Source: Armatimonadota bacterium
Lineage (GTDB): Bacteria > Armatimonadota > HRBIN16
Direction of reading: 5' to 3'
Assembly (NCBI GenBank): GCA_026003175.1
Contig: BPGT01000001.1
Coordinates: 372,001-436,000, forward strand
DNA length: 64,000 nucleotides
The position numbers and the translations under genes were made by a program. Below, piece by piece: positions 1 through 64,000 of the stretch. Positions within the stretch are counted from its first letter, which is position 1. Every line of letters begins with the position of its first letter. Under the pieces are notes generated by a model, which worked only from the letters and a program-made list of their open reading frames with translations, ran no database searches and had not been told where the DNA came from.

Positions 1-2
1 CC

Positions 3-365
3 AAAGGGCTTCCCAACTTTCTGCCCGACAGAGTGTACCTGGTACTGGGTGTGCTGCACCTGCTGAGCCTGCTGGGCTTTGCACTGGCGCTGTGGCGTGA
101 ACGAGAGACCTTCGCGGAAGGGGTATACCGTTGGTGGGCGGTAGCGGGGGTAGTGGTGCTGTTGGTGGTAGGGGCGTTCGTGCGCTTTATACTAACCTAC
201 TTCCAAACGCAGGGACGCTACCTGTATCCTGGGCTGGTGCCCATTGTGCTGGCATTTGTGGTCGGCTGGCGCAGCCTGTTTCCCATCCACCTGCGCACGG
301 CGGCGGATGGCATCCTGCTGCTAGCGCTGTTTGCGATAAGCATCCTAGCAATATCGGTCATCTAG
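3..365 (+). CDS. C-terminal end of a polytopic membrane protein (partial)
   Basis: The reading frame is already open at the left edge, so only the last 120 or so residues are visible and the true start lies outside the window. The fragment has about four hydrophobic segments, separated by an RRE-type charged loop and by the sequence YFQTQGRYLYPG. A loop of this kind, an aromatic and QGRY followed by a membrane segment, occurs near the C-terminus of DUF2142 and GT39-like multi-spanning glycosyltransferase-related proteins, so such a protein is a reasonable guess. No catalytic region is present in the window. It ends 10 bp before the next gene, whose ribosome binding site overlaps its stop codon, so the two are probably co-transcribed. 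Confidence 0.6.
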   Translation, partial: KGLPNFLPDRVYLVLGVLHLLSLLGFALALWRERETFAEGVYRWWAVAGVVVLLVVGAFVRFILTYFQTQGRYLYPGLVPIVLAFVVGWRSLFPIHLRTAADGILLLALFAISILAISVI

Positions 366-375
366 GAGGGGAACC

Positions 376-2367
376 ATGTATGAACTGCGTTTCCGACAGG
401 TCCATCTGGATTTTCACACCTCCGAGAAAATCCCGGGCATCGGCTCGGAGTTTCACGCCGACGAGTTTGTGGAGACGCTGAAGCGGGCGCGTGTAAACTC
501 GGTGACGCTATTCAGCCGATGCCATCACGGCTGGATTTACCACGAAACGCGCTTCCCAAACAAACACCCGCACCTAACCTGCGACCTGCTTGCTCTGCAA
601 ATTGAGGCTTGCCACAAGCACGATATTCGCTGTCCCATCTACATCACCGTCGGCTGGGACGAGTACATGGCGAGGGTGCATCCCGAATGGCTGGAGGTGG
701 ACGCGAGCGGAAAACGTTCGGGACCGCCTCCTCTACAGCCCGGCTGGCATAAGCACTGCTTTGCTTCGCCCTACATCGACTACGTGATAGAGCAAACCGA
801 TGAGGTACTTCAACGATTTGGTGATGAAGTAGACGGTATATTTTTCGACATCATCTTCCAGAACGAGGTATTCAGTGTGTGGGCACTGCAGGAGTTCGAA
901 CGACAGGGGTGGGACCCTGTAGACCCCAGAGCACAGCAGGCGGTGCGCGACCTGCTGGTGAACCGCACCAAAGAACGTCTTGCCGCGGCGGTGCGCGCCC
1001 GGAATAAGCAGTGCACTATCTTCTTCAACGCGGGGCACATCAACCCATCTATCCGTCCCAGCCTGCACACCTATACGCACCTCGAACTGGAGTCTCTGCC
1101 GTCGGGTGGTTGGGGCTACGCGCACTTCCCGATTACCATGCGTTATGCGCGCACGTTGGGGCTGGACTGCCTCGGCATGACGGGCAAGTTTGCGGTTTCG
1201 TGGGGACACTTCAACAGCTACAAGCCCAAAGCGGCACTGGAGTATGAGTGCTTCCAGATGCTGGCGCTGGGCGCAAAGTGCAGTATCGGCGACCAGCTGC
1301 ATCCGTCGGGCAGGCTGGACCCGGCGACGTATGACCTAATCGGTTCGGTGTACGCACAGGTGGAGGAGCGCGAAGAGTGGTGTGCGGGATCAGAACCGAT
1401 AACCGAGATAGGTATCTTTAATGCAGAGGTCTTACAGCCTCAACATGTACGGATTCCTCCCGCGAACCTGGGGGCATACCGCATCTTACAGGAGGGCAGG
1501 CATCAGTTTGACTTTATCGACGGCGAGAGCGATTGGAGCCGCTACCGTGTGGTGATACTGCCCGATGAGGTGGTGCTCGAAGATGCACTGGCGCAGAAGG
1601 TGCAGGCATATCTGGATGCGGGCGGTGCGCTGCTGTGCACGGGGCGGTCGGGATTGCGCGAGGACGGCACGGGGTTTGCGCTGAGTGAGTTCCCGGCGGT
1701 TTACGAAGGGGATCTGCCCTATTCGCCTGACTTCGTGCGTCCTCTGGGTGCGCTGGCGGAAGGTATTGCCGAGACGCAGTACGTGATGTACCTGCGCGGG
1801 CAGAGGGTATCACCCGCAGAGGGGGCGGAAGTGCTTGCCGAAATCTGGGAACCCTACTTCAACCGCACCTACCAGCATTTCTGCAGTCATGCGCACACAC
1901 CGGTAGCGCGACGCTCGGAACTGGCTGCTGCGCTGCGAAAGGGACGTGTGGTATACCTCGCGCACCCGGTGTTCAGCACCTTCGCGCAGTACGGGATGCT
2001 CTTCTATAAGCAGCTGGTGCTGAACGCGCTGAAGCTCTTGCTGCCCAACCCACTGGTGATTGCCGATGCGCCGAGCACCCTGCAGGTGACGTGGAACCGT
2101 CAGTCTGCTCACCGGCGTTCGGTGGTGCATTTGCTACACTATATTCCTGAGCGGCGCACGTTAGCGGCGGACTATCTGGAGGACGTGATACCGTTATACA
2201 ACGTGTCGTTGCGGTTACGCACGGGCACGCCCCAACGAGTGTATCTGGCTCCTCAACGCGAGCAGATACCTTTCCAGATCGAAGGGGAATACCTCAGCCT
2301 GACGGTGCCTGAGGTACGCGGGCATCAGATGGTGGTGCTGGAGGAAGCATCATCTGGAGAACCGTAA
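376..2367 (+). CDS. GHL6-type hypothetical glycoside hydrolase with beta-galactosidase trimerisation-like domain
   Basis: A 663-aa cytoplasmic protein without a signal peptide. Roughly residues 1-330 resemble the GHL6 family (a TIM-barrel glycoside hydrolase-like domain): it opens with FRQVHLDFHTSEKIPGIG and has the conserved FSRCHHGW segment, followed by YITVGWDEY and FFDIIFQNEVF strands. Residues of about 340-560 look like the Rossmann-type trimerisation domain of GH42 beta-galactosidases (VVILPDEVVLED, GGALLCTGRSG). The start is supported by AGGAGGGG seven bases upstream. The substrate cannot be told from sequence; the family is associated with alpha-L-fucosidase and galactosidase-like enzymes. 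Its last 18 bp overlap the end of the convergent downstream gene. Confidence 0.75.
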   Translation: MYELRFRQVHLDFHTSEKIPGIGSEFHADEFVETLKRARVNSVTLFSRCHHGWIYHETRFPNKHPHLTCDLLALQIEACHKHDIRCPIYITVGWDEYMARVHPEWLEVDASGKRSGPPPLQPGWHKHCFASPYIDYVIEQTDEVLQRFGDEVDGIFFDIIFQNEVFSVWALQEFERQGWDPVDPRAQQAVRDLLVNRTKERLAAAVRARNKQCTIFFNAGHINPSIRPSLHTYTHLELESLPSGGWGYAHFPITMRYARTLGLDCLGMTGKFAVSWGHFNSYKPKAALEYECFQMLALGAKCSIGDQLHPSGRLDPATYDLIGSVYAQVEEREEWCAGSEPITEIGIFNAEVLQPQHVRIPPANLGAYRILQEGRHQFDFIDGESDWSRYRVVILPDEVVLEDALAQKVQAYLDAGGALLCTGRSGLREDGTGFALSEFPAVYEGDLPYSPDFVRPLGALAEGIAETQYVMYLRGQRVSPAEGAEVLAEIWEPYFNRTYQHFCSHAHTPVARRSELAAALRKGRVVYLAHPVFSTFAQYGMLFYKQLVLNALKLLLPNPLVIADAPSTLQVTWNRQSAHRRSVVHLLHYIPERRTLAADYLEDVIPLYNVSLRLRTGTPQRVYLAPQREQIPFQIEGEYLSLTVPEVRGHQMVVLEEASSGEP

Positions 2368-3408
2368 CCTCACAAAGCGAGGCACGTACAGCTCCGCGTC
2401 GTTCCATACCTCGCTTATCTCGAAGGAGTTGGTAGCGTAGGTGACGAGCAGCTCATCAGGTGCGGAGAGCTCGGGGTGCGCTTTCGCTGCGTAACAGAAG
2501 ACGTGTTTTCCTTTGTGGATATCGGGGCAACGGTAGACGGTTTGCGGTTCGCTCCACGCACTTGTCGGTGAGTCCGCCCAGCGCAGACGGATTTCGGGCG
2601 AGAGGTCGGCGGGGGAGTACACCAGCGCCCATCGGCGTAAGGCGGGGACATAGCTCACGCTGAACTCCGACCCGATGTCGTCGCCTGCTGTGGAACACTC
2701 GCGCCAGCGGTGACTCCAGCCATCCGCTGTCCAGAACTGCCACGTGGTAAAATGAGCCATTTTGCCGACGGGCACACGGGCAACTACCAGCCCTCGTTTC
2801 AGAGGAGTATGTGAACGGTCATTACGAGTGCCGTAAACATACACCCACTGACCGTCGCTCCAGACCGCGCTGCCGAACGAGAGCAGGGACCGGGCTTCGC
2901 GGTGGTAGAAAGGCAGTTGATGCAGATGATACCGCCATTGCAGAGGCGGGGGGGAGTGGTCGTACACCTCTGCCAGCCACGCTCCTTGTGAGCGAAAGCC
3001 GAACACGCCTGGCTCGCCGGTGGGCATAATATGAGTAAGGAAAAGCCATAATCTTTGACCATCTGCCATACCGTGCCCAAACCAGAACCAACCCCGTGAG
3101 GCGCGTGGTCGGATGAAAGCGGTGGGATTGTCTCCCTCGTGGTTGCCGAAGAAGAACTGAAGGCGCGCGGTTTGCGCCTCTTTTCCCTGCTGGATGGCGA
3201 CCGTGTTGCCCATCACCAGTCGGGCGTTCACGCGCTGACTGTTGCGTACCTCGCCGAAGCAGGTATCGCCAAACAGCCAGAGTATCCGCTCCTTGCCCAG
3301 CGGCACGGAGTAGGCACAATCAGAGCCTATCCATCCCGTCCGCCGATGGAAGAGCCGTTCCCATCGCGGTTCGGGCAGGGCTTCTATCTGTAGTGAAGAG
3401 AGGTGCAT
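2350..3408 (-). CDS. DUF4185-like beta-propeller protein
   Basis: A 352-aa protein with many Trp/Gly-rich strands typical of a five-bladed propeller (WLFGDTCFGEV, WFWFGHGM, WLFLTHIM, GSAVWSDGQWVYVYG, YVPALRRWALVYSP). The motif GDT near the start followed by NT and FGDT/GNT repeats is characteristic of DUF4185 and of GH43-like propellers. No signal peptide is evident. A GAAGGAG sequence lies only two bases before the ATG, which is unusually tight, but no better in-frame start exists nearby. It follows the secreted gene at 4439 on the same strand by 17 bp and may share its transcript. The biochemical activity is unknown; sugar binding or hydrolysis is a guess from fold. Confidence 0.6.
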   Translation of the reverse strand: MHLSSLQIEALPEPRWERLFHRRTGWIGSDCAYSVPLGKERILWLFGDTCFGEVRNSQRVNARLVMGNTVAIQQGKEAQTARLQFFFGNHEGDNPTAFIRPRASRGWFWFGHGMADGQRLWLFLTHIMPTGEPGVFGFRSQGAWLAEVYDHSPPPLQWRYHLHQLPFYHREARSLLSFGSAVWSDGQWVYVYGTRNDRSHTPLKRGLVVARVPVGKMAHFTTWQFWTADGWSHRWRECSTAGDDIGSEFSVSYVPALRRWALVYSPADLSPEIRLRWADSPTSAWSEPQTVYRCPDIHKGKHVFCYAAKAHPELSAPDELLVTYATNSFEISEVWNDAELYVPRFVRLRFSR

Positions 3409-3425
3409 TGCTCCTTCGCAGAGTG

Positions 3426-4439
3426 CTACTGCGCCTGCACGCTCAACCCCAGCGCCTCCGCCACCTGCCTCAGCGGAACCACCAGCTGCCCCTCAAACGG
3501 AAACACCGCACGCTCCAGTTTCACCTTGTCCGAAGGGGTCTGCGCTTCCCAGCCGAACGCCTGCACCTGTACCCACCGCGAACCACGACGCAGCGTGACC
3601 GTCCATATCTCGGGGGTGCGGTTCGTCTGCACTTCTACCCCGAACGGCTGGAGCAGGCTCACCGGAACCACCACCACGCCGTTGAGCGAGGCGATGAGCG
3701 GGCTGGAGAGGGGCTTCCCTTCCACCAGCAACTGGGGCACGGGCATCGGCTTGACTATCCCTTTGGGATGCACGAGTAGACGATATAAAACGCATTGCGC
3801 CAACGATTCCGCCAGAAGTACATCCGGTGCATCAACCCGACACGCTCCCCGATCGTAAGTGAAAGCGACAAATCCCCTATTGGTGCTATCGCGAAAATAC
3901 CACGCCCCCTCCCCGAGCGTGAAGCCAGAGGGTGTGCCTTGGCATATCACTACGTTCGACCGTTGCCGATAATGCTCAAAGGTATTTCCCAAGGAAGCAG
4001 CAGGACAGTTGTACACGTTGACCTCGGCACGGATACTGTCAGGGCGTAAGAAGTTCAGAGACTGTATGGCGCGAGAAAGGTAAGCTTGCACCTGGTCCGC
4101 ACGAAACCACTCGCGCACTATCCGGCTTGCGTTCCACTTTGTCTCGGGCAACATGTCATTTTTATTGAGAAGAATGCAAGTATGCCCATACTCCACCCCT
4201 GGTATCACAATGGGGTCGTCTGCTTGAGGCACCACTACAGTGTATCCAGGCAAATCGGTTGTGTCCGGGAGAAGCCTCATCACGTCTTCCGCATTGACAG
4301 ATAGAGAAGAATATTTGCCATTGTCTCGCACCACAACACCGTTCGAGCTCCCTTGCGCTCCTGAAATCTCTATCTGTGCTAGGAGCAAGGTGCAAAGGTT
4401 AGCCAGCAGAAGGCTTATCTTCAGGCAAGAGGTTTTCAT
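3426..4439 (-). CDS. secreted protein with C-terminal copper-amine-oxidase-N-like (stalk) domain
   Basis: A 337-aa protein with an N-terminal signal peptide (MKTSCLKISLLLANLCTLLL, cleavage probably near AQIEISGAQ). The final 90 residues read PVPQLLVEGKPL, then GVVVVPVSLLQPFGV and LVVPLRQVAEALGLSV, which is the pattern of the Cu_amine_oxidN1 domain: two PL(R)xxAEALG-type helices after short beta strands. This domain is a cell-surface stalk or carbohydrate-contact module rather than an enzyme. The central region is not recognised. The start has GGGAGGTGTGAG directly upstream. It lies 11 bp after the transglutaminase-like gene on the same strand and likely works with it on an extracellular target. 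Confidence 0.6.
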   Translation of the reverse strand: MKTSCLKISLLLANLCTLLLAQIEISGAQGSSNGVVVRDNGKYSSLSVNAEDVMRLLPDTTDLPGYTVVVPQADDPIVIPGVEYGHTCILLNKNDMLPETKWNASRIVREWFRADQVQAYLSRAIQSLNFLRPDSIRAEVNVYNCPAASLGNTFEHYRQRSNVVICQGTPSGFTLGEGAWYFRDSTNRGFVAFTYDRGACRVDAPDVLLAESLAQCVLYRLLVHPKGIVKPMPVPQLLVEGKPLSSPLIASLNGVVVVPVSLLQPFGVEVQTNRTPEIWTVTLRRGSRWVQVQAFGWEAQTPSDKVKLERAVFPFEGQLVVPLRQVAEALGLSVQAQ

Positions 4440-4450
4440 CTCACACCTCC

Positions 4451-5654
4451 CTATGGCGTAGGCGGCATATCACTCGCCGTCACAGATGGTATGAATCCTG
4501 CATCCGGCGTTGGAACCCAGTAGTAGGCAGGGTCAAATTTGTAGAGTGTGTAGGAATAATCGGGCTCCGGATAGACAAACAGGTAGTAGCGCACTAACCG
4601 GTCACGGTATTCTTGGTCACGGAGCATGTTGTCCGGCAACACGTACCCTGAGCCCCAAAATCTAAACGCTGCATCCCAAACTCGCTGGGTCGTTGGGTTC
4701 AGGCAGAACTGATGGAAAGTCCACTCAAAATAGCCTTCCCCGCCAAACGAATACGGAGCGACACGCAACAAGTTCGTACCAAACTGAACGAACAATCCAT
4801 ACACCCCGCCGGACAGCTCTTTGCGTCGATTGTCGACTACAATAGAGTGCGTTCGCTGAACTGCTCGCTCCGCGACACCCAAGGAGGTCATGAGACATAA
4901 CAGAAAATCCGCAAAGTCACTACATTGTCCCTTAATACCATTTTCTATGAATTCGCGTAAGTAGAAGGTCTCTCCGAGATCAGAAGAGCCTTCAGTAAAA
5001 GTGAACCCCCTTGTGAAAGCCCCGTAAAGGTTCAGCCTTTCCGTGAGTTGTGTGCTAGCTGCTAAGGCATTCTGAGTGCTTGCCGCCCATCTGCAGCTAT
5101 ACCGCAGCACGCTCACCCATGCCGGGTTCATCGGAGCCTTCGGTGCATCCAACACCACAAACACCTCCGAAGGATGAGACCGAGTGCTATACTGCATAAC
5201 ACCTAATAACACCTACAGGCTGCCACGGGATACCAGTGCGAACCAGTAACTGCCCCTCGCTCCATAAGCGAGCATACTCTACGTAGTTGGGCAAAGCGGG
5301 CAACAGATACACTGCGTCAGGCGACAACCATTGTCCGCCGCCCTGCCACAGATGCTGCCATATCACCTCGCCCGTCACCGCGCTTTCCAATACGACCTTT
5401 GCAGGACGCCAGCCCATCAGCGCGCCAGGGGTGCTGTTCCAGCGGACACCCAATCCCAAGGTGCTACCCTTTTTGGCGCAGAGAGGCAACCCCAGTACGG
5501 GTGGACTGGGCACGAGGTCATTACTACCCTCCACATTGCCCCAGCGCAGGGGATAAACAGCACTGCCAGAGACGGGAAACTCCCACTGCTGCGCCCAGCA
5601 CAAGTTGGACGCCAGCACCAGCAGCAGGGTTACACCCCAAAGGCGTCTGAGCAT
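4451..5654 (-). pseudogene. secreted transglutaminase-like protein split by a 10-bp tandem duplication
   Basis: Two overlapping minus-strand frames make one protein. The upstream part (from ATG 5654, possibly 5663) has a signal peptide ending near NLCWAQ and stops at 5187-5189 just after PWQPVGVIRCYAV. The downstream part resumes in another frame with MQYSTRSHPSEV and contains the transglutaminase-like segment KGQCSDFADFLLC with the candidate catalytic Cys. At 5196-5215 the decamer ATAACACCTA occurs twice in perfect tandem. Removing one copy joins the frames as PWQPVGVMQYSTRSHPSEV, giving 397 codons with no stop. This exact repair strongly suggests a slipped duplication. Alternatively the second frame could be translated separately from GTG 5212, but that would start in mid-domain. 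Confidence 0.7.
5196..5215. repeat. perfect tandem 10-bp duplication inside a coding region
   Basis: ATAACACCTA at 5196-5205 is followed immediately by an identical copy at 5206-5215. Loss of one unit restores a continuous transglutaminase-like frame on the minus strand. Confidence 0.9.
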
Positions 5655-5883
5655 GGGTGCCATCTTCCTTCCGATATACTTGCCTGGTGTGTCCAACTGC
5701 AATATACCACATCGAAAAAAAGTCAAGGTTTTCTTCAGAGTACTTTGTCTCAGTCAGAGTGCCTCCGTGCCCCTATGAGCTGGTAGACAGGCAGCGGTGA
5801 AGAATCGTGCAACCGAGTTCCCCTCTTTCACGTCAATAACTATCGGTTTGGATAACATGAGGCGGAAAGGAACAACAGAGGTA

Positions 5884-7203
5884 ATGCTTAGACGAGGAGT
5901 GTGGTGGTGCGTGCTGTTGCTGGCGGCAACCGTATGGGCACAGGAGGGCGTCCAGGTTCCCCAGCCTCTTACTCTGAAAGACGCGATACGGATAGCTTTA
6001 CAGAAGCACCCTTCGGTGGCGATTGCGAAGAACCAGCTGGAGCAGGCAAAGGCACGGCGGGTTCAGGCGGAAGCGCGCTATTTTCCGACGCTGAGCCCTT
6101 CGGTGAGCTATGTCAACCAGCAGACACGCACCGCGCTACCGGGGTTTGGCACTCGGGTCGGCAAGATTGATGAGACACGCTCGGACATCGCCCTGCGCCA
6201 GACGGTGTTCGATTCGGGGCAGCGCGAGATCTCGGCGGCGCAGGCACGTCGCTCGGTAGAGTCGGCGGAGCAGGCGTATCGGGATGCGTTGCAGCAAAAG
6301 GTGCTCAGCGTCACCACCGCCTACTACGAGCTGCTGCGGCGCGTGGCGCTGCAGAAGGTCGCCGAGGCGAATGTACAGCGCGCCCAGCAGACAGTGGATG
6401 TGACAAAGGCGCAGGTGGAGGTAGGCGTTGCGGCGCAAAAGGATGTGTTGCAGGCTGAGGCGGAGCTGGCGAATGCGCAGGTTTCGCTGATTCAGGCGCG
6501 TAATCAGGTGCGCCTGGCGGAAGCAAGCCTGCGCAACGAGCTGGGCATCGGTCAGGAGGTGCCCTTGCAGGTGGCAGAGGTAGGTGAACAGGAAGCGGAG
6601 CACCTGCCTCCGCTCGGCTCGCTGGAGGACTATCTGAAAGAGGCTTTCGCACAGCGACCAGACTACCAGCGTCAGCGTATCAGCAGCGAAATCCAGCGGT
6701 TAAGCCTGCGCCTGGCGGAGATACAGGCGGGCATCCAGATACAAAGCGACTTCACTTACGGTCGGCGCATCGAACCCGACCCCGGCGATACGCGCAGTTT
6801 CTCCATCACGGCGACCTATCCGCTGTTTGATGGAGGGGCGGCGCGTGCGGCAGTACGCGATTCTCGCGCGGGGTATGATAGCGCGCTCCAGCAGCTGGAG
6901 CAGCTCAAGTTGACGGTGCGTCTGGATGTGGAGCAGGCATATCTGACGCGAGCGGAAGCGCAGGAACGGCTCAACGCGTCGAAGAAGGCTCTGGAAGCCG
7001 CACGGGTCAACTATCAGGCAGCGTTGGAGAGCCGTAAAGAGGGCGTTAGCAGCCTGATAGAAGTGATTAACGCGCAGGTGGCTCTGGTCAACGCGGAGAC
7101 CAATTACGTTCAGGCGATATACGACCTGTTGGCAGCGGACGCACGGTTGCAACGCGCTATCGGTAAAGACTATGCATTCTCCGAGGGAGGGGGACAGGGA
7201 TGA
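5884..7203 (+). CDS. TolC-family outer membrane efflux protein
   Basis: Outer-membrane channel of a tripartite exporter. The mature part starts after a signal peptide (MLRRGVWWCVLLLAATVWAQ) and opens with LTLKDAIRIALQKHPSV, the usual first helix of the OEP repeat. Two OEP repeats follow, each with long Ala/Gln/Glu-rich helices (for example QLEQAKARRVQAEARYFP and RVNYQAALESRKEG-like segments), about 440 residues in total, the typical size. Alternative in-frame ATGs lie at 5857 and 5797; 5884 is chosen because it directly precedes a compact signal peptide. The stop overlaps the next start (ATGA), so it is translationally coupled to the periplasmic adaptor gene. Confidence 0.88.
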   Translation: MLRRGVWWCVLLLAATVWAQEGVQVPQPLTLKDAIRIALQKHPSVAIAKNQLEQAKARRVQAEARYFPTLSPSVSYVNQQTRTALPGFGTRVGKIDETRSDIALRQTVFDSGQREISAAQARRSVESAEQAYRDALQQKVLSVTTAYYELLRRVALQKVAEANVQRAQQTVDVTKAQVEVGVAAQKDVLQAEAELANAQVSLIQARNQVRLAEASLRNELGIGQEVPLQVAEVGEQEAEHLPPLGSLEDYLKEAFAQRPDYQRQRISSEIQRLSLRLAEIQAGIQIQSDFTYGRRIEPDPGDTRSFSITATYPLFDGGAARAAVRDSRAGYDSALQQLEQLKLTVRLDVEQAYLTRAEAQERLNASKKALEAARVNYQAALESRKEGVSSLIEVINAQVALVNAETNYVQAIYDLLAADARLQRAIGKDYAFSEGGGQG

Positions 7204-8876
7204 AGCGAGCGATTATCATCGCCGTGATATTGATTATCATCATAACGGGTGGCTCCATCGCATGGAGCCGGCTACGCAATAACAACCAGCCCAAGCCCGA
7301 GTACCGTACAGCGAAGGTGGAACGCGGCACGGTTACCAAGTCGGTCACCGCCGAGGGAACCCTGCAACCGTTGACGGTAGTGGACGTGAAATCCAAAGCG
7401 GGCGGTATGGTGACCAAGCTGGCGGTGGACGTGGGTACGGAAGTGAAGGCAGGACAGCTGATTGCTCGCATCGACCCCACCGACACCATGACGATGTACG
7501 AGCAGGCGCGTGCGGACCTGGAGGCAGCGGAGGCACGCGAGCAACAATCTCGACTGAATCTCCAACTGCAGGCAGTGCAGAGCGAGGTCGCCGTCTTACA
7601 GGCGCAAGCCAACCTCGAATCGGCGAAGGCGCGTCTGGAGCAGGCACGTCGCCAGCTAGCGATGCAGCCGAAACTCAGCCAGTCTTCCATCCAACAGGCG
7701 GAAGCGAGCTACGAAACCGCTCTGGAGAACCTGCGCCAGCTGCAAGAGGTGACCATCCCGCAGACCCGTACCGAGGTGCAGGCGCAGTACGAGCAGGCAA
7801 AGGCGAACTACGAGAACGCCGAGAAGAACCTGGCTCGGCAGGAGGAGCTGCTGCGCAAGGGTTTCGTTTCACAGCAGGCGGTGGATACCGCACGTACGCA
7901 GCGTGATGTGGCGAAGGCGCAGTTCGACATGGCGCAGAAGCGGCTCTCTACGCTGGAGCGCGACCTTCAGGCGACGTTACGCAACGCGGAGAAGCGGCTG
8001 GAGGAGGCGAAGGCTGCGCTGGAGTCAGCCAGAACCAACGCCGAGCAGGTAGCGCTGCGCGAGGCGGACGTGAGACAAGCGGAGGCGACGGTCAAGCAGG
8101 CAGAAGCGGCACTGAAGCAGGCGGAAGCGAATGCCCTGCAGAACCGTATCCGAGAGGCAGATATCCGCTCCGCGCAGGCACAAAAGGTGCGCAGCAAAGC
8201 CAGCCTGCAGAATGCCCAGGAGCAGCTGCGCAGCACTACCATCGTTGCCCCGCGCGATGGAGTGGTCATCCAGAAGTACGTGGAAGAGGGAACCATCATC
8301 CCGCCCGGAACCAATGTCTTCTCGCAGGGAACGAGCATCGTGCAAATCGCCGACATCAGCCGTATGTTCGTGGATGTGCAGGTGGACGAGACCGACGTCG
8401 CCTTCATCCAAACGGGGCAGAAGGTGGACGTGACCCTGGACGCTTACCCCAGCGAAATCTTCGAGGGAACCGTCACGCGCATTGACCCCCGGGCGGTGGT
8501 GGAGCAGAACGTAACGGTAGTCCACGTGCGCGTGGAAATCGAAAACCCCGACGCCCGTCTGAAGCCCGGCATGAACGCTACCTGCGAATTCGTGGTGGAT
8601 CGCAAGGAGAACGTGCTGATGGTGCCTGCCGAGGCGGTGAAGGAAAACGACGGCAAGTACTACGTGCAGGTGATGGAAGGCGGCGAGCCCAGGCAGCGCG
8701 ACGTGGAGATCGGACTGGAGGGTAACGACACCGTCGAAATCGTCAGCGGGCTGAAGGAGGGCGAAGAGGTGGTGACGCAGGTTATCCAGCCCCAGACCCA
8801 GCAGCAAAGTAGTGGTGGTCCACCACGAGGAATGGGCATGCCTATGTTTGGCGGTCCGCCCATGCGCATGAGATAG
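7200..8876 (+). CDS. HlyD/MacA-family periplasmic adaptor subunit
   Basis: A 558-aa membrane fusion protein linking the inner-membrane transporter to the TolC channel. It has one N-terminal membrane anchor (residues about 3-22), a split lipoyl domain (TVVDVKSKAGGMVTKL ... TTIVAPRDGVVIQKYVEEG), a very long coiled-coil hairpin between them (about residues 95-340, dominated by QAEA, EAKA and QVAL heptads) and a beta-barrel with DETDVAFIQTGQKVDV. The coiled coil is longer than in Escherichia coli MacA. The C-terminal tail is Gln, Gly, Pro and Met rich (SSGGPPRGMGMPMF), resembling the low-complexity tail of the secreted protein at 10138. ATG overlaps the tolC stop, and a GAGGGAGGGG stretch precedes it. 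Confidence 0.88.
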   Translation: MKRAIIIAVILIIIITGGSIAWSRLRNNNQPKPEYRTAKVERGTVTKSVTAEGTLQPLTVVDVKSKAGGMVTKLAVDVGTEVKAGQLIARIDPTDTMTMYEQARADLEAAEAREQQSRLNLQLQAVQSEVAVLQAQANLESAKARLEQARRQLAMQPKLSQSSIQQAEASYETALENLRQLQEVTIPQTRTEVQAQYEQAKANYENAEKNLARQEELLRKGFVSQQAVDTARTQRDVAKAQFDMAQKRLSTLERDLQATLRNAEKRLEEAKAALESARTNAEQVALREADVRQAEATVKQAEAALKQAEANALQNRIREADIRSAQAQKVRSKASLQNAQEQLRSTTIVAPRDGVVIQKYVEEGTIIPPGTNVFSQGTSIVQIADISRMFVDVQVDETDVAFIQTGQKVDVTLDAYPSEIFEGTVTRIDPRAVVEQNVTVVHVRVEIENPDARLKPGMNATCEFVVDRKENVLMVPAEAVKENDGKYYVQVMEGGEPRQRDVEIGLEGNDTVEIVSGLKEGEEVVTQVIQPQTQQQSSGGPPRGMGMPMFGGPPMRMR

Positions 8877-8893
8877 CGCGAGGAGGTGAGCGC

Positions 8894-10108
<1,215 letters not shown>

Positions 10109-10137
10109 GACCCATTTTCTGTAAGGGAGGGATTCGG

Positions 10138-10800
10138 ATGATGAAGCGATTGACGGTGTGGGCAGGCGTGTTGCTGCTGGTCATGACAGCAGTAGCTGCC
10201 ATCGCCCAGCCACCTCCGGGTGCGGGTGGCTTCCAGATAACGCCCGAGATGCAGCGGCAGATGGAAGCGTGGCGCAAATGGCGCGAGGCGCACAAATACA
10301 CCTTCCAGCTGACCAGTACCCTACGCGCGTTAGAAGAGATCGATAAGGACCCCAGGACCAAACTGACCCCAGCGCAGGCGAAGAAGATTCTGGCGGTGCT
10401 GCAGCCCTACCGTAACAAGCCGAAGATGACGCAGGACGACGCCAAGAATGCGCTGAAGGGCATTAAGGCGGCGTTGAACGTCAACCAGCTGAACGCTATC
10501 GCGCGTATCGAGGCGGAGCGGCGCAACCGGCGCGGAGGCTTTGGCGGACCCGGTGGCGGTGGTATGGGAATGAGACCAGGGGCACCTGGCGGACCACCGG
10601 GAGGTGCTCCTGGAGCAAGACCGGGGGGCACACCTGGAGCGGGTGGCAGACCGGGGGGTAACTTCCGTATGCCCGACCCGTCCCAGATGAAGGACTTTAA
10701 CCCCTTCAAGCCCGACACCAGCACCCCGTTTGGTCAGCGTGCGGCACAACGGTGGAACGAGTTCTTCAAGGGGCTACAGCAGCGGGCTTCTGGCAAATAG
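10138..10800 (+). CDS. secreted protein with Gly/Pro-rich low-complexity region, unknown function
   Basis: A 220-aa protein with a clear signal peptide (MMKRLTVWAGVLLLVMTAVA, cleavage near AIAQ). Residues 30-125 are helical and charged, with ITPEMQRQMEAWRKWREAHK and an ALEEID ... LTPAQAKKILAVLQPYR segment. Residues 126-180 are collagen-like but irregular (GGPGGGGMGMRPGAPGGPPGG). A short amphipathic tail closes the protein. The family is not recognised. It is the fourth gene of the TolC-adaptor-permease operon with a strong RBS (AAGGGAGGGATTCGG), so it may be a periplasmic helper or cargo of that exporter; this is inferred from position only. A GC hairpin follows the stop. Confidence 0.65.
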   Translation: MMKRLTVWAGVLLLVMTAVAAIAQPPPGAGGFQITPEMQRQMEAWRKWREAHKYTFQLTSTLRALEEIDKDPRTKLTPAQAKKILAVLQPYRNKPKMTQDDAKNALKGIKAALNVNQLNAIARIEAERRNRRGGFGGPGGGGMGMRPGAPGGPPGGAPGARPGGTPGAGGRPGGNFRMPDPSQMKDFNPFKPDTSTPFGQRAAQRWNEFFKGLQQRASGK

Positions 10801-10808
10801 CGCCATTC

Positions 10809-10832
10809 GGGGGCGGGCAACACCCCGCCCCC
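10809..10832. terminator. GC-rich stem-loop between convergent genes
   Basis: A perfect 9-bp stem (GGGGGCGGG / CCCGCCCCC) with a 6-base loop sits between the convergent genes ending at 10800 and 10865. There is no T-run on either side, so it is only terminator-like. Confidence 0.45.
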
Positions 10833-10864
10833 AAACTCCTTCCTTATCGCGCCGATACCTGTCT

Positions 10865-11953
10865 CTACCGCGTTTCGGGTGCCATCCCCGCCGCCGGGTT
10901 GTAATATACGTTCTGGAAGAAAGCAGGGATATCCCTGGCGGGGGTGTCCACGGGTTGGGGTGGCATTTGCTTGCGCAGGATGTCGGCTACAAAGCCCAGC
11001 ACCAGCGTCTTCTCCGCAGCAGGTGTTCCGGCAGGTACCATGCAGCGTATCCGAACAGTCTGCGCGTCGGGTTGTATGGTGAAAGCTGCTATTGCCGAAA
11101 GCCACGCCGTGCGATAAAGCGTCTCCCTGTTCATGTCTGAGGCATAGCCAAAGGTGATTATCAAGTGATTCGCCACAGGGTCGATAGATGCTACGAGCAG
11201 ATTGGGATTTACCTCGTGCTGACGCAACCACTCTTTGATCTTATCCGCCAGCAGGTCATCCTCTGTGCGCAGGCGTGTCTCTGGCTTCGGCTTCATCACG
11301 GGCGGGCTGACCTCTGGCTGGGGTTCGGGGGAACCCGTAGTGATGGCTGTTCCGTCCGGTGCGGGCAAAGCGGGTGCAGTGGCTGCTTCCGCTGGCAAGC
11401 GAGAGGTCGTGATGCTCAGAGGCGCAGCACTGCCAGCGATCCGGTTCTGGAACGCCCAGGTGATGCCGACAGCGATAAGCACCGCTAATCCCAATACCGA
11501 CGCGCTGAAGATACGTAGCATTCGCGCTTGCTTTTGCAGGTGTTCCACCTCTTGCGACTGGCTCTGTGCTTTCTGACGCAGTTCCAGTTCGCGCTGCACC
11601 TGCTCCAGCCGCTGGCGGTCTACCACACTGTCCGGTGCGAGATCCAGCGCCAGCTTGTACCATTGCGCCGCTTCCTCCAGATTGCCCTGGTCGCGGTAGA
11701 TGTCGCCCATGAGCGCGTGGGCGTGCACATTGTTAGGGAACTGGCGCAACACGTCCGAGCAAGCGCGCATCGCCTCTTCCCACTGTCCGCGCATCCGCAG
11801 CAGGTTTGCGTGCGCTAGCCGTGGGTTGACCAACCGTTCCTCTTCCTCAATCAACAGCGGGTCGTCGGTACCAGAGGTCACGGGTAGACCACACTCAGGG
11901 CAGTGAGTTGCGTCTTTGCTCAACGGTGCGAGGCAATGGTCGCAGAAATTCAT
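10865..11953 (-). CDS. zinc-ribbon, TPR-containing single-pass membrane protein
   Basis: A 362-aa protein of unrecognised specific function. Residues 4-22 form a zinc ribbon (FCDHCLAPL ... HCPECGLPV). Residues about 45-120 form two to three TPR-like helices (ANLLRMRGQWEEAMRACSDV, HALMGDIYRDQGNLEEAAQW), followed by a short coiled coil and one membrane helix near residues 148-168. The remaining region is Pro/Thr-rich and then a folded C-terminal domain of about 110 residues containing LLVASIDPVANHLIITFGYA. The layout suggests a cytoplasmic zinc/TPR sensor part and an external C-terminal domain. It precedes the dUTPase gene's 3' neighbour position, with 18 bp between its ATG and that gene's stop, so both may share a transcript. 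Confidence 0.6.
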   Translation of the reverse strand: MNFCDHCLAPLSKDATHCPECGLPVTSGTDDPLLIEEEERLVNPRLAHANLLRMRGQWEEAMRACSDVLRQFPNNVHAHALMGDIYRDQGNLEEAAQWYKLALDLAPDSVVDRQRLEQVQRELELRQKAQSQSQEVEHLQKQARMLRIFSASVLGLAVLIAVGITWAFQNRIAGSAAPLSITTSRLPAEAATAPALPAPDGTAITTGSPEPQPEVSPPVMKPKPETRLRTEDDLLADKIKEWLRQHEVNPNLLVASIDPVANHLIITFGYASDMNRETLYRTAWLSAIAAFTIQPDAQTVRIRCMVPAGTPAAEKTLVLGFVADILRKQMPPQPVDTPARDIPAFFQNVYYNPAAGMAPETR

Positions 11954-11971
11954 GTTTCTCCCCCTCTGCTG

Positions 11972-12430
11972 CTACTTGTATGTGGAGACTCCTGTGCTGC
12001 CGAAGCCGCCTTCGGCGCGCTCGGTTTCAGGAAGACTTTTTACCTCCTGCCAGACCGCCTGTACTACTGGTGCCACTACCAGCTGTGCAATGCGGTCGCC
12101 ACGCCGAATGGTAATCGGCTCCTGTCCCAGGTTGATCAGGATCACCTGTATCACTCCTCGATAGTCGCTGTCTATTGTGCCCGGCGCGTTGACCATGCTC
12201 AGTCCGTATCGGTCAGCCAGTCCGCTGCGCGGGCGAACCTGCGCCTCGTATCCGGGCGGCAGAGCGATTCGGATGCCCGTGCTGATGCGGCGTCGTTCGC
12301 CGGGGTGGATGACAACAGGTTCTCGTACCGCTGCATATAGGTCTGCCCCCGCCGACCCGGGCGTTGCATACTGGGGCAGGGGCAGGTCGGCTGCATCAGG
12401 CTCCCGTTGTATTAGAACATCGATGTGCAC
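11972..12430 (-). CDS. dut: dUTP diphosphatase
   Basis: Hydrolyses dUTP to dUMP and pyrophosphate, keeping uracil out of DNA and supplying dTMP synthesis. The 152-aa product shows the five trimeric-dUTPase motifs: AGADLYAA, RPRSGLADRYGL, NAPGTIDSDYRG, GDRIAQLVV and the C-terminal GGFGSTG. The start is placed at GTG 12430 because GGAGGG lies eight bases upstream and because the extra 28 residues of the longer frame are unlike the family. It is divergent from the chemoreceptor gene. Confidence 0.93.
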   Translation of the reverse strand: MHIDVLIQREPDAADLPLPQYATPGSAGADLYAAVREPVVIHPGERRRISTGIRIALPPGYEAQVRPRSGLADRYGLSMVNAPGTIDSDYRGVIQVILINLGQEPITIRRGDRIAQLVVAPVVQAVWQEVKSLPETERAEGGFGSTGVSTYK

Positions 12431-12694
12431 GCAAAGTTCCCTCCTGACGAAGTTACCTGCACACTGTATTGTGCCATGAATGGGAACGGTTTGGCAATGT
12501 GAAATCGCATCCAATACGATTCTTGCTATCTCCTTCTGAGAGAGAGGCTCTTGCTGAGCGTTCGTATCCTTTTAAGGGTGCGTCAGCACCCGAAGCACTT
12601 TCCAACGAGGTTTGCACACTACCGGGCACTAAAGTTTGCCTGCGTACTTTCTGATAATTACTCATGCTAGATATTTCTGGGGAGGTTGCGTCCT

Positions 12695-15088
12695 ATGCAC
12701 CTTATCTTTGCGCCAGCCATCCGCTGGATGGAACGCCTGTCTCTGGCGAAGAAGATGCTTACAGTAGCAGCAGTGTGCACCGTGCCGTTGATAGTCTTCT
12801 CTTACCAGATCTTGCAGACAACCGGAGAGAATATCCAGTTTGCGCAGCGTGAAAAGGAGGGCACTGCTTTCCTCAAGCCCACCTTCAGCCTGTTACAACA
12901 TGTTCAGCAGCATCGAGGTGCGGCAGCGGCTTTGCTAGCGGGTGACCGTTCCTTCCAGACTACCGTGGAGCAGAAGGCTCAGGCTATCGAACAGGATATT
13001 CAGGCAATCGACAGCGCAGATAGGCGGTACGGAGCACGGTTTGGAGTATCTCAGCAATGGCAGCAGTGGAAACAAGGGTGGCAGGAGCTGCGTCGAAACC
13101 TGCATCATCTTTCGGTAACGCGGTCTACCGAACAGCATACCGCGCTGGTTCAGCAACTGCTACAGATACAACAAGCCATAGCCGATGCTTCCAGCATGAG
13201 CCTGGACCCTGAAATCGATACCTACTATGTGATGTACACCTTTGCTTTTGTATTACCCCCTGCTACTGAATATATGGGGCAAGCGCGAGCTATAGGCGCG
13301 GGCGCTATTGCTTCCAAAGACATCTCCACGACACGTGACAGACTCGTTGCCCTGTCCAGCCTGATACAGGATAGGGTAGCAACAACCCATACCAGCATCG
13401 ACAAGGTAATACACGCCGACCCGACGTTGCGTTCCCGCCTGGGAGAGGCACACAGGCAATACCAGGTCGCAGTGGACAAGTTCACAACTGTGCTAAATGA
13501 TAGGTTGCTCAAAGGAGAAGTCGCCGGCATAACATCACAGGACTATTTTCGTCTGGCGACAGAAGCCATCGACTGTCAGTTTGCCCTGATAAACCAGCTG
13601 AGCCAGCAGTTCGACGTCCTCCTGGACAGGCGCATTGCCCGTCTCAACATGCGTCGGTACAGCATGCTGATGATTGCGCTTGTTCCGGTGCTCATAGCGG
13701 CGTGGTTATACGGAGGTTTCTATCTGGCTATAAGACGCGGAGTGCAGCAACTGCTTTACATCTCACAGAGGATGGCTGTTGGCGACCTGCAGCTGGAGAT
13801 GAAAATGACTGGCAGCAAGGAAGAGATAAACCAAATTAGCCAGGCGCTGGGGAGCGTGTTACACTACATGCAACAGCTGGCGCATGCCAGTCAACGCATC
13901 GCGCAGGGCGATCTGACAGTTCAACTCTCGCCCCAGTCTGAGCGAGATGCGCTGGGCAATGCCTTTGCGGAGATGACGCGGAGCTTACGTCAGATGGTCT
14001 GCCAGCTGGGATCTGGAGCGGAACAGTTATCCTCCTTCGCCCAACAGATCAGTTCCGCCTCAGTACACTCGGCGCAAGCATCTGGAGAGGTTGCGCGGGG
14101 CAGCGAGCAACTCGCCCAGCAAGCCACTGAAGCCGCTCAGGCGATGGACAACCTCGACCGAGCCATCCGCACCGTGCAACAGGGCAGCGAAACGCAACGC
14201 GAAGCCGCCCAGCAAGCGGAAGAGGGCATGAGACAGGCTGCCCAGGCGGTGGAAGAGGTCGCACGCTCCGCCCAGCAGATGGCTGCCTCCGCCCAGCAAG
14301 CCAGCGCCATCGCCCAGCAGGGTGGACAGTCGGTAGAAGAGATGCTGCACACCATGCGCCAGATTCAAGAACAAGCGGAAGCCTCCGCCCAGAAGGTGGC
14401 GCAGTTAGACCAGCTGGGTCAGCAGATAGGCAACATCGTGCAGACGATAGAACAGATAGCGGAGCAGACGAACCTGCTGGCGTTGAACGCGGCGATAGAG
14501 GCGGCTCGTGCTGGGGAGCACGGCAGAGGTTTCGCGGTGGTGGCGGATGAGGTGCGCAAGTTGGCGGAGCAGGCAGGTGCTGCCACCAAGGAGATAGCCA
14601 CCCTGATTGGGGATGTGCGCGCGGGGGTGGAGGAGACGGTCAACGCCATCCGTGCCACAGGCAAAATGGTCTCCGACGGCTTCGCTCGCAGTGAGCAGGT
14701 AGGTTCCGCGCTGATGCAGATAGTGGAGTCGGCGCAGCAGGTAGCGGGCGAGGTGCAGTCGGTGACGGCGGTGGCGGAGCAGATGTCTGCGAGCGTGCAG
14801 CAGGTTCTGGCGACGGTGAGCACGGTGTTGCAGAGTGCGCAGGAGAACGCCCGTGCGGCGTTAGAGATGGTATCGGGTTCGGAGCAGGTGTCTTCGGCGA
14901 TTGCGTCGGTGGCGAGCATCAGCGAGCAGGCAGCGGCGAGTGCAGAGGAGTTGAACGCCTCGTCTGAAGAGGTCGCCGCGGCGGCGCAGGAGCTGTTGCA
15001 GATGTCGTATGAGATGCGAAACCTGGCGAGCCGCTTCGTCGTACAACAAGACAGCAGCTCCCCAGTATCCGCACGCCTCGCTGCGTAG
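12695..15088 (+). CDS. methyl-accepting chemotaxis protein
   Basis: A 797-aa membrane chemoreceptor. Residues 15-35 form the first membrane helix ([19 protein letters not shown]), followed by a large all-helical extracytoplasmic sensor of about 290 residues with [16 protein letters not shown], reminiscent of nitrate/nitrite (NIT) sensor domains. The second membrane helix is near residues 320-345, then two HAMP-like segments and a long cytoplasmic coiled coil. The tip motif [20 protein letters not shown] is intact, so it should signal to CheA. The C-terminal part is extremely Gln/Ala rich. ATG 12695 is chosen because GGGGAGG lies nine bases upstream. No che genes are nearby, so it is an orphan receptor. 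The ligand is unknown. Confidence 0.9.
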
Positions 15089-15205
15089 ATAATGGAAGAG
15101 GTGGCAAACTCACGCTCTACTGCCCTTCTGCGTTGCAAAGAAGGTTTTAGCCTGGTGGGGCGCACTGAGGCGCGCACTGCAAGCATGCTGTGTGTAGTGC
15201 GGGTT

Positions 15206-16279
15206 TCAGCCTGCGCCCCGTGACACTCCCAGCCACGTGCGATAGATGGCTTCAAAGATGCGGATGTCCTGAATCGCGTCCTCGCCAGAAGAACGGAACG
15301 GCTCGCCTGTGCGCACACAGTGGATAAAGTGTGCTGCCTCGCGCTGGAACGACCACGACCAGCCATCCCTGGGGAAGAGGCGCGAGTACTCCGCCCCTTC
15401 TGCCGCACGATACATCTCTACGGTGGCGCAGGCGTTGCGCAACAACAGCGAAGGCGAGGTGGCTTTCACCCAGCCTTTCTGGAAGTATGCCTGAGTATCT
15501 TCATCCCACTGGTGCGCCGCTAGTCCGCCTGTCTCCAGCGACACACGCACGTTACCCATCCGCAGTACCGCAATACCGGTGAAGGCGTCCTCGTCCAGGT
15601 CCACGGCGGTTACTTCCCAATCTTCACCGACGTCCAGCAGCCAGCGTGTGAGGTTTACGTTGTGGCAATACACCTGCAGGTAGTTGACGTAACTCTGATG
15701 GTACTTTTCTGGCAGCCAGTCGGGCGCTTCGATGGGTGTGCTGGGGTATGGTTCGTCTGTGTTGATAGTCGTCGCAGAGTTTCCTGCCGTCCAGTGCCCT
15801 CCAAAACAACGAGCGCGCAGATAGAAGAGCCTGCCCAGCTCCCCCGACTGGCGGTAAGTGTCTATCAACTGCTTCGCCAGCTCGATACCCGCGTCGTAGC
15901 GCTTCATGTAGGCGACCATCAGCCGCCCGCCGCCTTCGCGCGCCGCCTGTAACATGCGTTCGGCACGCTCTACCGTCAGCGCCATCGGTTTCTCCATGTA
16001 TACCGGCTTGCCCGCGCGCAGGGCATCTTCCGCTACCTGCGCCTGATGTACAAAGTGCGCCGATACCGCCACCGCGTCGATGTCGGGGTCCAATAGCAGC
16101 TCACTGTGTGTGGTGTACACGCGAGGGATGCCGAAGCGTTCCGCCACTCTCTGCGCCAAATGGGGACGCATTTCCGCCAGCGCGACCACCTCGCAATCGG
16201 GCAGGGCGACAAAATTGGGTAGATGCACCGCCTGTGCCATGAAGCCTGCCCCGACGTACCCCAGCCGAACCTTTTCCAT
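15206..16279 (-). CDS. Gfo/Idh/MocA-family NAD(P)-dependent oxidoreductase
   Basis: A 357-aa enzyme of the sugar/inositol dehydrogenase superfamily. The N-terminal Rossmann domain begins RLGYVGAGFMAQAVHLPNF, giving the GxGxxA nucleotide loop, and the family EKP motif is present (VYMEKPMALTVERAERM). The C-terminal alpha/beta domain carries the substrate-binding NLTRWLL segment. The start at 16279 has AAGGAGG nine bases upstream. The stop of the isomerase gene lies 16 bp upstream on the same strand, so the two form an operon probably acting on a sugar or inositol-like compound. The exact substrate is not deducible. Confidence 0.85.
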   Translation of the reverse strand: MEKVRLGYVGAGFMAQAVHLPNFVALPDCEVVALAEMRPHLAQRVAERFGIPRVYTTHSELLLDPDIDAVAVSAHFVHQAQVAEDALRAGKPVYMEKPMALTVERAERMLQAAREGGGRLMVAYMKRYDAGIELAKQLIDTYRQSGELGRLFYLRARCFGGHWTAGNSATTINTDEPYPSTPIEAPDWLPEKYHQSYVNYLQVYCHNVNLTRWLLDVGEDWEVTAVDLDEDAFTGIAVLRMGNVRVSLETGGLAAHQWDEDTQAYFQKGWVKATSPSLLLRNACATVEMYRAAEGAEYSRLFPRDGWSWSFQREAAHFIHCVRTGEPFRSSGEDAIQDIRIFEAIYRTWLGVSRGAG

Positions 16280-16295
16280 GTCGTCGCCTCCTTTC

Positions 16296-17120
16296 TTACA
16301 CCTTCGCCAGCACAGCATCCAGCGCCACTTTAGCGTTACGAATAACGTTCTCGTGTGAGTCTGCCCAGTAGTCCCGGTTGAAGATTTCGATGCTTAGGAA
16401 GCCTTTGTACCCTACCTCGTGCTTGAGGATGCGAAACTCCTCCACGAGGGGGATGACGCCATGCCCGGGATAGACGCGGTGGCTGTCGTTTAGCTGTTCA
16501 CGCGGCAGGTCCGGGCAGTCGTTCACGTGTACAATCAGCAGCTGCTCGCACGGCAGCCGGCGTATCTCGTCCAGCGGGATACCCGATTTGTAGTAATGGA
16601 AGGTATCCATCATGATACCCACATTACGGCTGGTAGATGCCCCAACGACAGCCAGTGCCTGTCGCGGTCCGGGCATAAAGGGCGCGCCGCCTATGGGTTC
16701 CAGAGCGCATTTCACCGCATACTGCCCGCTCACCTCGCCATAGCGTTGGGCGGCTTTGCCTGCCCGCTCGATGGCTTCGGCGATACCCATGCCGGGCGGC
16801 GGGGCGTCGGCGGTGAAGCAAAGGAGGGTTCTACTGCCCAGCTGGCGGGCGATGCGCGCGTACTTGTCAATGCGACGCAGCTGCTCTTCTTGCTGCGCCA
16901 TATCGAAGGCAAAGAAGGGGAACGCCATAATCGCTGCCACCTGAAGACGATTCTTCGCCAGCTGGCGCTTGAGGTCGCTCAGGGAGTGGCGTGTGAGGTA
17001 ATCATCGATTCGTCCTGCCTCTATCTCCACCCCTTCGTAGCCATATTTACCCAGCAGGTCCAGCGTGGCTTCCAGTGGTTTATCTGCCCCGCAAGTAATG
17101 GTGTTAAAGCATGTTTTCAT
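16296..17120 (-). CDS. sugar phosphate isomerase/epimerase (xylose-isomerase-like TIM barrel)
   Basis: A 274-aa AP-endonuclease-2-fold protein. Metal-site signatures at the ends of successive strands are visible: GVEIEAG, CALEPIGG (Glu), MMDTFHYYKSG (Asp/His), IVHVNDCPD (His/Asp) and LSIEIFNRDYW (Glu). Such enzymes isomerise or epimerise ketoses or act as inosose dehydratases. It is co-directional with and 16 bp upstream of the Gfo/Idh/MocA dehydrogenase, a very common pairing in carbohydrate catabolism. The ATG has a GGGGG-rich RBS (ACAGGGGGAGTCAGCGG). Confidence 0.82.
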   Translation of the reverse strand: MKTCFNTITCGADKPLEATLDLLGKYGYEGVEIEAGRIDDYLTRHSLSDLKRQLAKNRLQVAAIMAFPFFAFDMAQQEEQLRRIDKYARIARQLGSRTLLCFTADAPPPGMGIAEAIERAGKAAQRYGEVSGQYAVKCALEPIGGAPFMPGPRQALAVVGASTSRNVGIMMDTFHYYKSGIPLDEIRRLPCEQLLIVHVNDCPDLPREQLNDSHRVYPGHGVIPLVEEFRILKHEVGYKGFLSIEIFNRDYWADSHENVIRNAKVALDAVLAKV

Positions 17121-17198
17121 CCGCTGACTCCCCCTGTAACGTGCTACTATTCAGTTCTCCACACACAGGTTATTCCTTCACAGGATGGATACGGGGGA

Positions 17199-17400
17199 AT
17201 AATACTTCGTCAAGGCTCAATCTTCTGGAGGGCGAGGCTCCTGCCGAGCCGTCAGCCCCCCTGTAGTCCCCCCGCAGGCAGGGGGACATAACGCTCCTCC
17301 CCGCTTGCGGGGAGGCTGGGTGGGGCTGCGTGTTTCGGCTCACCGGGAGGTTCGCCCTCCAGATGGGCAAAGCGAAGTTTCACTTTTGACAGAGTATTAA
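17199..17400. repeat. MITE-like intergenic element with nested inverted repeats
   Basis: The outer ends are imperfectly inverted (TAATACTTCGTCAA at 17200-17213 against TAATACTCTGTCAA read on the minus strand from 17399). An inner pair at 17224-17250 and 17337-17363 begins with a perfect TCTGGAGGGCGA and matches at 22 of 27 positions. The interior is GC-rich palindromic sequence. The half-site GAGGCTCCxGCCGAGCC recurs at 36203-36219. No target duplication is evident and no ORF is present. Confidence 0.55.
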
Positions 17401-17414
17401 GAACCAGATGTATT
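17386..17414 (+). promoter_or_regulatory. sigma-70-like promoter without a downstream ORF
   Basis: TTGACA at 17386-17391 is followed after 17 bases by TGTATT at 17409-17414. It points into an ORF-free stretch that ends in a strong terminator. The -35 lies in the right end of the preceding palindromic element. Confidence 0.45.
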
Positions 17415-17420
17415 CGCGCT

Positions 17421-17584
17421 GAGCAGCTACCACGCCCCAGGACGCTTCCTGAGCCGACGGCGCCCGGTTATTACACGGGACCAATGAAAGGCAAGGGAGC
17501 GAAGGCTACCGTTGCGCCAGAGCAATTGCCACCGTAACAGGCATTCGCGGGGGCGTCTCTCTTCTTCAGAGACGCCCCCTTTTT
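17421..17584 (+). ncRNA. candidate orphan non-coding RNA of about 165 nt
   Basis: The interval between the promoter at 17386-17414 and the terminator at 17549-17584 has no convincing ORF on the plus strand. It contains short helices (CCCG / CGGG near 17465-17480 and GGCAA / TTGCC spanning about 17492-17530). I compared it by eye with common riboswitches, SRP RNA, tmRNA and 6S RNA and recognised none. No gene follows on the same strand before 17870, so a cis-regulatory role is less likely than a trans-acting RNA. The 5' end is inferred from the -10 position. Confidence 0.4.
17549..17584 (+). terminator. strong rho-independent terminator
   Basis: A perfect 12-bp stem (GGGGGCGTCTCT / AGAGACGCCCCC) with a 7-base loop is followed by TTTTT on the plus strand only. 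No plus-strand gene ends just before it. Confidence 0.85.
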
Positions 17585-17587
17585 CCG

Positions 17588-17755
17588 CTATTGTGCAACA
17601 GCAGACTGGTTGCGCGGCAGCGATTCGTACGAAACCTTCGCACTATGCCAGAACGCCAGTACAGCTATCAACAGCATCACCAGAATCACCAGCGCAACCA
17701 TCCATGCAGGCATATCCAGCGCGCGGTGGTCATCGGGTTTTCCGTTATGAGACAT
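17588..17755 (-). CDS. small single-pass membrane protein (55 aa)
   Basis: ATG at 17755 to TAG at 17588 encodes 55 residues: a short polar N-terminus (MSHNGKPDDHRALDMP), one clear membrane helix (AWMVALVILVMLLIAVLAFW) and a polar C-terminus (HSAKVSYESLPRNQS). The hydrophobic block bounded by charged ends is hard to obtain by chance, which supports a real gene even though the RBS is weak (GGGGG about ten bases upstream). It is divergent from the gene at 17870 and lies between that gene and the sugar isomerase. No family is recognised. Confidence 0.5.
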   Translation of the reverse strand: MSHNGKPDDHRALDMPAWMVALVILVMLLIAVLAFWHSAKVSYESLPRNQSAVAQ

Positions 17756-17806
17756 TTCGTTTGCCCCCGGGGTGCCGGAACGAAACTCTTTCTCAACCGG
17801 TCATAG

Positions 17807-17812
17807 TATAAT
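17807..17812 (+). promoter_or_regulatory. -10-like TATAAT upstream of the 17870 gene
   Basis: A perfect TATAAT lies 58 bp before the ATG at 17870. No good -35 is seen at the usual distance. Confidence 0.35.
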
Positions 17813-17869
17813 GGATAGTAGCGAATGTGGCAAGATTCTCCAGAAGGCTTACAGCAGGAGGGAGATACG

Positions 17870-18424
17870 ATGCCACAACCCATTTCGGAGCGACATCCGC
17901 TCAGGCAGCTGTTCGGCACGCTGGTAGAGCAGGCGTTTACGCGCGTGCTGCGGGAGCATGAGCCAGACGTTTTGCGCTACATGGTGAACCTGCTGACCGA
18001 GTTCACCCACATCGATAACATCTACCGCATCCGCGACGCTCGCGGCAGAGCGTTGCGGGAAGTGGCGGAGATGCTGGCAGAGGGCGACGTGCTCCTGAAC
18101 GCCACCTCCTTTGCGCGCGAGCGGGAGGTGCATCGCCATATCGGCGACTTCACGCTGTTCTGGTCCGGGGTATACCCCGAGGCGATGCCGCGCCTGCGCC
18201 ACGCCCTGAGCAAAGACGCGCTTATCGACTACGTACAGCAGGGCAAGAAGTCCTACTATATCGTCTCCACCTTTGAAGAGGGCGAGTGGCGGCACGAGGC
18301 GCCGCTGTTCCGGCGATTGTCCGAACGCTTCGAGCTGTACATGTTCGGTCTGAACCTGGTGCGTCAAGGTTGGGAACGCCTTGCCCGGGAACATTTCGAG
18401 CGATGGCAACGCGGTCTACAATAA
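17870..18424 (+). CDS. conserved-looking hypothetical protein (184 aa)
   Basis: A soluble, mostly helical protein without a signal peptide or membrane segment, not assigned to a family. Recognisable stretches include LVEQAFTRVLREHEPDVLRY near the N-terminus, HRHIGDFTLFWSGVYPEAM in the middle and QQGKKSYYIVSTFEEG towards the end. The start at 17870 is preferred over an upstream in-frame GTG because GGAGGGAGATACG lies immediately before it. The last 9 bp overlap the end of the convergent glycosyltransferase gene. Confidence 0.6.
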   Translation: MPQPISERHPLRQLFGTLVEQAFTRVLREHEPDVLRYMVNLLTEFTHIDNIYRIRDARGRALREVAEMLAEGDVLLNATSFAREREVHRHIGDFTLFWSGVYPEAMPRLRHALSKDALIDYVQQGKKSYYIVSTFEEGEWRHEAPLFRRLSERFELYMFGLNLVRQGWERLAREHFERWQRGLQ

Positions 18425-19528
18425 CGCGCGGTAGATGCCCACAAGCCGCTGGACATGCTGTTCCAGACTGTATCGCTCGCACACAACTCGACGGGCAGAG
18501 GTGGTTATTGCTCGCCTTCGTTCCGTGTCGGCAAGCAGGTTGTGCACTGCCTCAGCAAGAGCCGGCACATCGTTAGGAGGCGTTAAGAGCCCGGTGAGGC
18601 CGTTCTCGATGATTTCTGCTGGTGCGCCCCGGTTTGCCGAGACCACTGCAGTGCCGCAAGCCATCGCCTCCAGCACCACCAGTCCGAACGGTTCTGGGCG
18701 CGTGCTGCAATGCACCAGCGCATCCGCCGCGGCGATAATGGGAGCTATATCACGTTGGAAGCCCAGCCACCGCACATGCGGTTCCAGGCTTTTTGCCCTC
18801 TCTTTAACCCTCGCAGCATAGCGCGGGTCACCCATGCTGTCGTCGCCTGCCAGCCAGAAAATAAGGGGGTAATCTGGTGGATATTTGCGCAGCAGTGTTT
18901 GCGCCATCCGCAAGAAGAGGTGTTGCCCCTTGAACGGCATCAGACGCCCCGCGTGGATCGCTACCAGAGCGTCCGCCGGGGTTTCAAATGACCGGCGCAC
19001 CTGAGCACGTAACGACTCTTCCGGGGGAGCGAACGTCTGCGTATCTACCCCGTGAGGCAGCAGATGAACCTTGTGCCTTAGCCCGCTGCCGAACTGTTTC
19101 TGCAGAATCTGCGAGTATGCTACCACTGCCTGTGCATAGCGTTGCGCAACTATCCGCAACCACAACCGCTGCCAGGGGAAGGGGAACAGGTCGTGTACCG
19201 ACCACACCATCGGCACGTGCAGCTGACGACAGAGTTTGCCGGCGAACCAGCCCGCGCGCACAGAGTAGGCATGTACGAGGTCGCAAGACGTTATTGCTTG
19301 ACGGAGGCTTTGGATATCCTCTACACGAGGCTGGTCGTAACTTCGCACAGAGGGAACTTGCACCGGTACGACCTCTACACCCATTGCGCGCGCTTCCTCC
19401 GCCAGCGCACCCGGCGGGCAGGCAAGAAGTGGCTCTACCTGCTCACGTGGCAGGCGCGCCAGTATGCGCAGCAGGCTGATCTCCGCTCCGCCTAGTCCTC
19501 CCCACTGGTTCACATACAGCACCTTCAT
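18416..19528 (-). CDS. GT4-family glycosyltransferase
   Basis: A 370-aa retaining glycosyltransferase with a GT-B fold. The N-terminus has the glycine-rich acceptor loop (VNQWGGLGGAEISLLRIL). The C-terminal half has the nucleotide-sugar site HAGRLMPFKG and the diagnostic EPFGLVVLEAMACGTAVV (E-x7-E). Its ATG overlaps the stop of the upstream glycosyltransferase gene by 4 bp (ATGA), so translation is coupled. The pair probably acts in synthesis of a surface polysaccharide or glycolipid; no polymerase or flippase is nearby to say which. Confidence 0.88.
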   Translation of the reverse strand: MKVLYVNQWGGLGGAEISLLRILARLPREQVEPLLACPPGALAEEARAMGVEVVPVQVPSVRSYDQPRVEDIQSLRQAITSCDLVHAYSVRAGWFAGKLCRQLHVPMVWSVHDLFPFPWQRLWLRIVAQRYAQAVVAYSQILQKQFGSGLRHKVHLLPHGVDTQTFAPPEESLRAQVRRSFETPADALVAIHAGRLMPFKGQHLFLRMAQTLLRKYPPDYPLIFWLAGDDSMGDPRYAARVKERAKSLEPHVRWLGFQRDIAPIIAAADALVHCSTRPEPFGLVVLEAMACGTAVVSANRGAPAEIIENGLTGLLTPPNDVPALAEAVHNLLADTERRRAITTSARRVVCERYSLEQHVQRLVGIYRALL

Positions 19529-20634
19529 AACGCTCCCCACTCACGGTAGGCTTGCACCAGCTGTCTGGTGACCTCTCTCCAGCTGTACCGCAAGGCAAAT
19601 TCCCGCAGGCGCGCCCGATAGTCTGGGAAACGACTTTGCTCCGCACTACACAACACTTTCTCTGCCAGAGCCGGTATATCGTTTGGCGGTGCGCTAGGAC
19701 ACACTTCGCCTGCCCACTCGTTCAGCGCAGGGGTATCGGCAATCACGGCAGGGGTGCCGCACGCCAAAGCCTCCAGCACTGGTAAGCCAAAGCCCTCGCG
19801 CGTGGAAGGGAAGAGTAATACGTCGCAGACTTGATACAGTTCGCGCAGGCGATAGTCGTCTATATTACTCGCCGCGTGAATGCGCTCGGCAATTTCCAGC
19901 GATTGAGCCATCCGGTGCAACGAGGGAGATAACGGTTGCCCTGCTTTTATCCACCGCACCGGGTGTCCGCTATGGTGCAGGTACGCTACAGTGTGCAGAG
20001 CGGCAGGAAGGTTTTTGTAGGGCGCGTTGGAGCCAACATGCAATATGGCGATTTCTCGCGTATCAAGTCCCATCCTCTGCCGGAGACGGCGCCGGGCTTC
20101 CTCTGGCAGAGGAACAAAGAAGTCGGTATCCACGCCATGGTACGCCACCTTTAACCTTTCCGGCGCGACGTGAAAAGAACGCAAAACGTCTTGCGCGGTC
20201 GCATGGCTACAGGCGACGATGCCATCCGCGCAGGTAATATCCCGCACGGTGATTTGGTACAACCAACGTCCTAGCCAGCGACTGAGCGCGTGACGGTAAA
20301 TGCTCTTCTCCACTATCGGGAGCAGGTCGTGACAGGAAACTATCTTCAGGCGGGCGCGTGTTGGAGGCAGTAGAAACGACTCGCTATGGTCTACGATATG
20401 TAGCACGTCGCAGGGCGGGATACATTCTGCTACGCGCTGCAGGTATCGGCGGGTGTGTAACACGTACAGCGCGTGAACAGCTGTTGCCGGAAGGGGACGT
20501 TGTAGGATGGCAGGTGGAGATAAGCTAACGTAGCGAATGTCCGAAGGCACGGGCAGATAGCGGTGTAGCGCCTGTGCCACTCGCCTCATGCTTGCAGCAG
20601 TATAGGGATGCGCTTGCAGAAGCGTGACGTGCAT
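19525..20634 (-). CDS. GT4-family glycosyltransferase
   Basis: A 369-aa GT-B glycosyltransferase. It has the acceptor-domain segment HIVDHSESFLLPP, the HDLLP loop after a beta strand, AYHGVDTDFF, the donor-site strand EIAILHVGSNAPYKNL and the E-x7-E motif EGFGLPVLEALACGTPAVI. It is the first gene of a two-gene operon; its stop overlaps the next start by 4 bp. A perfect CGTGA-N8-TCACG inverted repeat lies in the divergent region upstream (about 20664-20681), a possible operator shared with the HTH gene. Confidence 0.86.
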   Translation of the reverse strand: MHVTLLQAHPYTAASMRRVAQALHRYLPVPSDIRYVSLSPPAILQRPLPATAVHALYVLHTRRYLQRVAECIPPCDVLHIVDHSESFLLPPTRARLKIVSCHDLLPIVEKSIYRHALSRWLGRWLYQITVRDITCADGIVACSHATAQDVLRSFHVAPERLKVAYHGVDTDFFVPLPEEARRRLRQRMGLDTREIAILHVGSNAPYKNLPAALHTVAYLHHSGHPVRWIKAGQPLSPSLHRMAQSLEIAERIHAASNIDDYRLRELYQVCDVLLFPSTREGFGLPVLEALACGTPAVIADTPALNEWAGEVCPSAPPNDIPALAEKVLCSAEQSRFPDYRARLREFALRYSWREVTRQLVQAYREWGAL

Positions 20635-20750
20635 AGTACAAACCCTTTTCGCCGTGCCGAGCGTGAATCACTACTCACGAAACGACCCTAGAGTACCCTG
20701 TGAGATTTACCGATGATAATAACAACAAATATGCACGAACAGAGCAAAAA

Positions 20751-20999
20751 ATGAGCGAACGAACGCGAAAACGGGACGAGGAATCCACAAGCCCTGAAGT
20801 GATGAGCGTGCGCGAGCTTGCCGAGTATTTGCGTATCTCTGTGCACACAGTCTATCGTTTAGCGGAGCAGGGTAAATTGCCTGGGCGCAAAGTGGGGAAA
20901 CACTGGCGCTTTCATCGGGATGTTATCGTTGCCTGGTTGGCAACGTATCGGGAGGAGGATGCGTTGTACAGTGCGTCAAGCGGAGGTATGGTTACATGA
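20751..20999 (+). CDS. excisionase/MerR-like helix-turn-helix DNA-binding protein
   Basis: An 82-aa protein carrying the HTH_17 (helix_turn_helix, excisionase family) domain: MSVRELAEYLRISVHTVYRL followed by a wing AEQGKLPGRKVGKHWRF and VIVAWL. Such proteins act as small regulators or recombination-directionality factors; no integrase is near, so a transcriptional role is more likely. The ATG at 20751 is chosen because an upstream GTG frame adds low-complexity sequence. The stop overlaps the start of the GGDEF gene (ATGA), which couples the two. Confidence 0.75.
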   Translation: MSERTRKRDEESTSPEVMSVRELAEYLRISVHTVYRLAEQGKLPGRKVGKHWRFHRDVIVAWLATYREEDALYSASSGGMVT

Positions 21000-22333
21000 T
21001 GGTTAATGAGAGCAGTCGTCATATGGATGCGGCTGATGTTAAGGCGCCTCCTGCGCCGCGTCTTGCATCCTTGCCCCGCCCGATAGCCAAAGCGATGGAG
21101 CAACTGATAGACGCCATGCTGGCTGCGCTACATGTAGACGCCGGAGCTATATGGGTAGAACATGAACATACCACCTACACGCTTGTTATGCGTAATGTGA
21201 CCATCGCAGAGATACAGGTACTGCAACGGGCGATAGAGGCTTGCAACCAGCAGTATCCGGTGATGTTGCAGACTGGAGGTCAGAGCTATGTGGCATCCTG
21301 TGCAGGATACCCCTTACTGAGGATATATACTGCGGTCAGGGTGGAGGAGATGCGCCCCCTGTACCGACGACTGATGCCCCGTTTCACGCGACTGGCGCAG
21401 AGCTTACTGCAAGTGAATGCATCCCCGATAGGGATGCCTGCGGAGGATACCAGCCACCAGGCTTATCGTGTGGTGGTGGAAAACTCCTTGCGCCGTCTGT
21501 GTGAGCTGATGCAGGCGGCAGGCTGTACATTGTTGTGGTTCTCTTCCTGGAACAACTCGTGGCATCGGTTTGCGGTAGGTAGCGTGCCGAGCTGGTTGTA
21601 CCAGCAGCTTTGGGAGATGCCATCGCCGGGCGATGGACTGGGATCATGGGCAAGAGGCATAGAGACTCTGGTCCGACGTCGCGGGCAGTACTGTGTAGGC
21701 GAGGAGCTGACCGTTCGTGATATGGTCAAGGGATGCCTCTTCGTGTGGCGGGACAGGACACACGGAGATTTCGCCAGCGAGGAAGTGGAATGGCTACGGG
21801 TGACTGTACAGATGGTTGCCGCTTCGCTAGACGTGCTAGAGAGGCAGACCGAGCTGCTGCAGAGGGTTTACCAGGACCCGCTAACCGGCGTGTTCAACCG
21901 CCTCTACTTTGAGATAGCCTATCGCCAGATTCTGCACAACGCCCAGAGGCATCCTCGCCCGGTATCGTTACTGTTAATGGATATCGACAATTTCAAGCGC
22001 ATCAATGATACCTGCGGACACGAGACCGGTGATATGGTATTGCAGCTGGTGGGGCAGGTGTTACAGCAGGTGCGCACCGGCGACATCCCCGCGCGCTACG
22101 GTGGCGACGAGTTCGTGGTTCTGTTGCCGGACACCGACAAGAGCGGGGCGCGGGTTCTGGCGCAGCGACTGCAGAACGCGCTGAAGCAAGTTTCCGAGCA
22201 GCTGGAGTTGCCGTTTCCCATCACGCTCAGTATCGGTTGTGCCACCGTCACCGACGGCGACACCAACTTGCTCCTGCTGGCAGACCAGGACATGTACGAA
22301 CAAAAACGGGCGGAAAAAGCAGCCACAAAATAA
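20996..22333 (+). CDS. GGDEF-domain diguanylate cyclase with N-terminal GAF-like region
   Basis: A 445-aa cytoplasmic protein. The last 170 residues form a GGDEF domain starting QDPLTGVFNRLYFEIAYRQI, with the substrate/metal Asp in LLMDIDNFKRIND, the intact active-site loop ARYGGDEFVVLLPD and an inhibitory-site RTGD five residues before it. It should therefore make cyclic di-GMP and be product-inhibited. The N-terminal 270 residues contain two weak GAF-like repeats (GAIWVEHEHTTYTLVMRN and TLLWFSSWNNSWHRFAVGS). Tight coupling to the HTH gene suggests a shared regulatory role, perhaps in surface behaviour with the neighbouring glycosyltransferases; that is inference. Confidence 0.9.
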   Translation: MMVNESSRHMDAADVKAPPAPRLASLPRPIAKAMEQLIDAMLAALHVDAGAIWVEHEHTTYTLVMRNVTIAEIQVLQRAIEACNQQYPVMLQTGGQSYVASCAGYPLLRIYTAVRVEEMRPLYRRLMPRFTRLAQSLLQVNASPIGMPAEDTSHQAYRVVVENSLRRLCELMQAAGCTLLWFSSWNNSWHRFAVGSVPSWLYQQLWEMPSPGDGLGSWARGIETLVRRRGQYCVGEELTVRDMVKGCLFVWRDRTHGDFASEEVEWLRVTVQMVAASLDVLERQTELLQRVYQDPLTGVFNRLYFEIAYRQILHNAQRHPRPVSLLLMDIDNFKRINDTCGHETGDMVLQLVGQVLQQVRTGDIPARYGGDEFVVLLPDTDKSGARVLAQRLQNALKQVSEQLELPFPITLSIGCATVTDGDTNLLLLADQDMYEQKRAEKAATK

Positions 22334-22357
22334 CCCCCATGCGGGCGCTCTTTCTCT

Positions 22358-22561
22358 GGGAGACGTGAGGGTGTTCGAGAATTGTTGAGAAGTTGGTTGT
22401 AGCGCAAGGAGAGAGGCGTTCTTGCTATCCCTGCCTTACCTCACCCCCGTCCCCTCTCCTACGAGGAGAGGGGCGTTCCCCCTTCCCTTGCAGGGAAGGG
22501 GGCAAGGGGGTTAGGTTATCTATCCATTCAACCAGCAATTTCGAACACCCTCGGGAGACGT
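22358..22561. mobile_element. 186-bp MITE, copy 1, with 9-bp target duplication
   Basis: The element occupies 22367-22552 and is flanked by identical GGGAGACGT at 22358-22366 and 22553-22561. Its ends are inverted: GAGGGTGTTCGA on the left and the same 12 bases on the minus strand at the right, continuing as AATTG after one extra base. The interior has two GC-rich hairpins and no ORF. Copy 2 at 48349-48534 is identical except for one base (22461 A, 48443 G). Non-coding, short, with terminal repeats and clean duplications, it fits a MITE mobilised by a transposase elsewhere in the genome. It inserted between the GGDEF gene and the dxs promoter. Confidence 0.85.
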
Positions 22562-22589
22562 TGACACCCCGTGTTGACTGAGGTAAACT
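22561..22589 (+). promoter_or_regulatory. sigma-70 promoter of dxs
   Basis: TTGACA at 22561-22566, a 17-base spacer and TAAACT at 22584-22589. The expected start is near 22596, giving a leader of about 34 nt before the GTG at 22630. The first T of the -35 is also the last base of the MITE target duplication. Confidence 0.65.
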
Positions 22590-22629
22590 GATTAGCGTTA
22601 AAGAATCCCTCAGAAAAAGGAGACAGCAC

Positions 22630-24540
22630 GTGCATCTGCTGGAGACCGTTCGTTCGCCTGCTGACCTCAAATCTCTGAGCCGGGAGCAGCTTCGGCAGCT
22701 CGCGGCGGAAATACGAGAGACCATCATTGAAACCCTCTCACGCACCGGCGGGCATTTGGCGTCCAATCTGGGCACCGTTGAGTTGACCATTGCCTTGCAC
22801 AGCGTGTGGCACATGCCCAAAGACAAGATTATCTGGGATACGGGGCATCAAGCATACGCGCACAAGCTGCTTACCGGCAGGCTGGAGCGGTTTGGTACAT
22901 TGAGGCAGTATGGAGGCATCAGCGGCTTTTTGCGTCGCGATGAAAGCGAGTACGATGTATGGGGTGCGGGACACGCAGGCACGGCTATCTCCGCGGCGCT
23001 GGGGTTTGCGAAGGCTCGCGATTTGCGCGCCAGCGATGAGCGCGTGGTGGCGGTGGTAGGCGATGCCGCGTTGACCGCTGGCATGGCGTTAGAAGCGCTG
23101 AACAATGCAGCAGAGGCAAAGACCGACCTCACCGTTGTGCTCAACGATAACGAAATGTCTATCGCCGAAAACGTCGGTGCGCTGGCAACCTTCCTTTCTC
23201 GCCTGCGGGCACAGCCCTGGTACCAGCGGGCAGAACATCGGGCAAAGGAGATGCTAGAGGGATTGCCGGGCAAGGCACGTGTGCTTGCCAAGCATGCCAG
23301 AGGGCTGAAGCACAGTATCACCCATATCATCGCCCCTGAAAACACCGGAGCCATCTTCGAAGAGATGGGGTTCGAGTATATCGGTCCGCTGGACGGACAT
23401 GATATCGACCTGCTGATAGACGTTTTCTCTCATGCCCGCGACCTCAGGGGACCGGTGCTGATTCACGTCATCACCGTCAAGGGTAAGGGATATGAGTTTT
23501 CCGAAGCCGATGCGCGCAAGTACCATGGCGTAACCCCCTTCTGCATCCATGACGGCAAGATGGAGAAAAAGACGGGTGGGGAAACCTATACCCAGGTTTT
23601 TGCCGATGAACTGGTGCGCATTGCTGAAGAGAACCCTAAAGTGGTGGGCATTACGGCAGCTATGCCCGATGGAACAGGGTTAGCCAAGCTACAGGAGCGA
23701 TTCCCCGAGCGTTATTTCGACGTGGGCATTGCCGAACAACACGCAGTCACCTTCGCAGCTGGCTTAGCGGCAGAGGGCATGATACCGGTCGCTGCCATCT
23801 ACTCCACCTTCCTGCAACGCGCTTTTGACCAGATTCTGCACGATGTCGCTATCCAGAATCTGCATGTAGTGCTGGCGATGGATCGCGGAGGACTAGTGGG
23901 CGACGACGGCGCCACGCACCACGGCGTGTTCGACCTTTCGTACCTGCGCCTTATCCCAAACGTGGTGATTATGGCACCCAAGGATGGGGAGGAGCTACGT
24001 GCTATGCTTCGCTTCGCCGTCTCACACAACGGTCCCATAGCCTTGCGCTACCCGCGAGGTTCGGTTCCCGCTATCGACTGGGGCGTGCCCGAAAGCCCGA
24101 TAGAGCTGGGCAGGGCGGAAGTACTGCGCGAGGGAGAGGATGTGGCGGTTTTCGCCGTTGGCTCGATGGTAGCCACGGCATTTGCGGCGGTGAAACAGCT
24201 GGAACAGGAAGGAATCCATGCCGCGCTAATCAACGCCCGCTTCGTGAAACCGCTGGATAAAGAGACCGTCCTGCGCTTTGCGCATCGTGTCCCCCGTTTT
24301 GTGCTGGTAGAGGAAAACGTGATATGTGGGGGATTCGGTTCGGCAATACTGGAACTACTGGCACACGAAGGCGTTACCGGCGTGCAGGTGAAGCACTTGG
24401 CTGTGCCCGACGAATTCATTGAGCACGGCTCGGTGGATATCTTGCGCAGACTGGTTGGGTTGTCTACGGAACATATTGTGGAAGCGGCACGCGCGTTGTG
24501 TGGCGTCCCGCGCAGGGCGCCCGCGGTGCTTGCCGACTGA
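22630..24540 (+). CDS. dxs: 1-deoxy-D-xylulose-5-phosphate synthase
   Basis: Condenses pyruvate and glyceraldehyde 3-phosphate using thiamine diphosphate, the first step of the MEP isoprenoid pathway. The 636-aa length is normal. Visible signatures include the early HxS/LGTVELT segment with SRTGGHLASNLGTVELT, the ThDP/Mg site VVGDAALTAGMALEALNNA and NDNEMSIAENVG, the GLDGHD-like PLDGHDIDLL, and the transketolase pyrimidine-domain motif DRGGLVGDDGATHHGVFD. It starts at GTG 22630 with AAGGAG seven bases before. It is transcribed from the promoter next to the MITE. The small membrane gene at 24606 follows. Confidence 0.95.
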   Translation: MHLLETVRSPADLKSLSREQLRQLAAEIRETIIETLSRTGGHLASNLGTVELTIALHSVWHMPKDKIIWDTGHQAYAHKLLTGRLERFGTLRQYGGISGFLRRDESEYDVWGAGHAGTAISAALGFAKARDLRASDERVVAVVGDAALTAGMALEALNNAAEAKTDLTVVLNDNEMSIAENVGALATFLSRLRAQPWYQRAEHRAKEMLEGLPGKARVLAKHARGLKHSITHIIAPENTGAIFEEMGFEYIGPLDGHDIDLLIDVFSHARDLRGPVLIHVITVKGKGYEFSEADARKYHGVTPFCIHDGKMEKKTGGETYTQVFADELVRIAEENPKVVGITAAMPDGTGLAKLQERFPERYFDVGIAEQHAVTFAAGLAAEGMIPVAAIYSTFLQRAFDQILHDVAIQNLHVVLAMDRGGLVGDDGATHHGVFDLSYLRLIPNVVIMAPKDGEELRAMLRFAVSHNGPIALRYPRGSVPAIDWGVPESPIELGRAEVLREGEDVAVFAVGSMVATAFAAVKQLEQEGIHAALINARFVKPLDKETVLRFAHRVPRFVLVEENVICGGFGSAILELLAHEGVTGVQVKHLAVPDEFIEHGSVDILRRLVGLSTEHIVEAARALCGVPRRAPAVLAD

Positions 24541-24605
24541 AAGAAGCCGGAACTTTATATCCTCTTGTGTGTCGAAGGGTATAGAGTTTCGGCAAGGAGG
24601 CGGTC

Positions 24606-24821
24606 ATGAAAGGCTTAAACGCTTACCTGACCATCGGTTTGATACTGCTCACCGCTGCGGTGGTGGGTTGGTTAGTGTTGTTGCTGGCGCAGTTCGCCTA
24701 CTGGATTACGCGCATCGCTGGCATAGTGAGCGTGCCGTTTTTGCTATATGGCTTCTACGTGCAGATGAAAAGCGGCTCGCGCGAGTTGCCCGCCAGCGAA
24801 AAGGAGATGCTGGAGGAATAA
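24606..24821 (+). CDS. small two-helix membrane protein (71 aa)
   Basis: The product has two hydrophobic segments, YLTIGLILLTAAVVGWLVLL and ITRIAGIVSVPFLLYGFYV, followed by a charged tail (SRELPASEKEMLEE). The RBS AAGGAGGCGGTC is excellent. It follows dxs by 65 bp in the same direction and may be co-transcribed. No family is recognised; the topology resembles many small uncharacterised inner-membrane proteins. Confidence 0.65.
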   Translation: MKGLNAYLTIGLILLTAAVVGWLVLLLAQFAYWITRIAGIVSVPFLLYGFYVQMKSGSRELPASEKEMLEE

Positions 24822-24933
24822 GAATAAACGCGCTGCGATAAGCACGAGATACTTCACTGGCGCTCAGCGTGGCGAGGGTTGTTCGCGCACTTTGCCAAAC
24901 CCACACAATCTACTCCATAATAGCAAGCAGCAC

Positions 24934-25335
24934 CTATGGTACACGGAGCATGTTACGCTTTTTGCGCACGTTGAGCGCGGCTTCCATCGTTTCGATGCGA
25001 AACTCGCGCATGAATTCGGCGAGCCGCCGGTCATCCGCCAGCTCAGGCTCGTCCTTTAACCCATCCAGCACCGCCCGCACCACCGCATCCACAAACGGCG
25101 AGGCGAACTCTTTCTGCACTGCATAGAAAGTGCGTTTGCCGCGCTGTTGCTCCGTCAGCAACCCCGCCTCTTTGAGTATCGCCAGATGTTTGCTAACTGT
25201 AGACTGGCTCAAGCCCAGGATACCCATCAGCTGACACACACACAGCTCGCCCCACTGCAACACTGCCATTATCCGCAGGCGATTGCTATCCGCCAGTGCC
25301 TTGAACAGTTGCTCTATTTCAGCAAGTTTACTCAT
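24934..25335 (-). CDS. ArsR-family metalloid-responsive repressor
   Basis: A 133-aa winged-helix repressor. The N-terminal half carries the ArsR core: LFKALADSNRLRIMAVL, then ELCVCQLMGILGLSQSTVSK with the recognition helix and HLAILKEAGLL. The CVC pair in helix alpha-3 is the arsenite/antimonite-binding site of classical ArsR, so metalloid-induced release from DNA is expected. The C-terminal 45 residues extend beyond the minimal family length. It is divergent from the permease gene with a 26-bp palindrome between them. Confidence 0.88.
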   Translation of the reverse strand: MSKLAEIEQLFKALADSNRLRIMAVLQWGELCVCQLMGILGLSQSTVSKHLAILKEAGLLTEQQRGKRTFYAVQKEFASPFVDAVVRAVLDGLKDEPELADDRRLAEFMREFRIETMEAALNVRKKRNMLRVP

Positions 25336-25354
25336 TTTTTCACTCTCCGCACGA

Positions 25355-25384
25355 ATTATACCTCAGACTCTGGATAATTTTCAA
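25355..25384 (-). promoter_or_regulatory. promoter of the arsR gene
   Basis: On the minus strand TTGAAA (plus 25379-25384), an 18-base spacer and a perfect TATAAT (plus 25355-25360) precede the ATG at 25335 by about 20 bp. Confidence 0.6.
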
Positions 25385-25397
25385 ATTTTGTGATACA

Positions 25398-25423
25398 ATC
25401 ATATTGCTAAATAGCGATATGAT
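25398..25423. promoter_or_regulatory. 26-bp palindromic operator, probably for the ArsR protein
   Basis: ATCATATTGCTA at 25398-25409 is mirrored on the other strand from 25423 with a single mismatch per arm around an A/T centre. It lies in the 101-bp divergent region between the repressor gene and the permease start. An AT-rich near-perfect dyad next to an ArsR gene is the expected binding site. Confidence 0.6.
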
Positions 25424-25436
25424 TTGAGGGTTGCAC

Positions 25437-26507
25437 ATGATTACAGAAGCGATTCGAGGGGGATTGCTGGCTTTACAAGACTACGTGGTATACCACGTGC
25501 TCACCTGCCTGATACCGGCGTTTCTGCTGGCAGGGGGAATGGTGGCGTTCGTCCCCAAGGAGGCGGTGCTGCGTTATCTGGGCATCGCCTCCCATCGTAT
25601 CGTCACCTACTTGAGCGCAGCGTTCGCCAGCTTCTTCGTGGCGGCGTGCTCCTGCACGGTGATTCCGGTATCGGCAGGCGTGTACTTCGCGGGGGCAAGT
25701 ATCGGCGCGGCGTTCATCATCCTGTGGGTGGCTCCAGCCACCAACGCGCTTGCTCTCACCTATACCGGTGCGATCATCGGCTGGGATATGGCGGTCGTGC
25801 GCATCGTCAGCGCGTTCCTGATGGCGATCGTCGTGGGCACGGTGATGACGACTGCCTTCCGCCATGAAGAGATGGAGAGGCTCAGCGCGGCACAGGGAGC
25901 CAATGATGGCGCTCCCTTTGGCGGCGAGGCGCGGGTGAAATGGAACGACATCGTGCTGCTGCTACTGATTGTCATCGACCTGCTCGCGCCCAACTATGTG
26001 ATACGCACCGGTCCCTACTGGCAGAAGGTCGTGGTGTGGGCGGTAGGAATGGTGGTGGTTGCCGCCTATGCGTGGCGCACCAAAAGCCGCGAGGAGATAC
26101 GCCACTGGCTGGGCGAGACGTGGTGGTTTGTGCGAATCATCCTGCCCCTGCTGCTGGCGGGCGTATTCGTCGTGGGCATCGTGGGTGCCCTGTTGCCTCA
26201 GCAGCTGGTAGAGAAGTGGGTAGGTGGCAATAGCCTCCAAGCCTCCTTCATCGCCACGCTGATAGGATCTATCAGCTACTTCGCCACCATGACGGAGGCG
26301 CCGTTCGTGCATAAACTGATGCAGCTGGGCATGGGCAAGGGACCTGCGCTGGCATTGCTGTTGACCGGTCCCGGCTTGAGCCTGCCCAACTGGATAGCCA
26401 TCGCCCGCGTGTTCGGCGTGCGCAAGTCGGCGGTGTATGTGGTCACGCTCATTGTGCTGGGCACGCTGGTGGGATGGGTAGCAGGCAACATCGTATGGCG
26501 GTCGTAA
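25437..26507 (+). CDS. ArsP/DUF318-type permease
   Basis: A 356-aa polytopic membrane protein with about eight to ten helices in two homologous halves. The N-terminal half has the family signature AACSCTVIPVSAGVYFAGAS with the conserved Cys pair and APATNALALTYTGAIIGWD; the second half has YFATMTEAPFVHKLMQLGM and GPGLSLPNWIAIARVFG. Members (predicted permease, ArsP) export trivalent organoarsenicals or other metal thiolates. The ATG at 25437 has GAGGG six bases upstream. It is divergent from the ArsR-type repressor and 31 bp before a small thioredoxin, a well-known grouping. Confidence 0.85.
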   Translation: MITEAIRGGLLALQDYVVYHVLTCLIPAFLLAGGMVAFVPKEAVLRYLGIASHRIVTYLSAAFASFFVAACSCTVIPVSAGVYFAGASIGAAFIILWVAPATNALALTYTGAIIGWDMAVVRIVSAFLMAIVVGTVMTTAFRHEEMERLSAAQGANDGAPFGGEARVKWNDIVLLLLIVIDLLAPNYVIRTGPYWQKVVVWAVGMVVVAAYAWRTKSREEIRHWLGETWWFVRIILPLLLAGVFVVGIVGALLPQQLVEKWVGGNSLQASFIATLIGSISYFATMTEAPFVHKLMQLGMGKGPALALLLTGPGLSLPNWIAIARVFGVRKSAVYVVTLIVLGTLVGWVAGNIVWRS

Positions 26508-26538
26508 CGGCAAAAAACACGTACAAGGAGGTATCGCT

Positions 26539-26802
26539 ATGAAGATAGAGGTACTCGGCTCGGGCTGTCCTCGATGCCACACACTGGAAAAGCACGCCAG
26601 AGAGGCGGTGAAGGCGCTCGGCATCGAAGCGGAAATAGAACATATCACCAACCTGCAGCATTCCATCAAGCGCATGCAGGAGGTCCGCGCGATGAGCACC
26701 CCTGCACTGGTAGTGGACGGAAAGCTGGTGTTGCAGGGCAAAGTGCCGAGCGTGCCGGAGCTGGTGCAGACGCTCACCTCGCTGATGGCAGCAGAGGGAT
26801 AG
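26539..26802 (+). CDS. small thioredoxin-like (TM0996/MTH895 type) redox protein
   Basis: An 87-aa thioredoxin-fold protein with the active site GCPRCHTLE (CxxC) and the cis-Pro segment [16 protein letters not shown]. This subgroup is half to two-thirds the length of classical thioredoxin and is often encoded beside ArsP-like permeases and ArsR repressors. It may reduce the permease cysteines or supply thiol reductant for metalloid handling; the exact role is unproven. AAGGAGGTATCGCT precedes the ATG. Confidence 0.85.
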
Positions 26803-26857
26803 CGACGGCAGGAAAAAAGCACTCTGGGCACGAATATTCTATCGGAGGATCACCCAC

Positions 26858-27799
26858 ATGCCCAGAGTGAGAGTACTGGTCACGTTAAAGCCCACCTTGC
26901 TGGACGCCCAGGGCAGGACGGTGCAGGAAGCGTTACATGCCCTGGGCTATCAGAACGTACGTCAGGTGCGCATCGGCAAAGTGATAGAAATGGACGTTGC
27001 CGACGAAGGGCAGCCGGTGGAGGCGCAGGTGAAAGAGATGTGCGATCGCCTGCTGGCGAATCCGGTCACCGAACTGTATGAAATCGAGGGTACTGGAATG
27101 AAGTTCGGGGTGGTGGTGTTCCCAGGCTCCAACTGCGATGCCGACGCCTACTATGCCATCCGCGATGTGTTGCAACAGCCGGTGGAGTATATCTGGCACC
27201 GGGACAACGACCTGCATGGTGTGGATTGTGTGATTCTGCCGGGTGGCTTCTCGTACGGCGACTACCTGCGATGCGGAGCTATTGCCCGCTTCTCGCCGGT
27301 GATGCAGGCGGTGGAGGAGTTTGCGCGACAGGGCGGGCTGGTCGTCGGCATCTGCAACGGTTTCCAGATATTGTGTGAAGCGCACCTTCTGCCGGGTGCG
27401 CTGGTGCGTAACGAGGGGTTGCGCTTTGTGTGCAAGCACGTGTACCTGCGCGTGGAGAACACGGACACGCCGTTCACCAACCGTTGTCGGCAGGGCGAAG
27501 TGTTGCGTATCCCCATTGCGCATGGCGAGGGGCGCTACGTCTGCGACCGGGAGACCTTGCAGGAACTGCAGGCGAACAATCAGATACTCTTCCGCTATTG
27601 CGACAGCAACGGCGCGTTGACCAAAGAGAGTAACCCCAACGGCTCGCTGGCGAACATCGCGGGCATCTGCAACGAACGCTTCAACGTGATGGGCATGATG
27701 CCTCACCCGGAACGCGCCTGCGAAGCGATTTTAGGCTCTGAAGACGGACTGAGGATTTTCCAATCCATCGTGCATTCCGCGCTGGCGGTAGCACGGTAG
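26858..27799 (+). CDS. PurS-PurQ fusion, phosphoribosylformylglycinamidine synthase subunits
   Basis: A single 313-aa frame contains both accessory subunits of FGAM synthase. Residues 1-80 are PurS-like ([18 protein letters not shown]-type start, [39 protein letters not shown]). Residues 81-313 are PurQ, beginning [20 protein letters not shown], with the glutaminase Cys in [12 protein letters not shown] and the His/Glu dyad in [11 protein letters not shown]. PurQ releases ammonia from glutamine and PurS bridges it to PurL. In most bacteria purS and purQ are separate; here no stop separates them, and the PurQ Met at 27098 is preceded by GAGGGTACTGGA, so internal initiation is also possible. 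PurL is not in the window. Confidence 0.88.
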
Positions 27800-27814
27800 C
27801 AAGGGTGGTGACCT

Positions 27815-28411
27815 ATGGCTAACTTCAAAGAGGGCGACCGCGTGCAGATTGTATCGCGTGAGCAGACCAACGGCGATATCAAAGAGCGTGCTTACTATCC
27901 CTATATGGGCGGATTGCGGGGCACTATTTACCGCCTGTATAGCGACGGGCGCGCAGCGGTGCAGGTGGACCTGGACAGCTTGCCCGAAGTGGTGCTCACC
28001 CGCCACAACGAGGCTCAGGAACGCATGAAAAACCGCTGGATCGAGAGCCTTTCGGAGGAGGCGCGTTCTCGCCTGACGCCTGAAGAGCGCGAGTTTCATC
28101 TCAATTATGTGCTGCTGGTGCGGGTGGAGGACCTGCAGCCCGAGGGCAAGCGTACCCGCGCGACAGCCACCGCCAAACCTGCCGAGCCAGAAAGCAAAGC
28201 GACGACAACCCGCGCCGCCGATACCGCTGCCGAGCAGCCCAGGACACGTGCTACCTCATCGGCAAGGGAGCAAGCGTCCTCCCGTCGGAAGACGCAGGCG
28301 ACCGCCGCTTCCCCGGCGGTGGAAAGCGAGGTGCCCAAGCGCAAAACGCTGAAAGACCTCGAGAAGGCGGAAGAGGAGTTCCTGAAGAGCCGACAGCGAG
28401 GCAGAAGGTAG
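27815..28411 (+). CDS. hypothetical protein with small N-terminal beta domain and disordered charged tail
   Basis: A 198-aa protein. Residues 1-105 look folded: FKEGDRVQIVSREQTNGD, then YYPYMGGLRGTIYRLYSDG and AAVQVDLDSLPEVV, which reads like an SH3/KOW-type barrel, followed by helices (NEAQERMKNRWIESLSEEAR). Residues 110-198 are low complexity, rich in Ala, Thr, Arg and Lys, ending in KDLEKAEEEFLKSRQRGRR. The acidic/basic tail and barrel suggest nucleic-acid or ribosome contact, but no family is recognised. It lies 15 bp after the purSQ fusion in the same direction. Confidence 0.6.
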   Translation: MANFKEGDRVQIVSREQTNGDIKERAYYPYMGGLRGTIYRLYSDGRAAVQVDLDSLPEVVLTRHNEAQERMKNRWIESLSEEARSRLTPEEREFHLNYVLLVRVEDLQPEGKRTRATATAKPAEPESKATTTRAADTAAEQPRTRATSSAREQASSRRKTQATAASPAVESEVPKRKTLKDLEKAEEEFLKSRQRGRR

Positions 28412-28503
28412 CGCATATTCTTCAATTCGAGTTATAATGTTTTCGAAAGCCACCGTACCTTTACGGGGGTACAGTGAGCCGATTCCGGAAAGGAGGTACC
28501 GTG

Positions 28504-29163
28504 ATGTCCACCGAATTGACCGAAGGCGTCAAGCCTGTGGGATTGCCTCGTTTAGGGGAACCTGCACCGGAGTTTGAAGCAGTTACCACGCACGGCGTGA
28601 TTCGGCTCTCCGACTATCGCGGACGCTGGCTCATCCTGTTCTCGCATCCCGCCGACTTCACCCCCGTTTGTACCACTGAGTTCATCGCCTTTGCCGAAAT
28701 CTATCCCGAACTGCAGAAGCGGGGAGTGGATTTGCTGGGCTTGAGTATCGACAGTGTGTACTCGCACATCGCGTGGATTCGCAACATCAGAGAAAAGACG
28801 GGCGTGGAAATCCCCTTCCCCATCATCGCCGACCTGAACAAGGAAGTGGCTACCCTCTACGGGATGATTATGCCCGGCGAGAGCAAGACCGAGACCTCGC
28901 GTTGTGTGTTCGTCATCGACCCCAACGGTATCTTGAGGGCGATGATTTACTATCCGCTGACCACCGGGCGCAATATGCAGGAGATCCTGCGCCTGATTGA
29001 CGCCCTGCAGACCACGGACGCGCACAAGGTAGCAACACCTGCCAACTGGAAACCCGGCGACAAGGTGATCGTGCCGCCTCCCACCACGCTGGAGATGGCG
29101 GAAGAGCGCGTCAAGGCAGGCTATGAGTGCGTCGACTGGTATCTGTGCAAGAAGGAGCTGTAG
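28504..29163 (+). CDS. Prx6-type (1-Cys/archaeal-like) peroxiredoxin
   Basis: A 219-aa thiol peroxidase that reduces hydrogen peroxide and organic hydroperoxides. The peroxidatic Cys sits in HPADFTPVCTTEF. The arm domain typical of Prx6 proteins is present (VATPANWKPGDKVIVPPP). The C-terminus has CVDWYLC, a C-x5-C pair at the place of the resolving cysteines of archaeal Prx6 enzymes, so a 2-Cys-like mechanism is likely. ATG 28504 has AAGGAGGT six bases upstream; a longer frame would add only a basic extension. A TATAAT lies at 28433-28438 without a clear -35. The winged-helix gene follows after 3 bp. Confidence 0.9.
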   Translation: MSTELTEGVKPVGLPRLGEPAPEFEAVTTHGVIRLSDYRGRWLILFSHPADFTPVCTTEFIAFAEIYPELQKRGVDLLGLSIDSVYSHIAWIRNIREKTGVEIPFPIIADLNKEVATLYGMIMPGESKTETSRCVFVIDPNGILRAMIYYPLTTGRNMQEILRLIDALQTTDAHKVATPANWKPGDKVIVPPPTTLEMAEERVKAGYECVDWYLCKKEL

Positions 29164-29166
29164 CCG

Positions 29167-29382
29167 ATGGCTTGCATCAGCGCAGAGGGTACCCTCACCG
29201 AGTCCGCAAGGAAGATGCTACAGGTGCTGCAAAACCCTGCCACGCCGGAGGAGGTCGCGCAAGTGACGGGTCTACCGCTCTTCCGGGTGCGTAGCGGACT
29301 GCGCGAGATGGCACAGGCAGGGCTGGTCGAAGAAAAGGAAGGATGCTACACGCTGACGGAAGCAGGGTATCAGAAACTGTGA
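29167..29382 (+). CDS. small winged-helix protein (71 aa)
   Basis: The sequence has the shape of a winged helix: SARKMLQVLQNPATPEEVAQ, recognition-type helix GLPLFRVRSGLREMAQAGLV and a wing EEKEGCYTLTEAGYQKL. Three bases separate it from the peroxiredoxin stop, so the two are translated together. It could be a DNA-binding regulator or a small helper that responds to peroxide through its two cysteines (positions 3 and about 59); this is a guess. A terminator follows. Confidence 0.7.
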   Translation: MACISAEGTLTESARKMLQVLQNPATPEEVAQVTGLPLFRVRSGLREMAQAGLVEEKEGCYTLTEAGYQKL

Positions 29383-29401
29383 CTGCCCTCACACCCCTTG
29401 C

Positions 29402-29432
29402 CCCTCTCCCACGTTGTGGGAGAGGGTTTGTT
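29402..29432 (+). terminator. rho-independent terminator after the peroxiredoxin operon
   Basis: An 11-bp perfect stem (CCCTCTCCCAC / GTGGGAGAGGG) with a GTT loop is followed by TTTGTT. It ends at the stop codon of the convergent lipoprotein gene. Confidence 0.75.
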
Positions 29433-30123
29433 ATGACCTGACCTCTACCTGCCAGTCCACGATGTCCAGGTCGGGGTCGTTGCCGTTGACTACATCCCCA
29501 GCAGGTTCCATGTTGGTGTCGGCGTTGCGCAGGATGCGGTCGGCGTCGGTCTGGATAGTGAGGTAGCTGTTCGGGAACTGGCGCGAATCGCCAAGCGCAT
29601 CCCACATCTTCAACGAGGTATCGGTGGGGTCTGTGGGAGTGCGGTCGGTGGCGATGATATTGATTTGTAGAACCCGAATATCCGCCGGGTCCTGCCCCTC
29701 GCGTGCAATGCTGTCGAAGTCCACCACAACACGCAGGCTTTTGCCATCGGGGCTGACGGATGCCTCCAGCGGCGCGCCTAACGGTTGAAACACCTGCAGG
29801 CGGTCGGGATCAAGCACTTTGTACAGCATGAAGCCGTTGAACGGCAGTGCGCTGTAGTGCTCCACAAAATACTGGAAAGAGCCAGTCGCGAAGCCGTTGC
29901 CGCCCCAGGGAGGCGCGATGGGCGGAACCGGACCGCTCACCCCTAAAAAGTCGTTGTCGTTATCGATGAGGATGAAGTAATGATAGTCCGGACGGATTTG
30001 CCCCGCCACGCGAAACTGCACAACGAGGCGCTTGCTAACCGCCTGCCCGGTTTCGGGAAAACGTGCACAACTGGCAAGCAGTAGAAAGAGAATCAACCAG
30101 ATTATGCCACAACGGAAACGCAT
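29431..30123 (-). CDS. lipoprotein of unknown function (230 aa)
   Basis: A signal peptide with a lipobox is clear (CGIIWLILFLLLASC), so the protein is lipid-anchored after cleavage at Cys. The body is beta-rich (RLVVQFRVAGQIRPDYHYFI, LIDNDNDFLGVSGP, SLRVVVDFDSIA, LQINIIATDRTP) and resembles a single secreted beta-sandwich; no family is recognised. A similar architecture is common among Armatimonadota secreted proteins. ATG 30123 is preferred because GAGGGG lies seven bases upstream. It is divergent from the prepilin gene at 30345. Confidence 0.6.
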   Translation of the reverse strand: MRFRCGIIWLILFLLLASCARFPETGQAVSKRLVVQFRVAGQIRPDYHYFILIDNDNDFLGVSGPVPPIAPPWGGNGFATGSFQYFVEHYSALPFNGFMLYKVLDPDRLQVFQPLGAPLEASVSPDGKSLRVVVDFDSIAREGQDPADIRVLQINIIATDRTPTDPTDTSLKMWDALGDSRQFPNSYLTIQTDADRILRNADTNMEPAGDVVNGNDPDLDIVDWQVEVRS

Positions 30124-30271
30124 GCATAACCCCTCTTTTTGCTTTGAATTCGTTAGTGCCACGTGCTTTGCCTGCTTGTTCCTGCCGGGGCAACCAGTTC
30201 GGATTGCCGGATTGGGCGGAGAGCAGTTCGTGATTTTTCTCTCAACATGCTGAAAATTTTCTGTATTCTGC

Positions 30272-30300
30272 TTGACAAATTTGGCATACCCCCTTATAAT
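30272..30300 (+). promoter_or_regulatory. consensus sigma-70 promoter of the prepilin gene
   Basis: TTGACA at 30272-30277 and TATAAT at 30295-30300 are separated by exactly 17 bases, a full consensus match. The expected start near 30307 gives a leader of about 38 nt. This implies strong constitutive transcription. Confidence 0.85.
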
Positions 30301-30344
30301 AAAGGTACTTAAGCGAATAACCTTTTGGAAGGAGGTAGTCTCCC

Positions 30345-31118
30345 ATGCAACGCCGAGCGTTTACGCTGATTGAGCTGCTCGTTGTCATCGCGATTATCGC
30401 GATACTGGCAGCGATTCTGTTCCCGGTGTTCGCGCGAGCGCGCGAGAAGGCGCGGCAGACCAGCTGCCTCAGCAACATGCGACAGCTGGGACTGGCAATG
30501 CTGCAGTACGCCACCGACTACGATGGCATTATGTACCACCTGAACGGGCGCGGTTTTAACTTCCCGAACTGCACCATCTGCAATAACACGGGATGCTGCA
30601 CCGATAACAGGGGGTGGTGCGACCCTGAAATCGTAGCCGATCCGGACCTGGGTCCGCGCAAGTACATCGCCGCGCTGGTGCCCTACATCAAGAACACCGA
30701 CATCTTTTACTGCCCCTCCGATGCCTACAAGAAACAGCACATCTGCCGCAGCACTTACGCTGGTGTGGGACCGCAAAACGACAACCAGTATGACCATTAT
30801 TACACCAGCTATCGCTTCTGGAACACGGCAGGGTGTACGGGCATCGGCGGCACGTTCGAGCAACCCGGGCAGGTACGGATTGACCAGGAGGCGTGGTTCC
30901 CGCCCATCGGCGAGGGCTGGGGTAGCCCTTCCTGCTCCAACCCGAACATGAAGCCTCTGCAACCGGGGCGCATCCAGATGTTCCGCGAGGACGTGCCTCT
31001 GCACCTGACGCCGCAGACGGGACAGTTCGGCGCGATTTACGCCGTGAACATCTGCTTCCGCGATGGGCATGCCAAAATGTGGTTCCGCGAGCCGAACCGC
31101 GTCTATCCGGATGAGTAG
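30345..31118 (+). CDS. DUF1559-like prepilin (type II pseudopilin-like) protein
   Basis: A 257-aa protein with a type IV prepilin leader: RRAF then [20 protein letters not shown], cleaved and methylated by a prepilin peptidase before Phe. The helix continues through [19 protein letters not shown], and the C-terminus carries the H-x-DG signature ([12 protein letters not shown]). The middle has many cysteines ([18 protein letters not shown]), which is unusual and suggests disulfides or a metal site. The role is probably extracellular fibre or surface protein; no pilus machinery is nearby. RBS GGAAGGAGGTAGTCTCCC; a consensus promoter precedes and a strong terminator follows, so it is monocistronic. 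Confidence 0.88.
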
Positions 31119-31137
31119 TCTTTTCTCGGGGTAGTTG

Positions 31138-31172
31138 CCCCTGGGGAAGTTCCTCTTCCCCAGGGGTATTTT
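31138..31172 (+). terminator. rho-independent terminator after the prepilin gene
   Basis: A perfect 12-bp stem (CCCCTGGGGAAG / CTTCCCCAGGGG) with a 5-base loop followed by TATTTT. Confidence 0.8.
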
Positions 31173-31208
31173 GATGGGGTCATTCCTTCGGACGCGAGGT
31201 TGAAAGCT

Positions 31209-32315
31209 ATGCCATCTAAGCTCCGAACCTATGCCCTGGAGGTCTTGTCGCCAGAACACCGGCGCGTTAAAGACCCGATAACAGGCGCAGAACTGTTGTT
31301 TGTCACCACACATCCGGCGCGCGATGTGAACCTCTATTTTCACGAGCGATCGTTCCTCGCCGACGAGTCGATGCTTTTGTTCACCTCCGAGCGTGAGCAG
31401 GGTGGGCTGATGGGCTATCTCTTCGCCACCGGCGAACTGGTGCGCATCACCACGCCGGAAGGTGGGGTGAGCGGTGCCACCGCTGCCAAGTCGCGCAACA
31501 GCGTGTTCGTCCTGCGCAGTGGGCAGGTGCTGGAGCTGGCGTTGAAAATCCTGCCCGGAAACAGCTCCTCTTCAGCCCGCTCACAGGTGCTCGCTACGGA
31601 ACGGGTTATCTGTACCCTGCCCGAGCGTATCCGCCCCGCCACAGCACTAAATGAAAACGCCAGTGGAAGCCTGTTGAGCCTTGGGGTCAACTGGAAGGAG
31701 GGGGGCGTGGGCATCATCACCATCGACGTGCGCACAGGCAGAGTGCGCGAAGTTTGTCGCATGGAATCCTTTGGTGGTCATGTGCAATGGAGCCGTACGT
31801 CACCGTACCTGCTCAGCTTCGCCGGACGCACCGAGCGGCTGATGGTGGTGGACATTCGCGACGGTAAACCCCGCGCGATATACCATCAGGCACCGGGCGA
31901 ACTGGTCACACACGAACACTGGTGGGTGAAGAACCAGATTCTGTTCTGCGGTGGGCATCGCGACGGCGAATCACATGTGAAAGTCATTAACCCCTTCACC
32001 GGCGAGGTGCGTATCATCGGTGCGGGAGCGTGGTGGGAAGGAGGCACTCCGGCACAGTATGCGAAGGTCAACTGGTGGCATCCCGCAGGCGATGAGAACG
32101 GCAAGTGGGTCGCTGCCGATAACTGGCACGGTGACATCGTGCTTTTCGACGCCAAAACCACCCGCATGTACTTGCTGACCACAGGGCATCGTACTTATGG
32201 AGGGGGCGACCATCCGCACGTAGGCTGGGACCGGCGTAGCAAGCGCGTGGTCTTTACCTCGCATCAGCTGGGTAGCGTCAACGTCTGCGTGGCAACAATA
32301 CCGGAGGAATGGTAG
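31209..32315 (+). CDS. oligogalacturonate-lyase-like seven-bladed propeller
   Basis: A 368-aa protein like the PL22 family. Features are the opening LSPEHRRVKDPITGAELLFVTT, repeated propeller strands (MLLFTSEREQGGLMGYLFAT, LLSLGVNWKEGGVGIITI) and the His-rich active region (THEHWWVKNQILFCGGHRD, VNWWHPAGDENGKWVAADNW, TYGGGDHPHVGWDRRSKRVV). PL22 enzymes cleave unsaturated digalacturonate in pectin breakdown using a divalent metal held by His and Gln. No other pectinolytic genes are adjacent, so the substrate here is uncertain. ATG 31209 has GAGGT eight bases upstream. Confidence 0.78.
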   Translation: MPSKLRTYALEVLSPEHRRVKDPITGAELLFVTTHPARDVNLYFHERSFLADESMLLFTSEREQGGLMGYLFATGELVRITTPEGGVSGATAAKSRNSVFVLRSGQVLELALKILPGNSSSSARSQVLATERVICTLPERIRPATALNENASGSLLSLGVNWKEGGVGIITIDVRTGRVREVCRMESFGGHVQWSRTSPYLLSFAGRTERLMVVDIRDGKPRAIYHQAPGELVTHEHWWVKNQILFCGGHRDGESHVKVINPFTGEVRIIGAGAWWEGGTPAQYAKVNWWHPAGDENGKWVAADNWHGDIVLFDAKTTRMYLLTTGHRTYGGGDHPHVGWDRRSKRVVFTSHQLGSVNVCVATIPEEW

Positions 32316-32322
32316 GAAACAT

Positions 32323-33168
32323 CTATGCTGAGCGGGCAGAACCACGCTTCTCCTCCCAGATTGCTTTTGCCCACTCCGCCCCGAACAGGAACGCCTGCGT
32401 GGAGAAATACACCCACAGCAAAAGCACTACCGCCGCGCTCGCTGCGCCGTATGCCGAACGTACCCCCGTCACGCCTAGGTAGACGCCCACCAGCAGTTTG
32501 CACAGCGCGAACAGGAACGCCCCAACTATCGCACCGGACCACACATCGCGCCAGCGTATTCGCTCGTCGGGCAGGAGGCGATAGGCTGTTGCAAACAGCA
32601 GGGTGAGCAGCGCCCATCCTGCTGCGAAGTTCAGCCAACGCCACACCGCCAGCACCGGCTTCCACCGCGCAGACAGGGCGGAGAGCACTATATCTGCACC
32701 TAACCACACCGCCAGCGCCGTCGCTGTCAGAAGCACCATCAGCACCGCCAATAGATGCTCACGCACGGTCGCCCGCAATCCCTGCATCCGTGCTCGGCTC
32801 TCCCACACGATGTTGACCGCTGCCTTCAGCTGTCGGAACAATCTCGCCGCGCCGAAGAGCATGAGCAACAAGCTGATTCCCGTAGCGGAAAAGGTGCTGG
32901 CAGGGCGCTGGGTGTTACGCAGAACTTCCTGAACGAAACGCGCGGTCTCCTCGTTGACTGCTTGCCCGACCACATTCGCCACGTACTGCGAGGCGACATC
33001 GGGTTCGAGCACCAGTGCGGTCACCGCCACAGCCACCACCAGCAACGGCGACAGCGACAGCATCGCGTAGAAGGCGATTGCTGCCGCCAGCATTGGCACG
33101 TCATGCTCGCGCCAGCTCCGATAGGCTTTTCGGGCGATATGGAACCAGTGTCGTATCTGTGTGAACAT
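32323..33168 (-). CDS. YihY/BrkB-family inner membrane protein
   Basis: A 281-aa polytopic protein with the family start AYRSWREHDVPMLAAAIAFY, the segment FGAARLFRQLKAAVNIVWES and the C-terminal helix with LLLWVYFSTQAFLFGAEWAKA. About six membrane helices are visible. The family was once called RNase BN, but that assignment is not supported; its transport role remains unknown. It is convergent with the propeller gene (7-bp gap) and divergent from the gene at 33373. Confidence 0.85.
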   Translation of the reverse strand: MFTQIRHWFHIARKAYRSWREHDVPMLAAAIAFYAMLSLSPLLVVAVAVTALVLEPDVASQYVANVVGQAVNEETARFVQEVLRNTQRPASTFSATGISLLLMLFGAARLFRQLKAAVNIVWESRARMQGLRATVREHLLAVLMVLLTATALAVWLGADIVLSALSARWKPVLAVWRWLNFAAGWALLTLLFATAYRLLPDERIRWRDVWSGAIVGAFLFALCKLLVGVYLGVTGVRSAYGAASAAVVLLLWVYFSTQAFLFGAEWAKAIWEEKRGSARSA

Positions 33169-33372
33169 AGCAGGGGCTCCTGTTCACCATCCTATTCGGC
33201 AGGTGGGGAAGGAATCCCGCGTGAGCAGTCGTATAAGCCTGTAGTCCGCGAGGTATGCAGCAGCACGGTTGGCAACCGTTCCACCGACGTCTGTGGCAAC
33301 GCAATGGCTGCGGATTTTCCACGCAGGATGTGTTATCATAAAACCACTGTCCGCGATACGGAGGTTAACGCT

Positions 33373-34458
33373 ATGAGCCATAAACACGACCTGGTGGCTC
33401 CGCCGGACGTCGTGCGGCGTGACTTTGCGGAGATGGACGCGGAGGAAACCCTGCGATGCAGCTGGGACGTGGAGGAACTGCTGCTGATGCAGGCGATAGA
33501 GGGGCATTCGCACGAAGGACATGGCGCGTTCCATGGGCGACGCTATCCGAACACCACCATTGACCACATCGCCCGCGTCCTGCGTCGTGACCCGCATGCC
33601 ATCCGCGCCGCCCGACAGGCACTGATTGACGACATCCGTCGCTATGCGGAGCGGGTGGTAGCAGGCGAACGCCCCGAACTGATGGACGAGGAAGGCGTGC
33701 CTCTACTGACCGTTAGCACACTGCGCCATCTACACGTTGCGCCAGAAAATGTGCTGCGCGGGCTGTTCCTCGGCGGCTTTCGTGACGACCCCGACGTGCG
33801 CAAAGAGGTGGAAAAACGCACCGGCTGGACCATCGGTGGGGGCAGAGGCTATCTGGTGAATACGGCAGTCATGGAGCAGATAGGGCTGGACGGTTACCGG
33901 TTAGCCAAAGAGGCGCACGAGCACGAACTGGACGAGTTCCGCAAGAAGGGATTGATTGTGAGTGCAGAGCGAGCCCACGACCCGAACGTACACTATATGT
34001 ATATCCGCCATCGCGTCGGACCCGGTGCCTCCGACGACGCAGCGATAGTGATGGCAGGCAAGGTATGGAACTTAGGCGTGGCGGTGGGTGTGTTTCTGGC
34101 GGACGCAGTAGACACGCTGGAGAAGTATGTGCTGGAGTACGGCGATAAAGACCGCGAGATTGCAGAGTATATCCGGCAGAACTTCAAGGATCTGCAGATG
34201 GATTGGGAAGATGTATATCGCCTGACCTTTCTGGCGGCGGTGCCGATGCAACAGCGCGACGAAGTGCCCGACAGCAGCCTGCGTCACCTGCTGCGTGTAG
34301 ACCGCAAACACGACCAGTGTGCGCTAGAGAGCCATCTGCTGTACATCCAGCGACGCCCCTACGCGCCGATGATGCTGGCGCATGAGGGCATCCCCAACCG
34401 CAAGTTTTACGCCTACGTGGAGGAGCGGCTAGCGAAGGCGCATGAGCACGGCTTCTGA
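33373..34458 (+). CDS. unrecognised 361-aa soluble protein coupled to peptide ABC ATPases
   Basis: A cytoplasmic protein with no signal peptide or membrane helix and no family I can name. The N-terminus is His/Asp/Glu rich (MSHKHDLVAPPDVVRRDFAE) and contains GHSHEGHGAFHGRRYPN, a His cluster that could bind metal. Central segments include DIRRYAERVVAGERPEL, GFRDDPDVRKEVEKRTGWTI and DPNVHYMYIRHRVGPGASDD; the C-terminus has RHLLRVDRKHDQCALESHLL. The start at 33373 has CGGAGG upstream; the frame remains open further upstream but is antisense to the YihY gene there and is not coding. Its last 17 bp overlap the start of the first ABC ATPase gene, suggesting a functional link. Confidence 0.65.
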   Translation: MSHKHDLVAPPDVVRRDFAEMDAEETLRCSWDVEELLLMQAIEGHSHEGHGAFHGRRYPNTTIDHIARVLRRDPHAIRAARQALIDDIRRYAERVVAGERPELMDEEGVPLLTVSTLRHLHVAPENVLRGLFLGGFRDDPDVRKEVEKRTGWTIGGGRGYLVNTAVMEQIGLDGYRLAKEAHEHELDEFRKKGLIVSAERAHDPNVHYMYIRHRVGPGASDDAAIVMAGKVWNLGVAVGVFLADAVDTLEKYVLEYGDKDREIAEYIRQNFKDLQMDWEDVYRLTFLAAVPMQQRDEVPDSSLRHLLRVDRKHDQCALESHLLYIQRRPYAPMMLAHEGIPNRKFYAYVEERLAKAHEHGF

Positions 34459-35224
34459 ACCTTTGCTAAGGGTGGACGGACTGACGGTGGCTTTTGGACA
34501 GGAACCACCGGTGGTGCGCGAGGTAAGCTTCGAGGTGATGCCGGGTGAGACGGTGGGCGTCGTTGGGGAGAGTGGCTCGGGCAAGACCATGACCGCGCTC
34601 TCCATCATGCGCCTGTTGCCACCGGGCGGACATATCGTCAGCGGTAGCATCCTGTTCGGCACAATGCCTCTGCACCGGTTCAGTGAAGCGCAGATGCGGC
34701 AGGTGCGCGGCGGCGACATCTCGATGGTGTTTCAAGACCCCTTCACCTGCCTGAACCCTGTGATGCGCATCGGCGAACAGGTCGCGGAGGCGGCACGATT
34801 GCACCGCGACCGCGCGGAAGGCGACCCGTACGAGCTTGCCCTGCAGATGCTTCGCGCCGTGCACCTGCCCGACCCCGAGCGCATCGCCCGACGCTATCCA
34901 CACGAGCTGTCCGGTGGGCAGAGACAGCGGGTGATGATTGCGATGGCGTTCATCTGTCACCCGCGCCTGTTGATTGCGGACGAGCCCAGCACCGCACTGG
35001 ACGTGACGGTGCAACTGCAGATACTCCATCTCATGCGCGAGATGCAGCAACAGCAGGGTACCGCTGTGTTGCTGATTACGCACGACATCGGCGTGGTGGC
35101 GTACACCTGCGACCGCGTGCTGGTGATGCACCAGGGGCAAATCGTGGAATCGGGGAGCGTGTACGAGGTGTTAGAGCATCCCCGTCATCCCTACACGCAA
35201 CTTCTGCTGGAGGCGGTGGCGTAG
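34442..35224 (+). CDS. peptide/nickel-type ABC transporter ATPase (DppD-like)
   Basis: A 260-aa ATPase with Walker A GESGSGKT, Q-loop VFQDPF, signature LSGGQRQR, Walker B LLIADEPSTALD and the H-loop LLITHD. The C-terminal HPRHPYTQLLLEAV extension marks the oligopeptide/dipeptide/nickel subfamily. It overlaps the upstream 361-aa gene by 17 bp and precedes the DppF-like gene by 2 bp. No substrate-binding protein or permease genes are adjacent, so the rest of the importer must be elsewhere. Confidence 0.9.
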   Translation: MSTASEPLLRVDGLTVAFGQEPPVVREVSFEVMPGETVGVVGESGSGKTMTALSIMRLLPPGGHIVSGSILFGTMPLHRFSEAQMRQVRGGDISMVFQDPFTCLNPVMRIGEQVAEAARLHRDRAEGDPYELALQMLRAVHLPDPERIARRYPHELSGGQRQRVMIAMAFICHPRLLIADEPSTALDVTVQLQILHLMREMQQQQGTAVLLITHDIGVVAYTCDRVLVMHQGQIVESGSVYEVLEHPRHPYTQLLLEAVA

Positions 35225-35226
35225 CC

Positions 35227-36186
35227 GTGCAACCGCTGGTGGACATACGCGGGTTGAAGGTGCGCTTTCCGCTGGGGCACGGCGAGGTGGTGCGTGCTGT
35301 AGACGGCGTGAACCTGAGGCTGGTGCCGGGCGAGGCGGTGGGACTGGTGGGCGAGAGCGGCTGCGGCAAAAGCACACTGGCGAGGGCGTTATTGCGGCTG
35401 ATTCCGCTCACCGACGGCGAGGTATGGTTTGACGGCAAGCCGCTGCATCAGTTTTCGGAAGGGCAGTTGCGTCCCCTGCGCAAGCAGATGCAGATTGTGT
35501 TTCAAGACCCGATGGCTTCACTGAACCCGCGTATGCGCATCGGACATATCCTCGCCGAGCCGTTAGAGGTGCACGGACTGGCACGAGGCAAACAGGCATG
35601 GCAGCAGGCAGGGCAGCTGCTAGAGCGGGTGGGGCTACCTTCAGAGTATCTGCATCGCTACCCGCACGAGTTTTCCGGCGGTCAGCGTCAACGCATCTGC
35701 ATCGCTCGTGCCATCGCCACGCAGCCTCGCTTGCTGGTAGCGGATGAGCCCACTTCGGCGCTAGACCTGTCGATTCGTGCACAGATACACGCTCTGCTGC
35801 GCGACCTGCAACGCGAACTGAACATGACCATCCTGTTTGTCACGCATGACCTGCACGCGGTGCGACAGGTGTGTTCGCGGGTGCTGGTGATGTATCTGGG
35901 CAAGATCGTGGAAAGCGCGCCCGCAGGCAGGCTGTTTGCCTCCCCTGCCCACCCCTACACGCGCGCTTTGCTGGATGCGGTGCTGGAGCCGAAACCGTCG
36001 CAGGCTCGTCGCCCGAGAAACCTGCCTGCCGGAGATGTGCCGACTGCGGTGCGCGTGCCCGTCGGCTGCCGGTTCCATACACGCTGTCCGTACGCACAGG
36101 AGCGTTGCCGGGTGGAGGAGCCGGCGTTGAGTTTGGTAGGGGCAGGGCATGAGGTCGCTTGCCACTATCCGCTGGCAAATGGATAA
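35227..36186 (+). CDS. peptide-type ABC transporter ATPase (DppF-like)
   Basis: A 319-aa partner ATPase with Walker A GESGCGKS, VFQDPM, FSGGQRQRI, LLVADEPTSALD and LFVTHDLHAVRQV. The C-terminal region carries the oligo_HPY domain (SPAHPYTRALLDAV) and a Cys-containing tail (GCRFHTRCPYAQERCRVEEP), which binds an iron-sulfur cluster in DppD/DppF-type importers. It starts at GTG 35227. With the preceding gene it would form a heterodimeric motor of a peptide or related importer. Confidence 0.9.
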   Translation: MQPLVDIRGLKVRFPLGHGEVVRAVDGVNLRLVPGEAVGLVGESGCGKSTLARALLRLIPLTDGEVWFDGKPLHQFSEGQLRPLRKQMQIVFQDPMASLNPRMRIGHILAEPLEVHGLARGKQAWQQAGQLLERVGLPSEYLHRYPHEFSGGQRQRICIARAIATQPRLLVADEPTSALDLSIRAQIHALLRDLQRELNMTILFVTHDLHAVRQVCSRVLVMYLGKIVESAPAGRLFASPAHPYTRALLDAVLEPKPSQARRPRNLPAGDVPTAVRVPVGCRFHTRCPYAQERCRVEEPALSLVGAGHEVACHYPLANG

Positions 36187-36198
36187 ACCTCTTGCCCA

Positions 36199-36313
36199 GG
36201 GCGAGGCTCCCGCCGAGCCGAAAGTGTCATTGCGAGGGTGCTTCAGCACTTGAAGCACCCCCCTTCGCTCTCGCTGGAGATTGCTTCGCCGCCTCGCGGC
36301 TCACGATGACACT
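36199..36313. repeat. intergenic palindromic elements (GAGGCTCC half-site and TGTCATTGCGAG element)
   Basis: At 36199-36220 there is GAGGCTCCCGCCGAGCCG, a copy of the inner repeat half from 17224. Adjacent, 36223-36313 is a 91-bp element with imperfect 14-bp ends (AGTGTCATTGCGAG at the left; AGTGTCATCGTGAG read on the minus strand at the right) and an inner 9-bp hairpin (GGTGCTTCA / TGAAGCACC). Elements with TGTCATTGCGAG ends are common dispersed repeats in many bacteria. Confidence 0.6.
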
Positions 36314-36456
36314 GGGCAGTCTATCATGCCCCCAGAAGTGAATGATGCCGAAGCGCCCCACGCAACCTTATCACCGCTGAAGGTATAATATGCTGGTATA
36401 GCGTAAGGTGTAATGAAACACGGTTTGCGTATGTGCGCTTCACGGAAGGGATGAAG

Positions 36457-37011
36457 ATGATGGATGTAGATAGTCGTGGCGTCAGTCTGGACATGTTGCG
36501 CTTCCGGGACGTGCCCACTTTTGAGGTGCGTTTTCTGGAGCCTTCGCAGATTCGGCTGTTCCGCACGCCCGGTTCCAGCCAGATTCGCATGACCATTGAG
36601 GGCGAGCGGAGCGTTTTGCGTGTGCATGTGGTACGCTGTTTTCCTCTCTCCGACCCCAACCACTTCCTCAGCCTGCGCGACGGCATGGATCAGGAGATAG
36701 GCATCCTCAAATCGCTGCACGGCTTGGATGCCGAATCGCGCCGTATCATCGAGGAGGAGCTGGACAGACGGTACTTCGTGCCGGTGGTGCAAAAGGTGTA
36801 CTCCGTACGCGAGGAGTACGGAACCATCACGTGGGACGTGCAGACCAACCGCGGCCGGCGCGTGTATCAGGTGCGTCACCTGCGCGATAACGTGCAGGAG
36901 GTGACCCCCACGCGCCTGATTATCACCGACATGGACGGCAACCGCTTCGAAATCCCCGATACGACCAAGCTGGATTCTCGCAGTATGGCGATTATCGCAC
37001 GGGCGTTATGA
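36457..37011 (+). CDS. DUF1854-family protein
   Basis: A 184-aa soluble protein resembling DUF1854: LSDPNHFLSLRDGMDQEIGI followed by RRIIEEELDRRYFVPVVQKV, then YGTITWDVQTNRG and VRHLRDNVQEVTPTRLIITD. The N-terminal part contains FLEPSQIRLFRTPG. The function of the family is unknown; members often accompany ABC transporters, as here, where two ATPase genes lie 270 bp upstream. The ATG at 36457 has GAAGGG six bases upstream; 36451 and 36460 are alternative starts. The stop overlaps the comF start by 4 bp. Confidence 0.75.
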   Translation: MMDVDSRGVSLDMLRFRDVPTFEVRFLEPSQIRLFRTPGSSQIRMTIEGERSVLRVHVVRCFPLSDPNHFLSLRDGMDQEIGILKSLHGLDAESRRIIEEELDRRYFVPVVQKVYSVREEYGTITWDVQTNRGRRVYQVRHLRDNVQEVTPTRLIITDMDGNRFEIPDTTKLDSRSMAIIARAL

Positions 37012-37724
37012 GATGGGCGCGGATAATTTGGGAAGAGATTCTGGACGCGCTGTACCCGCCGCGTTGTGCCGCCTGTGCATTGGTAGGGTGCGACGGCTGG
37101 TGCGACGAGTGCGCCGATAGCATCGCCTATATCTCCCTGCCTGTCTGCGCTCGATGTGGCACGCCGGTTGACCCCGAAGGCTTCTGTTCCTCCTGTCCGG
37201 TGCATTCTCTGGTGCCCGAAGTGGTTCGCACAGTTGCACGCTACGATGGCGTGATACGGTCGGCGATTCACCGCTTCAAGTATGGGAATCGTGCCTCGCT
37301 GGCTCCCGCGCTAGCGCGGTTGCTGATACAGACTTGGCAAACTCCGCTCACCGAGCCACTACGCGCGGCGGATGTGGTTGTTCCTGTGCCCATTCACCGA
37401 CAACGCGAGCGGGAGCGTGGTTTCAATCAGAGTGCACTACTTGCCAGAGAGTTCTGCCGCAGCACAGGGCTGCCTTTGTTGCAAGATGTGCTGGAGCGCA
37501 CGGTGTATCGCCAGCCGCAGGTGGGGTTGGATGCAGCAGAACGGCGTGAAAACGTGAAGGATGCCTTTCGTGTGACACAACCGCAGGCAGTGGCGGGCAA
37601 GAGCGTACTGCTGATCGACGACGTGTGGACAACGGGCAGTACGCTCAACGAGGCAGCGCGGGCGTTGCTAACAGCAGGCGCGGAAAGGGTGTTTGCCTAC
37701 ACGGTGGCGCATGAGCCGTTGTAG
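37008..37724 (+). CDS. ComF-family phosphoribosyltransferase-like protein
   Basis: A 238-aa protein with an N-terminal zinc ribbon (PPRCAACALVGCDGWCDEC ... VCARCG ... CSSCP) and a PRTase domain with DVVVPVPIHRQRERERGFNQ and the PRPP loop VLLIDDVWTTGSTLNEAA. ComF and its relatives take part in DNA uptake and in DNA import-linked processing in competent bacteria; the enzymatic substrate is unsettled. ATGA overlap links it to the DUF1854 gene. Confidence 0.88.
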   Translation: MRWARIIWEEILDALYPPRCAACALVGCDGWCDECADSIAYISLPVCARCGTPVDPEGFCSSCPVHSLVPEVVRTVARYDGVIRSAIHRFKYGNRASLAPALARLLIQTWQTPLTEPLRAADVVVPVPIHRQRERERGFNQSALLAREFCRSTGLPLLQDVLERTVYRQPQVGLDAAERRENVKDAFRVTQPQAVAGKSVLLIDDVWTTGSTLNEAARALLTAGAERVFAYTVAHEPL

Positions 37725-37735
37725 CATGGGCACCC

Positions 37736-37765
37736 TTGCAAAGCCCCACTCCCTCACGTTATACT
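37736..37765 (+). promoter_or_regulatory. promoter upstream of leuS
   Basis: TTGCAA at 37736-37741, an 18-base spacer and TATACT at 37760-37765 precede the leuS ATG by 37 bp. No T-box-like leader fits in this short gap. Confidence 0.5.
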
Positions 37766-37802
37766 GATACTACTGCAACCGTTCGGAAGGGGGTTGGCAC
37801 GC

Positions 37803-40310
37803 ATGGAGGAAAGATATCAACCGCAACAGATAGAACAAAAATGGCAGAAACGCTGGCAGGAAGCACAGCTATTTCGCGCGGAGGACTTCAGCCCGAAGCC
37901 CAAACTGTACGCACTGGACTTTTTCCCCTATCCTTCGGGTGACGGGCTGTCGGTCGGGCACTGTCGCAACTATATCCCCACCGATGCCTTCTGCCGCTAT
38001 AAGCATATGAAGGGCTTTAACGTGTTGCACCCGATGGGGTGGGATGCGTTCGGTCTGCCCGCTGAGAACGAAGCCATCCGCAAACGCTCGCATCCCAGCA
38101 AGACGGTGCCGCGTTACATCGCCAACTACAAGCGGCAGATGAACATGATAGGTATCTCCTACGACTGGAGCCGTGAGATTAACTCCAGCTCGCCGGATTA
38201 TTATAAATGGACACAATGGTTCTTCCTGCTGCTGTACAAGCGCGGGCTGGCGTACCGCTCCACTGCCCCCGCCAACTGGTGCCCATCCTGTAAAACGGTG
38301 CTGGCGAACGAAGAGGTAGAAGGCGGTGCGTGCTGGCGGTGCGGCAGCATCGTGGAGAAGCGTGACCTACCCCAGTGGTTCTTCAAAATTACCGACTACG
38401 CGGAGCGACTGCTGAACGACCTGGAGCTCATTAACTGGCCCGAAGGCATCAAGATGATGCAGCGCAACTGGATTGGGCGTAGCGAGGGCGTGGAGTTCCA
38501 GATGCAGGTCGCCGATGCCGAAGGCAGACCGTCGGACAAATCCTTCTGGGTGTTCACCACGCGCGTGGATACTACCTTCGGCATGTCGTTTGCGGTGCTG
38601 GCGCCCGAGCATCCTCTGGTGCGTGAGATTACCACCCCCGACCGACGCGAGGAAGTAGAAGCGTATATCGCCCGCAGCCAGCGTGAGACGGAGATTGAAC
38701 GCCTCTCCACCGAGCGTGTGCGCGATGGCGTGTTCACCGGCGCATACGCCATCAACCCCGTTAACGGACAGCTGGTACCCATTTTCATCGCCGACTACGT
38801 GTTGATGGGCTACGGCACAGGCGCGATTATGGCAGTGCCCGCGCATGACGAGCGCGACTTCGACTTCGCCAAGCGCTACGGACTGCCCATCCCTGTAGTG
38901 ATTGCTCCTCCCGGCTGGAACGGCGAACCGCTGGAGCAGGCATACACCGGCGAAGGCACAATGGTCAACAGCGGAGAGTTTAGCGGACTGCCCAGCGAAG
39001 AGGGCAAACAGCGTATCGCCGACTGGATGGAGGCGCAGGGTATCGGCAAACGACGCGTGAACTACCGCCTGCGCGACTGGCTCATCAGCCGACAGCGATA
39101 CTGGGGTGCGCCCATCCCCATCATCCACTGCCCCAAGTGCGGGCAAGTGCCTGTTCCTGATGACCAGCTGCCCGTACTGTTGCCTGACGTGGAGCACTAC
39201 GAGCCGACAGGCACGGGCAAATCGCCTCTGGCAAACATCCCGGAGTTTGTGAACACCACCTGCCCGCAATGCGGAAGCGCCGCCGAGCGCGAGACCGACA
39301 CGATGGGCGGTTTCGCCTGTTCCTCGTGGTACTTCCTGCGCTTCGCCAGCCCGCACGAAACCGAACGCCCCTTCAATCCCGACGCGGTGCGCTACTGGCT
39401 ACCTGTTGATGTGTACGTCGGTGGAGCGGAGCACGCGGTGATGCATCTGCTGTACGCCCGCTTCTGGGTAAAGGTGATGTACGACGCGGGGCTGGTGCAC
39501 TTCGTGGAGCCGTTCCTCACCCTGCGCAACCAGGGCATGGTGCTGGCTCCTGACCCCGATAACCCCAGCGTGATGGTGAAGATGTCCAAATCTAAAGGCA
39601 ACGTGGTCACGCCCGACTCGGTGGTAGAGCAACACGGCGCGGACACCCTGCGCCTGTACGAGCTGTTCGTCGCCCCCTTTGATCAGGCGATTGAATGGCG
39701 TGAGGAGGGCGTGAGCGGAGCTAACCGCTTCCTGCACCGCGTGTGGCGACTGGTGCTGGAAACCATCCCGCACTATCATCGCGACTGGAAAGAGAAGCTG
39801 CAGGGAGCAGAACTGACCGCCGATGAGCGCAAACTGCGCCGCAAGACACACCAGACTATCAGGAAGGTGGGCGAGGACATCGAGGACTTCCGCTTCAACA
39901 CCGCCGTCGCGGCGATTATGGAATGGGTGAACCTGATGTACGACCTGAAGGACGCACTCATCGCGTCGCCCGCTTTCAGCGAGGCGATACATTCGCTGAT
40001 ACTGGTGCTGGCGCCGTTCACCCCGCATATCGCCGACGAGCTGTGGGAGAGGCTGGGCTACGAAGGCTTCACCTACAACCAGCCCTATCCTGAGTACGAC
40101 GAAGCAGTCGCCGCGGCGGAGGAGCTGAACATCGTCGTGCAGGTGAACGGCAAACTGCGCGACGTGCTGGTGGTTCCGGTAGACACCCCTCAGGAGGAGC
40201 TGGAGCGACTGGCGCTGGCAAGCCCCAAAGTGCAACAGTTCACCAATGGCAAGAAGGTGAAGAAGGTCATCATCGTGCCGAACAAGCTGGTGAACGTGGT
40301 GGTGGGATAA
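37803..40310 (+). CDS. leuS: leucyl-tRNA synthetase
   Basis: Charges tRNA-Leu with leucine and edits mischarged products. The 835-aa class I enzyme has FPYPSGDGLSVGHCRNYIPT (HIGH-type loop), a zinc domain (CPSCKTVLANEEVEGGACWR), the CP1 editing domain with VFTTRVDTTFGMSF and YGTGAIMAVPAHDERDFDFA, a second Cys4 site (CPKCGQVP ... CPQCGSAAE), and KMSKSKGNVV. The anticodon-binding and C-terminal domains end with KKVKKVIIVPNKLVNVV. ATG 37803 (EERYQPQQIEQKWQ follows) has GGAAGGGGG about nine bases upstream and is preferred to an upstream TTG. Confidence 0.96.
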   Translation: MEERYQPQQIEQKWQKRWQEAQLFRAEDFSPKPKLYALDFFPYPSGDGLSVGHCRNYIPTDAFCRYKHMKGFNVLHPMGWDAFGLPAENEAIRKRSHPSKTVPRYIANYKRQMNMIGISYDWSREINSSSPDYYKWTQWFFLLLYKRGLAYRSTAPANWCPSCKTVLANEEVEGGACWRCGSIVEKRDLPQWFFKITDYAERLLNDLELINWPEGIKMMQRNWIGRSEGVEFQMQVADAEGRPSDKSFWVFTTRVDTTFGMSFAVLAPEHPLVREITTPDRREEVEAYIARSQRETEIERLSTERVRDGVFTGAYAINPVNGQLVPIFIADYVLMGYGTGAIMAVPAHDERDFDFAKRYGLPIPVVIAPPGWNGEPLEQAYTGEGTMVNSGEFSGLPSEEGKQRIADWMEAQGIGKRRVNYRLRDWLISRQRYWGAPIPIIHCPKCGQVPVPDDQLPVLLPDVEHYEPTGTGKSPLANIPEFVNTTCPQCGSAAERETDTMGGFACSSWYFLRFASPHETERPFNPDAVRYWLPVDVYVGGAEHAVMHLLYARFWVKVMYDAGLVHFVEPFLTLRNQGMVLAPDPDNPSVMVKMSKSKGNVVTPDSVVEQHGADTLRLYELFVAPFDQAIEWREEGVSGANRFLHRVWRLVLETIPHYHRDWKEKLQGAELTADERKLRRKTHQTIRKVGEDIEDFRFNTAVAAIMEWVNLMYDLKDALIASPAFSEAIHSLILVLAPFTPHIADELWERLGYEGFTYNQPYPEYDEAVAAAEELNIVVQVNGKLRDVLVVPVDTPQEELERLALASPKVQQFTNGKKVKKVIIVPNKLVNVVVG

Positions 40311-40625
40311 GGGCGGTGGGAGCACACGGCAGTAGAGCGACTGCCCGGGAAGGAGATGAGGCGGATTCGGGCGGTCAGGCGAGGGCAGGGAACGTCAAGA
40401 AGTATCCCGGAGATTCTTCGCTGCGCTCAGGATAGTCCGTCAAACTTCCATATTGTAAACACAGTATTTCTGCGCGTGTCCCATGTGTACTCGCGAGCCG
40501 CGAAGCCATCTCCTGCGAGGAGAGGGGCGATCGCGGTCTCCTTTCCCTCGCAGGGAAGGGGGGCAGGGGGTTAGGTTCAAACACCAACAGCTCGGCAGCA
40601 GCCTGATCCTCCACAGGGTGAGGGG
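40311..40625. repeat. 315-bp gene-free spacer with degenerate palindromic repeat core
   Basis: No coding signal is seen on either strand. At about 40506-40577 a copy of the palindromic core shared with the MITE is present: CTCCTGCGAGGAGAGGGGCG, then a second hairpin (TTTCCCTCGCAGGGAAG) and the closing GGGGGTTAGGTT. The MITE terminal repeats are absent. The sequence around 40405-40440 (GGAGATTCTTCGCTGCGCTC) resembles another common dispersed repeat fragment. Confidence 0.5.
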
Positions 40626-41762
40626 TCACACTTTCACGTACCGCCGTATGTAGTTCCTATGCCGATACTCCGCCACCAGCTTGGGGTCTATCGGGTAGTT
40701 GCCGTATTTTCTCGCCGCTTCCACCATCGCCAAATAGTTTTCAGGCTTAACGGCGGGGTGGATAGAATTGCTCGACGCCAGGATGTGCCCCCCACCCGGT
40801 GAGGCTTTAGCGATGGTCTCCTTCACTGCCTCCTCTACCTCCTCGCGTGCGCCCCGCGTCAGCACCACCGAACAGTCCACGTTGCCTATCACCGCGATGT
40901 GGTCGCCATAGCGCGCCTTTACCTCGCCGATGTCCATGCCCGCCAGCGGTTCGATGGGGTCAATGGCATCGATGCCCGCCTCCACCAGCATATCCATAAT
41001 CGCCCAGATATTGCCGTCAGTATGCTTGATGTAAGGCACGCCCATCTCGTGCGCGGCGTCGATACTGCGCTTCAGGTAGGGCAGGATGAACTCGCGGAAG
41101 TGCGCCGGGCTCATAATCAAGCCATGTGCGGTAGCGTAGTCATCACCCGATACCACAGCATCTGCCCCTTCGCGAATAGCGTGGCGCATCAGGCGGATCT
41201 TGTAATCGGTCACCATCTCTGCCAGCGTATGCGCCAGCTCGGGGTCATCTAGATAGTCCACCAGCAGGTTTTCCATGCCTCCACGCAGGTAGTGTGGAAA
41301 TTCGAAGCCATCGTGTGTCAGGAAGACAATCGCTTTGCGCCCCTTGAACCGTTTGACCGCCTCGCGCAGGGATCTCAGTCGGTGAGGGGCATCGGGGTCG
41401 GGCGGCGTATAATGTTTCAGGTCTTCGCGTGAACGAATGGGACCTTCAATCGGGTAGGGAATCCCGAACTCGGTGACTCCCCAGATGATGCCCCATTCGT
41501 CGCGCACAATTTGCTGTGTGCCTTCCACCAAGGTACGTCCTCGCCAGACAACCCCCGATTGCTGGGCGGAACCGAGCAACTGCATCTGCATGTCCTCGAA
41601 GATGGTGATGCCGTCCAGGTGGTCCATCTCGGCGAGTTCTTCCAGCGAACTGGCGCCCACCGCGGAAAGGGTCGGCTCGTTGACGATCAGTTCCCACAGG
41701 GGAACCTTGTCGGGTTCCCCATGGCGCAACAGAGCGGTCATGAAACGTTCGTAACCGGTCAT
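40626..41762 (-). CDS. uroporphyrinogen decarboxylase-family (methyltransferase-like) protein
   Basis: A 378-aa TIM-barrel protein of the UroD superfamily. Features include the start MTGYERFMTALLRHGEPDKV, the segment YIKHTDGNIWAIMDMLVEAG, and DPIEPLAGMDIGEVKARYGD followed by IGNVDCSVVL, which are typical of the MtaA/CmuA-like and uncharacterised UroD-like subfamily rather than haem HemE. Such proteins often act on methylated corrinoid or cofactor-linked substrates, but the reaction cannot be fixed here. Its ATG overlaps the nitroreductase stop by 4 bp, so the two are coupled. Confidence 0.82.
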   Translation of the reverse strand: MTGYERFMTALLRHGEPDKVPLWELIVNEPTLSAVGASSLEELAEMDHLDGITIFEDMQMQLLGSAQQSGVVWRGRTLVEGTQQIVRDEWGIIWGVTEFGIPYPIEGPIRSREDLKHYTPPDPDAPHRLRSLREAVKRFKGRKAIVFLTHDGFEFPHYLRGGMENLLVDYLDDPELAHTLAEMVTDYKIRLMRHAIREGADAVVSGDDYATAHGLIMSPAHFREFILPYLKRSIDAAHEMGVPYIKHTDGNIWAIMDMLVEAGIDAIDPIEPLAGMDIGEVKARYGDHIAVIGNVDCSVVLTRGAREEVEEAVKETIAKASPGGGHILASSNSIHPAVKPENYLAMVEAARKYGNYPIDPKLVAEYRHRNYIRRYVKV

Positions 41763-42292
41763 TGTACTCTCCTCAGCCGTTCCTCGTGAATCAGGTCCTC
41801 CAGCGGGCGGCGCGGGCGAGATGCGGGATGTTCCGCAGGATAGGCGATAGGCAGTATCGCCGCCGGCTGTAACGGTGGCTCCGCACCGATAATCCTCGCG
41901 ACCGCTTCGTCGTCGAATGCGCCTATCCAGCAGCTGCTCAACCCCAGCGCAGTAGCCGCAAGATGGGCAATCGTGCAGGCGATGGTGGCGTCCTGCATAC
42001 AGTAGAGATGCTCTCCCCGCCTGCCGTAGGTGCTACTGTTGCGCAACGGATTGGCCACAAACACCAGCACCACCGGTGCATCTTCGATGAAAGTCTGGTC
42101 GTGCGAGGCACGGGCGAGCTGGCGGATGTGCTCGCGGTCGCGCACCAGCACCACCTCGTACGCCTGCAGATTGCCCGCCGAGGGCGCGCTATTGATTGCC
42201 TCCAGTATCTGTTTTAGCTTCTCTTCCTCAATCGGTTTACGCTCGTAGGCGCGTACAGAACGCCGTCGCTTCAAAACCTCAAAGAACTCCAT
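41759..42292 (-). CDS. nitroreductase-family FMN oxidoreductase
   Basis: A 177-aa flavoprotein. The FMN phosphate contact RRSVRAYERKPIEEEKL and the LEAINSAPSAGNLQAYEVVL segment mark the family, with ATALGLSSCWIGAFDDEAV and ILPIAYPAEHP in the C-terminal half. These enzymes use NAD(P)H to reduce nitro compounds, quinones or flavins. ATG 42292 has GGAGGGAGG seven bases upstream. It lies between two UroD-like genes in one operon, so it may reduce a substrate or cofactor of that pathway. Confidence 0.88.
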   Translation of the reverse strand: MEFFEVLKRRRSVRAYERKPIEEEKLKQILEAINSAPSAGNLQAYEVVLVRDREHIRQLARASHDQTFIEDAPVVLVFVANPLRNSSTYGRRGEHLYCMQDATIACTIAHLAATALGLSSCWIGAFDDEAVARIIGAEPPLQPAAILPIAYPAEHPASRPRRPLEDLIHEERLRRVQ

Positions 42293-42308
42293 GCCGATTC
42301 CTCCCTCC

Positions 42309-43478
42309 CTACACGTATCGTCCATGCTCTTTGCCTGTCTCGTACATCGTCCACAAGTTTTCCAGCGGTGTGCTTGGGGCGAGGTTGTTGCCCTCGCGCA
42401 GGATGAACTTGCCTCCCTCCATCACACCGCTTCGCAGGATGCGAACGGTTTCTTCGCGCACCTGTTCCGGTGTACCATGATGAAGCAAAGGAACCGATGG
42501 ACCGCCTAGCAGCTCTACCTCGGGTCCCAAATCCCGCCGTGCCTTGCCAAGGTCTATAGGAAAGCCGGTGTCGATACTGCGTACGTTCAGCCTGTCGCGC
42601 AGGAATACCAGATGCCTCTGCACGTCACCGCAGAGATGGATGCCTATCGGCTGAGAGGGGTCTTCCATCAATTCCTCCTTCAATCGTTGATGGAAGGGGA
42701 AGACCATCTGCTCGTACATGCGAGTACTCAACAGTTCGATACTGTCATCGGCGAAGCCCCAGCCGTTGGGCGTTTTTTCGGGCTGCCCCAAATGACGGCG
42801 GTATGCCTTAATGCGCGTGATGATGGCGGTGGTGACGAAATCCAGTAACTGCAGGGCGTAATCGGGATCCTCAATCAAGTCCGCGGCAAACTGTGATGCC
42901 CCGCGCAGGTTGCAGCATATCGTCATCGGACCATCCGTGCCCAGGCCAGTTGGGCTGACCGAGGCGATGGGCTTACCGTACATCGTCCAGCCTTCGTCTT
43001 GCTTGCGCTTCATGTACTCATAAAACTCCCAATTGCGCGCCATCAGCCCGCCGGTGAACGGGTCGGGAATACCTTTGTCGAACAGCAGGTTCTTTCTGTC
43101 GCCGGTCAGAAGGGGTTTGACATCCGGTACCTGGTCGGAGGAATAGAAAATCTCGCATCCCAACCATGCGGATTCGTAGACGTTTTGAAAATCCACGTAA
43201 ACACTCCAACCTTTCTCCGGGATGCCCATCTCGCTATCTTGAGGGATGTGGTGGCGCACCCAGTGGATGTGTTGTATCTGGTACTCCAGCATCACCTGCG
43301 GGTCGTTGAAGTACTGCTCAAAGGTGATGTTTCGTGGATTCGCCTCAGGTATGCCCATAGTAAAACGCACGTTCAACCCCCAGATAATGGGAACACGAAT
43401 CGGTTTTCCTGCTCGATACGCTTCCCAAACCTGCTGCACTTCGGCATTGTGCACTTCGAAATCGATATATCTGGACAC
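42309..43478 (-). CDS. second uroporphyrinogen decarboxylase-like protein
   Basis: A 389-aa protein of the UroD fold, divergent from its neighbour at 40626. The barrel motifs include QPIGIHLCGDVQRHLVFLRD (the region of the HxCG/HxDG metal site) and IDTGFPIDLGKARRDLGPEV followed by LLGGPSVPLLHHGTPEQVRE, plus EGGKFILREGNNLAPSTPLE near the end. HxCG and CGG-type sites bind zinc in related methyltransferases, so methyl-group chemistry is possible. The start is GTG 43478, with GGAGGT eight bases upstream; the longer frame adds unrelated residues. Confidence 0.8.
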   Translation of the reverse strand: MSRYIDFEVHNAEVQQVWEAYRAGKPIRVPIIWGLNVRFTMGIPEANPRNITFEQYFNDPQVMLEYQIQHIHWVRHHIPQDSEMGIPEKGWSVYVDFQNVYESAWLGCEIFYSSDQVPDVKPLLTGDRKNLLFDKGIPDPFTGGLMARNWEFYEYMKRKQDEGWTMYGKPIASVSPTGLGTDGPMTICCNLRGASQFAADLIEDPDYALQLLDFVTTAIITRIKAYRRHLGQPEKTPNGWGFADDSIELLSTRMYEQMVFPFHQRLKEELMEDPSQPIGIHLCGDVQRHLVFLRDRLNVRSIDTGFPIDLGKARRDLGPEVELLGGPSVPLLHHGTPEQVREETVRILRSGVMEGGKFILREGNNLAPSTPLENLWTMYETGKEHGRYV

Positions 43479-43720
43479 AGCAACTACCTCCGCCAGCCAG
43501 CTTGAGGAACATTTCACAAAGTAGTAGTTAGATACTCTGCAGCCATTCGCCTGCATACCTTTTGGGAAAAGGTCAGGATAAGCAGCATGTCGTAAGTGAA
43601 ATGCGGGTTTTTCATCCTCTCCCGTAACCTTCGGCGCGGGTATTGCGTCTTATCTGTGCATAACATCCGCACAGCGCGGGAAGCGGGAGAGTATCGTTGG
43701 CAGGTCCAGGAGCGATAGCG

Positions 43721-44317
43721 TTGCCGCACTCATCCGGTACGGTGAACTCAGCCGATGCCGACCGTCAGGCGATAGAACGATTTCTGGCGGGCGATGCCAG
43801 TGCGTTCGAGGAACTGTACCATCGGTACCAGCCTTATGTGTACAACGTGGTGAACGGCATCGTGCAAAACGCCGACGATGCGCGGGATGTCACGCAGGAC
43901 GTGTTTCTGCACGTGTATGAATCGCTGTCGCGTTTTCGTGGTGGCTCCGCGTTTTCTACGTGGCTCTATCGGGTGGCGGTAAACGCTGCCATCACCCACG
44001 TACGCAAGGAGAGACGCCACCCGCAGATATCGCTGGACGCGCTGCGCGAGTTTCGTGCTGACATCGACGCCGAGCCAGAGCAGCAGGCGACCCGCGCAGA
44101 AACACAGCAGGCAGTACAGCAAATGCTCGCCCAGCTCCCCGAACAGCAACGAGCAGTGCTGGTACTGCGCTATTTTCAAGAGCTGTCGTTGGAGGAGATA
44201 GCAGAGGTAATGAACTGTTCGGTGGCAGCCGTCAAGGTACGTTTGCACCGCGCCCGTAACAGTTTCCGTCGTCTGTTCGAAAAGCGACACTCGCAAGAGG
44301 ATGATGAGAACCGATGA
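43721..44317 (+). CDS. ECF RNA polymerase sigma factor
   Basis: A 198-aa sigma-70 family factor. Region 2 is seen in ASAFEELYHRYQPYVYNVVN and DDARDVTQDVFLHVYESLSR, followed by FSTWLYRVAVNAAITHVRKE; region 4 has LPEQQRAVLVLRYFQELSLE and EIAEVMNCSVAAVKVRLHRA. It should direct transcription of a stress- or envelope-related regulon. The start is uncertain: TTG 43721 has AGGAG eight bases upstream, while GTG 43742 and TTG 43697 are alternatives. The stop overlaps the anti-sigma start by 4 bp. Confidence 0.9.
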   Translation: MPHSSGTVNSADADRQAIERFLAGDASAFEELYHRYQPYVYNVVNGIVQNADDARDVTQDVFLHVYESLSRFRGGSAFSTWLYRVAVNAAITHVRKERRHPQISLDALREFRADIDAEPEQQATRAETQQAVQQMLAQLPEQQRAVLVLRYFQELSLEEIAEVMNCSVAAVKVRLHRARNSFRRLFEKRHSQEDDENR

Positions 44318-45159
44318 GATGCACACTGGTTCGCTGGTGGATGGAAGAATATATCGACGGCGCGTTGGACGGTAAGCGTGTGCAGTGGATTCAGGCACAC
44401 TTGCAGCAGTGTCGCGCGTGCGCGCAGGAGCTGGCATGGCGCCGCTCTCTGCATGAGGCGTTGAAACCGGAACCGCTTACTGCACCACCCCCGCAGGAGA
44501 TGTGGCAGGACTTTCAGCGCAGGCTCACACAGCGTCGCCGATCCGTACGACCGCTCCCATCCTCGTGGTGGCGATGGGGCACAGCGACAGCAGCTGTAGC
44601 GTGCGCGCTGGTATTGGGTATAGCGTGGTGGAGCGGACGCGCTCCGGTTTTGGAGACAGCAGCGCCGCCGGAACCGTCGAACGGGAGGAACTTCGCTTTC
44701 GGTGAGCGACAGCACAACTCGCCTGCAGTAAGCGGGGCGGAGTCTATCGCTTCGTCTCCATCACCAGCGCGCTCGCCTGCTGTTCAACCGATACGCACAG
44801 CGAAAACGCCTTCGGTGAAACAGCCTGAGCCGTCGCCCCCGCTGGTGCGATTCACCACGCAACCCACAACGCAGCCAGCTGACGCAGCTCAACCGCCTGC
44901 GCCGCAGGTGTTCGCCAGCGTAGCATACGCGGAGGTGCGCAACGAGCAGGGCGAGCTGGTGAGCAGGGTGCTTTTGCAAACGACATACGATGAAAACGGT
45001 CAACCCAGAGCGGTGCAGATAGAGTGTGATACCCCTGCCGCAGTGGAGGTAGAGAGCAATGATGAACCGGTGGATAGTTTTGATAATCACGGTGATAATA
45101 GCAGCTCCGCTGGCAGCCCAGACCCGACAGCCGGTACCCGTCCGGGCTTACCAGATTGA
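44314..45159 (+). CDS. zinc-finger anti-sigma factor-like membrane protein
   Basis: A 281-aa single-pass membrane protein. The N-terminal 45 residues form the zf-HC2/ZAS anti-sigma domain (EEYIDGALDGKRVQWIQAH, then LQQCRACAQEL) with the HxxxCxxC zinc motif; a membrane helix (TATAAVACALVLGIAWW) is near residues 90-106, and the external part is Pro/Ser/Thr rich with a small C-terminal domain containing FASVAYAEVRNEQGELVSRV. It should hold the coupled sigma factor at the membrane. Its last 101 bp overlap the following gene in another frame. Confidence 0.82.
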   Translation: MRCTLVRWWMEEYIDGALDGKRVQWIQAHLQQCRACAQELAWRRSLHEALKPEPLTAPPPQEMWQDFQRRLTQRRRSVRPLPSSWWRWGTATAAVACALVLGIAWWSGRAPVLETAAPPEPSNGRNFAFGERQHNSPAVSGAESIASSPSPARSPAVQPIRTAKTPSVKQPEPSPPLVRFTTQPTTQPADAAQPPAPQVFASVAYAEVRNEQGELVSRVLLQTTYDENGQPRAVQIECDTPAAVEVESNDEPVDSFDNHGDNSSSAGSPDPTAGTRPGLPD

Positions 45160-45922
45160 AGCGGTCAATCGCGACGTGCGCGAGGTACTGGACGACCTGT
45201 TCCAGAAAGCAGGCAAGCAGTACGTCATAGAGCCGGGTGTGCAGGGCACCGTCTCTCTGCGTATCGCTACCAATTCGTTTGAAGAGGCACTGAACCGCGT
45301 GCTGCAAAGTGCAGGGTTGGTTTGCCAGGTGGAGCGGTCACAAGCCCCTCAGGGACGCCTTGTGGAAACTTATGTTGTCAGAGCGCGCCCGGTGGCGATT
45401 CCGCTGGCAACGCAGACTCCGGTAGAGGTTCTGTCACGGCCGGTGAATATGGTGGCGAGCACCAGACTGCGCAACGTGTTAGCCATGCTCTCTCAGCAAA
45501 CGGGAGTGCCCATCGTGGCGGCGCGCGAGGTTCCCGATTTAGAGGTAACACGACTGGTGTTGAACAACGTGACGCTGGGCTATGCGCTCAACGTAATTGC
45601 ACAAGCCACCCAGACGCAGTACCAGTTCCAGCCAGATGGTTCCATCCTGCTGGTACCTGCGCCGCAGATACAGGTAAAAGGCGCGCCCGGCGCAACGGGA
45701 ACACGACAGTTTGTAGACCCCATGATACAACGTGCTTTTCCCCTTGCCAGCCAGATACAGCCTGACCCCTCTGCGTCCATTACCACAAAGCGCATGGGGA
45801 AGCCGACGGTAGCACCGGTGTTGAAGTGTGTTTGCGGTGCGGAACTGCAGCCGCACTGGAACTACTGCCCGATGTGTGGTAGGAAGATTCCCAAGCCGCA
45901 GCCTGCACCGCCGAAGCGGTAA
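45059..45922 (+). CDS. secreted protein with two STN/secretin-N-like domains and a zinc ribbon
   Basis: A 287-aa exported protein (signal peptide MMNRWIVLIITVIIAAPLAA). Two repeats resemble the STN or secretin short N-terminal domain: EAVNRDVREVLDDLFQKAGK with FEEALNRVLQSAGLVCQV, and STRLRNVLAMLSQQTGVPIV with LGYALNVIAQATQTQYQF. The C-terminus is a zinc ribbon (CVCGAELQPHWNYCPMCGRK), unusual for an exported protein. No secretin pore domain is present. It starts 101 bp inside the anti-sigma gene with GGAGGT before the ATG. It probably belongs to the same signalling unit, perhaps as the periplasmic sensor input to the sigma/anti-sigma pair; this is inference. Confidence 0.75.
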   Translation: MMNRWIVLIITVIIAAPLAAQTRQPVPVRAYQIEAVNRDVREVLDDLFQKAGKQYVIEPGVQGTVSLRIATNSFEEALNRVLQSAGLVCQVERSQAPQGRLVETYVVRARPVAIPLATQTPVEVLSRPVNMVASTRLRNVLAMLSQQTGVPIVAAREVPDLEVTRLVLNNVTLGYALNVIAQATQTQYQFQPDGSILLVPAPQIQVKGAPGATGTRQFVDPMIQRAFPLASQIQPDPSASITTKRMGKPTVAPVLKCVCGAELQPHWNYCPMCGRKIPKPQPAPPKR

Positions 45923-45946
45923 GTGGTGGCAGAGCATTAGAATAGA

Positions 45947-46188
45947 CCTCTCCCCCATCCCCTCTCCCACAGGGAGAGGGGTGTGTCTCCCCCTTCCCTC
46001 TCAGGGAAGGGGGATGGGGGGTTAGGTTGAACTCACCTTTCTCACCTCTCCCCCGTCCCCTCTCCCACAGGGAGAGGGGTGTGTCTCCCCCTTCCCTCAC
46101 AGGGAAGAGGGACGGGGGGTTAGGTTGAACTCACCTTTCTCACCTCTCCCCCTTCCCTCTCAGGGAAGGGGGATGGGGGGTTAGGTTA
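45947..46188. repeat. 98-bp tandem repeat of palindromic MITE-core sequence (about 2.5 units)
   Basis: Units begin at 45947, 46045 and 46143 with CCTCTCCCCC. Each full unit has two hairpins (CCCCTCTCCC-ACA-GGGAGAGGGG and CCCCCTTCCC-TCTCA-GGGAAGGGGG type), then GGGGTTAGGTT and a spacer ending CACCTTTCTCA. The third unit lacks the first hairpin. The hairpins match the interior of the 186-bp MITE. The block lies between convergent genes and could act as a bidirectional terminator. Confidence 0.75.
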
Positions 46189-46191
46189 CCA

Positions 46192-48201
46192 CTACCTCCC
46201 CACAGGCTTTTCGGGCACCACCTGCCGCTCCGGCTCAGGATGATAATGTATCCCCAGTTCCTTCGGCTGACCATACAGCTCGGGGTTCAGATACTTGCCG
46301 CGATACTCTGCGGGCTTGGGTTGTTCGGTCTGGTAGCCGTACTCCTGCACCCAGCGGTCGTTGCGGACGGCTTTCACCTCCCACGAGACCTTTTTGCCGG
46401 GAACTCCACCGGCGATTTTGAAGCGGTTGTTCTGGATTTCCACCGCCACATGCAGGTTGGGCATGGGCGCACCGATGGCGGTGAGATGGTAGGACGGGTC
46501 GCGATTGATGGCTTCAAAGTAGTCGGGCAATAGCACCCATGCCTCGCCGCGCGCATCCAGCACAACGTTTCCCCGATAGATGTTGTACGGTTCAGAACCC
46601 TCGGCGCTGTAGTGGTTCAGGAAGGCGTTTTCAGGGCTCAGCGGATGGTCTATCTGGAACGCCTTGGTGCCGGAGGCGCCGAACCTACCCGCGGAATAGA
46701 CACCGTAGCCGCTGGGGCTGTTGCTCTGACCATACACGCCGTAGTTGGCGCCGCTGGTGGCGGTTGCAAAGCCATACACGCCCGTGCCCGAGGTGCTTGT
46801 GCCAAGCACGCCAAAGCCCGAGCCATCCTGAGAACCCCAGACCCCGATGCCAGACCAGCCTGTACCACGATTGATGCCGCGTACCGCGGCGGCAGACGTG
46901 CCAGGACTGGTTGAGGTCACCTCGCCCAGCACCCCAACGGCATTATCAGACGTCGAGTTCGTGGCGCCGTGCACGCCGGGTGCAGTGCCTGTGGTCGCCT
47001 GATGGATGCCATACACGCCCGTGCCGTCGGGGCTGTCGCTTTGCCCAATCACGCCGGAGGCAGTGCCGCTGGCGGCGCGTGCCCAGCCATACACGCCGGT
47101 GCCAGAGGTGCTTTTGCTCCAGAAGAACCCACCGTAGTTGACGCCGCTGGTGGCGGTGGCATAGCCCCACACGCCCGTGCCCGAGGTGCTGGCGCTTTGC
47201 CCCCACACGCCGATGCCAGCGCCGCTGGTGGCGGTTGCCCAGCCCAACACGCCCGCGCCCGCGGTGCTGTTGCTCACACCCCACACGCCGTCGGCAATGC
47301 CGCTGATGGCGGTGTTCGTCACCTGGAACACTGCGCCAGAACCCACATTCGCGCTCCCACTGAACGGAAGCGTCAAGCCGTCATCCGACCCAGGAGCCCA
47401 CATCGTCCCCGTCCACTTGAGCACCTGACCGGATGTCGGAGCCGTCGAAGAAACGGGGCGGGTCTGCAAGCCCGCTACCGTCGGGGTCGGGTAACTCCCG
47501 CTCAGGTCACCGCCAGCCGAACCGCCAGGCACCACACCCGAAATGGTGACGTTACTTGCCGCCGTCACCCGACCCTGCGCATTCACCGTGAACTGCGACA
47601 CCTGCGTTGCACTCCCATAAGTGCCTGCCGCCACACCCGTGCTGGAGAGCTTCGCGTCGGTCACCGCGCTATCCGCCAGCATCGCCGACACCACTCCCCC
47701 ATTGGCGATGGAGAAAGTGTTGCCAACCAACTGTAGCCCCGCCCCCGCGGTGTAGGTGGTATCGTTGTCCACACCGTCCGCAAAGCCTGCAGGTATGCCG
47801 CTAATGCCGGACCAGGGCACACTGAGCGCAACAAAAGCCAGCTGGCTGTAGGGAACACGGTTCACCTTCACACGCGGGGAGAGGGTGGTATACGAACCGC
47901 TGCCTGAGGGGCGCACCGCTATCTGCAGATACCGTTCGTTGCCGTCCCACACGTTGCCGAAGTCCAGTTCTGTGGTGAACAATCCGTTGCTGACGCTGAT
48001 GCCGGTGCGCGTGATGGTGGGACCTACCTGTGAACCGCCGGAGTTCGCTGTCCAGAGAGAAAACTGGAAGTCATGGTTGCCGTTGGCGGGGACGCCGGAT
48101 GCTTTGAGCATCCCCTGGTAGGTGAAAGGCTGTTGCGCAAAGATGCTCTGCATGAAGCACAGGAGCAAGAAGAGCATCCCCGCTGTACGTATTGCATACA
48201 T
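46192..48201 (-). CDS. secreted repetitive surface protein (tail-fibre-like)
   Basis: A 669-aa exported protein. A signal peptide (MYAIRTAGMLFLLLCFMQSI, FAQQ cleavage) is followed by FTYQGMLKASGVPANGNHDF, which marks a family of secreted proteins with phage-tail-fibre-like collar segments. A VNRVPYSQLAF segment follows. Residues 290-530 consist of about ten degenerate repeats of the type GVYGxxxxTSGxG (GTGVWGYATATSGVNYGG, GVYGQSNSPSGYGVYSAG), predicted to form a beta-solenoid. The C-terminal part has a chaperone-like region with NHYSAEGSEPYNIYRGNVVL. ATG 48201 has AAGGAGGGG upstream. It is probably surface adhesin-like; the ligand is unknown. Confidence 0.78.
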   Translation of the reverse strand: MYAIRTAGMLFLLLCFMQSIFAQQPFTYQGMLKASGVPANGNHDFQFSLWTANSGGSQVGPTITRTGISVSNGLFTTELDFGNVWDGNERYLQIAVRPSGSGSYTTLSPRVKVNRVPYSQLAFVALSVPWSGISGIPAGFADGVDNDTTYTAGAGLQLVGNTFSIANGGVVSAMLADSAVTDAKLSSTGVAAGTYGSATQVSQFTVNAQGRVTAASNVTISGVVPGGSAGGDLSGSYPTPTVAGLQTRPVSSTAPTSGQVLKWTGTMWAPGSDDGLTLPFSGSANVGSGAVFQVTNTAISGIADGVWGVSNSTAGAGVLGWATATSGAGIGVWGQSASTSGTGVWGYATATSGVNYGGFFWSKSTSGTGVYGWARAASGTASGVIGQSDSPDGTGVYGIHQATTGTAPGVHGATNSTSDNAVGVLGEVTSTSPGTSAAAVRGINRGTGWSGIGVWGSQDGSGFGVLGTSTSGTGVYGFATATSGANYGVYGQSNSPSGYGVYSAGRFGASGTKAFQIDHPLSPENAFLNHYSAEGSEPYNIYRGNVVLDARGEAWVLLPDYFEAINRDPSYHLTAIGAPMPNLHVAVEIQNNRFKIAGGVPGKKVSWEVKAVRNDRWVQEYGYQTEQPKPAEYRGKYLNPELYGQPKELGIHYHPEPERQVVPEKPVGR

Positions 48202-48311
48202 GAGAACCCCTCCTTTACATGACCCACAAGCAGGGTAAATCTGAGGGGTGGTCCAGGAGGTGCCGCAGGTGTCCATCCTGAGATCTACCATGCTTGGCTG
48301 GTTGTTACAAG

Positions 48312-48340
48312 ACGTTAGCATAGATAAATATTTTTGTCAA
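48312..48340 (-). promoter_or_regulatory. promoter of the surface-protein gene next to MITE copy 2
   Basis: On the minus strand TTGACA (plus 48335-48340), a 17-base spacer and TAACGT (plus 48312-48317) preceded by TGC, an extended -10. The -10 is weak. The first T of the -35 is the last base of the MITE target duplication, as at dxs. Confidence 0.45.
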
Positions 48341-48543
48341 GCCTTCTGGAGGGTGTTCGAGAATTGTTGAGAAGTTGGTTGTAGCGCAAGGAGAGAGGCG
48401 TTCTTGCTATCCCTGCCTTACCTCACCCCCGTCCCCTCTCCTGCGAGGAGAGGGGCGTTCCCCCTTCCCTTGCAGGGAAGGGGGCAAGGGGGTTAGGTTA
48501 TCTATCCATTCAACCAGCAATTTCGAACACCCTCAGCCTTCTG
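48340..48543. mobile_element. 186-bp MITE, copy 2, with 9-bp target duplication
   Basis: The element occupies 48349-48534 with identical AGCCTTCTG at 48340-48348 and 48535-48543. It matches copy 1 (22367-22552) at 185 of 186 positions; only 48443 differs. The duplication sequence differs from that of copy 1, which is strong evidence of separate transposition events rather than a larger duplication. It lies upstream of the surface-protein promoter and has the opposite orientation relative to its gene compared with copy 1. Confidence 0.85.
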
Positions 48544-48707
48544 CATGAAGCGGGAAGGAAATCCATGCGAGATGAACGACCCTCGCCTCCTGATGAATTT
48601 ATATCCCCGAAAAATCTTCCCTTATCTAAAATTTTTTTGCAGGAAATGATAAGATAAACGTAGTAAGCATAGATGTTTAGACTTATCAACTACAGTGAGG
48701 TACTCAA
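48535..48707. other. spacer upstream of the cytochrome gene
   Basis: An AT-rich stretch without coding signal. CTTATC at 48621-48626 and GATAAG at 48648-48653 form a 6-bp dyad that could be an operator. I found no convincing -35/-10 pair. Confidence 0.3.
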
Positions 48708-49173
48708 ATGCATGTCTGGCGTCCTATGTTTGTGACGATTGCGCTGGTTATGCTGGTACTTGGCGTACGTCTTGTCATGGTGCCAAAAGACTTCGGTGTG
48801 CACGGCAAGACCTACGCCTACAAGTGGGTACCGGAAGTCGAGTGAAGCGGAATGGAAAGCAATAAGGGCGAAGTATCGCGGAACAGAATACTGTAGAGAT
48901 TGCCATGAGGAACAACTGACACACCTCCTTCGTTCACCGCATGCCCCTATCCAGTGTGAAAACTGCCATGGACCGGCGATGGAACACCCGGATAACCCTG
49001 AGAAACTGCCTATAGACAGAAGCAGGGAGCTCTGCTTACGCTGTCACGCTTCCCTGCCCTATCCGGGAAGCGCGCGCGCCCGGATCAAAGGCATCGAACC
49101 GGATAAACATTACCCGGACACCGAGTGCTCAGAGTGCCACAATCCCCACAATCCCGTACAAGCAGGAGGGTAA
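48708..49173 (+). pseudogene. membrane-anchored tetraheme c-type cytochrome with a single-base frameshift
   Basis: From ATG 48708 (RBS GAGG seven bases before) the frame encodes MHVWRPMFVTIALVMLVLGV, a membrane anchor, then KDFGVHGKTYAYKW, but stops at 48843-48845. From the neighbouring frame, YRKSSEAEWKAIRAKYRG continues into four heme-binding motifs (CRDCH, CENCH, CLRCH, CSECH) and ends at 49173. Dropping one G of the GGG at 48826-48828 joins both parts into 154 codons. The order of anchor, DFGxHG and the EEW/KY segment matches known small multiheme cytochromes. It lies just upstream of the ferredoxin and NrfD genes, so it should be the electron-carrying subunit of that complex. Whether the frameshift is real or a sequencing error cannot be told here. 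Confidence 0.7.
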
Positions 49174-49175
49174 CC

Positions 49176-49952
49176 ATGTTAACCAGACGAGCGTTCATAC
49201 GCAGAGTGCTGCAAACGATATCTGGAGCATTAGGCGCTGCGAGCGTTGCTGCGGTTGTGTTTCGCAGGCGCGCCGCGGCCAACACGAAGACCGCCCGGTG
49301 GGCTTTCCTGGTAGATACCTACAAATGTGTCGGGTGTGGTTTCTGCGTCAAGGCGTGCAAACTCGAGAACGACGTGCCGTATGAAGCGAACGCTACCCGC
49401 ACCTGGGTAGAACGCTACATCCTGACCAAAAAGGGAGAACTGCTCATCGACACCCCGAAGGGGGCACGCGATGGCTTCATCTCCCCCAATGTGCAGCTCG
49501 GCAAAAACACCTACCGGGAGGTAAAGCCGGACGAGATTGCTAAGGCGTTTTTCGTGCCAAAGCTGTGTAATCAATGCGAAAACCCGCCGTGCGTACAGGT
49601 GTGCCCTGTCGGTGCTACCTATCAGACAGAAGACGGCGTGGTGCTGGTGGACCGCAAATGGTGCATCGGGTGCGGTTATTGCATCATGGCGTGCCCTTAC
49701 GGGGTACGTTTCTTCCACCCGGTATACCGTGTCGCCGACAAATGCAACTTCTGCTATCACCGTATCAGTCAGGGCATGAAGCCGGCCTGCGTAGAAGCCT
49801 GCCCGTTCGGAGCGAGGCTTATTGGAGACCTGAGCAACCCCAGCGACCCGGTGACGCAATACATCATGACACAGAGAGTCGGCGTCTTGAAAGAGGACTA
49901 CGGAACCAAGCCACAGGTGTACTATGTTGGACTGAGTAAGGAGGTACGCTGA
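49176..49952 (+). CDS. Tat-exported ferredoxin-like subunit with four [4Fe-4S] clusters
   Basis: A 258-aa electron-transfer subunit of the DmsB/PhsB/NrfC type. The twin-arginine signal LTRRAFIRRVLQTISGALGA directs folded export. Sixteen cluster cysteines lie in four groups: CVGCGFCVKACK, CNQCENPPCVQVCPVG, CIGCGYCIMACPYG and CNFCYHRISQGMKPACVEAC. It should pass electrons between the NrfD quinone subunit and the tetraheme cytochrome or a catalytic partner. Start 49176 has AGGAGGG right before, adjacent to the cytochrome stop; NrfD follows after 1 bp. Confidence 0.9.
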   Translation: MLTRRAFIRRVLQTISGALGAASVAAVVFRRRAAANTKTARWAFLVDTYKCVGCGFCVKACKLENDVPYEANATRTWVERYILTKKGELLIDTPKGARDGFISPNVQLGKNTYREVKPDEIAKAFFVPKLCNQCENPPCVQVCPVGATYQTEDGVVLVDRKWCIGCGYCIMACPYGVRFFHPVYRVADKCNFCYHRISQGMKPACVEACPFGARLIGDLSNPSDPVTQYIMTQRVGVLKEDYGTKPQVYYVGLSKEVR

Positions 49953-49953
49953 C

Positions 49954-51204
49954 ATGGAAGTGCACGGCGAAGTGTGGACACTGAAGGAGCTCTTCGTCTA
50001 CCCGAACGAGTACATCTACTGGAGCGTACAAATCGTCATGTATCCTTTCATGACGGGGCTCGTTGCGGGAGCGTTCGTGTTGTCGTCGCTGTATCACGTG
50101 TTTGGCATCAAGCAGCTCAGGGAGATGGCACGCTTCTCGCTAGTGCTTTCGTTTGCGCTGCTTCTGGCAGCGCCGCTGCCCTTGCTGTTTCACCTTCTAC
50201 AACCGACACGCGCCTTCAACGTGTTTTTGACCCCCCATTTTACCTCAGCTATCGCCGCGTTTGGCATCGTCTTTTCGGGGTATATGGCAATCGTCGCTTC
50301 TGAGATATGGTTTGTGTACCGAAAACACTTCGTGACACAGGCGCTACTGCTCAGGCAAAAACGAGACAGAAGCCTCGCGGAGAGCCTATTGCACCTGCTG
50401 TATTCCGTGCTCACCCTTGGCGCATACGATATCAGCGAGGAGGCGTTGCGTAAAGATGAGCAGGCTATCCGGTGGCTTGCCGGAGTGGGTATTCCGGTCG
50501 CTTGCTTCCTGCACGGCTATGCCGGTTTCATCTTCGGCTCGGTAAAGGCGAACGCCCTGTGGATGACCCCGTTGATGCCTGTTATTTTCATCATGTCGGC
50601 GGTAGTCTCCGGCATCGCCCTGTGCATGTTAAGCTATATCGTGGTCATGGAAGCCAGAAGGAGACGAGTATCAGATGCGTTTGCTCCTTACCAGATGACA
50701 CGTGAGCAGATCAGAGGGGTAGAACTGCAAGAGGTGACCATCACCGCCAGGTATCTGGTGTTCTTCATGATATTCGCCATCAGCCTCGAACTGCTTGACC
50801 TCGTTTTTCGCGAATACACCGCGCTGAAGTCGTGGGACATTTTGCGTCGGGTCATCTACGGCAGGGATTTCCTCAACATCTTCATCCTTCAGTATCTGGT
50901 GGGCAACCTTGTGCCGTTCGCTTTGCTTCTACTACCTCGCCTTACCATCCGGCGGGCGGTGGTCAGCCTGCTGCTGGTGCTTTTTGGCGTATTTATGATG
51001 CGCTGGAACGTGGTCATCGGAGGGCAGGCGTTCTCGCTGAGTTTCTCGGGGTTCATGCACTATCACTTGCCCATCGTACCTCATGACCTCGATACCTTCA
51101 AAGAGGGCGCGCTGGGAGCGGCGGTAATCCTCGTAGTGCCGTACATGCTGTTCTGGTTGTTCGGCAAGATACTCCCTGTTTTCGAGCCGGAAGAGACCCA
51201 TTGA
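49954..51204 (+). CDS. NrfD/PsrC-family quinone-interacting membrane subunit
   Basis: A 416-aa integral membrane protein with about ten helices. The N-terminus (LFVYPNEYIYWSVQIVMYPF) and the core segment ALLLAAPLPLLFHLLQPTRA are typical of NrfD/PsrC. It oxidises or reduces menaquinol at the membrane in partnership with the ferredoxin subunit. The set cytochrome-FeS-NrfD without an attached molybdenum subunit resembles quinol:cytochrome-type electron conduits (NrfBCD-like or Qrc-like); a catalytic partner is not in the operon. Stop is 3 bp before the convergent LOG-type gene end. Confidence 0.88.
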   Translation: MEVHGEVWTLKELFVYPNEYIYWSVQIVMYPFMTGLVAGAFVLSSLYHVFGIKQLREMARFSLVLSFALLLAAPLPLLFHLLQPTRAFNVFLTPHFTSAIAAFGIVFSGYMAIVASEIWFVYRKHFVTQALLLRQKRDRSLAESLLHLLYSVLTLGAYDISEEALRKDEQAIRWLAGVGIPVACFLHGYAGFIFGSVKANALWMTPLMPVIFIMSAVVSGIALCMLSYIVVMEARRRRVSDAFAPYQMTREQIRGVELQEVTITARYLVFFMIFAISLELLDLVFREYTALKSWDILRRVIYGRDFLNIFILQYLVGNLVPFALLLLPRLTIRRAVVSLLLVLFGVFMMRWNVVIGGQAFSLSFSGFMHYHLPIVPHDLDTFKEGALGAAVILVVPYMLFWLFGKILPVFEPEETH

Positions 51205-51207
51205 GAC

Positions 51208-51696
51208 TCACGACGTTCGGACCTGCCGAAACGCCAGTTCCACCGCCTGGTCGGGGGTTTGCGCCACGTACAGCGGGGCGAAGTCGCGAGGAGGCAACTC
51301 CCACGAGCGCAGCAGCACCACCGGCTTGCCGATTTTGAGCGCAAGTGCGATTTCCGAGAGGGTGCCGTAACCACCCGAAATGGCGATAATGGCGTCGCAA
51401 GCGCATACGTTCACCCAGTTGCGTCCATCGCGCAGACCGGTGAATATCGCCACGTCGATGTAGGGATTGGGCGGGGTTTCACTGGCGTTCATACCCGGCA
51501 TGATGCCGATGGTGAGACCTTCCGCCTCTTTGGCACCTCGCGCAGCGGCTTCCATCACCCCGCCACGCCCGCCACACAGCAGCACGGCGCCGCGTTCAGC
51601 AATCAGCCTTCCTACTTGCCGTGCCATCTCGTACGTCGGCTCATCGCACTGCGAAGCTCCCATTACCCCGATGACTACTCGATAGGTTCGCTCCAC
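51208..51696 (-). CDS. TIGR00725/LOG-like protein
   Basis: A 162-aa Rossmann-fold protein with GVMGASQCDEPTYEMARQVG, GAVLLCGGRGGVMEAAARGA, and the family signature SGGYGTLSEIALALKIGKPV. It is related to the lysine-decarboxylase-like LOG proteins, some of which act as cytokinin phosphoribohydrolases; the role of this bacterial subfamily is not known. The start is GTG 51696. It lies 16 bp downstream of the YedK-type gene on the same strand. Confidence 0.85.
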   Translation of the reverse strand: MERTYRVVIGVMGASQCDEPTYEMARQVGRLIAERGAVLLCGGRGGVMEAAARGAKEAEGLTIGIMPGMNASETPPNPYIDVAIFTGLRDGRNWVNVCACDAIIAISGGYGTLSEIALALKIGKPVVLLRSWELPPRDFAPLYVAQTPDQAVELAFRQVRTS

Positions 51697-51712
51697 TGGC
51701 TTTCATCCCCCT

Positions 51713-52375
51713 TCACGCTGGCTGGATACACAGCGGGTCATCGTTGTTGGGGTTGTTCACACGCGAGGATACCGGATAAGCCTCCAGATCCGTCTCCGGG
51801 TATGCCCGCAGCATGGTCAGCAATCGCGCAGGGTCTTTCAAGGAAGTATCCAGCCACAGCGACTCATGTTCGGGCTTCAAGATAACGGGCATGCGATGGT
51901 GGATCGGCGCAATGAGCGCGTTGGGCTCTGTGGTGATAATGGTGCAGGTGCGTAGCGGAGAACCGTCGGGCGATTGCCACTCGTCCCATAGCCCGGCGAA
52001 AGCAAAGAGCCCTCCATCGCGCCTGCGGATGTATATGGGAACACGACGGTTACCTTCCTTGCGCCACTCATAGAAACCGTCGGCGGGTATCAGGCATCGA
52101 CGGCGCGTGAGCGAGTACTTGAAAGCCGGTTTTTCCGCCAGCGTTTCGGCGCGGGCGTTAATCAGCCGATTGCCTATCTCGGCGTCTCTCGCCCAAAAGG
52201 GGACCAGCCCCCATTGACAGGCTTCCAGTCTGCGCTCCCCATTCTGCATAATCACCGCCACCGGCTGTGAAGGCGCAATGTTGTAACGGGGGGCGAATTC
52301 AAAGAGCACGAACTGCACCCCGAAGCGTTCTGCTACCGCCTGCGTGGTTTGTGTCAGGGTAAAGCGTCCGCACAT
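51713..52375 (-). CDS. SOS response-associated peptidase (YedK/HMCES family)
   Basis: A 220-aa protein that covalently traps abasic sites in single-stranded DNA. The start is fixed at ATG 52375 because the catalytic Cys must be residue 2: MCGRFTLTQTTQAVAERF. Other motifs are PRYNIAPSQPVAVI, ARAETLAEKPAF, CLIPADGFYEW and the His-containing PIHHRMPVIL. GAAGGG lies upstream. It is a stand-alone DNA repair function here, followed by the LOG-like gene. Confidence 0.93.
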   Translation of the reverse strand: MCGRFTLTQTTQAVAERFGVQFVLFEFAPRYNIAPSQPVAVIMQNGERRLEACQWGLVPFWARDAEIGNRLINARAETLAEKPAFKYSLTRRRCLIPADGFYEWRKEGNRRVPIYIRRRDGGLFAFAGLWDEWQSPDGSPLRTCTIITTEPNALIAPIHHRMPVILKPEHESLWLDTSLKDPARLLTMLRAYPETDLEAYPVSSRVNNPNNDDPLCIQPA

Positions 52376-52450
52376 AGGTGGTACCATCCCTTCGCGTCTT
52401 TCTGTATTGATGATACTCCACAGCGGACAGACAATGAAAGAGGGGGGAGA

Positions 52451-52480
52451 ACTGGAGAGCGGCATTAGCCGCTCTCCAGT
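52451..52480. terminator. 13-bp perfect hairpin downstream of the prepilin/lipoprotein pair
   Basis: ACTGGAGAGCGGC / GCCGCTCTCCAGT with an ATTA loop. It lies just after the lipoprotein stop on the minus strand; no T-run follows on that strand, but TTTTTTT occurs beyond the stem on the plus strand. Confidence 0.5.
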
Positions 52481-52493
52481 GGTTGAGGTTTTT

Positions 52494-52667
52494 TTAGTTA
52501 TTGGCTCCCGCCGCGCCGGTGCCCTTGGGTTTCATGGGACCGGTGTAATAGTTCGGCGGAAGCTTATCTTCCCTCTTTCCACATCCTGCCAGCAGCACCG
52601 GCAACAGCATTGCCGCCGCCAGCAGGAGCAACATTGCGCTACGAGAGCGCCGGGCTACGCCACGCAT
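52494..52667 (-). CDS. small lipoprotein (57 aa)
   Basis: ATG 52667 to TAA 52494 encodes 57 residues. A basic start (MRGVARRSRS) is followed by a hydrophobic segment and lipobox (MLLLLAAAMLLPVLLAGC), so it is lipid-anchored at Cys. The mature peptide is only about 29 residues: KREDKLPPNYYTGPMKPKG and an Ala/Gly/Asn end. It begins 6 bp after the prepilin stop with GGAG overlapping that stop, so the pair is coupled. The tiny proline-rich mature part suggests an anchor or partner for the neighbouring prepilin, inferred from position. Confidence 0.65.
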   Translation of the reverse strand: MRGVARRSRSAMLLLLAAAMLLPVLLAGCGKREDKLPPNYYTGPMKPKGTGAAGANN

Positions 52668-52673
52668 CGTCCG

Positions 52674-53462
52674 CTACTCCATCGAGAAGGTATAGTAGGT
52701 CTTGTACCAGACGGTCTGCCCGTTCTCAACGGTCGAGGACAGGTAGCGCTCCGAGTTGCGAGCGATGCGCTTGGCATGTCCATCCAAGAACACGTAGTTG
52801 GCGCCGTCCTGGTGCACGAACGCCGACTCGCAACCCAGCACGATCACAAAGTAGCCGCCACCCACCATGGTGATACCATCACCGATCAGAACGGTCTCGG
52901 CGGGGCGCCTCACCTCAGGCATATAGCGGGTTAAACCACCCATATCTGGCGGATATGCCAGGCTACCGGCGTACTGGTAGTACGGGTCCTGCTGGGTGCC
53001 GCTGCCCGCGCGGGTTGCCATCTGGAAGGTGATTGCATAGTGTGACCACACTTCCACCGGTGGCCAGAAATCATCCAGCTCGCCCGGGTAGCAATCAGGA
53101 GCGTCCGCACCCTTCTTGATGGACTCCGGGTTACCGGAAGGGCAGGCAAATACGCCAGAGGGGGGGTTAGTTCCACCGTTCTTCACATACGGCTGCAACA
53201 GACCGGTCCACAGGCGCTGAGCGCGCGGTTCACCGGAGTAGTTTGCACGTCGCAGCTAGGGCACGATAGCCTCGTCATAGTCTTGGGCATACATGAGCAC
53301 AGCCGTGCCCATCTGCTTGCAGTTGCTCAAGCATCCGGCAGCACGTGCTTTCTCGCGTGCCTGAGCAAAGACAGGGAACAGGATGGCTGCCAGTATCGCG
53401 ATAATCGCGATAACTACCAGCAGCTCAATCAGTGTGAACGCGAAACGTCTCGCGTGATGCAT
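52674..53462 (-). pseudogene. DUF1559-like prepilin with an in-frame TAG stop
   Basis: From ATG 53462 (RBS GAGGAGG) a type IV prepilin leader [20 protein letters not shown] is followed by [19 protein letters not shown] and [15 protein letters not shown] at 53256-53258 interrupts the frame, which then continues in the same phase as LRRANYSGEPRAQRLWTGLL and on to a normal C-terminus with VFLDGHAKRIA and KTYYTFSME. The codon fits TGG (Trp) changed by one base. The two parts total 262 codons, the expected length. Loss of function, readthrough or a base-call error are all possible. The small lipoprotein follows. Confidence 0.72.
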
Positions 53463-53609
53463 CGGTTCGACCTCCTCAAAAGTTTCAGGATTTTCATCAG
53501 CACCGTTGGGATGATGCCCAATACAAAGGGTTCCTTCGTTGGGGGAACACTCCCGCGGCAAAGCAGGTAGTAGACACAGTACACCCTGAACGATTCAGCC
53601 TTTGCTATG

Positions 53610-53638
53610 ATTCTAACGGCGTCTGCAGATTTTGTCAA
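53610..53638 (-). promoter_or_regulatory. promoter of the interrupted prepilin gene
   Basis: On the minus strand TTGACA (plus 53633-53638), a 17-base spacer and TAGAAT (plus 53610-53615). The predicted leader is about 140 nt. Confidence 0.65.
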
Positions 53639-53749
53639 GAGGTGAATCGAAAAATCCGCAATTTTTGCAGTTTAAGCGAAAAAATGTTTGAAAGAGACAA
53701 TTTTGTACGCGCAATCACGATTATTTGCTTAAGAAGCTATTTGTGAGTA

Positions 53750-53798
53750 CAGCAGGAGGGTGCTGTTGACATTTCGCAGACAGACCACCCTCCTGCTG
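53750..53798 (-). terminator. long-stem hairpin after the metalloprotease gene
   Basis: A 13-bp perfect stem with a 23-base loop lies 6 bp beyond the stop. No U-run follows, so termination is uncertain. Confidence 0.4.
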
Positions 53799-53803
53799 GA
53801 ACT

Positions 53804-56800
53804 TTACCTGCGCGGAAGAACGGTTGTGGGTGCAGGTTCTGAAGCGGAACCGATAGTGTATTGCGCACGGAGCACGCGATCGATCTCGCTGAGCATTTCG
53901 TCGAGATGAATGCGCGTCGCGGTATCCAGCGGTCGGTTGCGCACCGCCTGTATCTGGTTCTTTAAACGGCGCAGGTGATAGCGAGCCAGCATCTTCGCAT
54001 CGTCCGGCGCCTCCGAATCGGGGTTGACCAGCATGTCCGCCAGCGTGCGCAGGTACGTCCGCTGCAGCAGTCTGCGCAGCGCGGGCACGCTGGTGCCGTT
54101 GATGATTTCCGCATTGATCGCGTTACTGACCTGCTCGAAGAGCGCGGTCATGCTCAGAGTCTCGTCCGGCTTGCGTGCCTTGAACTCGTTGTTGGCAATC
54201 TGGCTGAGCGTTTGCTCGCTGAAGAGCCGACGCAGGGTGTGCACCTGAATGCCGGAGAGTGTATCCCGCACCGGCGCGTCCAGGCGAGGGCGGCTGTTAA
54301 GGAAGCTGGCATAGTCCGGGTAGGGGTCTGGAGCCAGCTTCAGATACACCTCTTTGGGGAAATTGAACGCCTTGGGCGAAAAGACGTACTGCGTCAACAG
54401 TGCCAGCGCGCGCTTTTGCTCGGCGGCGCTGAGACGGTACCACGGGCGGTTTCTCGTTCGGATCGCCGCGATGGTTCTGGTGCAAGCGCACGCCCCCGAT
54501 GTAGCGCGAGACCACGTTTGCCGCACGCGCATACATCGAGAGCAATCCGTTGAAACTGCGGGTCAGCTCATAGTAGTTCTCGCCGGACTTTACCGCTTTC
54601 GCGGGCAGCTGGGGTATCATCCGGCTCACATCTCTGAAGATGGTTGCCCAGTACTCCAGCGGGTCCTTGCCCAGGTCAAAACGGGTAATCAGTGGGTCTA
54701 CGTTGTCAGCGAACTCGTCGCCCATGTACGCCAGTCCCGGCTCCGTGCAACGGCGGGCAATCGCACGCAACATGGGCAGTTCCGCCTCAGGGGAGGCCAC
54801 TTTGCTGGGCTTGTAGCCGTACTCTATCGCCCAGTAGTCGTACACGCCTAGTCCGTGTGTCCAGTACGCCGAGTGTGGCGAGTGCAGCGCGATGATGTTC
54901 ACCGGGGTATAATCCATCACCGAGGCTGTCATGCCCAGGTGGTTGATCCGGTCAGCGTTTGCCAAATCCGCGGTGGAATGCAGCGTGCTGGCAACGAAGT
55001 TATGGCGCAACCCCAGGATGTGCCCCATCTCGTGTGCCACGACCTCGCGGATGTACTGCTTCACGTACTCCGACTCCGAGATGCGTGTGGACCGTGGCGA
55101 CTGCATCAGCTTCATCGCCGTGGCACCGAACCACGCCTGATATGCCGCCTCTTCTGCCATGTTGCACAGGAAGGGGTTCGTAGGCAATGGTTCGGGGTCA
55201 AACGCACTGAGCGGGTTCACCATGCGCTTGAACTCGGTGCGGGCGAAGCGCGTCATGTTGGCGTCTACAGTGATACTGGCGTTGAGGATCTGCCCAGTGA
55301 GCGGGTTCGCACGGAACAGCGCCACGGCGTAGCCCGAGGAGGGTGAGGTTACCCAACGAATGACGTTGTAGCGCATGTCGGCATGGTCCCAGTCGGCGTC
55401 ATCGGGCATCTGCTTGACCACGATAGCATCTTTGAAGCCGACGCGCTCGAGCGCCTTGTTCCACCAGAGAATGCCTTCGCGCACCGCCTCCCGATATTCA
55501 GTTGGTATCGCGTTGTCCAGCCAGAAGACGATAGGCTGCTTCGGAGGCGAGAGCGCAGCGTCAGGGTCGGCTTTTTCCAGATGCCAGCGCAGGATATAGC
55601 GCGTAGTCTGATCGTCCTTGTCCTGCGTAAAGTCCTGAAATTCGGTGACGAAGTAGCCGACACGTGGGTCCGCCAGTCGTGGACGGTAGCCGTTCTCGGG
55701 CAGGAAGAAGAGGTTGTAGGTGATATCCAGGGGCAAACTGCGCGGGTCAGCGAGCGGTGCACCGGAGCTCATGCCTGGAATGGAGAAGGGCGAGCTGCCA
55801 CCACCACCTCCTGCGCGCACCAGATGGTAAGCGGTTTGCACTACTAGATTGTTGGGAAAGTTCTTGATAGCGCTGATGACCGTCTTCTCGCGGTCGATGC
55901 TGTATGCTCCACCTGCTGCCTGCGCCAGTCGGGTAATCTGCGCGATGTCCGAGCGGAACAGGTCACTGATGTTAATCAGCAGGCTCTTGCGCCCTTCGCT
56001 GCGCGCCTCGATGCGGAACGACTCCAGATAGGCATCCGCAAAGGAACGCTTCACTGCACGCGCAATAGGTTGATGTTCGTCGGCACGGAAGCGGATATTG
56101 GGTACAACGAACAGAATCTGCTCGTCGCGCTTGACAAACTTGAAGAGGATATCGTCAATGGGATTGCCAGCGGCGAGCGAATAGCCTCCCGTGCCTGTGC
56201 TCTGCGTCACCTGCAGCAGCATCAGCCTGTCCAGCTGGTCTTCGCGAATCTCCAGGTAGATAGTGTCCTTGCCCGCCTCCTTCTTGCGGTAGAGAGTGAA
56301 CACACCCTCTATCTTCTCGTAGTCCTTCACCACTTCTTCGATGCTCTTCTCCTTCTTTTTGGGAGCTTCGGCAGGTTGGGCAGCCGCCGCCGCTCCACCG
56401 ATGGGGCTACCTCCCGTGCGCTCCGCGCGAAGCGTGCCGTTGAAGGTAGGAGCTTGTTCCGAAGGGGCGAAGGGGAAGTTTTCCACCTGCAGGTTCATCA
56501 CCACAATGTCTCCGGAGGCGACCTCCACCCATACCTCGCCCTGCAGGCTCATGTTCTTTTCCCTGCCCGTCTCGCGATAGGTATAGCGCAGTTTGGCTGT
56601 ATCCACACCTCTAGTCTTCTCCAGGGCGAGCAGTTCGTACTCGGCTACCGCGCTGGGGGTGCCCTTTTCGGCGTCCTCCCTATATTCGCGCGTCCACTTA
56701 TCGCCAACGCCGACCGGATTGGGCGAAAAGACTATCTGGGTGGACTGCATCAAGCGCAGCTGCGCCTTACGCTCTGCTTCGGTGGGTTCACGTCCACCTT

Positions 56801-57164
56801 CCCATTTCACCGAAACCAGCGTGCCATCGGGTTTGGTGACGGTAATGGTGCGTCGCTTGCTCGATTCCTCGGAGGCGGGCATCTTCTGACCGTTGAGGGT
56901 CATCTCCACCTCTTCGTCTACCGATTGGCGCGTGATTTCGCCCGAGGCAGAAACATCGAGGATTTCGTCTACAGAGGTTTGCTTGATGAGCACCTGAATC
57001 TTCTGTCCACCGAACTCGCTGCTGAGATCGGCTTCCAGACGGTAGGTCATCTTCTGACCTTTTTGGGCTTTATACTGCAGAGACACTTTCTCTTGTGCCG
57101 TCGCGGCTATGGCCACCAGTAGCCAGAGCACGACGAGAATCGCCGATGCGAATGTCCGTTTCAT
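53804..57164 (-). pseudogene. secreted zinc metalloprotease (DUF5117/DUF4953 type) split by a frameshift
   Basis: From ATG 57164, with a signal peptide (MKRTFASAILVVLWLLVAIA), the frame runs 900 residues: an N-terminal domain of about 270 residues, the DUF5117-like part (YEKIEGVFTLYRKKEAGKDT) and the metzincin-type site VVAHEMGHILGLRH with SVMDY (Met-turn region). Near 54434 the frame shifts: NEKPPVVP continues in the next frame as LSAAEQKRALALLTQYVFSP and runs to 53804, a C-terminal domain typical of the family. Removing one base at about 54434 gives 1,119 residues with no stop. The catalytic HExxHxxGxxH is intact and lies before the shift. The pattern fits one extra base, biological or technical. 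Confidence 0.75.
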
Positions 57165-57247
57165 ACCTCTTCCCCTTGTGTGCTGTATGGAGTTACGCTA
57201 TAGATTATGGCATATTCCGCGGTAGTCACGCTCACGCGCTGGTATGG

Positions 57248-57253
57248 TATAAT
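57248..57253 (+). promoter_or_regulatory. -10-like TATAAT upstream of the coiled-coil gene
   Basis: A perfect TATAAT lies 19 bp before the ATG at 57273. The -35 is unclear, so only the -10 is supported. Confidence 0.4.
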
Positions 57254-57272
57254 AGGCTCAGGTGAGCAGAAG

Positions 57273-58136
57273 ATGCCTTTTACCATCAACGAGTTTGAAG
57301 ACTTGTTACAAATCCTGCAACAGCACCCTGAGTGGCGTGCGAGGCTGCTGGACAACTTGTTGGGAGAGGAGTTTCTTGCCCTGCCCCATCAAGTGCAGTT
57401 GCTCATTCAGGCACAGCAACGCACAGATGAGCAGCTGGCTGCCCTTACCGCAGAAGTTCGTGTGCTGGTGGAGTCGCAGAAGCGGCTTGCTGAGGAATTT
57501 GCCTCCTATCGGTTGCAGACAGACCAGTCCATCCGCGAACTGGTGGAGTCGCAGAAGCAACTTGCTGAGGAATTTGTCGCATACCGTGCGCAGACTGACG
57601 CTCGCTTTGCCGAACTGTCTGAGACGGTGCGCGAACTGGCGGAAGCGCAGAAGAAGCTGACAGAGGAGTTCATTGCCTACCGGAGCAGTACTGACCGTCG
57701 CCTCGATGAAATTAGCAAGGAGCTCAGGAATCTCGCTGCGCGTGTGGGTATGAGCCTGGAAGAGGAAGCGGAAGATATGGTCTGGTGGGTACTAAAGCAG
57801 AAGGGCTACCGTTTTGCGGCTGGGTATCGGTCGGCACGCTTTGATGGGGAAGTGGACGTTGTGCTGATTGGTGAAACCCCTGAAGGCGAGAGTATCTCGG
57901 TGGTGATTGAAAGCAAAACCCGTCTTGGCAAAGGTGATGTTTACGCCTGGGCACAAAGGGTTCAGTCTGACAGTTTTCGCCTTGGGATGCAGGCAGCAGG
58001 TTTTAGCCCTCCGTATCTGCCTTACCTGTTTGCCATGCGCCCAGACCCTGCAGCAGTAGAAGCTGCTAAAGAATCTGGGATAGGGCTGGTGAACACCCGG
58101 GGCGAGGTGGTGGAAGGCACACTCGTTATCCGCTAG
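57273..58136 (+). CDS. coiled-coil protein with C-terminal PD-(D/E)xK nuclease-like domain (DUF3782-like)
   Basis: A 287-aa cytoplasmic protein. Residues 1-30 form a helical head (MPFTINEFEDLLQILQQHPE). Residues of about 60-150 hold three near-identical 28-residue coiled-coil repeats of the form VESQKxLAEEFxxYRxQTD. The C-terminal 120 residues read GYRSARFDGEVDVVLIG, then VVIESKTRLGKGDVYAWAQR, matching the D...ExK arrangement of restriction-endonuclease-like folds. Related DUF3782 proteins are abundant in thermophilic bacteria but uncharacterised; nuclease activity is only inferred. Its last 11 bp overlap the convergent Mo enzyme gene. Confidence 0.7.
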   Translation: MPFTINEFEDLLQILQQHPEWRARLLDNLLGEEFLALPHQVQLLIQAQQRTDEQLAALTAEVRVLVESQKRLAEEFASYRLQTDQSIRELVESQKQLAEEFVAYRAQTDARFAELSETVRELAEAQKKLTEEFIAYRSSTDRRLDEISKELRNLAARVGMSLEEEAEDMVWWVLKQKGYRFAAGYRSARFDGEVDVVLIGETPEGESISVVIESKTRLGKGDVYAWAQRVQSDSFRLGMQAAGFSPPYLPYLFAMRPDPAAVEAAKESGIGLVNTRGEVVEGTLVIR

Positions 58137-60210
58137 CCATCGCTGCGTCCACCTTCTCCACCTGAACATAGCACGTGTGGAACGTTGAACCGCCTCCCAT
58201 GTCAGCCAACCTGTCGGAGGTCAGGGTGTTCACATTACGTCCCCCCGGGCTATCCCGGTGCCACCACAGGGAGGGTGACCATGTGGTGCCTGGGCGCACA
58301 TGCTCTGCGCTGACCATCGCCCGCAGCAGCACCTCCCCACGCTGGTTGTAGACTCGCACCCAATCACCTTGCTGAATACCTCGCGCCTCGGCGTCTTGTG
58401 GATGCATCCAGAGACGCGGTTCCCGCTCGCCCTTTTGCATCCGCTCCAGGTTGGCGAAAGAGGTGTTCAGGAAATGGTGCGCGGCAGGCGTCATCAACTT
58501 CAGGGGATAGCGCGTTCGGTCCACATCAGGCTCTTCGGCAGGGGTGTACACAGGCAGAGGGTCGTAGCCGTCCCGCTTTGCCCGCTCCGAGTATAGTTCT
58601 ATTTTGCCCGAAGGGGTGTGGAAGCGTGGCTCACTGTGTAGATAAGGAGCGAACGGGTCGGAGGGTGTTTTGAGCTTGGCGAAGCCGTGTTCCAGTAAGT
58701 ATTCATAAGTTATCCCCTGCAGATAGGGGTGGTCGCTGTCCAGCGCCTGACGGATAATCTCTTCGGCGGTGTCGTGGAAGCACTGCTCCTGAAAGCCCAT
58801 CCGTCGTGCCAGCTCGGAGAGCACATCCCAGTTTGGGCGACTCTCGCCCAGTGGCGGAATAGCTGGCTGGTTCAACTGCACGTACAAATGCCCGTATGAT
58901 GTGTGCAGGTCCAGATGCTCCATCTGCGTGGTAGCAGGTAACACGATGTCCGCCAGGCGGGCGGTATCTGTCCAGAGTTGTTCGTGCACGACGGTAAACA
59001 GGTCTTCGCGCAACATGCCCTCTATCACGCGGTTACTGTTGGGGGCGACCGCAGCCGGATTGGAATTGTACACGTAGAGCGCCATAATCGGCGGGTCGTC
59101 CAGCGTCAGCAGCGCATCGCCCAGCTGGTTCATGTTCACCGCGCGCGGGGTACCCTGTAGCAAATCGGGACGTTTCACTGCCTTCATGTTGAGGGGAAAG
59201 TGTGCGCTGGTGGAAAGTAGAAGCCCCCCGCCTAGCTCCCGCCACGCCCCGATGATTGCGGGTAAACAGGTAATCGTGCGCACCATCATGCCGCCGTTAG
59301 CGTTGCGGGCGATACCGTAGCCCAGTCGGATGGCGGACGGGCGTTGGGTGGCGTAGGTGATGGCGAGGCGTTCTATATCCTCTGCGGGGACGCCCGTTAT
59401 TTGAGCCACTGTGCCCGGAGCATATTCGTGCATGACCTGTTCGCGAAGCGCCTCCCAGCCGACGGTGTATTTCCGTAGGAACTCTTCGTCATGTAGCCGT
59501 TCGCGGAAGATCACATGCATCATGCCCAGCGCAAGCGCGCTGTCCGTGCCGTGTTCGAGGTGCACATGCCAGTCGGCGCATTCGGCAGTGCGGGTGCGGA
59601 AGGGGTCTATCACAATGAGCATTGCTCCATGCTTTTGCGCCTCTCGCAGGATAGCCATCTGGTGCGTGCAGGTGCTAGCAGGGTTCATACCCCATACAAT
59701 GATCGTCTTCGCATATATCAGGCTTTCGGGATCAATTCCTCCCGACCAGCCCATCGTGTAGCCGTATCCGGCCTCGGCAGCGGTAGAGCATATCGTGCGC
59801 AGAAGACGGCTAGCGCCCAGCCGATTCCACAGACGTCCATCACAGGCAGACATGTTCACCACGCCCATCGTGCCTGCGTAGGAGTAGGGCAGAATGGCTT
59901 CCGCACCGTACGTGTCGATAATCTGCTTCCACCGCGCGACGATGGTGTCCATCGCTTCCTCCCACGAAATGCGCTCAAACCTGCCTTCGCCTTTCGCACC
60001 CACGCGCTTGTGGGGATACAGTACGCGGTCGGAGCTATACACCCGCTCCTCGTAGTGAGCCACTTTGCAACACAGGTAACCGCGTGTAACCGGGTGGTCG
60101 GGATTACCGCGCACGCCCAGTAGCTGACCGTTCCTGACGATTGCAATCATCGAGCAGGTATCCGGGCAGTCGTGCGGGCAAACGGTCTTCACTTCGCGAA
60201 TCTCGGACAT
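58126..60210 (-). CDS. molybdopterin (bis-MGD) oxidoreductase of the DMSO-reductase family
   Basis: A 694-aa catalytic subunit, cytoplasmic because no signal or Tat motif is present. The N-terminus has the [4Fe-4S] site VCPHDCPDTCSM with the fourth Cys in TRGYLCCKVA. Domain markers are YSYAGTMGVVNMSACDGRLW, IIVWGMNPASTCTHQMA, PSAIRLGYGIARNANGG, and the MGD-binding C-terminal part with HHFLNTSFANLERMQ and VRVYNQRGEVLLRAMVS. It resembles formate-dehydrogenase-like or thiosulfate/biotin-sulfoxide-type enzymes; the substrate cannot be assigned. ATG 60210 has CGGAGA eight bases upstream. No partner subunits are adjacent; the cytochrome-FeS-NrfD set is 7 kb away on the other strand. Confidence 0.85.
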   Translation of the reverse strand: MSEIREVKTVCPHDCPDTCSMIAIVRNGQLLGVRGNPDHPVTRGYLCCKVAHYEERVYSSDRVLYPHKRVGAKGEGRFERISWEEAMDTIVARWKQIIDTYGAEAILPYSYAGTMGVVNMSACDGRLWNRLGASRLLRTICSTAAEAGYGYTMGWSGGIDPESLIYAKTIIVWGMNPASTCTHQMAILREAQKHGAMLIVIDPFRTRTAECADWHVHLEHGTDSALALGMMHVIFRERLHDEEFLRKYTVGWEALREQVMHEYAPGTVAQITGVPAEDIERLAITYATQRPSAIRLGYGIARNANGGMMVRTITCLPAIIGAWRELGGGLLLSTSAHFPLNMKAVKRPDLLQGTPRAVNMNQLGDALLTLDDPPIMALYVYNSNPAAVAPNSNRVIEGMLREDLFTVVHEQLWTDTARLADIVLPATTQMEHLDLHTSYGHLYVQLNQPAIPPLGESRPNWDVLSELARRMGFQEQCFHDTAEEIIRQALDSDHPYLQGITYEYLLEHGFAKLKTPSDPFAPYLHSEPRFHTPSGKIELYSERAKRDGYDPLPVYTPAEEPDVDRTRYPLKLMTPAAHHFLNTSFANLERMQKGEREPRLWMHPQDAEARGIQQGDWVRVYNQRGEVLLRAMVSAEHVRPGTTWSPSLWWHRDSPGGRNVNTLTSDRLADMGGGSTFHTCYVQVEKVDAAMASG

Positions 60211-60561
60211 AGTCGGTTTCTCCGAGCAATTTAGTGATGCTAGTATAGCGCATCTAATCCGCTGTATGCAAATCGGTGGGATGTGCAAAGGCAACCAAAC
60301 CAAGAACACCACCGACTACCCAAGAGCGTTCCCTTTCTCAGGCGCTGCAGAGCCTCTTTCGGGATGGATGGAACAACGACAACACAGAATGTGTGGATAC
60401 TTACTATACTGTAACTTTTTATTCAACATTCCAAAATTTTTCCCAAAAATTATCTCAAACTACTTGACTCTTTAGTCATAAACATCTATACTTATAGTAA
60501 CACAGTTCTATAACGCTTTAACGCGATTTTCATCCCGTTTCGCAAACGGAAGAGGCACAGC
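60211..60561. other. 351-bp divergent spacer with regulator promoter
   Basis: No coding signal is seen. The left part is unremarkable, the right part (60400-60500) is very A/T rich and holds the regulator promoter (60464-60492) and an overlapping TGACT-N4-AGTCA dyad at 60465-60478. Confidence 0.5.
60464..60492 (+). promoter_or_regulatory. promoter and possible autoregulatory operator of the GntR/LacI regulator
   Basis: TTGACT at 60464-60469, a 17-base spacer and TATACT at 60487-60492. A TGACT-N4-AGTCA inverted repeat (60465-60478) overlaps the -35, a suitable place for repression. Confidence 0.6.
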
Positions 60562-61623
60562 GTGCAAATCAAACACGTATGGGTGAGACAGCAGGTGCTG
60601 GAGGAAATCCAGCAGGGGCGGTACGACGACCGTCTGCCAACAAAGCAACAGCTTGCTGAACGATTCGGGGTAAGCATTGGCACGGTGTCGCGTGCGCTTG
60701 AAACCCTCTGCCAGGAAGGATGGCTGGAGTACAGGCGAGGGGCGGGCATCTATGCCTGCGTATCTGCGCCCCCACGCACCAGGCAGGTTGCTTTCGTAGT
60801 GAGCTCACCTGCTGATGTGGTGGAGCACACCTATCATGGCCCTCTCTTCCGTGCCCTGTGCGACGTATGCGCCGAGTCAGACATCAACTTGATGGTGGCG
60901 CCAACACCTGTGGACGAATGGGCGCTCTTACCCGAACGCTATCCCAAAATCGCCCTCTATGTGGTGGCTCCTCCGGTGAACAGCTTGAGCGTGCTGGCAT
61001 CCCTCTGGCAAAAGGGCGTTCCGCTAGTGGCGGTTGGGGCGTCGTGGCAGGAGGAAGTGGTCTTTCCCACAGTGGACAGCGACAACCGGGGCGGTGCACG
61101 ACGGGGAGTAGAGTATCTGCTGCACCTTGGTCACCGGCGTATTGCGTACATCAACGGCTCGGAGAACAGCACCAACTGTCGCGATCGACTGGCGGGGTAT
61201 CTGGATGCACTGCAGGCGTGGAGTATTCAGGCAGACGAGCGTTGGATCATCCGCCCCGACGATGACACGCACCTTTCGCCATCCGCACGGAACGCGCTGA
61301 TGGACCTCTTGCTGATGCCGGAACGCCCAACGGCGATATTTTGCGCAGGCTACTTTCTGGCGTTGGACGTGATAGCTCTTGCGGAACAGCTGGGCATCGC
61401 CGTTCCGCGCCAGCTGAGCATACTGGGCACCGACGACCCGGTATCGGCACGTTACCTGAATCCGCCGCTCACCACCCTGCGCCAGCCACTGTACCAGATG
61501 GGCAGACGAGCGGCAGATGTGTTGTTGCGGAACCTTTCACGTCGTGCCGTACCGGAAAGGGTGCACGCAAAGCTGCCGGTAGAGCTGGTCACACGCGCCT
61601 CGTGCGCGCCACCGGGGCACTAA
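60562..61623 (+). CDS. hybrid GntR-LacI transcriptional regulator
   Basis: A 353-aa regulator with a GntR-type winged helix (LPTKQQLAERFGVSIGTVSR, then ALETLCQEGWLEYRRGAGIY) joined to a LacI/periplasmic-binding-protein-type sensor (FPTVDSDNRGGARRGVEYLL, HLGHRRIAYINGSENS, PTAIFCAGYFLALDVIALAE, LSILGTDDPVSARYLNPPLT). This AraR-like layout binds a sugar ligand. It starts at GTG 60562 with GAAGAGG seven bases before. It precedes a prepilin gene; the partial sugar-acid dehydratase lies 1.5 kb away on the other strand and may be a target. Confidence 0.88.
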   Translation: MQIKHVWVRQQVLEEIQQGRYDDRLPTKQQLAERFGVSIGTVSRALETLCQEGWLEYRRGAGIYACVSAPPRTRQVAFVVSSPADVVEHTYHGPLFRALCDVCAESDINLMVAPTPVDEWALLPERYPKIALYVVAPPVNSLSVLASLWQKGVPLVAVGASWQEEVVFPTVDSDNRGGARRGVEYLLHLGHRRIAYINGSENSTNCRDRLAGYLDALQAWSIQADERWIIRPDDDTHLSPSARNALMDLLLMPERPTAIFCAGYFLALDVIALAEQLGIAVPRQLSILGTDDPVSARYLNPPLTTLRQPLYQMGRRAADVLLRNLSRRAVPERVHAKLPVELVTRASCAPPGH

Positions 61624-61698
61624 ACAGGTAGCAATCGTCCGCTAAGGTGGACGTTAGCGATAAACACAACAAAACTCGTTCGAGGAGGTCGTTTCACC

Positions 61699-62454
61699 AT
61701 GCGACGCAGCGGTTTCACGCTGATTGAGCTGCTCGTAGTTATCGCGATCATCGCGATACTAGCAGCGATTCTGTTCCCTGTGTTCTCGCAGGCACGCGAG
61801 AGCGCACGCAAGACAGCCTGTCTGTCCAACACCAAGCAGATTGGTCTGGCAGTCAACATGTACGTGCAAGACTACGACGAAACCTTCTTCCCGCAGCCAT
61901 GGCCTGGTGGCTGCCCGGACCTGGGTTATTTCACTACCAACCCTGCTCATCCCAAGCAGCACTGGGCAACAATGATTTACCCGTACGTGAAGAACGGTGG
62001 GTTGTTCGACTGTCCCAGCTATTCGGGCACGACCTACGTCGCTTCGTATGCCCTATGGGTCTGCGGGGACCCGGACAGGAAGCGCATCGTGCCGTTCGTG
62101 GAGTACGGCATCAATGAGCTTATTCTTGGCAGTAGCACCGGCGTATCTCTGGCGGCAATTCAGTCACCTGCAAACATTGGCATCATTGCCGACAACAACT
62201 ATATCTTCAGCTGGCGCAACTGCTTGTTGGGCCCGCTAGACAGCCAGCCCCGTTTCTACTGGCCGGAAGGACGCGGCGGCTGGGAGTTCTATCAGGGCAA
62301 CCCACGCCACCAGGGCGGCATGAACTTCGTGTACGCTGATGGGCACTCGAAATGGGCACGGTCCGCCAACAATCCCAATCCGAAGCCGGACCGTCCATAC
62401 GAGTGGGGATACTATCCGGTGCTGATGTCAGACGATACCTGCACACCTCCGTAA
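61699..62454 (+). CDS. DUF1559-like prepilin protein
   Basis: A 251-aa prepilin with leader [20 protein letters not shown], helix continuation [19 protein letters not shown] and [20 protein letters not shown], and C-terminal [20 protein letters not shown] few cysteines are present in the body. RBS GAGGAGGTCGTTTCACC. Between the regulator stop and this start is a CGCTAA / TTAGCG hairpin (about 61640-61660) and no promoter, so it may read through from the regulator. A small membrane-protein gene follows by 19 bp. Confidence 0.87.
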
Positions 62455-62473
62455 GGCGGGTGGGGTGAACACC

Positions 62474-62665
62474 ATGAACAAAAACATATCGGCTCCGCTG
62501 GCGATTGCCATCATCGTGGTGGTGCTGCTCGTGGTCGGTTTCTTCCTCTACCGGGGGATGACCGGCGGGGTACAGGGCAACGGTCGCGAAGGTGAAGTAC
62601 AGGCGGCTCCGCCGGTCCCCGGTGGAGGAGCACCACCCAACATGGCAGCGCCGGGAACGCGGTAG
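62474..62665 (+). CDS. small membrane protein with Gly/Pro-rich tail (63 aa)
   Basis: One membrane helix (APLAIAIIVVVLLVVGFFLY) is followed by a polar linker and a Pro/Gly/Ala tail (VQAAPPVPGGGAPPNMAAPG). It follows the prepilin gene by 19 bp with GGTGGGG upstream and a terminator after it. The same position relative to a prepilin is held by the 57-aa lipoprotein at 52494, so these are likely functional analogues. Confidence 0.65.
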   Translation: MNKNISAPLAIAIIVVVLLVVGFFLYRGMTGGVQGNGREGEVQAAPPVPGGGAPPNMAAPGTR

Positions 62666-62679
62666 GGGCAACGACACAC

Positions 62680-62713
62680 CCCGGGGAGAGGAGGACCACC
62701 TCTCTCCGGGTTT
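62680..62713 (+). terminator. rho-independent terminator after the prepilin/small protein pair
   Basis: A 12-bp stem with one G-U pair (CCCGGGGAGAGG / CCTCTCTCCGGG) and a 7-base loop, followed by TTT. Confidence 0.65.
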
Positions 62714-62716
62714 ATC

Positions 62717-63016
62717 TTATCCGCGCAGGATAATGTAGCCGATGATGCCCATCCATACGATGGCAAACAGAGCAGCGAACACCAGCACTACTACACCGAT
62801 AATCCCCAGAATGTATCCTGCTTCCGCCATGCCGCGCCCCGATTCGGGAGACTCGCCTCGCTCGATAGCCTGACGCTCCGCCTTACCCAATATCCATGCC
62901 GGTATAGCGAACAATCCCATAGACACCAGCCCCAGTATCCCGAACACCAGCGCGAGAATGGCACGCGAACCGGGATACTCCCCTGTACGCATGGGTTTGG
63001 GTGGTTGCACAGACAT
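62717..63016 (-). CDS. DUF4190-like small membrane protein
   Basis: A 99-aa protein with a polar N-terminus (MSVQPPKPMRTGEYPGS) and two membrane segments: AILALVFGILGLVSMGLFAI and GYILGIIGVVVLVFAALFAI. The loop WILGKAERQAIERGESPESG with its tail is typical of DUF4190, whose function is unknown. RBS CAGGAGG upstream. Confidence 0.75.
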   Translation of the reverse strand: MSVQPPKPMRTGEYPGSRAILALVFGILGLVSMGLFAIPAWILGKAERQAIERGESPESGRGMAEAGYILGIIGVVVLVFAALFAIVWMGIIGYIILRG

Positions 63017-63097
63017 TGCGTGTCGTACCTCCTGCGATTACTCATTTAATGAGACATATTACAAGCATCAGAGGTTGCCAGCAATGCCGGCAGTCCG

Positions 63098-63188
63098 TTA
63101 AGCTTCAACCTTCTGGAGGGACACGCTCCGTTGTTGACCGCGATACTGAAGGTGCGACAGACCAGCCAGAAGCCGAGTTGAAGCTTAA
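63098..63188. repeat. palindromic element overlapping the dehydratase stop codon
   Basis: TTAAGCTTCAA-CC-TTCTGG at 63098-63116 is mirrored by CCAGAAG-CCGAG-TTGAAGCTTAA at 63166-63188. The right arm carries the TTA (TAA on the minus strand) that ends the dehydratase gene. The TTCTGGAGGG segment recurs at 17223 and at 48344. Confidence 0.55.
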
Positions 63189-64000
63189 TATCGGTGCATC
63201 GTGCCGTCTTCGCGACGCACGATGGGCATGAACGCTCGCTGATAAGGGTATCTCGCCGCCAGATGCTCGTTAATGTCCAGCCCGATGCCGGGGCGTTCTG
63301 GCGGATAGGCATAACCATCCCGGAACTCGCATGCACCTGGCATGACTTCATACGCCGGCTCGGGGAACGTCACCCACTCCTGCACACCGAAATTAGGTAT
63401 CACCATGTCCAGATGCACTGCTGCTGCCTGCGCAATCGGTCCCAGGTCCGCCGCCCCATGAAACGCCATCTGCACGCCATATGTCTCGGCAACGGCGGCG
63501 ATTTTGCGCATTTCAGTAATTCCGCCCACGTGCATAGGCGCGCAGCGCAGATAGTCTATCCACCGGTTCTGCAGCAGAGGCAGGGCGTCATAACGGTTGT
63601 GCACAATCTCGCCCATCGCCAGAGGTGTGGTGGATGCTTGCCTCACCAGCGCGAAGCTGGGTATCTGTTCTGGAGGTAGTACATCCTCCAAGAAGAACAA
63701 GCGGTATGGTTCCAGCTGCTTCGCCAGCCACGCCGCCTGAATGGGGGTCAGTTGCTCGTGCACGTCGTGGCATAGCTCCACTGCATCGCCCAGCTGCCTG
63801 CGCAGATACTCGAACAGCTTCACGTGTTCCAACATGTAGGGTGTAGGATCAAAATACTGTGCCGGCGGGATGCCCGGGCGAGGCGGTGGCTCGGTGCGCA
63901 CCATCCCCGACCCCCCGTACCCGCCAATCTGAGCGCGGATGACCCGGTATCCCTTCGCCTGCAGTTGGCGCACGCTTTCCTCTACCTCCTGCGGTGTGCG
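63185..64000 (-). CDS. mannonate-dehydratase-type enolase superfamily protein (partial)
   Basis: The reading frame is open at the right edge, so the N-terminal domain lies outside the window and the visible 271 residues are the C-terminal barrel. Signatures include VELCHDVHEQLTPIQAAWLA and LFFLEDVLPPEQIPSFALVR, with MGEIVHNRYDALPLLQNRWI, YLRCAPMHVGGITEMRKIAA, MAFHGAADLGPIAQAAAVHL and the C-terminal DINEHLAARYPYQRAFMPIV. This fits the D-mannonate/D-gluconate dehydratase (ManD/RspA) subgroup of the mandelate-racemase family, using Mg2+ to dehydrate sugar acids. The stop codon lies in a palindromic element. Confidence 0.85.
   Translation of the reverse strand, partial: RTPQEVEESVRQLQAKGYRVIRAQIGGYGGSGMVRTEPPPRPGIPPAQYFDPTPYMLEHVKLFEYLRRQLGDAVELCHDVHEQLTPIQAAWLAKQLEPYRLFFLEDVLPPEQIPSFALVRQASTTPLAMGEIVHNRYDALPLLQNRWIDYLRCAPMHVGGITEMRKIAAVAETYGVQMAFHGAADLGPIAQAAAVHLDMVIPNFGVQEWVTFPEPAYEVMPGACEFRDGYAYPPERPGIGLDINEHLAARYPYQRAFMPIVRREDGTMHRY

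What the first reader, a model, noticed from the sequence alone, without database searches (positions are those of the whole stretch)
22358..22561. Two near-identical 186-bp MITEs with terminal repeats and perfect 9-bp target duplications
22367-22552 and 48349-48534 are the same 186-bp sequence with a single mismatch (22461/48443). Both have inverted ends starting GAGGGTGTTCGA, no ORF, and each is flanked by its own perfect 9-bp direct repeat (GGGAGACGT; AGCCTTCTG). Different duplications at two sites show independent transposition, so the element has been mobile recently. IS10/IS50- or IS903-like transposases make 9-bp duplications, but no transposase is in the window.
Basis: seen in the sequence. 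Interest (0 to 1): 0.8.

Follow-up and report, generated by a model that had tools for sequence, protein, structure and literature searches.

The report
Promoter-targeting MITE and its parent IS
The two 186-bp repeats belong to a family of about 100 nearly identical mobile elements in one hot-spring bacterium (Armatimonadota), and almost every copy, like its ~1-kb parent insertion sequence, has inserted at one exact place, directly in front of the "-35" box of a gene promoter, a precise and apparently unreported landing rule for bacterial transposons.

Summary
The 186-bp element occurs at least 97 times in the 4.1-Mb genome, about half the copies identical, each with its own 9-12 bp target duplication. 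The unseen feature is the target. In about 87 of 93 insertion clusters the duplication ends in the first T of a TTGAC -35 box, usually followed at 16-18 bp by a -10 box: 66 of 75 flanks match TATAAT at 4/6 or better, 50 at 5/6 or better, versus 0-3 at other offsets. Both window copies fit; one sits in front of dxs. The dxs, ffh and carB promoters are conserved but mostly empty in sister species; a few carry separate insertions at the same promoters. A ~1-kb autonomous IS with matching ends and an IS5-like DDE transposase (PF01609) follows the same rule in this genome, a sister species and another family of the phylum. A distant named relative, Thermus ISTth7, does so at 9 of 17 sites. Target chemistry is unresolved: the transposase may read T^TGAC directly (favoured, because ISTth7 also hits TTGAC inside genes) or be guided by promoter-bound RNA polymerase.

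The parts
22367..22552 (+). MITE copy 1 (186 bp)
22358..22366 (.). target-site duplication of copy 1, left (GGGAGACGT)
22553..22561 (.). target-site duplication of copy 1, right (GGGAGACGT); its last T is the first T of the -35 box
22367..22378 (.). left terminal inverted repeat GAGGGTGTTCGA
22541..22552 (.). right terminal inverted repeat TCGAACACCCTC
22438..22517 (.). GC-rich palindromic segment inside the MITE (element 72-151), also found alone in many copies across the genus
22561..22566 (+). -35 box TTGACA of the dxs promoter, the insertion target
   Evidence: conserved in sister species
22584..22589 (+). -10 box TAAACT, 17 bp from the -35 box
22630..24540 (+). dxs (1-deoxy-D-xylulose-5-phosphate synthase, named from the translation) downstream of the targeted promoter
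48349..48534 (+). MITE copy 2 (186 bp, 1 mismatch)
48340..48348 (.). target-site duplication of copy 2, left (AGCCTTCTG)
48535..48543 (.). target-site duplication of copy 2, right (AGCCTTCTG)
48335..48340 (-). -35 box TTGACA on the minus strand, target of copy 2
48312..48317 (-). weak -10 box TAACGT, 17 bp from the -35 box (3/6 match)

Best explanation
The 186-bp repeat is a non-autonomous element (MITE) moved in trans by a ~1-kb IS5-like insertion sequence that shares its first 11-12 terminal bases. The transposase cuts the target with a 9-bp (sometimes 10-12 bp) stagger. One cut is anchored between the first and second T of a TTGAC(A/T) -35 box, and the other lies 9-12 bp upstream. After repair the -35 box is rebuilt on the downstream side, so the core promoter (about -45 to +1) stays intact and only DNA further upstream is displaced. 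This gives the element a relatively harmless and abundant landing place. Because the insertion recreates its own target, further elements can land at the same promoter and build chains element-TSD-element-TSD-promoter. SHOWN by sequence: the anchoring, the promoter-like flanks, the duplications, the chains, and the same rule in the IS and in another family. INFERRED: mobilisation of the MITE by this IS, the promoter activity, and that the transposase reads the T^TGAC sequence itself as the main determinant, with promoter context as a second contribution through RNA polymerase or through loss of insertions inside genes.
For: Target rule: 77 of 99 paired copies have TGAC directly after the duplication on at least one side; 66/75 distinct flanks have a -10 of 4/6 or better and 50/75 of 5/6 or better at spacing 16-18, versus 0-3 (5/6 or better) at other offsets; 74/75 have a same-direction ORF starting within 350 bp, median about 40 nt from the predicted TSS. 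About 87 of 93 clusters are at a TGAC or at a promoter. Empty sites: the dxs, ffh and carB promoters are conserved in sister species while the DNA upstream differs. Separate hits at the same promoters: G005 dxs and ffh, G006 ffh, G004 carB. IS: 1012-bp copies with the same ends, 9-11 bp TSDs and the same target in G000 and G004 and in KatS3mg016. The TIR-N8-11-TTGAC signature is abundant only in the two families that carry the IS; reversed control about 0. 31/53 sites in the second family have a -10 of 5/6 or better at 16-18. Direct reading of TTGAC: ISTth7 shows T^TGAC at the 9-bp position at 9/17 sites, including inside the ago gene.
Against: The MITE and IS share only the terminal 11-12 bp, so another related IS could be the mobiliser. 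No transposition was observed. If only the sequence TTGAC were read, most insertions should fall in genes: 73 of 84 TTGAC sites in the window are coding, yet no clear insertion into a coding TTGAC was found in this genome, so either promoter recognition or strong selection is also needed. Four TSD-flanked copies (L008, L030, L048, L057) are at no recognisable promoter.
Confidence: 0.8

Rival explanations
1. RNA-polymerase-guided targeting: the transposase docks on promoter-bound RNA polymerase or sigma region 4 and inserts just upstream, as yeast Ty3 does at Pol III promoters. The TTGAC motif then reflects the promoter, not transposase-DNA contacts.
For: Of eight isolated TSD-flanked copies without TTGAC, four sit at promoters with a weak -35 but a 5/6 or 6/6 -10 at exactly 17 bp: TTGTGT-17-TATAAT (L039), TTGCCT-17-TACAAT (L059, L061), TTGCGA-17-GATAAT (L082); P about 1e-6 against random flank positions. 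Inserted TTGAC sites have a -10 more often than uninserted intergenic TTGAC[AT] (66/75 vs 18/28, Fisher p=0.008). No clear insertion in a coding TTGAC although 87% of TTGAC sites in the window are coding.
Against: The relative ISTth7 uses T^TGAC inside the ago gene and at other GC-rich sites without a -10 (L292, L293, L282). 9 of 75 sites here have a poor -10. The ISTth7 transposase is only about 30% identical, so it may differ.
Confidence: 0.33
2. No target choice beyond weak preference: the elements insert widely and only insertions upstream of core promoters survive selection.
For: Intergenic survivors are expected for any mobile element; coding insertions are almost absent here.
Against: Selection cannot place the cut to the base: the duplication ends in the same T of TTGAC in 76 flanks, nearly always on one side only, with 9-12 bp freedom on the other side. 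About half the copies are sequence-identical, so there was little time for sieving.
Confidence: 0.04
3. The -35/-10 sequence belongs to the element (an outward promoter carried by the MITE) rather than to the target.
For: Promoters lie right beside the element ends, and other MITEs carry promoters (PMC10969869).
Against: The duplication lies between element and -35 box, the downstream sequences all differ, and the dxs, ffh and carB promoters exist without the element in sister species.
Confidence: 0.01

Closest known systems
ISTth7 (IS5 family, ISH1 group; Thermus)
   Same: About 30% identical transposase, ~1-kb element, 9-bp duplications seen here, and T^TGAC at the 9-bp position at 9 of 17 sites, several with a -10.
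   Different: Different terminal repeats (GGGCTTGCC), several insertions inside genes. The literature table lists an 8-bp duplication and the paper does not use the word promoter or the motif TTGAC (PMC6352166).
ISAae1 (IS5-like; Aquifex aeolicus)
   Same: 31% identical transposase over most of its length.
   Different: Terminal repeat TTGTAAACC; the one copy inspected shows no 9-bp duplication and no adjacent TTGAC.
Bacterial MITEs (Correia, MITEAba12 and others)
   Same: Short, no ORF, inverted ends, target duplications, dependence on a related IS.
   Different: Those in the review consulted are described as carrying promoters or inserting near genes; the passages read describe none as inserting at a fixed base of the -35 box.
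IS200/IS605 elements with TTGAC or TTGAT targets (from memory)
   Same: A TTGA(C/T) target motif beside the element.
   Different: Those are HUH-transposase elements without target duplication; this is a DDE element with 9-12 bp duplications.
Yeast Ty3/Ty1 upstream of Pol III genes; plant Mutator elements at gene 5' ends (from memory)
   Same: Works like them: integration just upstream of core promoters as a relatively harmless site.
   Different: Eukaryotic and unrelated; here the anchor is the bacterial -35 box.

Membership tests
MITE | short non-coding element with terminal inverted repeats | tested here: met
   186 bp, matching 12-bp ends, no ORF of its own
MITE | target-site duplications differing between copies | tested here: met
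MITE | ends shared with an autonomous element in the same genome | tested here: met
   IS L011/L105 shares GAGGGTGTTC(G/A)A, target and TSD; homology beyond 11-12 bp not seen
MITE | mobilised by that autonomous element's transposase | not testable with these tools
   inferred from shared ends, target, chains and composite units
IS5 family (parent IS) | DDE_Tnp_1 transposase domain | tested here: met
   PF01609 E=3e-7, 30.8 bits against cut-off 23
IS5 family (parent IS) | NCBIfam IS5 equivalog score above cut-off | tested here: not met
   NF033579 39 bits against 140; ISAae1, annotated IS5-like, also fails (97 bits)
IS5 family (parent IS) | sequence relation to named IS5 members | tested here: met
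   ISAae1 31% and Thermus loci carrying ISTth7 30%
IS5 family, ISH1 group | 8-bp duplication as tabulated for ISTth7 | tested here: not met
   9-12 bp here; ISTth7 copies themselves show 9 bp
IS200/IS605 | no target duplication, HUH transposase | tested here: not met
   TSDs present, DDE transposase

The most novel reading that the evidence does not exclude
A bacterial IS/MITE family that selects its target through the transcription machinery (promoter-bound RNA polymerase/sigma), inserting base-exactly upstream of the -35 box: a bacterial counterpart of Ty3-type promoter-proximal integration.
Probability: 0.33. Interest if true: 0.93.

Novelty: new variant of a known kind. Interest (0 to 1): 0.77.

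Why it matters
It gives a clear, testable landing rule for a bacterial DDE transposon: the -35 box of housekeeping promoters, leaving the core promoter intact. It explains how an element can reach about 100 copies in a compact genome without breaking genes, and how chains of elements form at one promoter. The occupied flanks act as a natural promoter map for an uncultured lineage. If the transposase is guided by RNA polymerase, it would be a new kind of link between transcription and transposition in bacteria; if it reads T^TGAC alone, it is a compact sequence specificity that happens to coincide with promoters. The partial match in ISTth7, an active laboratory IS, makes both directly testable.

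Tried and rejected
AlphaFold of the Fimbriimonadales transposase gave pLDDT 40 and was not used; no PDB relative by sequence. Literature searches for promoter- or TTGAC-targeting insertion sequences returned nothing relevant; the held library lacks most subscription journals, so this is weak evidence of novelty. Using coding insertions to separate direct reading from RNA-polymerase guidance failed, because only one insertion (L048, a repeat-protein gene) is clearly inside a gene. Segmental duplication as the source of the copies was rejected: flanks differ, except L048/L049. Element-borne promoters were rejected through empty sites.

Full report
WHAT WAS CHECKED. Both window copies are as described: 186 bp, one mismatch at 22461/48443, ends GAGGGTGTTCGA / TCGAACACCCTC, and perfect 9-bp duplications GGGAGACGT and AGCCTTCTG. 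The genome (4.1 Mb, 7 contigs) holds 97 exact 18-bp left ends (reversed control 0) and about 100 right ends. I fetched flanks for 99 paired copies. Of 95 counted strictly, 50 are identical and most others differ by 1-3 bases, so the expansion is recent. Duplications are mostly 9 bp, with some of 10, 11 and 12. Named relatives of the IS place the host near Fimbriimonadales in the Armatimonadota; the host genome itself is unnamed.

THE TARGET. In 77 of 99 copies the base after the duplication starts TGAC on at least one side, and the last base of the duplication is nearly always T, so the junction reads N8-T^TGAC(A/T). The other end of the duplication varies by up to 3 bp, so one cut is anchored and the other floats. 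Sixteen to eighteen bases beyond TTGACA/T lies a TATAAT-like hexamer: 66 of 75 distinct flanks match at 4/6 or better and 50 at 5/6 or better, while other offsets in the same flanks give 0-3 at 5/6 or better. The favoured spacings are 17 and 18. A same-direction ORF of at least 80 aa starts within 350 bp of the predicted start in 74 of 75 (this ORF count has no control of its own). These look like sigma70-type promoters, and the element sits directly upstream of the -35 box. In the window, copy 1 gives TTGACA-17-TAAACT in front of dxs. Copy 2 gives TTGACA-17-TAACGT on the minus strand (a weak -10).

EMPTY SITES AND REPEATED HITS. The dxs, ffh and carB promoters are conserved in sister species, most of which lack the element, with the DNA upstream of TTGACA diverged. 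The same promoters appear to have been hit separately in other species: G005 dxs carries a related element with duplication AGAATTTGT/AGGATTTGT. G005 ffh, G006 ffh and G004 carB show element-like ends 9 bp before TGAC (only one end was read for these three, read by eye).

CHAINS, COMPOSITES, RECOMBINATION. Allowing for four clusters that were listed twice because a shorter locus cut the chain, there are 93 insertion clusters, about 87 of them at a TGAC or at a promoter (the merging was done by hand, with L131 added by hand). About 15 are chains of two or three elements separated by one duplication, as expected if an insertion recreates its own target. Some dimers have moved as units: MITE-GTTCCATCT-MITE occurs inside other duplications at L089/L125 and L081, and MITE-CGTGTCCGT-MITE from L053 recurs at L042. 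L052 and L110 carry exchanged flanks, which points to recombination through the element.

THE PARENT IS. A 1012-bp element (L011 1698-2709) has the same terminal 11-12 bases, an 11-bp duplication and the same target (TTGACA-17-TAGAAT), and encodes a 333-aa transposase. Pfam: DDE_Tnp_1, E=3e-7, above cut-off; NCBIfam: nearest IS5 model, below its cut-off. Relatives occur in 16 of 291 genomes of the phylum, in two families. Copies in G004 (78% identical) and KatS3mg016 (73%) show the same target. Not every IS copy does: L114 has no TTGAC and L119 and L145 have no clear -10. The combined signature (element end, 8-11 bases, TTGAC) is frequent only in those two families: 83 in G000, 38 in G209, 22 in G201; reversed control near 0. 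In 53 sites sampled from the second family, 31 have a -10 of 5/6 or better at spacing 16-18, and 11 show one at 19-21 (the two sets may overlap). There, duplications are often missing and many elements are one-ended or flanked by two outward promoters, which I did not resolve.

BEYOND THE PHYLUM. The nearest named elements are ISAae1 (Aquifex, 31%) and ISTth7 (Thermus; IS5 family, ISH1 group). Of 17 distinct ISTth7 sites on Thermus plasmids, 9 have T^TGAC at the 9-bp position, some with a -10 (for example TTGACA-16-TATAGT in L298). Others lie inside genes or GC-rich DNA with no -10, including the insertion in ago (L292). An ago insertion of ISTth7 is known from the literature in laboratory-adapted strains (PMC6352166), and that paper does not mention a promoter target. 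ISAae1 does not show the rule in the single copy examined.

HOW IT WORKS. Two readings fit. (1) The transposase reads the -35-like sequence T^TGAC itself. ISTth7 supports this, and most intergenic TTGAC[AT] sites in this genome are promoter-like anyway (18 of 28). (2) The transposase is guided by promoter-bound RNA polymerase. This is supported by four copies at promoters with a weak -35 but a strong -10 at exactly 17 bp (P about 1e-6 against random flank positions; the eight copies considered were picked by inspection), by 66/75 versus 18/28 (p=0.008), and by the absence of clear coding-TTGAC insertions although 73 of 84 TTGAC sites in the window are coding. ORF-based coding calls are crude, and most TTGAC in genes here is followed by C or G rather than A or T, which weakens that last point. 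I favour (1) as the main determinant, with promoter context contributing, at roughly 55 to 33.

WHAT IS NOT SHOWN. No transposition, transcription or binding was measured. That this IS mobilises the MITE rests on 11-12 shared terminal bases, the shared target and duplication, and mixed chains. The statement that promoter-exact targeting is unreported rests on searches of an open-access library only.

Noticed in passing
22438-22517 (element positions 72-151): The middle of the MITE is a GC-rich double palindrome (CCTCACCCCC...GGGGTTAGG) that occurs alone, also in tandem, in many copies across the genus and in shorter form in other Armatimonadota; the MITE seems to have captured it or to be its host.
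   Followed up: partly
L121, L123, L125, L127, L129: Five IS copies are a 989-bp form with the reading frame split near residue 83/84 (98% identical), yet at least some lie inside target duplications; they may move in trans or by programmed frameshifting.
   Followed up: no
L052 and L110 (also L129 and L077): Exchanged flanks between two element loci: apparent genome rearrangement by recombination through the MITE.
   Followed up: partly
L205, L207, L214, L215, L223, L231, L236 (second family of the phylum): Elements without target duplication but with an outward TTGAC promoter at about 9-12 bp on each side; many others there are one-ended. Partly a sampling effect of how regions were fetched.
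   Followed up: partly
L048 and L049: Two MITE copies 4.4 kb apart with the same 9-bp duplication and nearly identical flanks inside a repeat-protein gene: a segmental duplication, and the one clear coding insertion.
   Followed up: partly
L174 (G008 dxs promoter): A degenerate element-like end (TTCCAAACACCCT) 10 bp before TTGACA, possibly an old further insertion at the dxs promoter.
   Followed up: no
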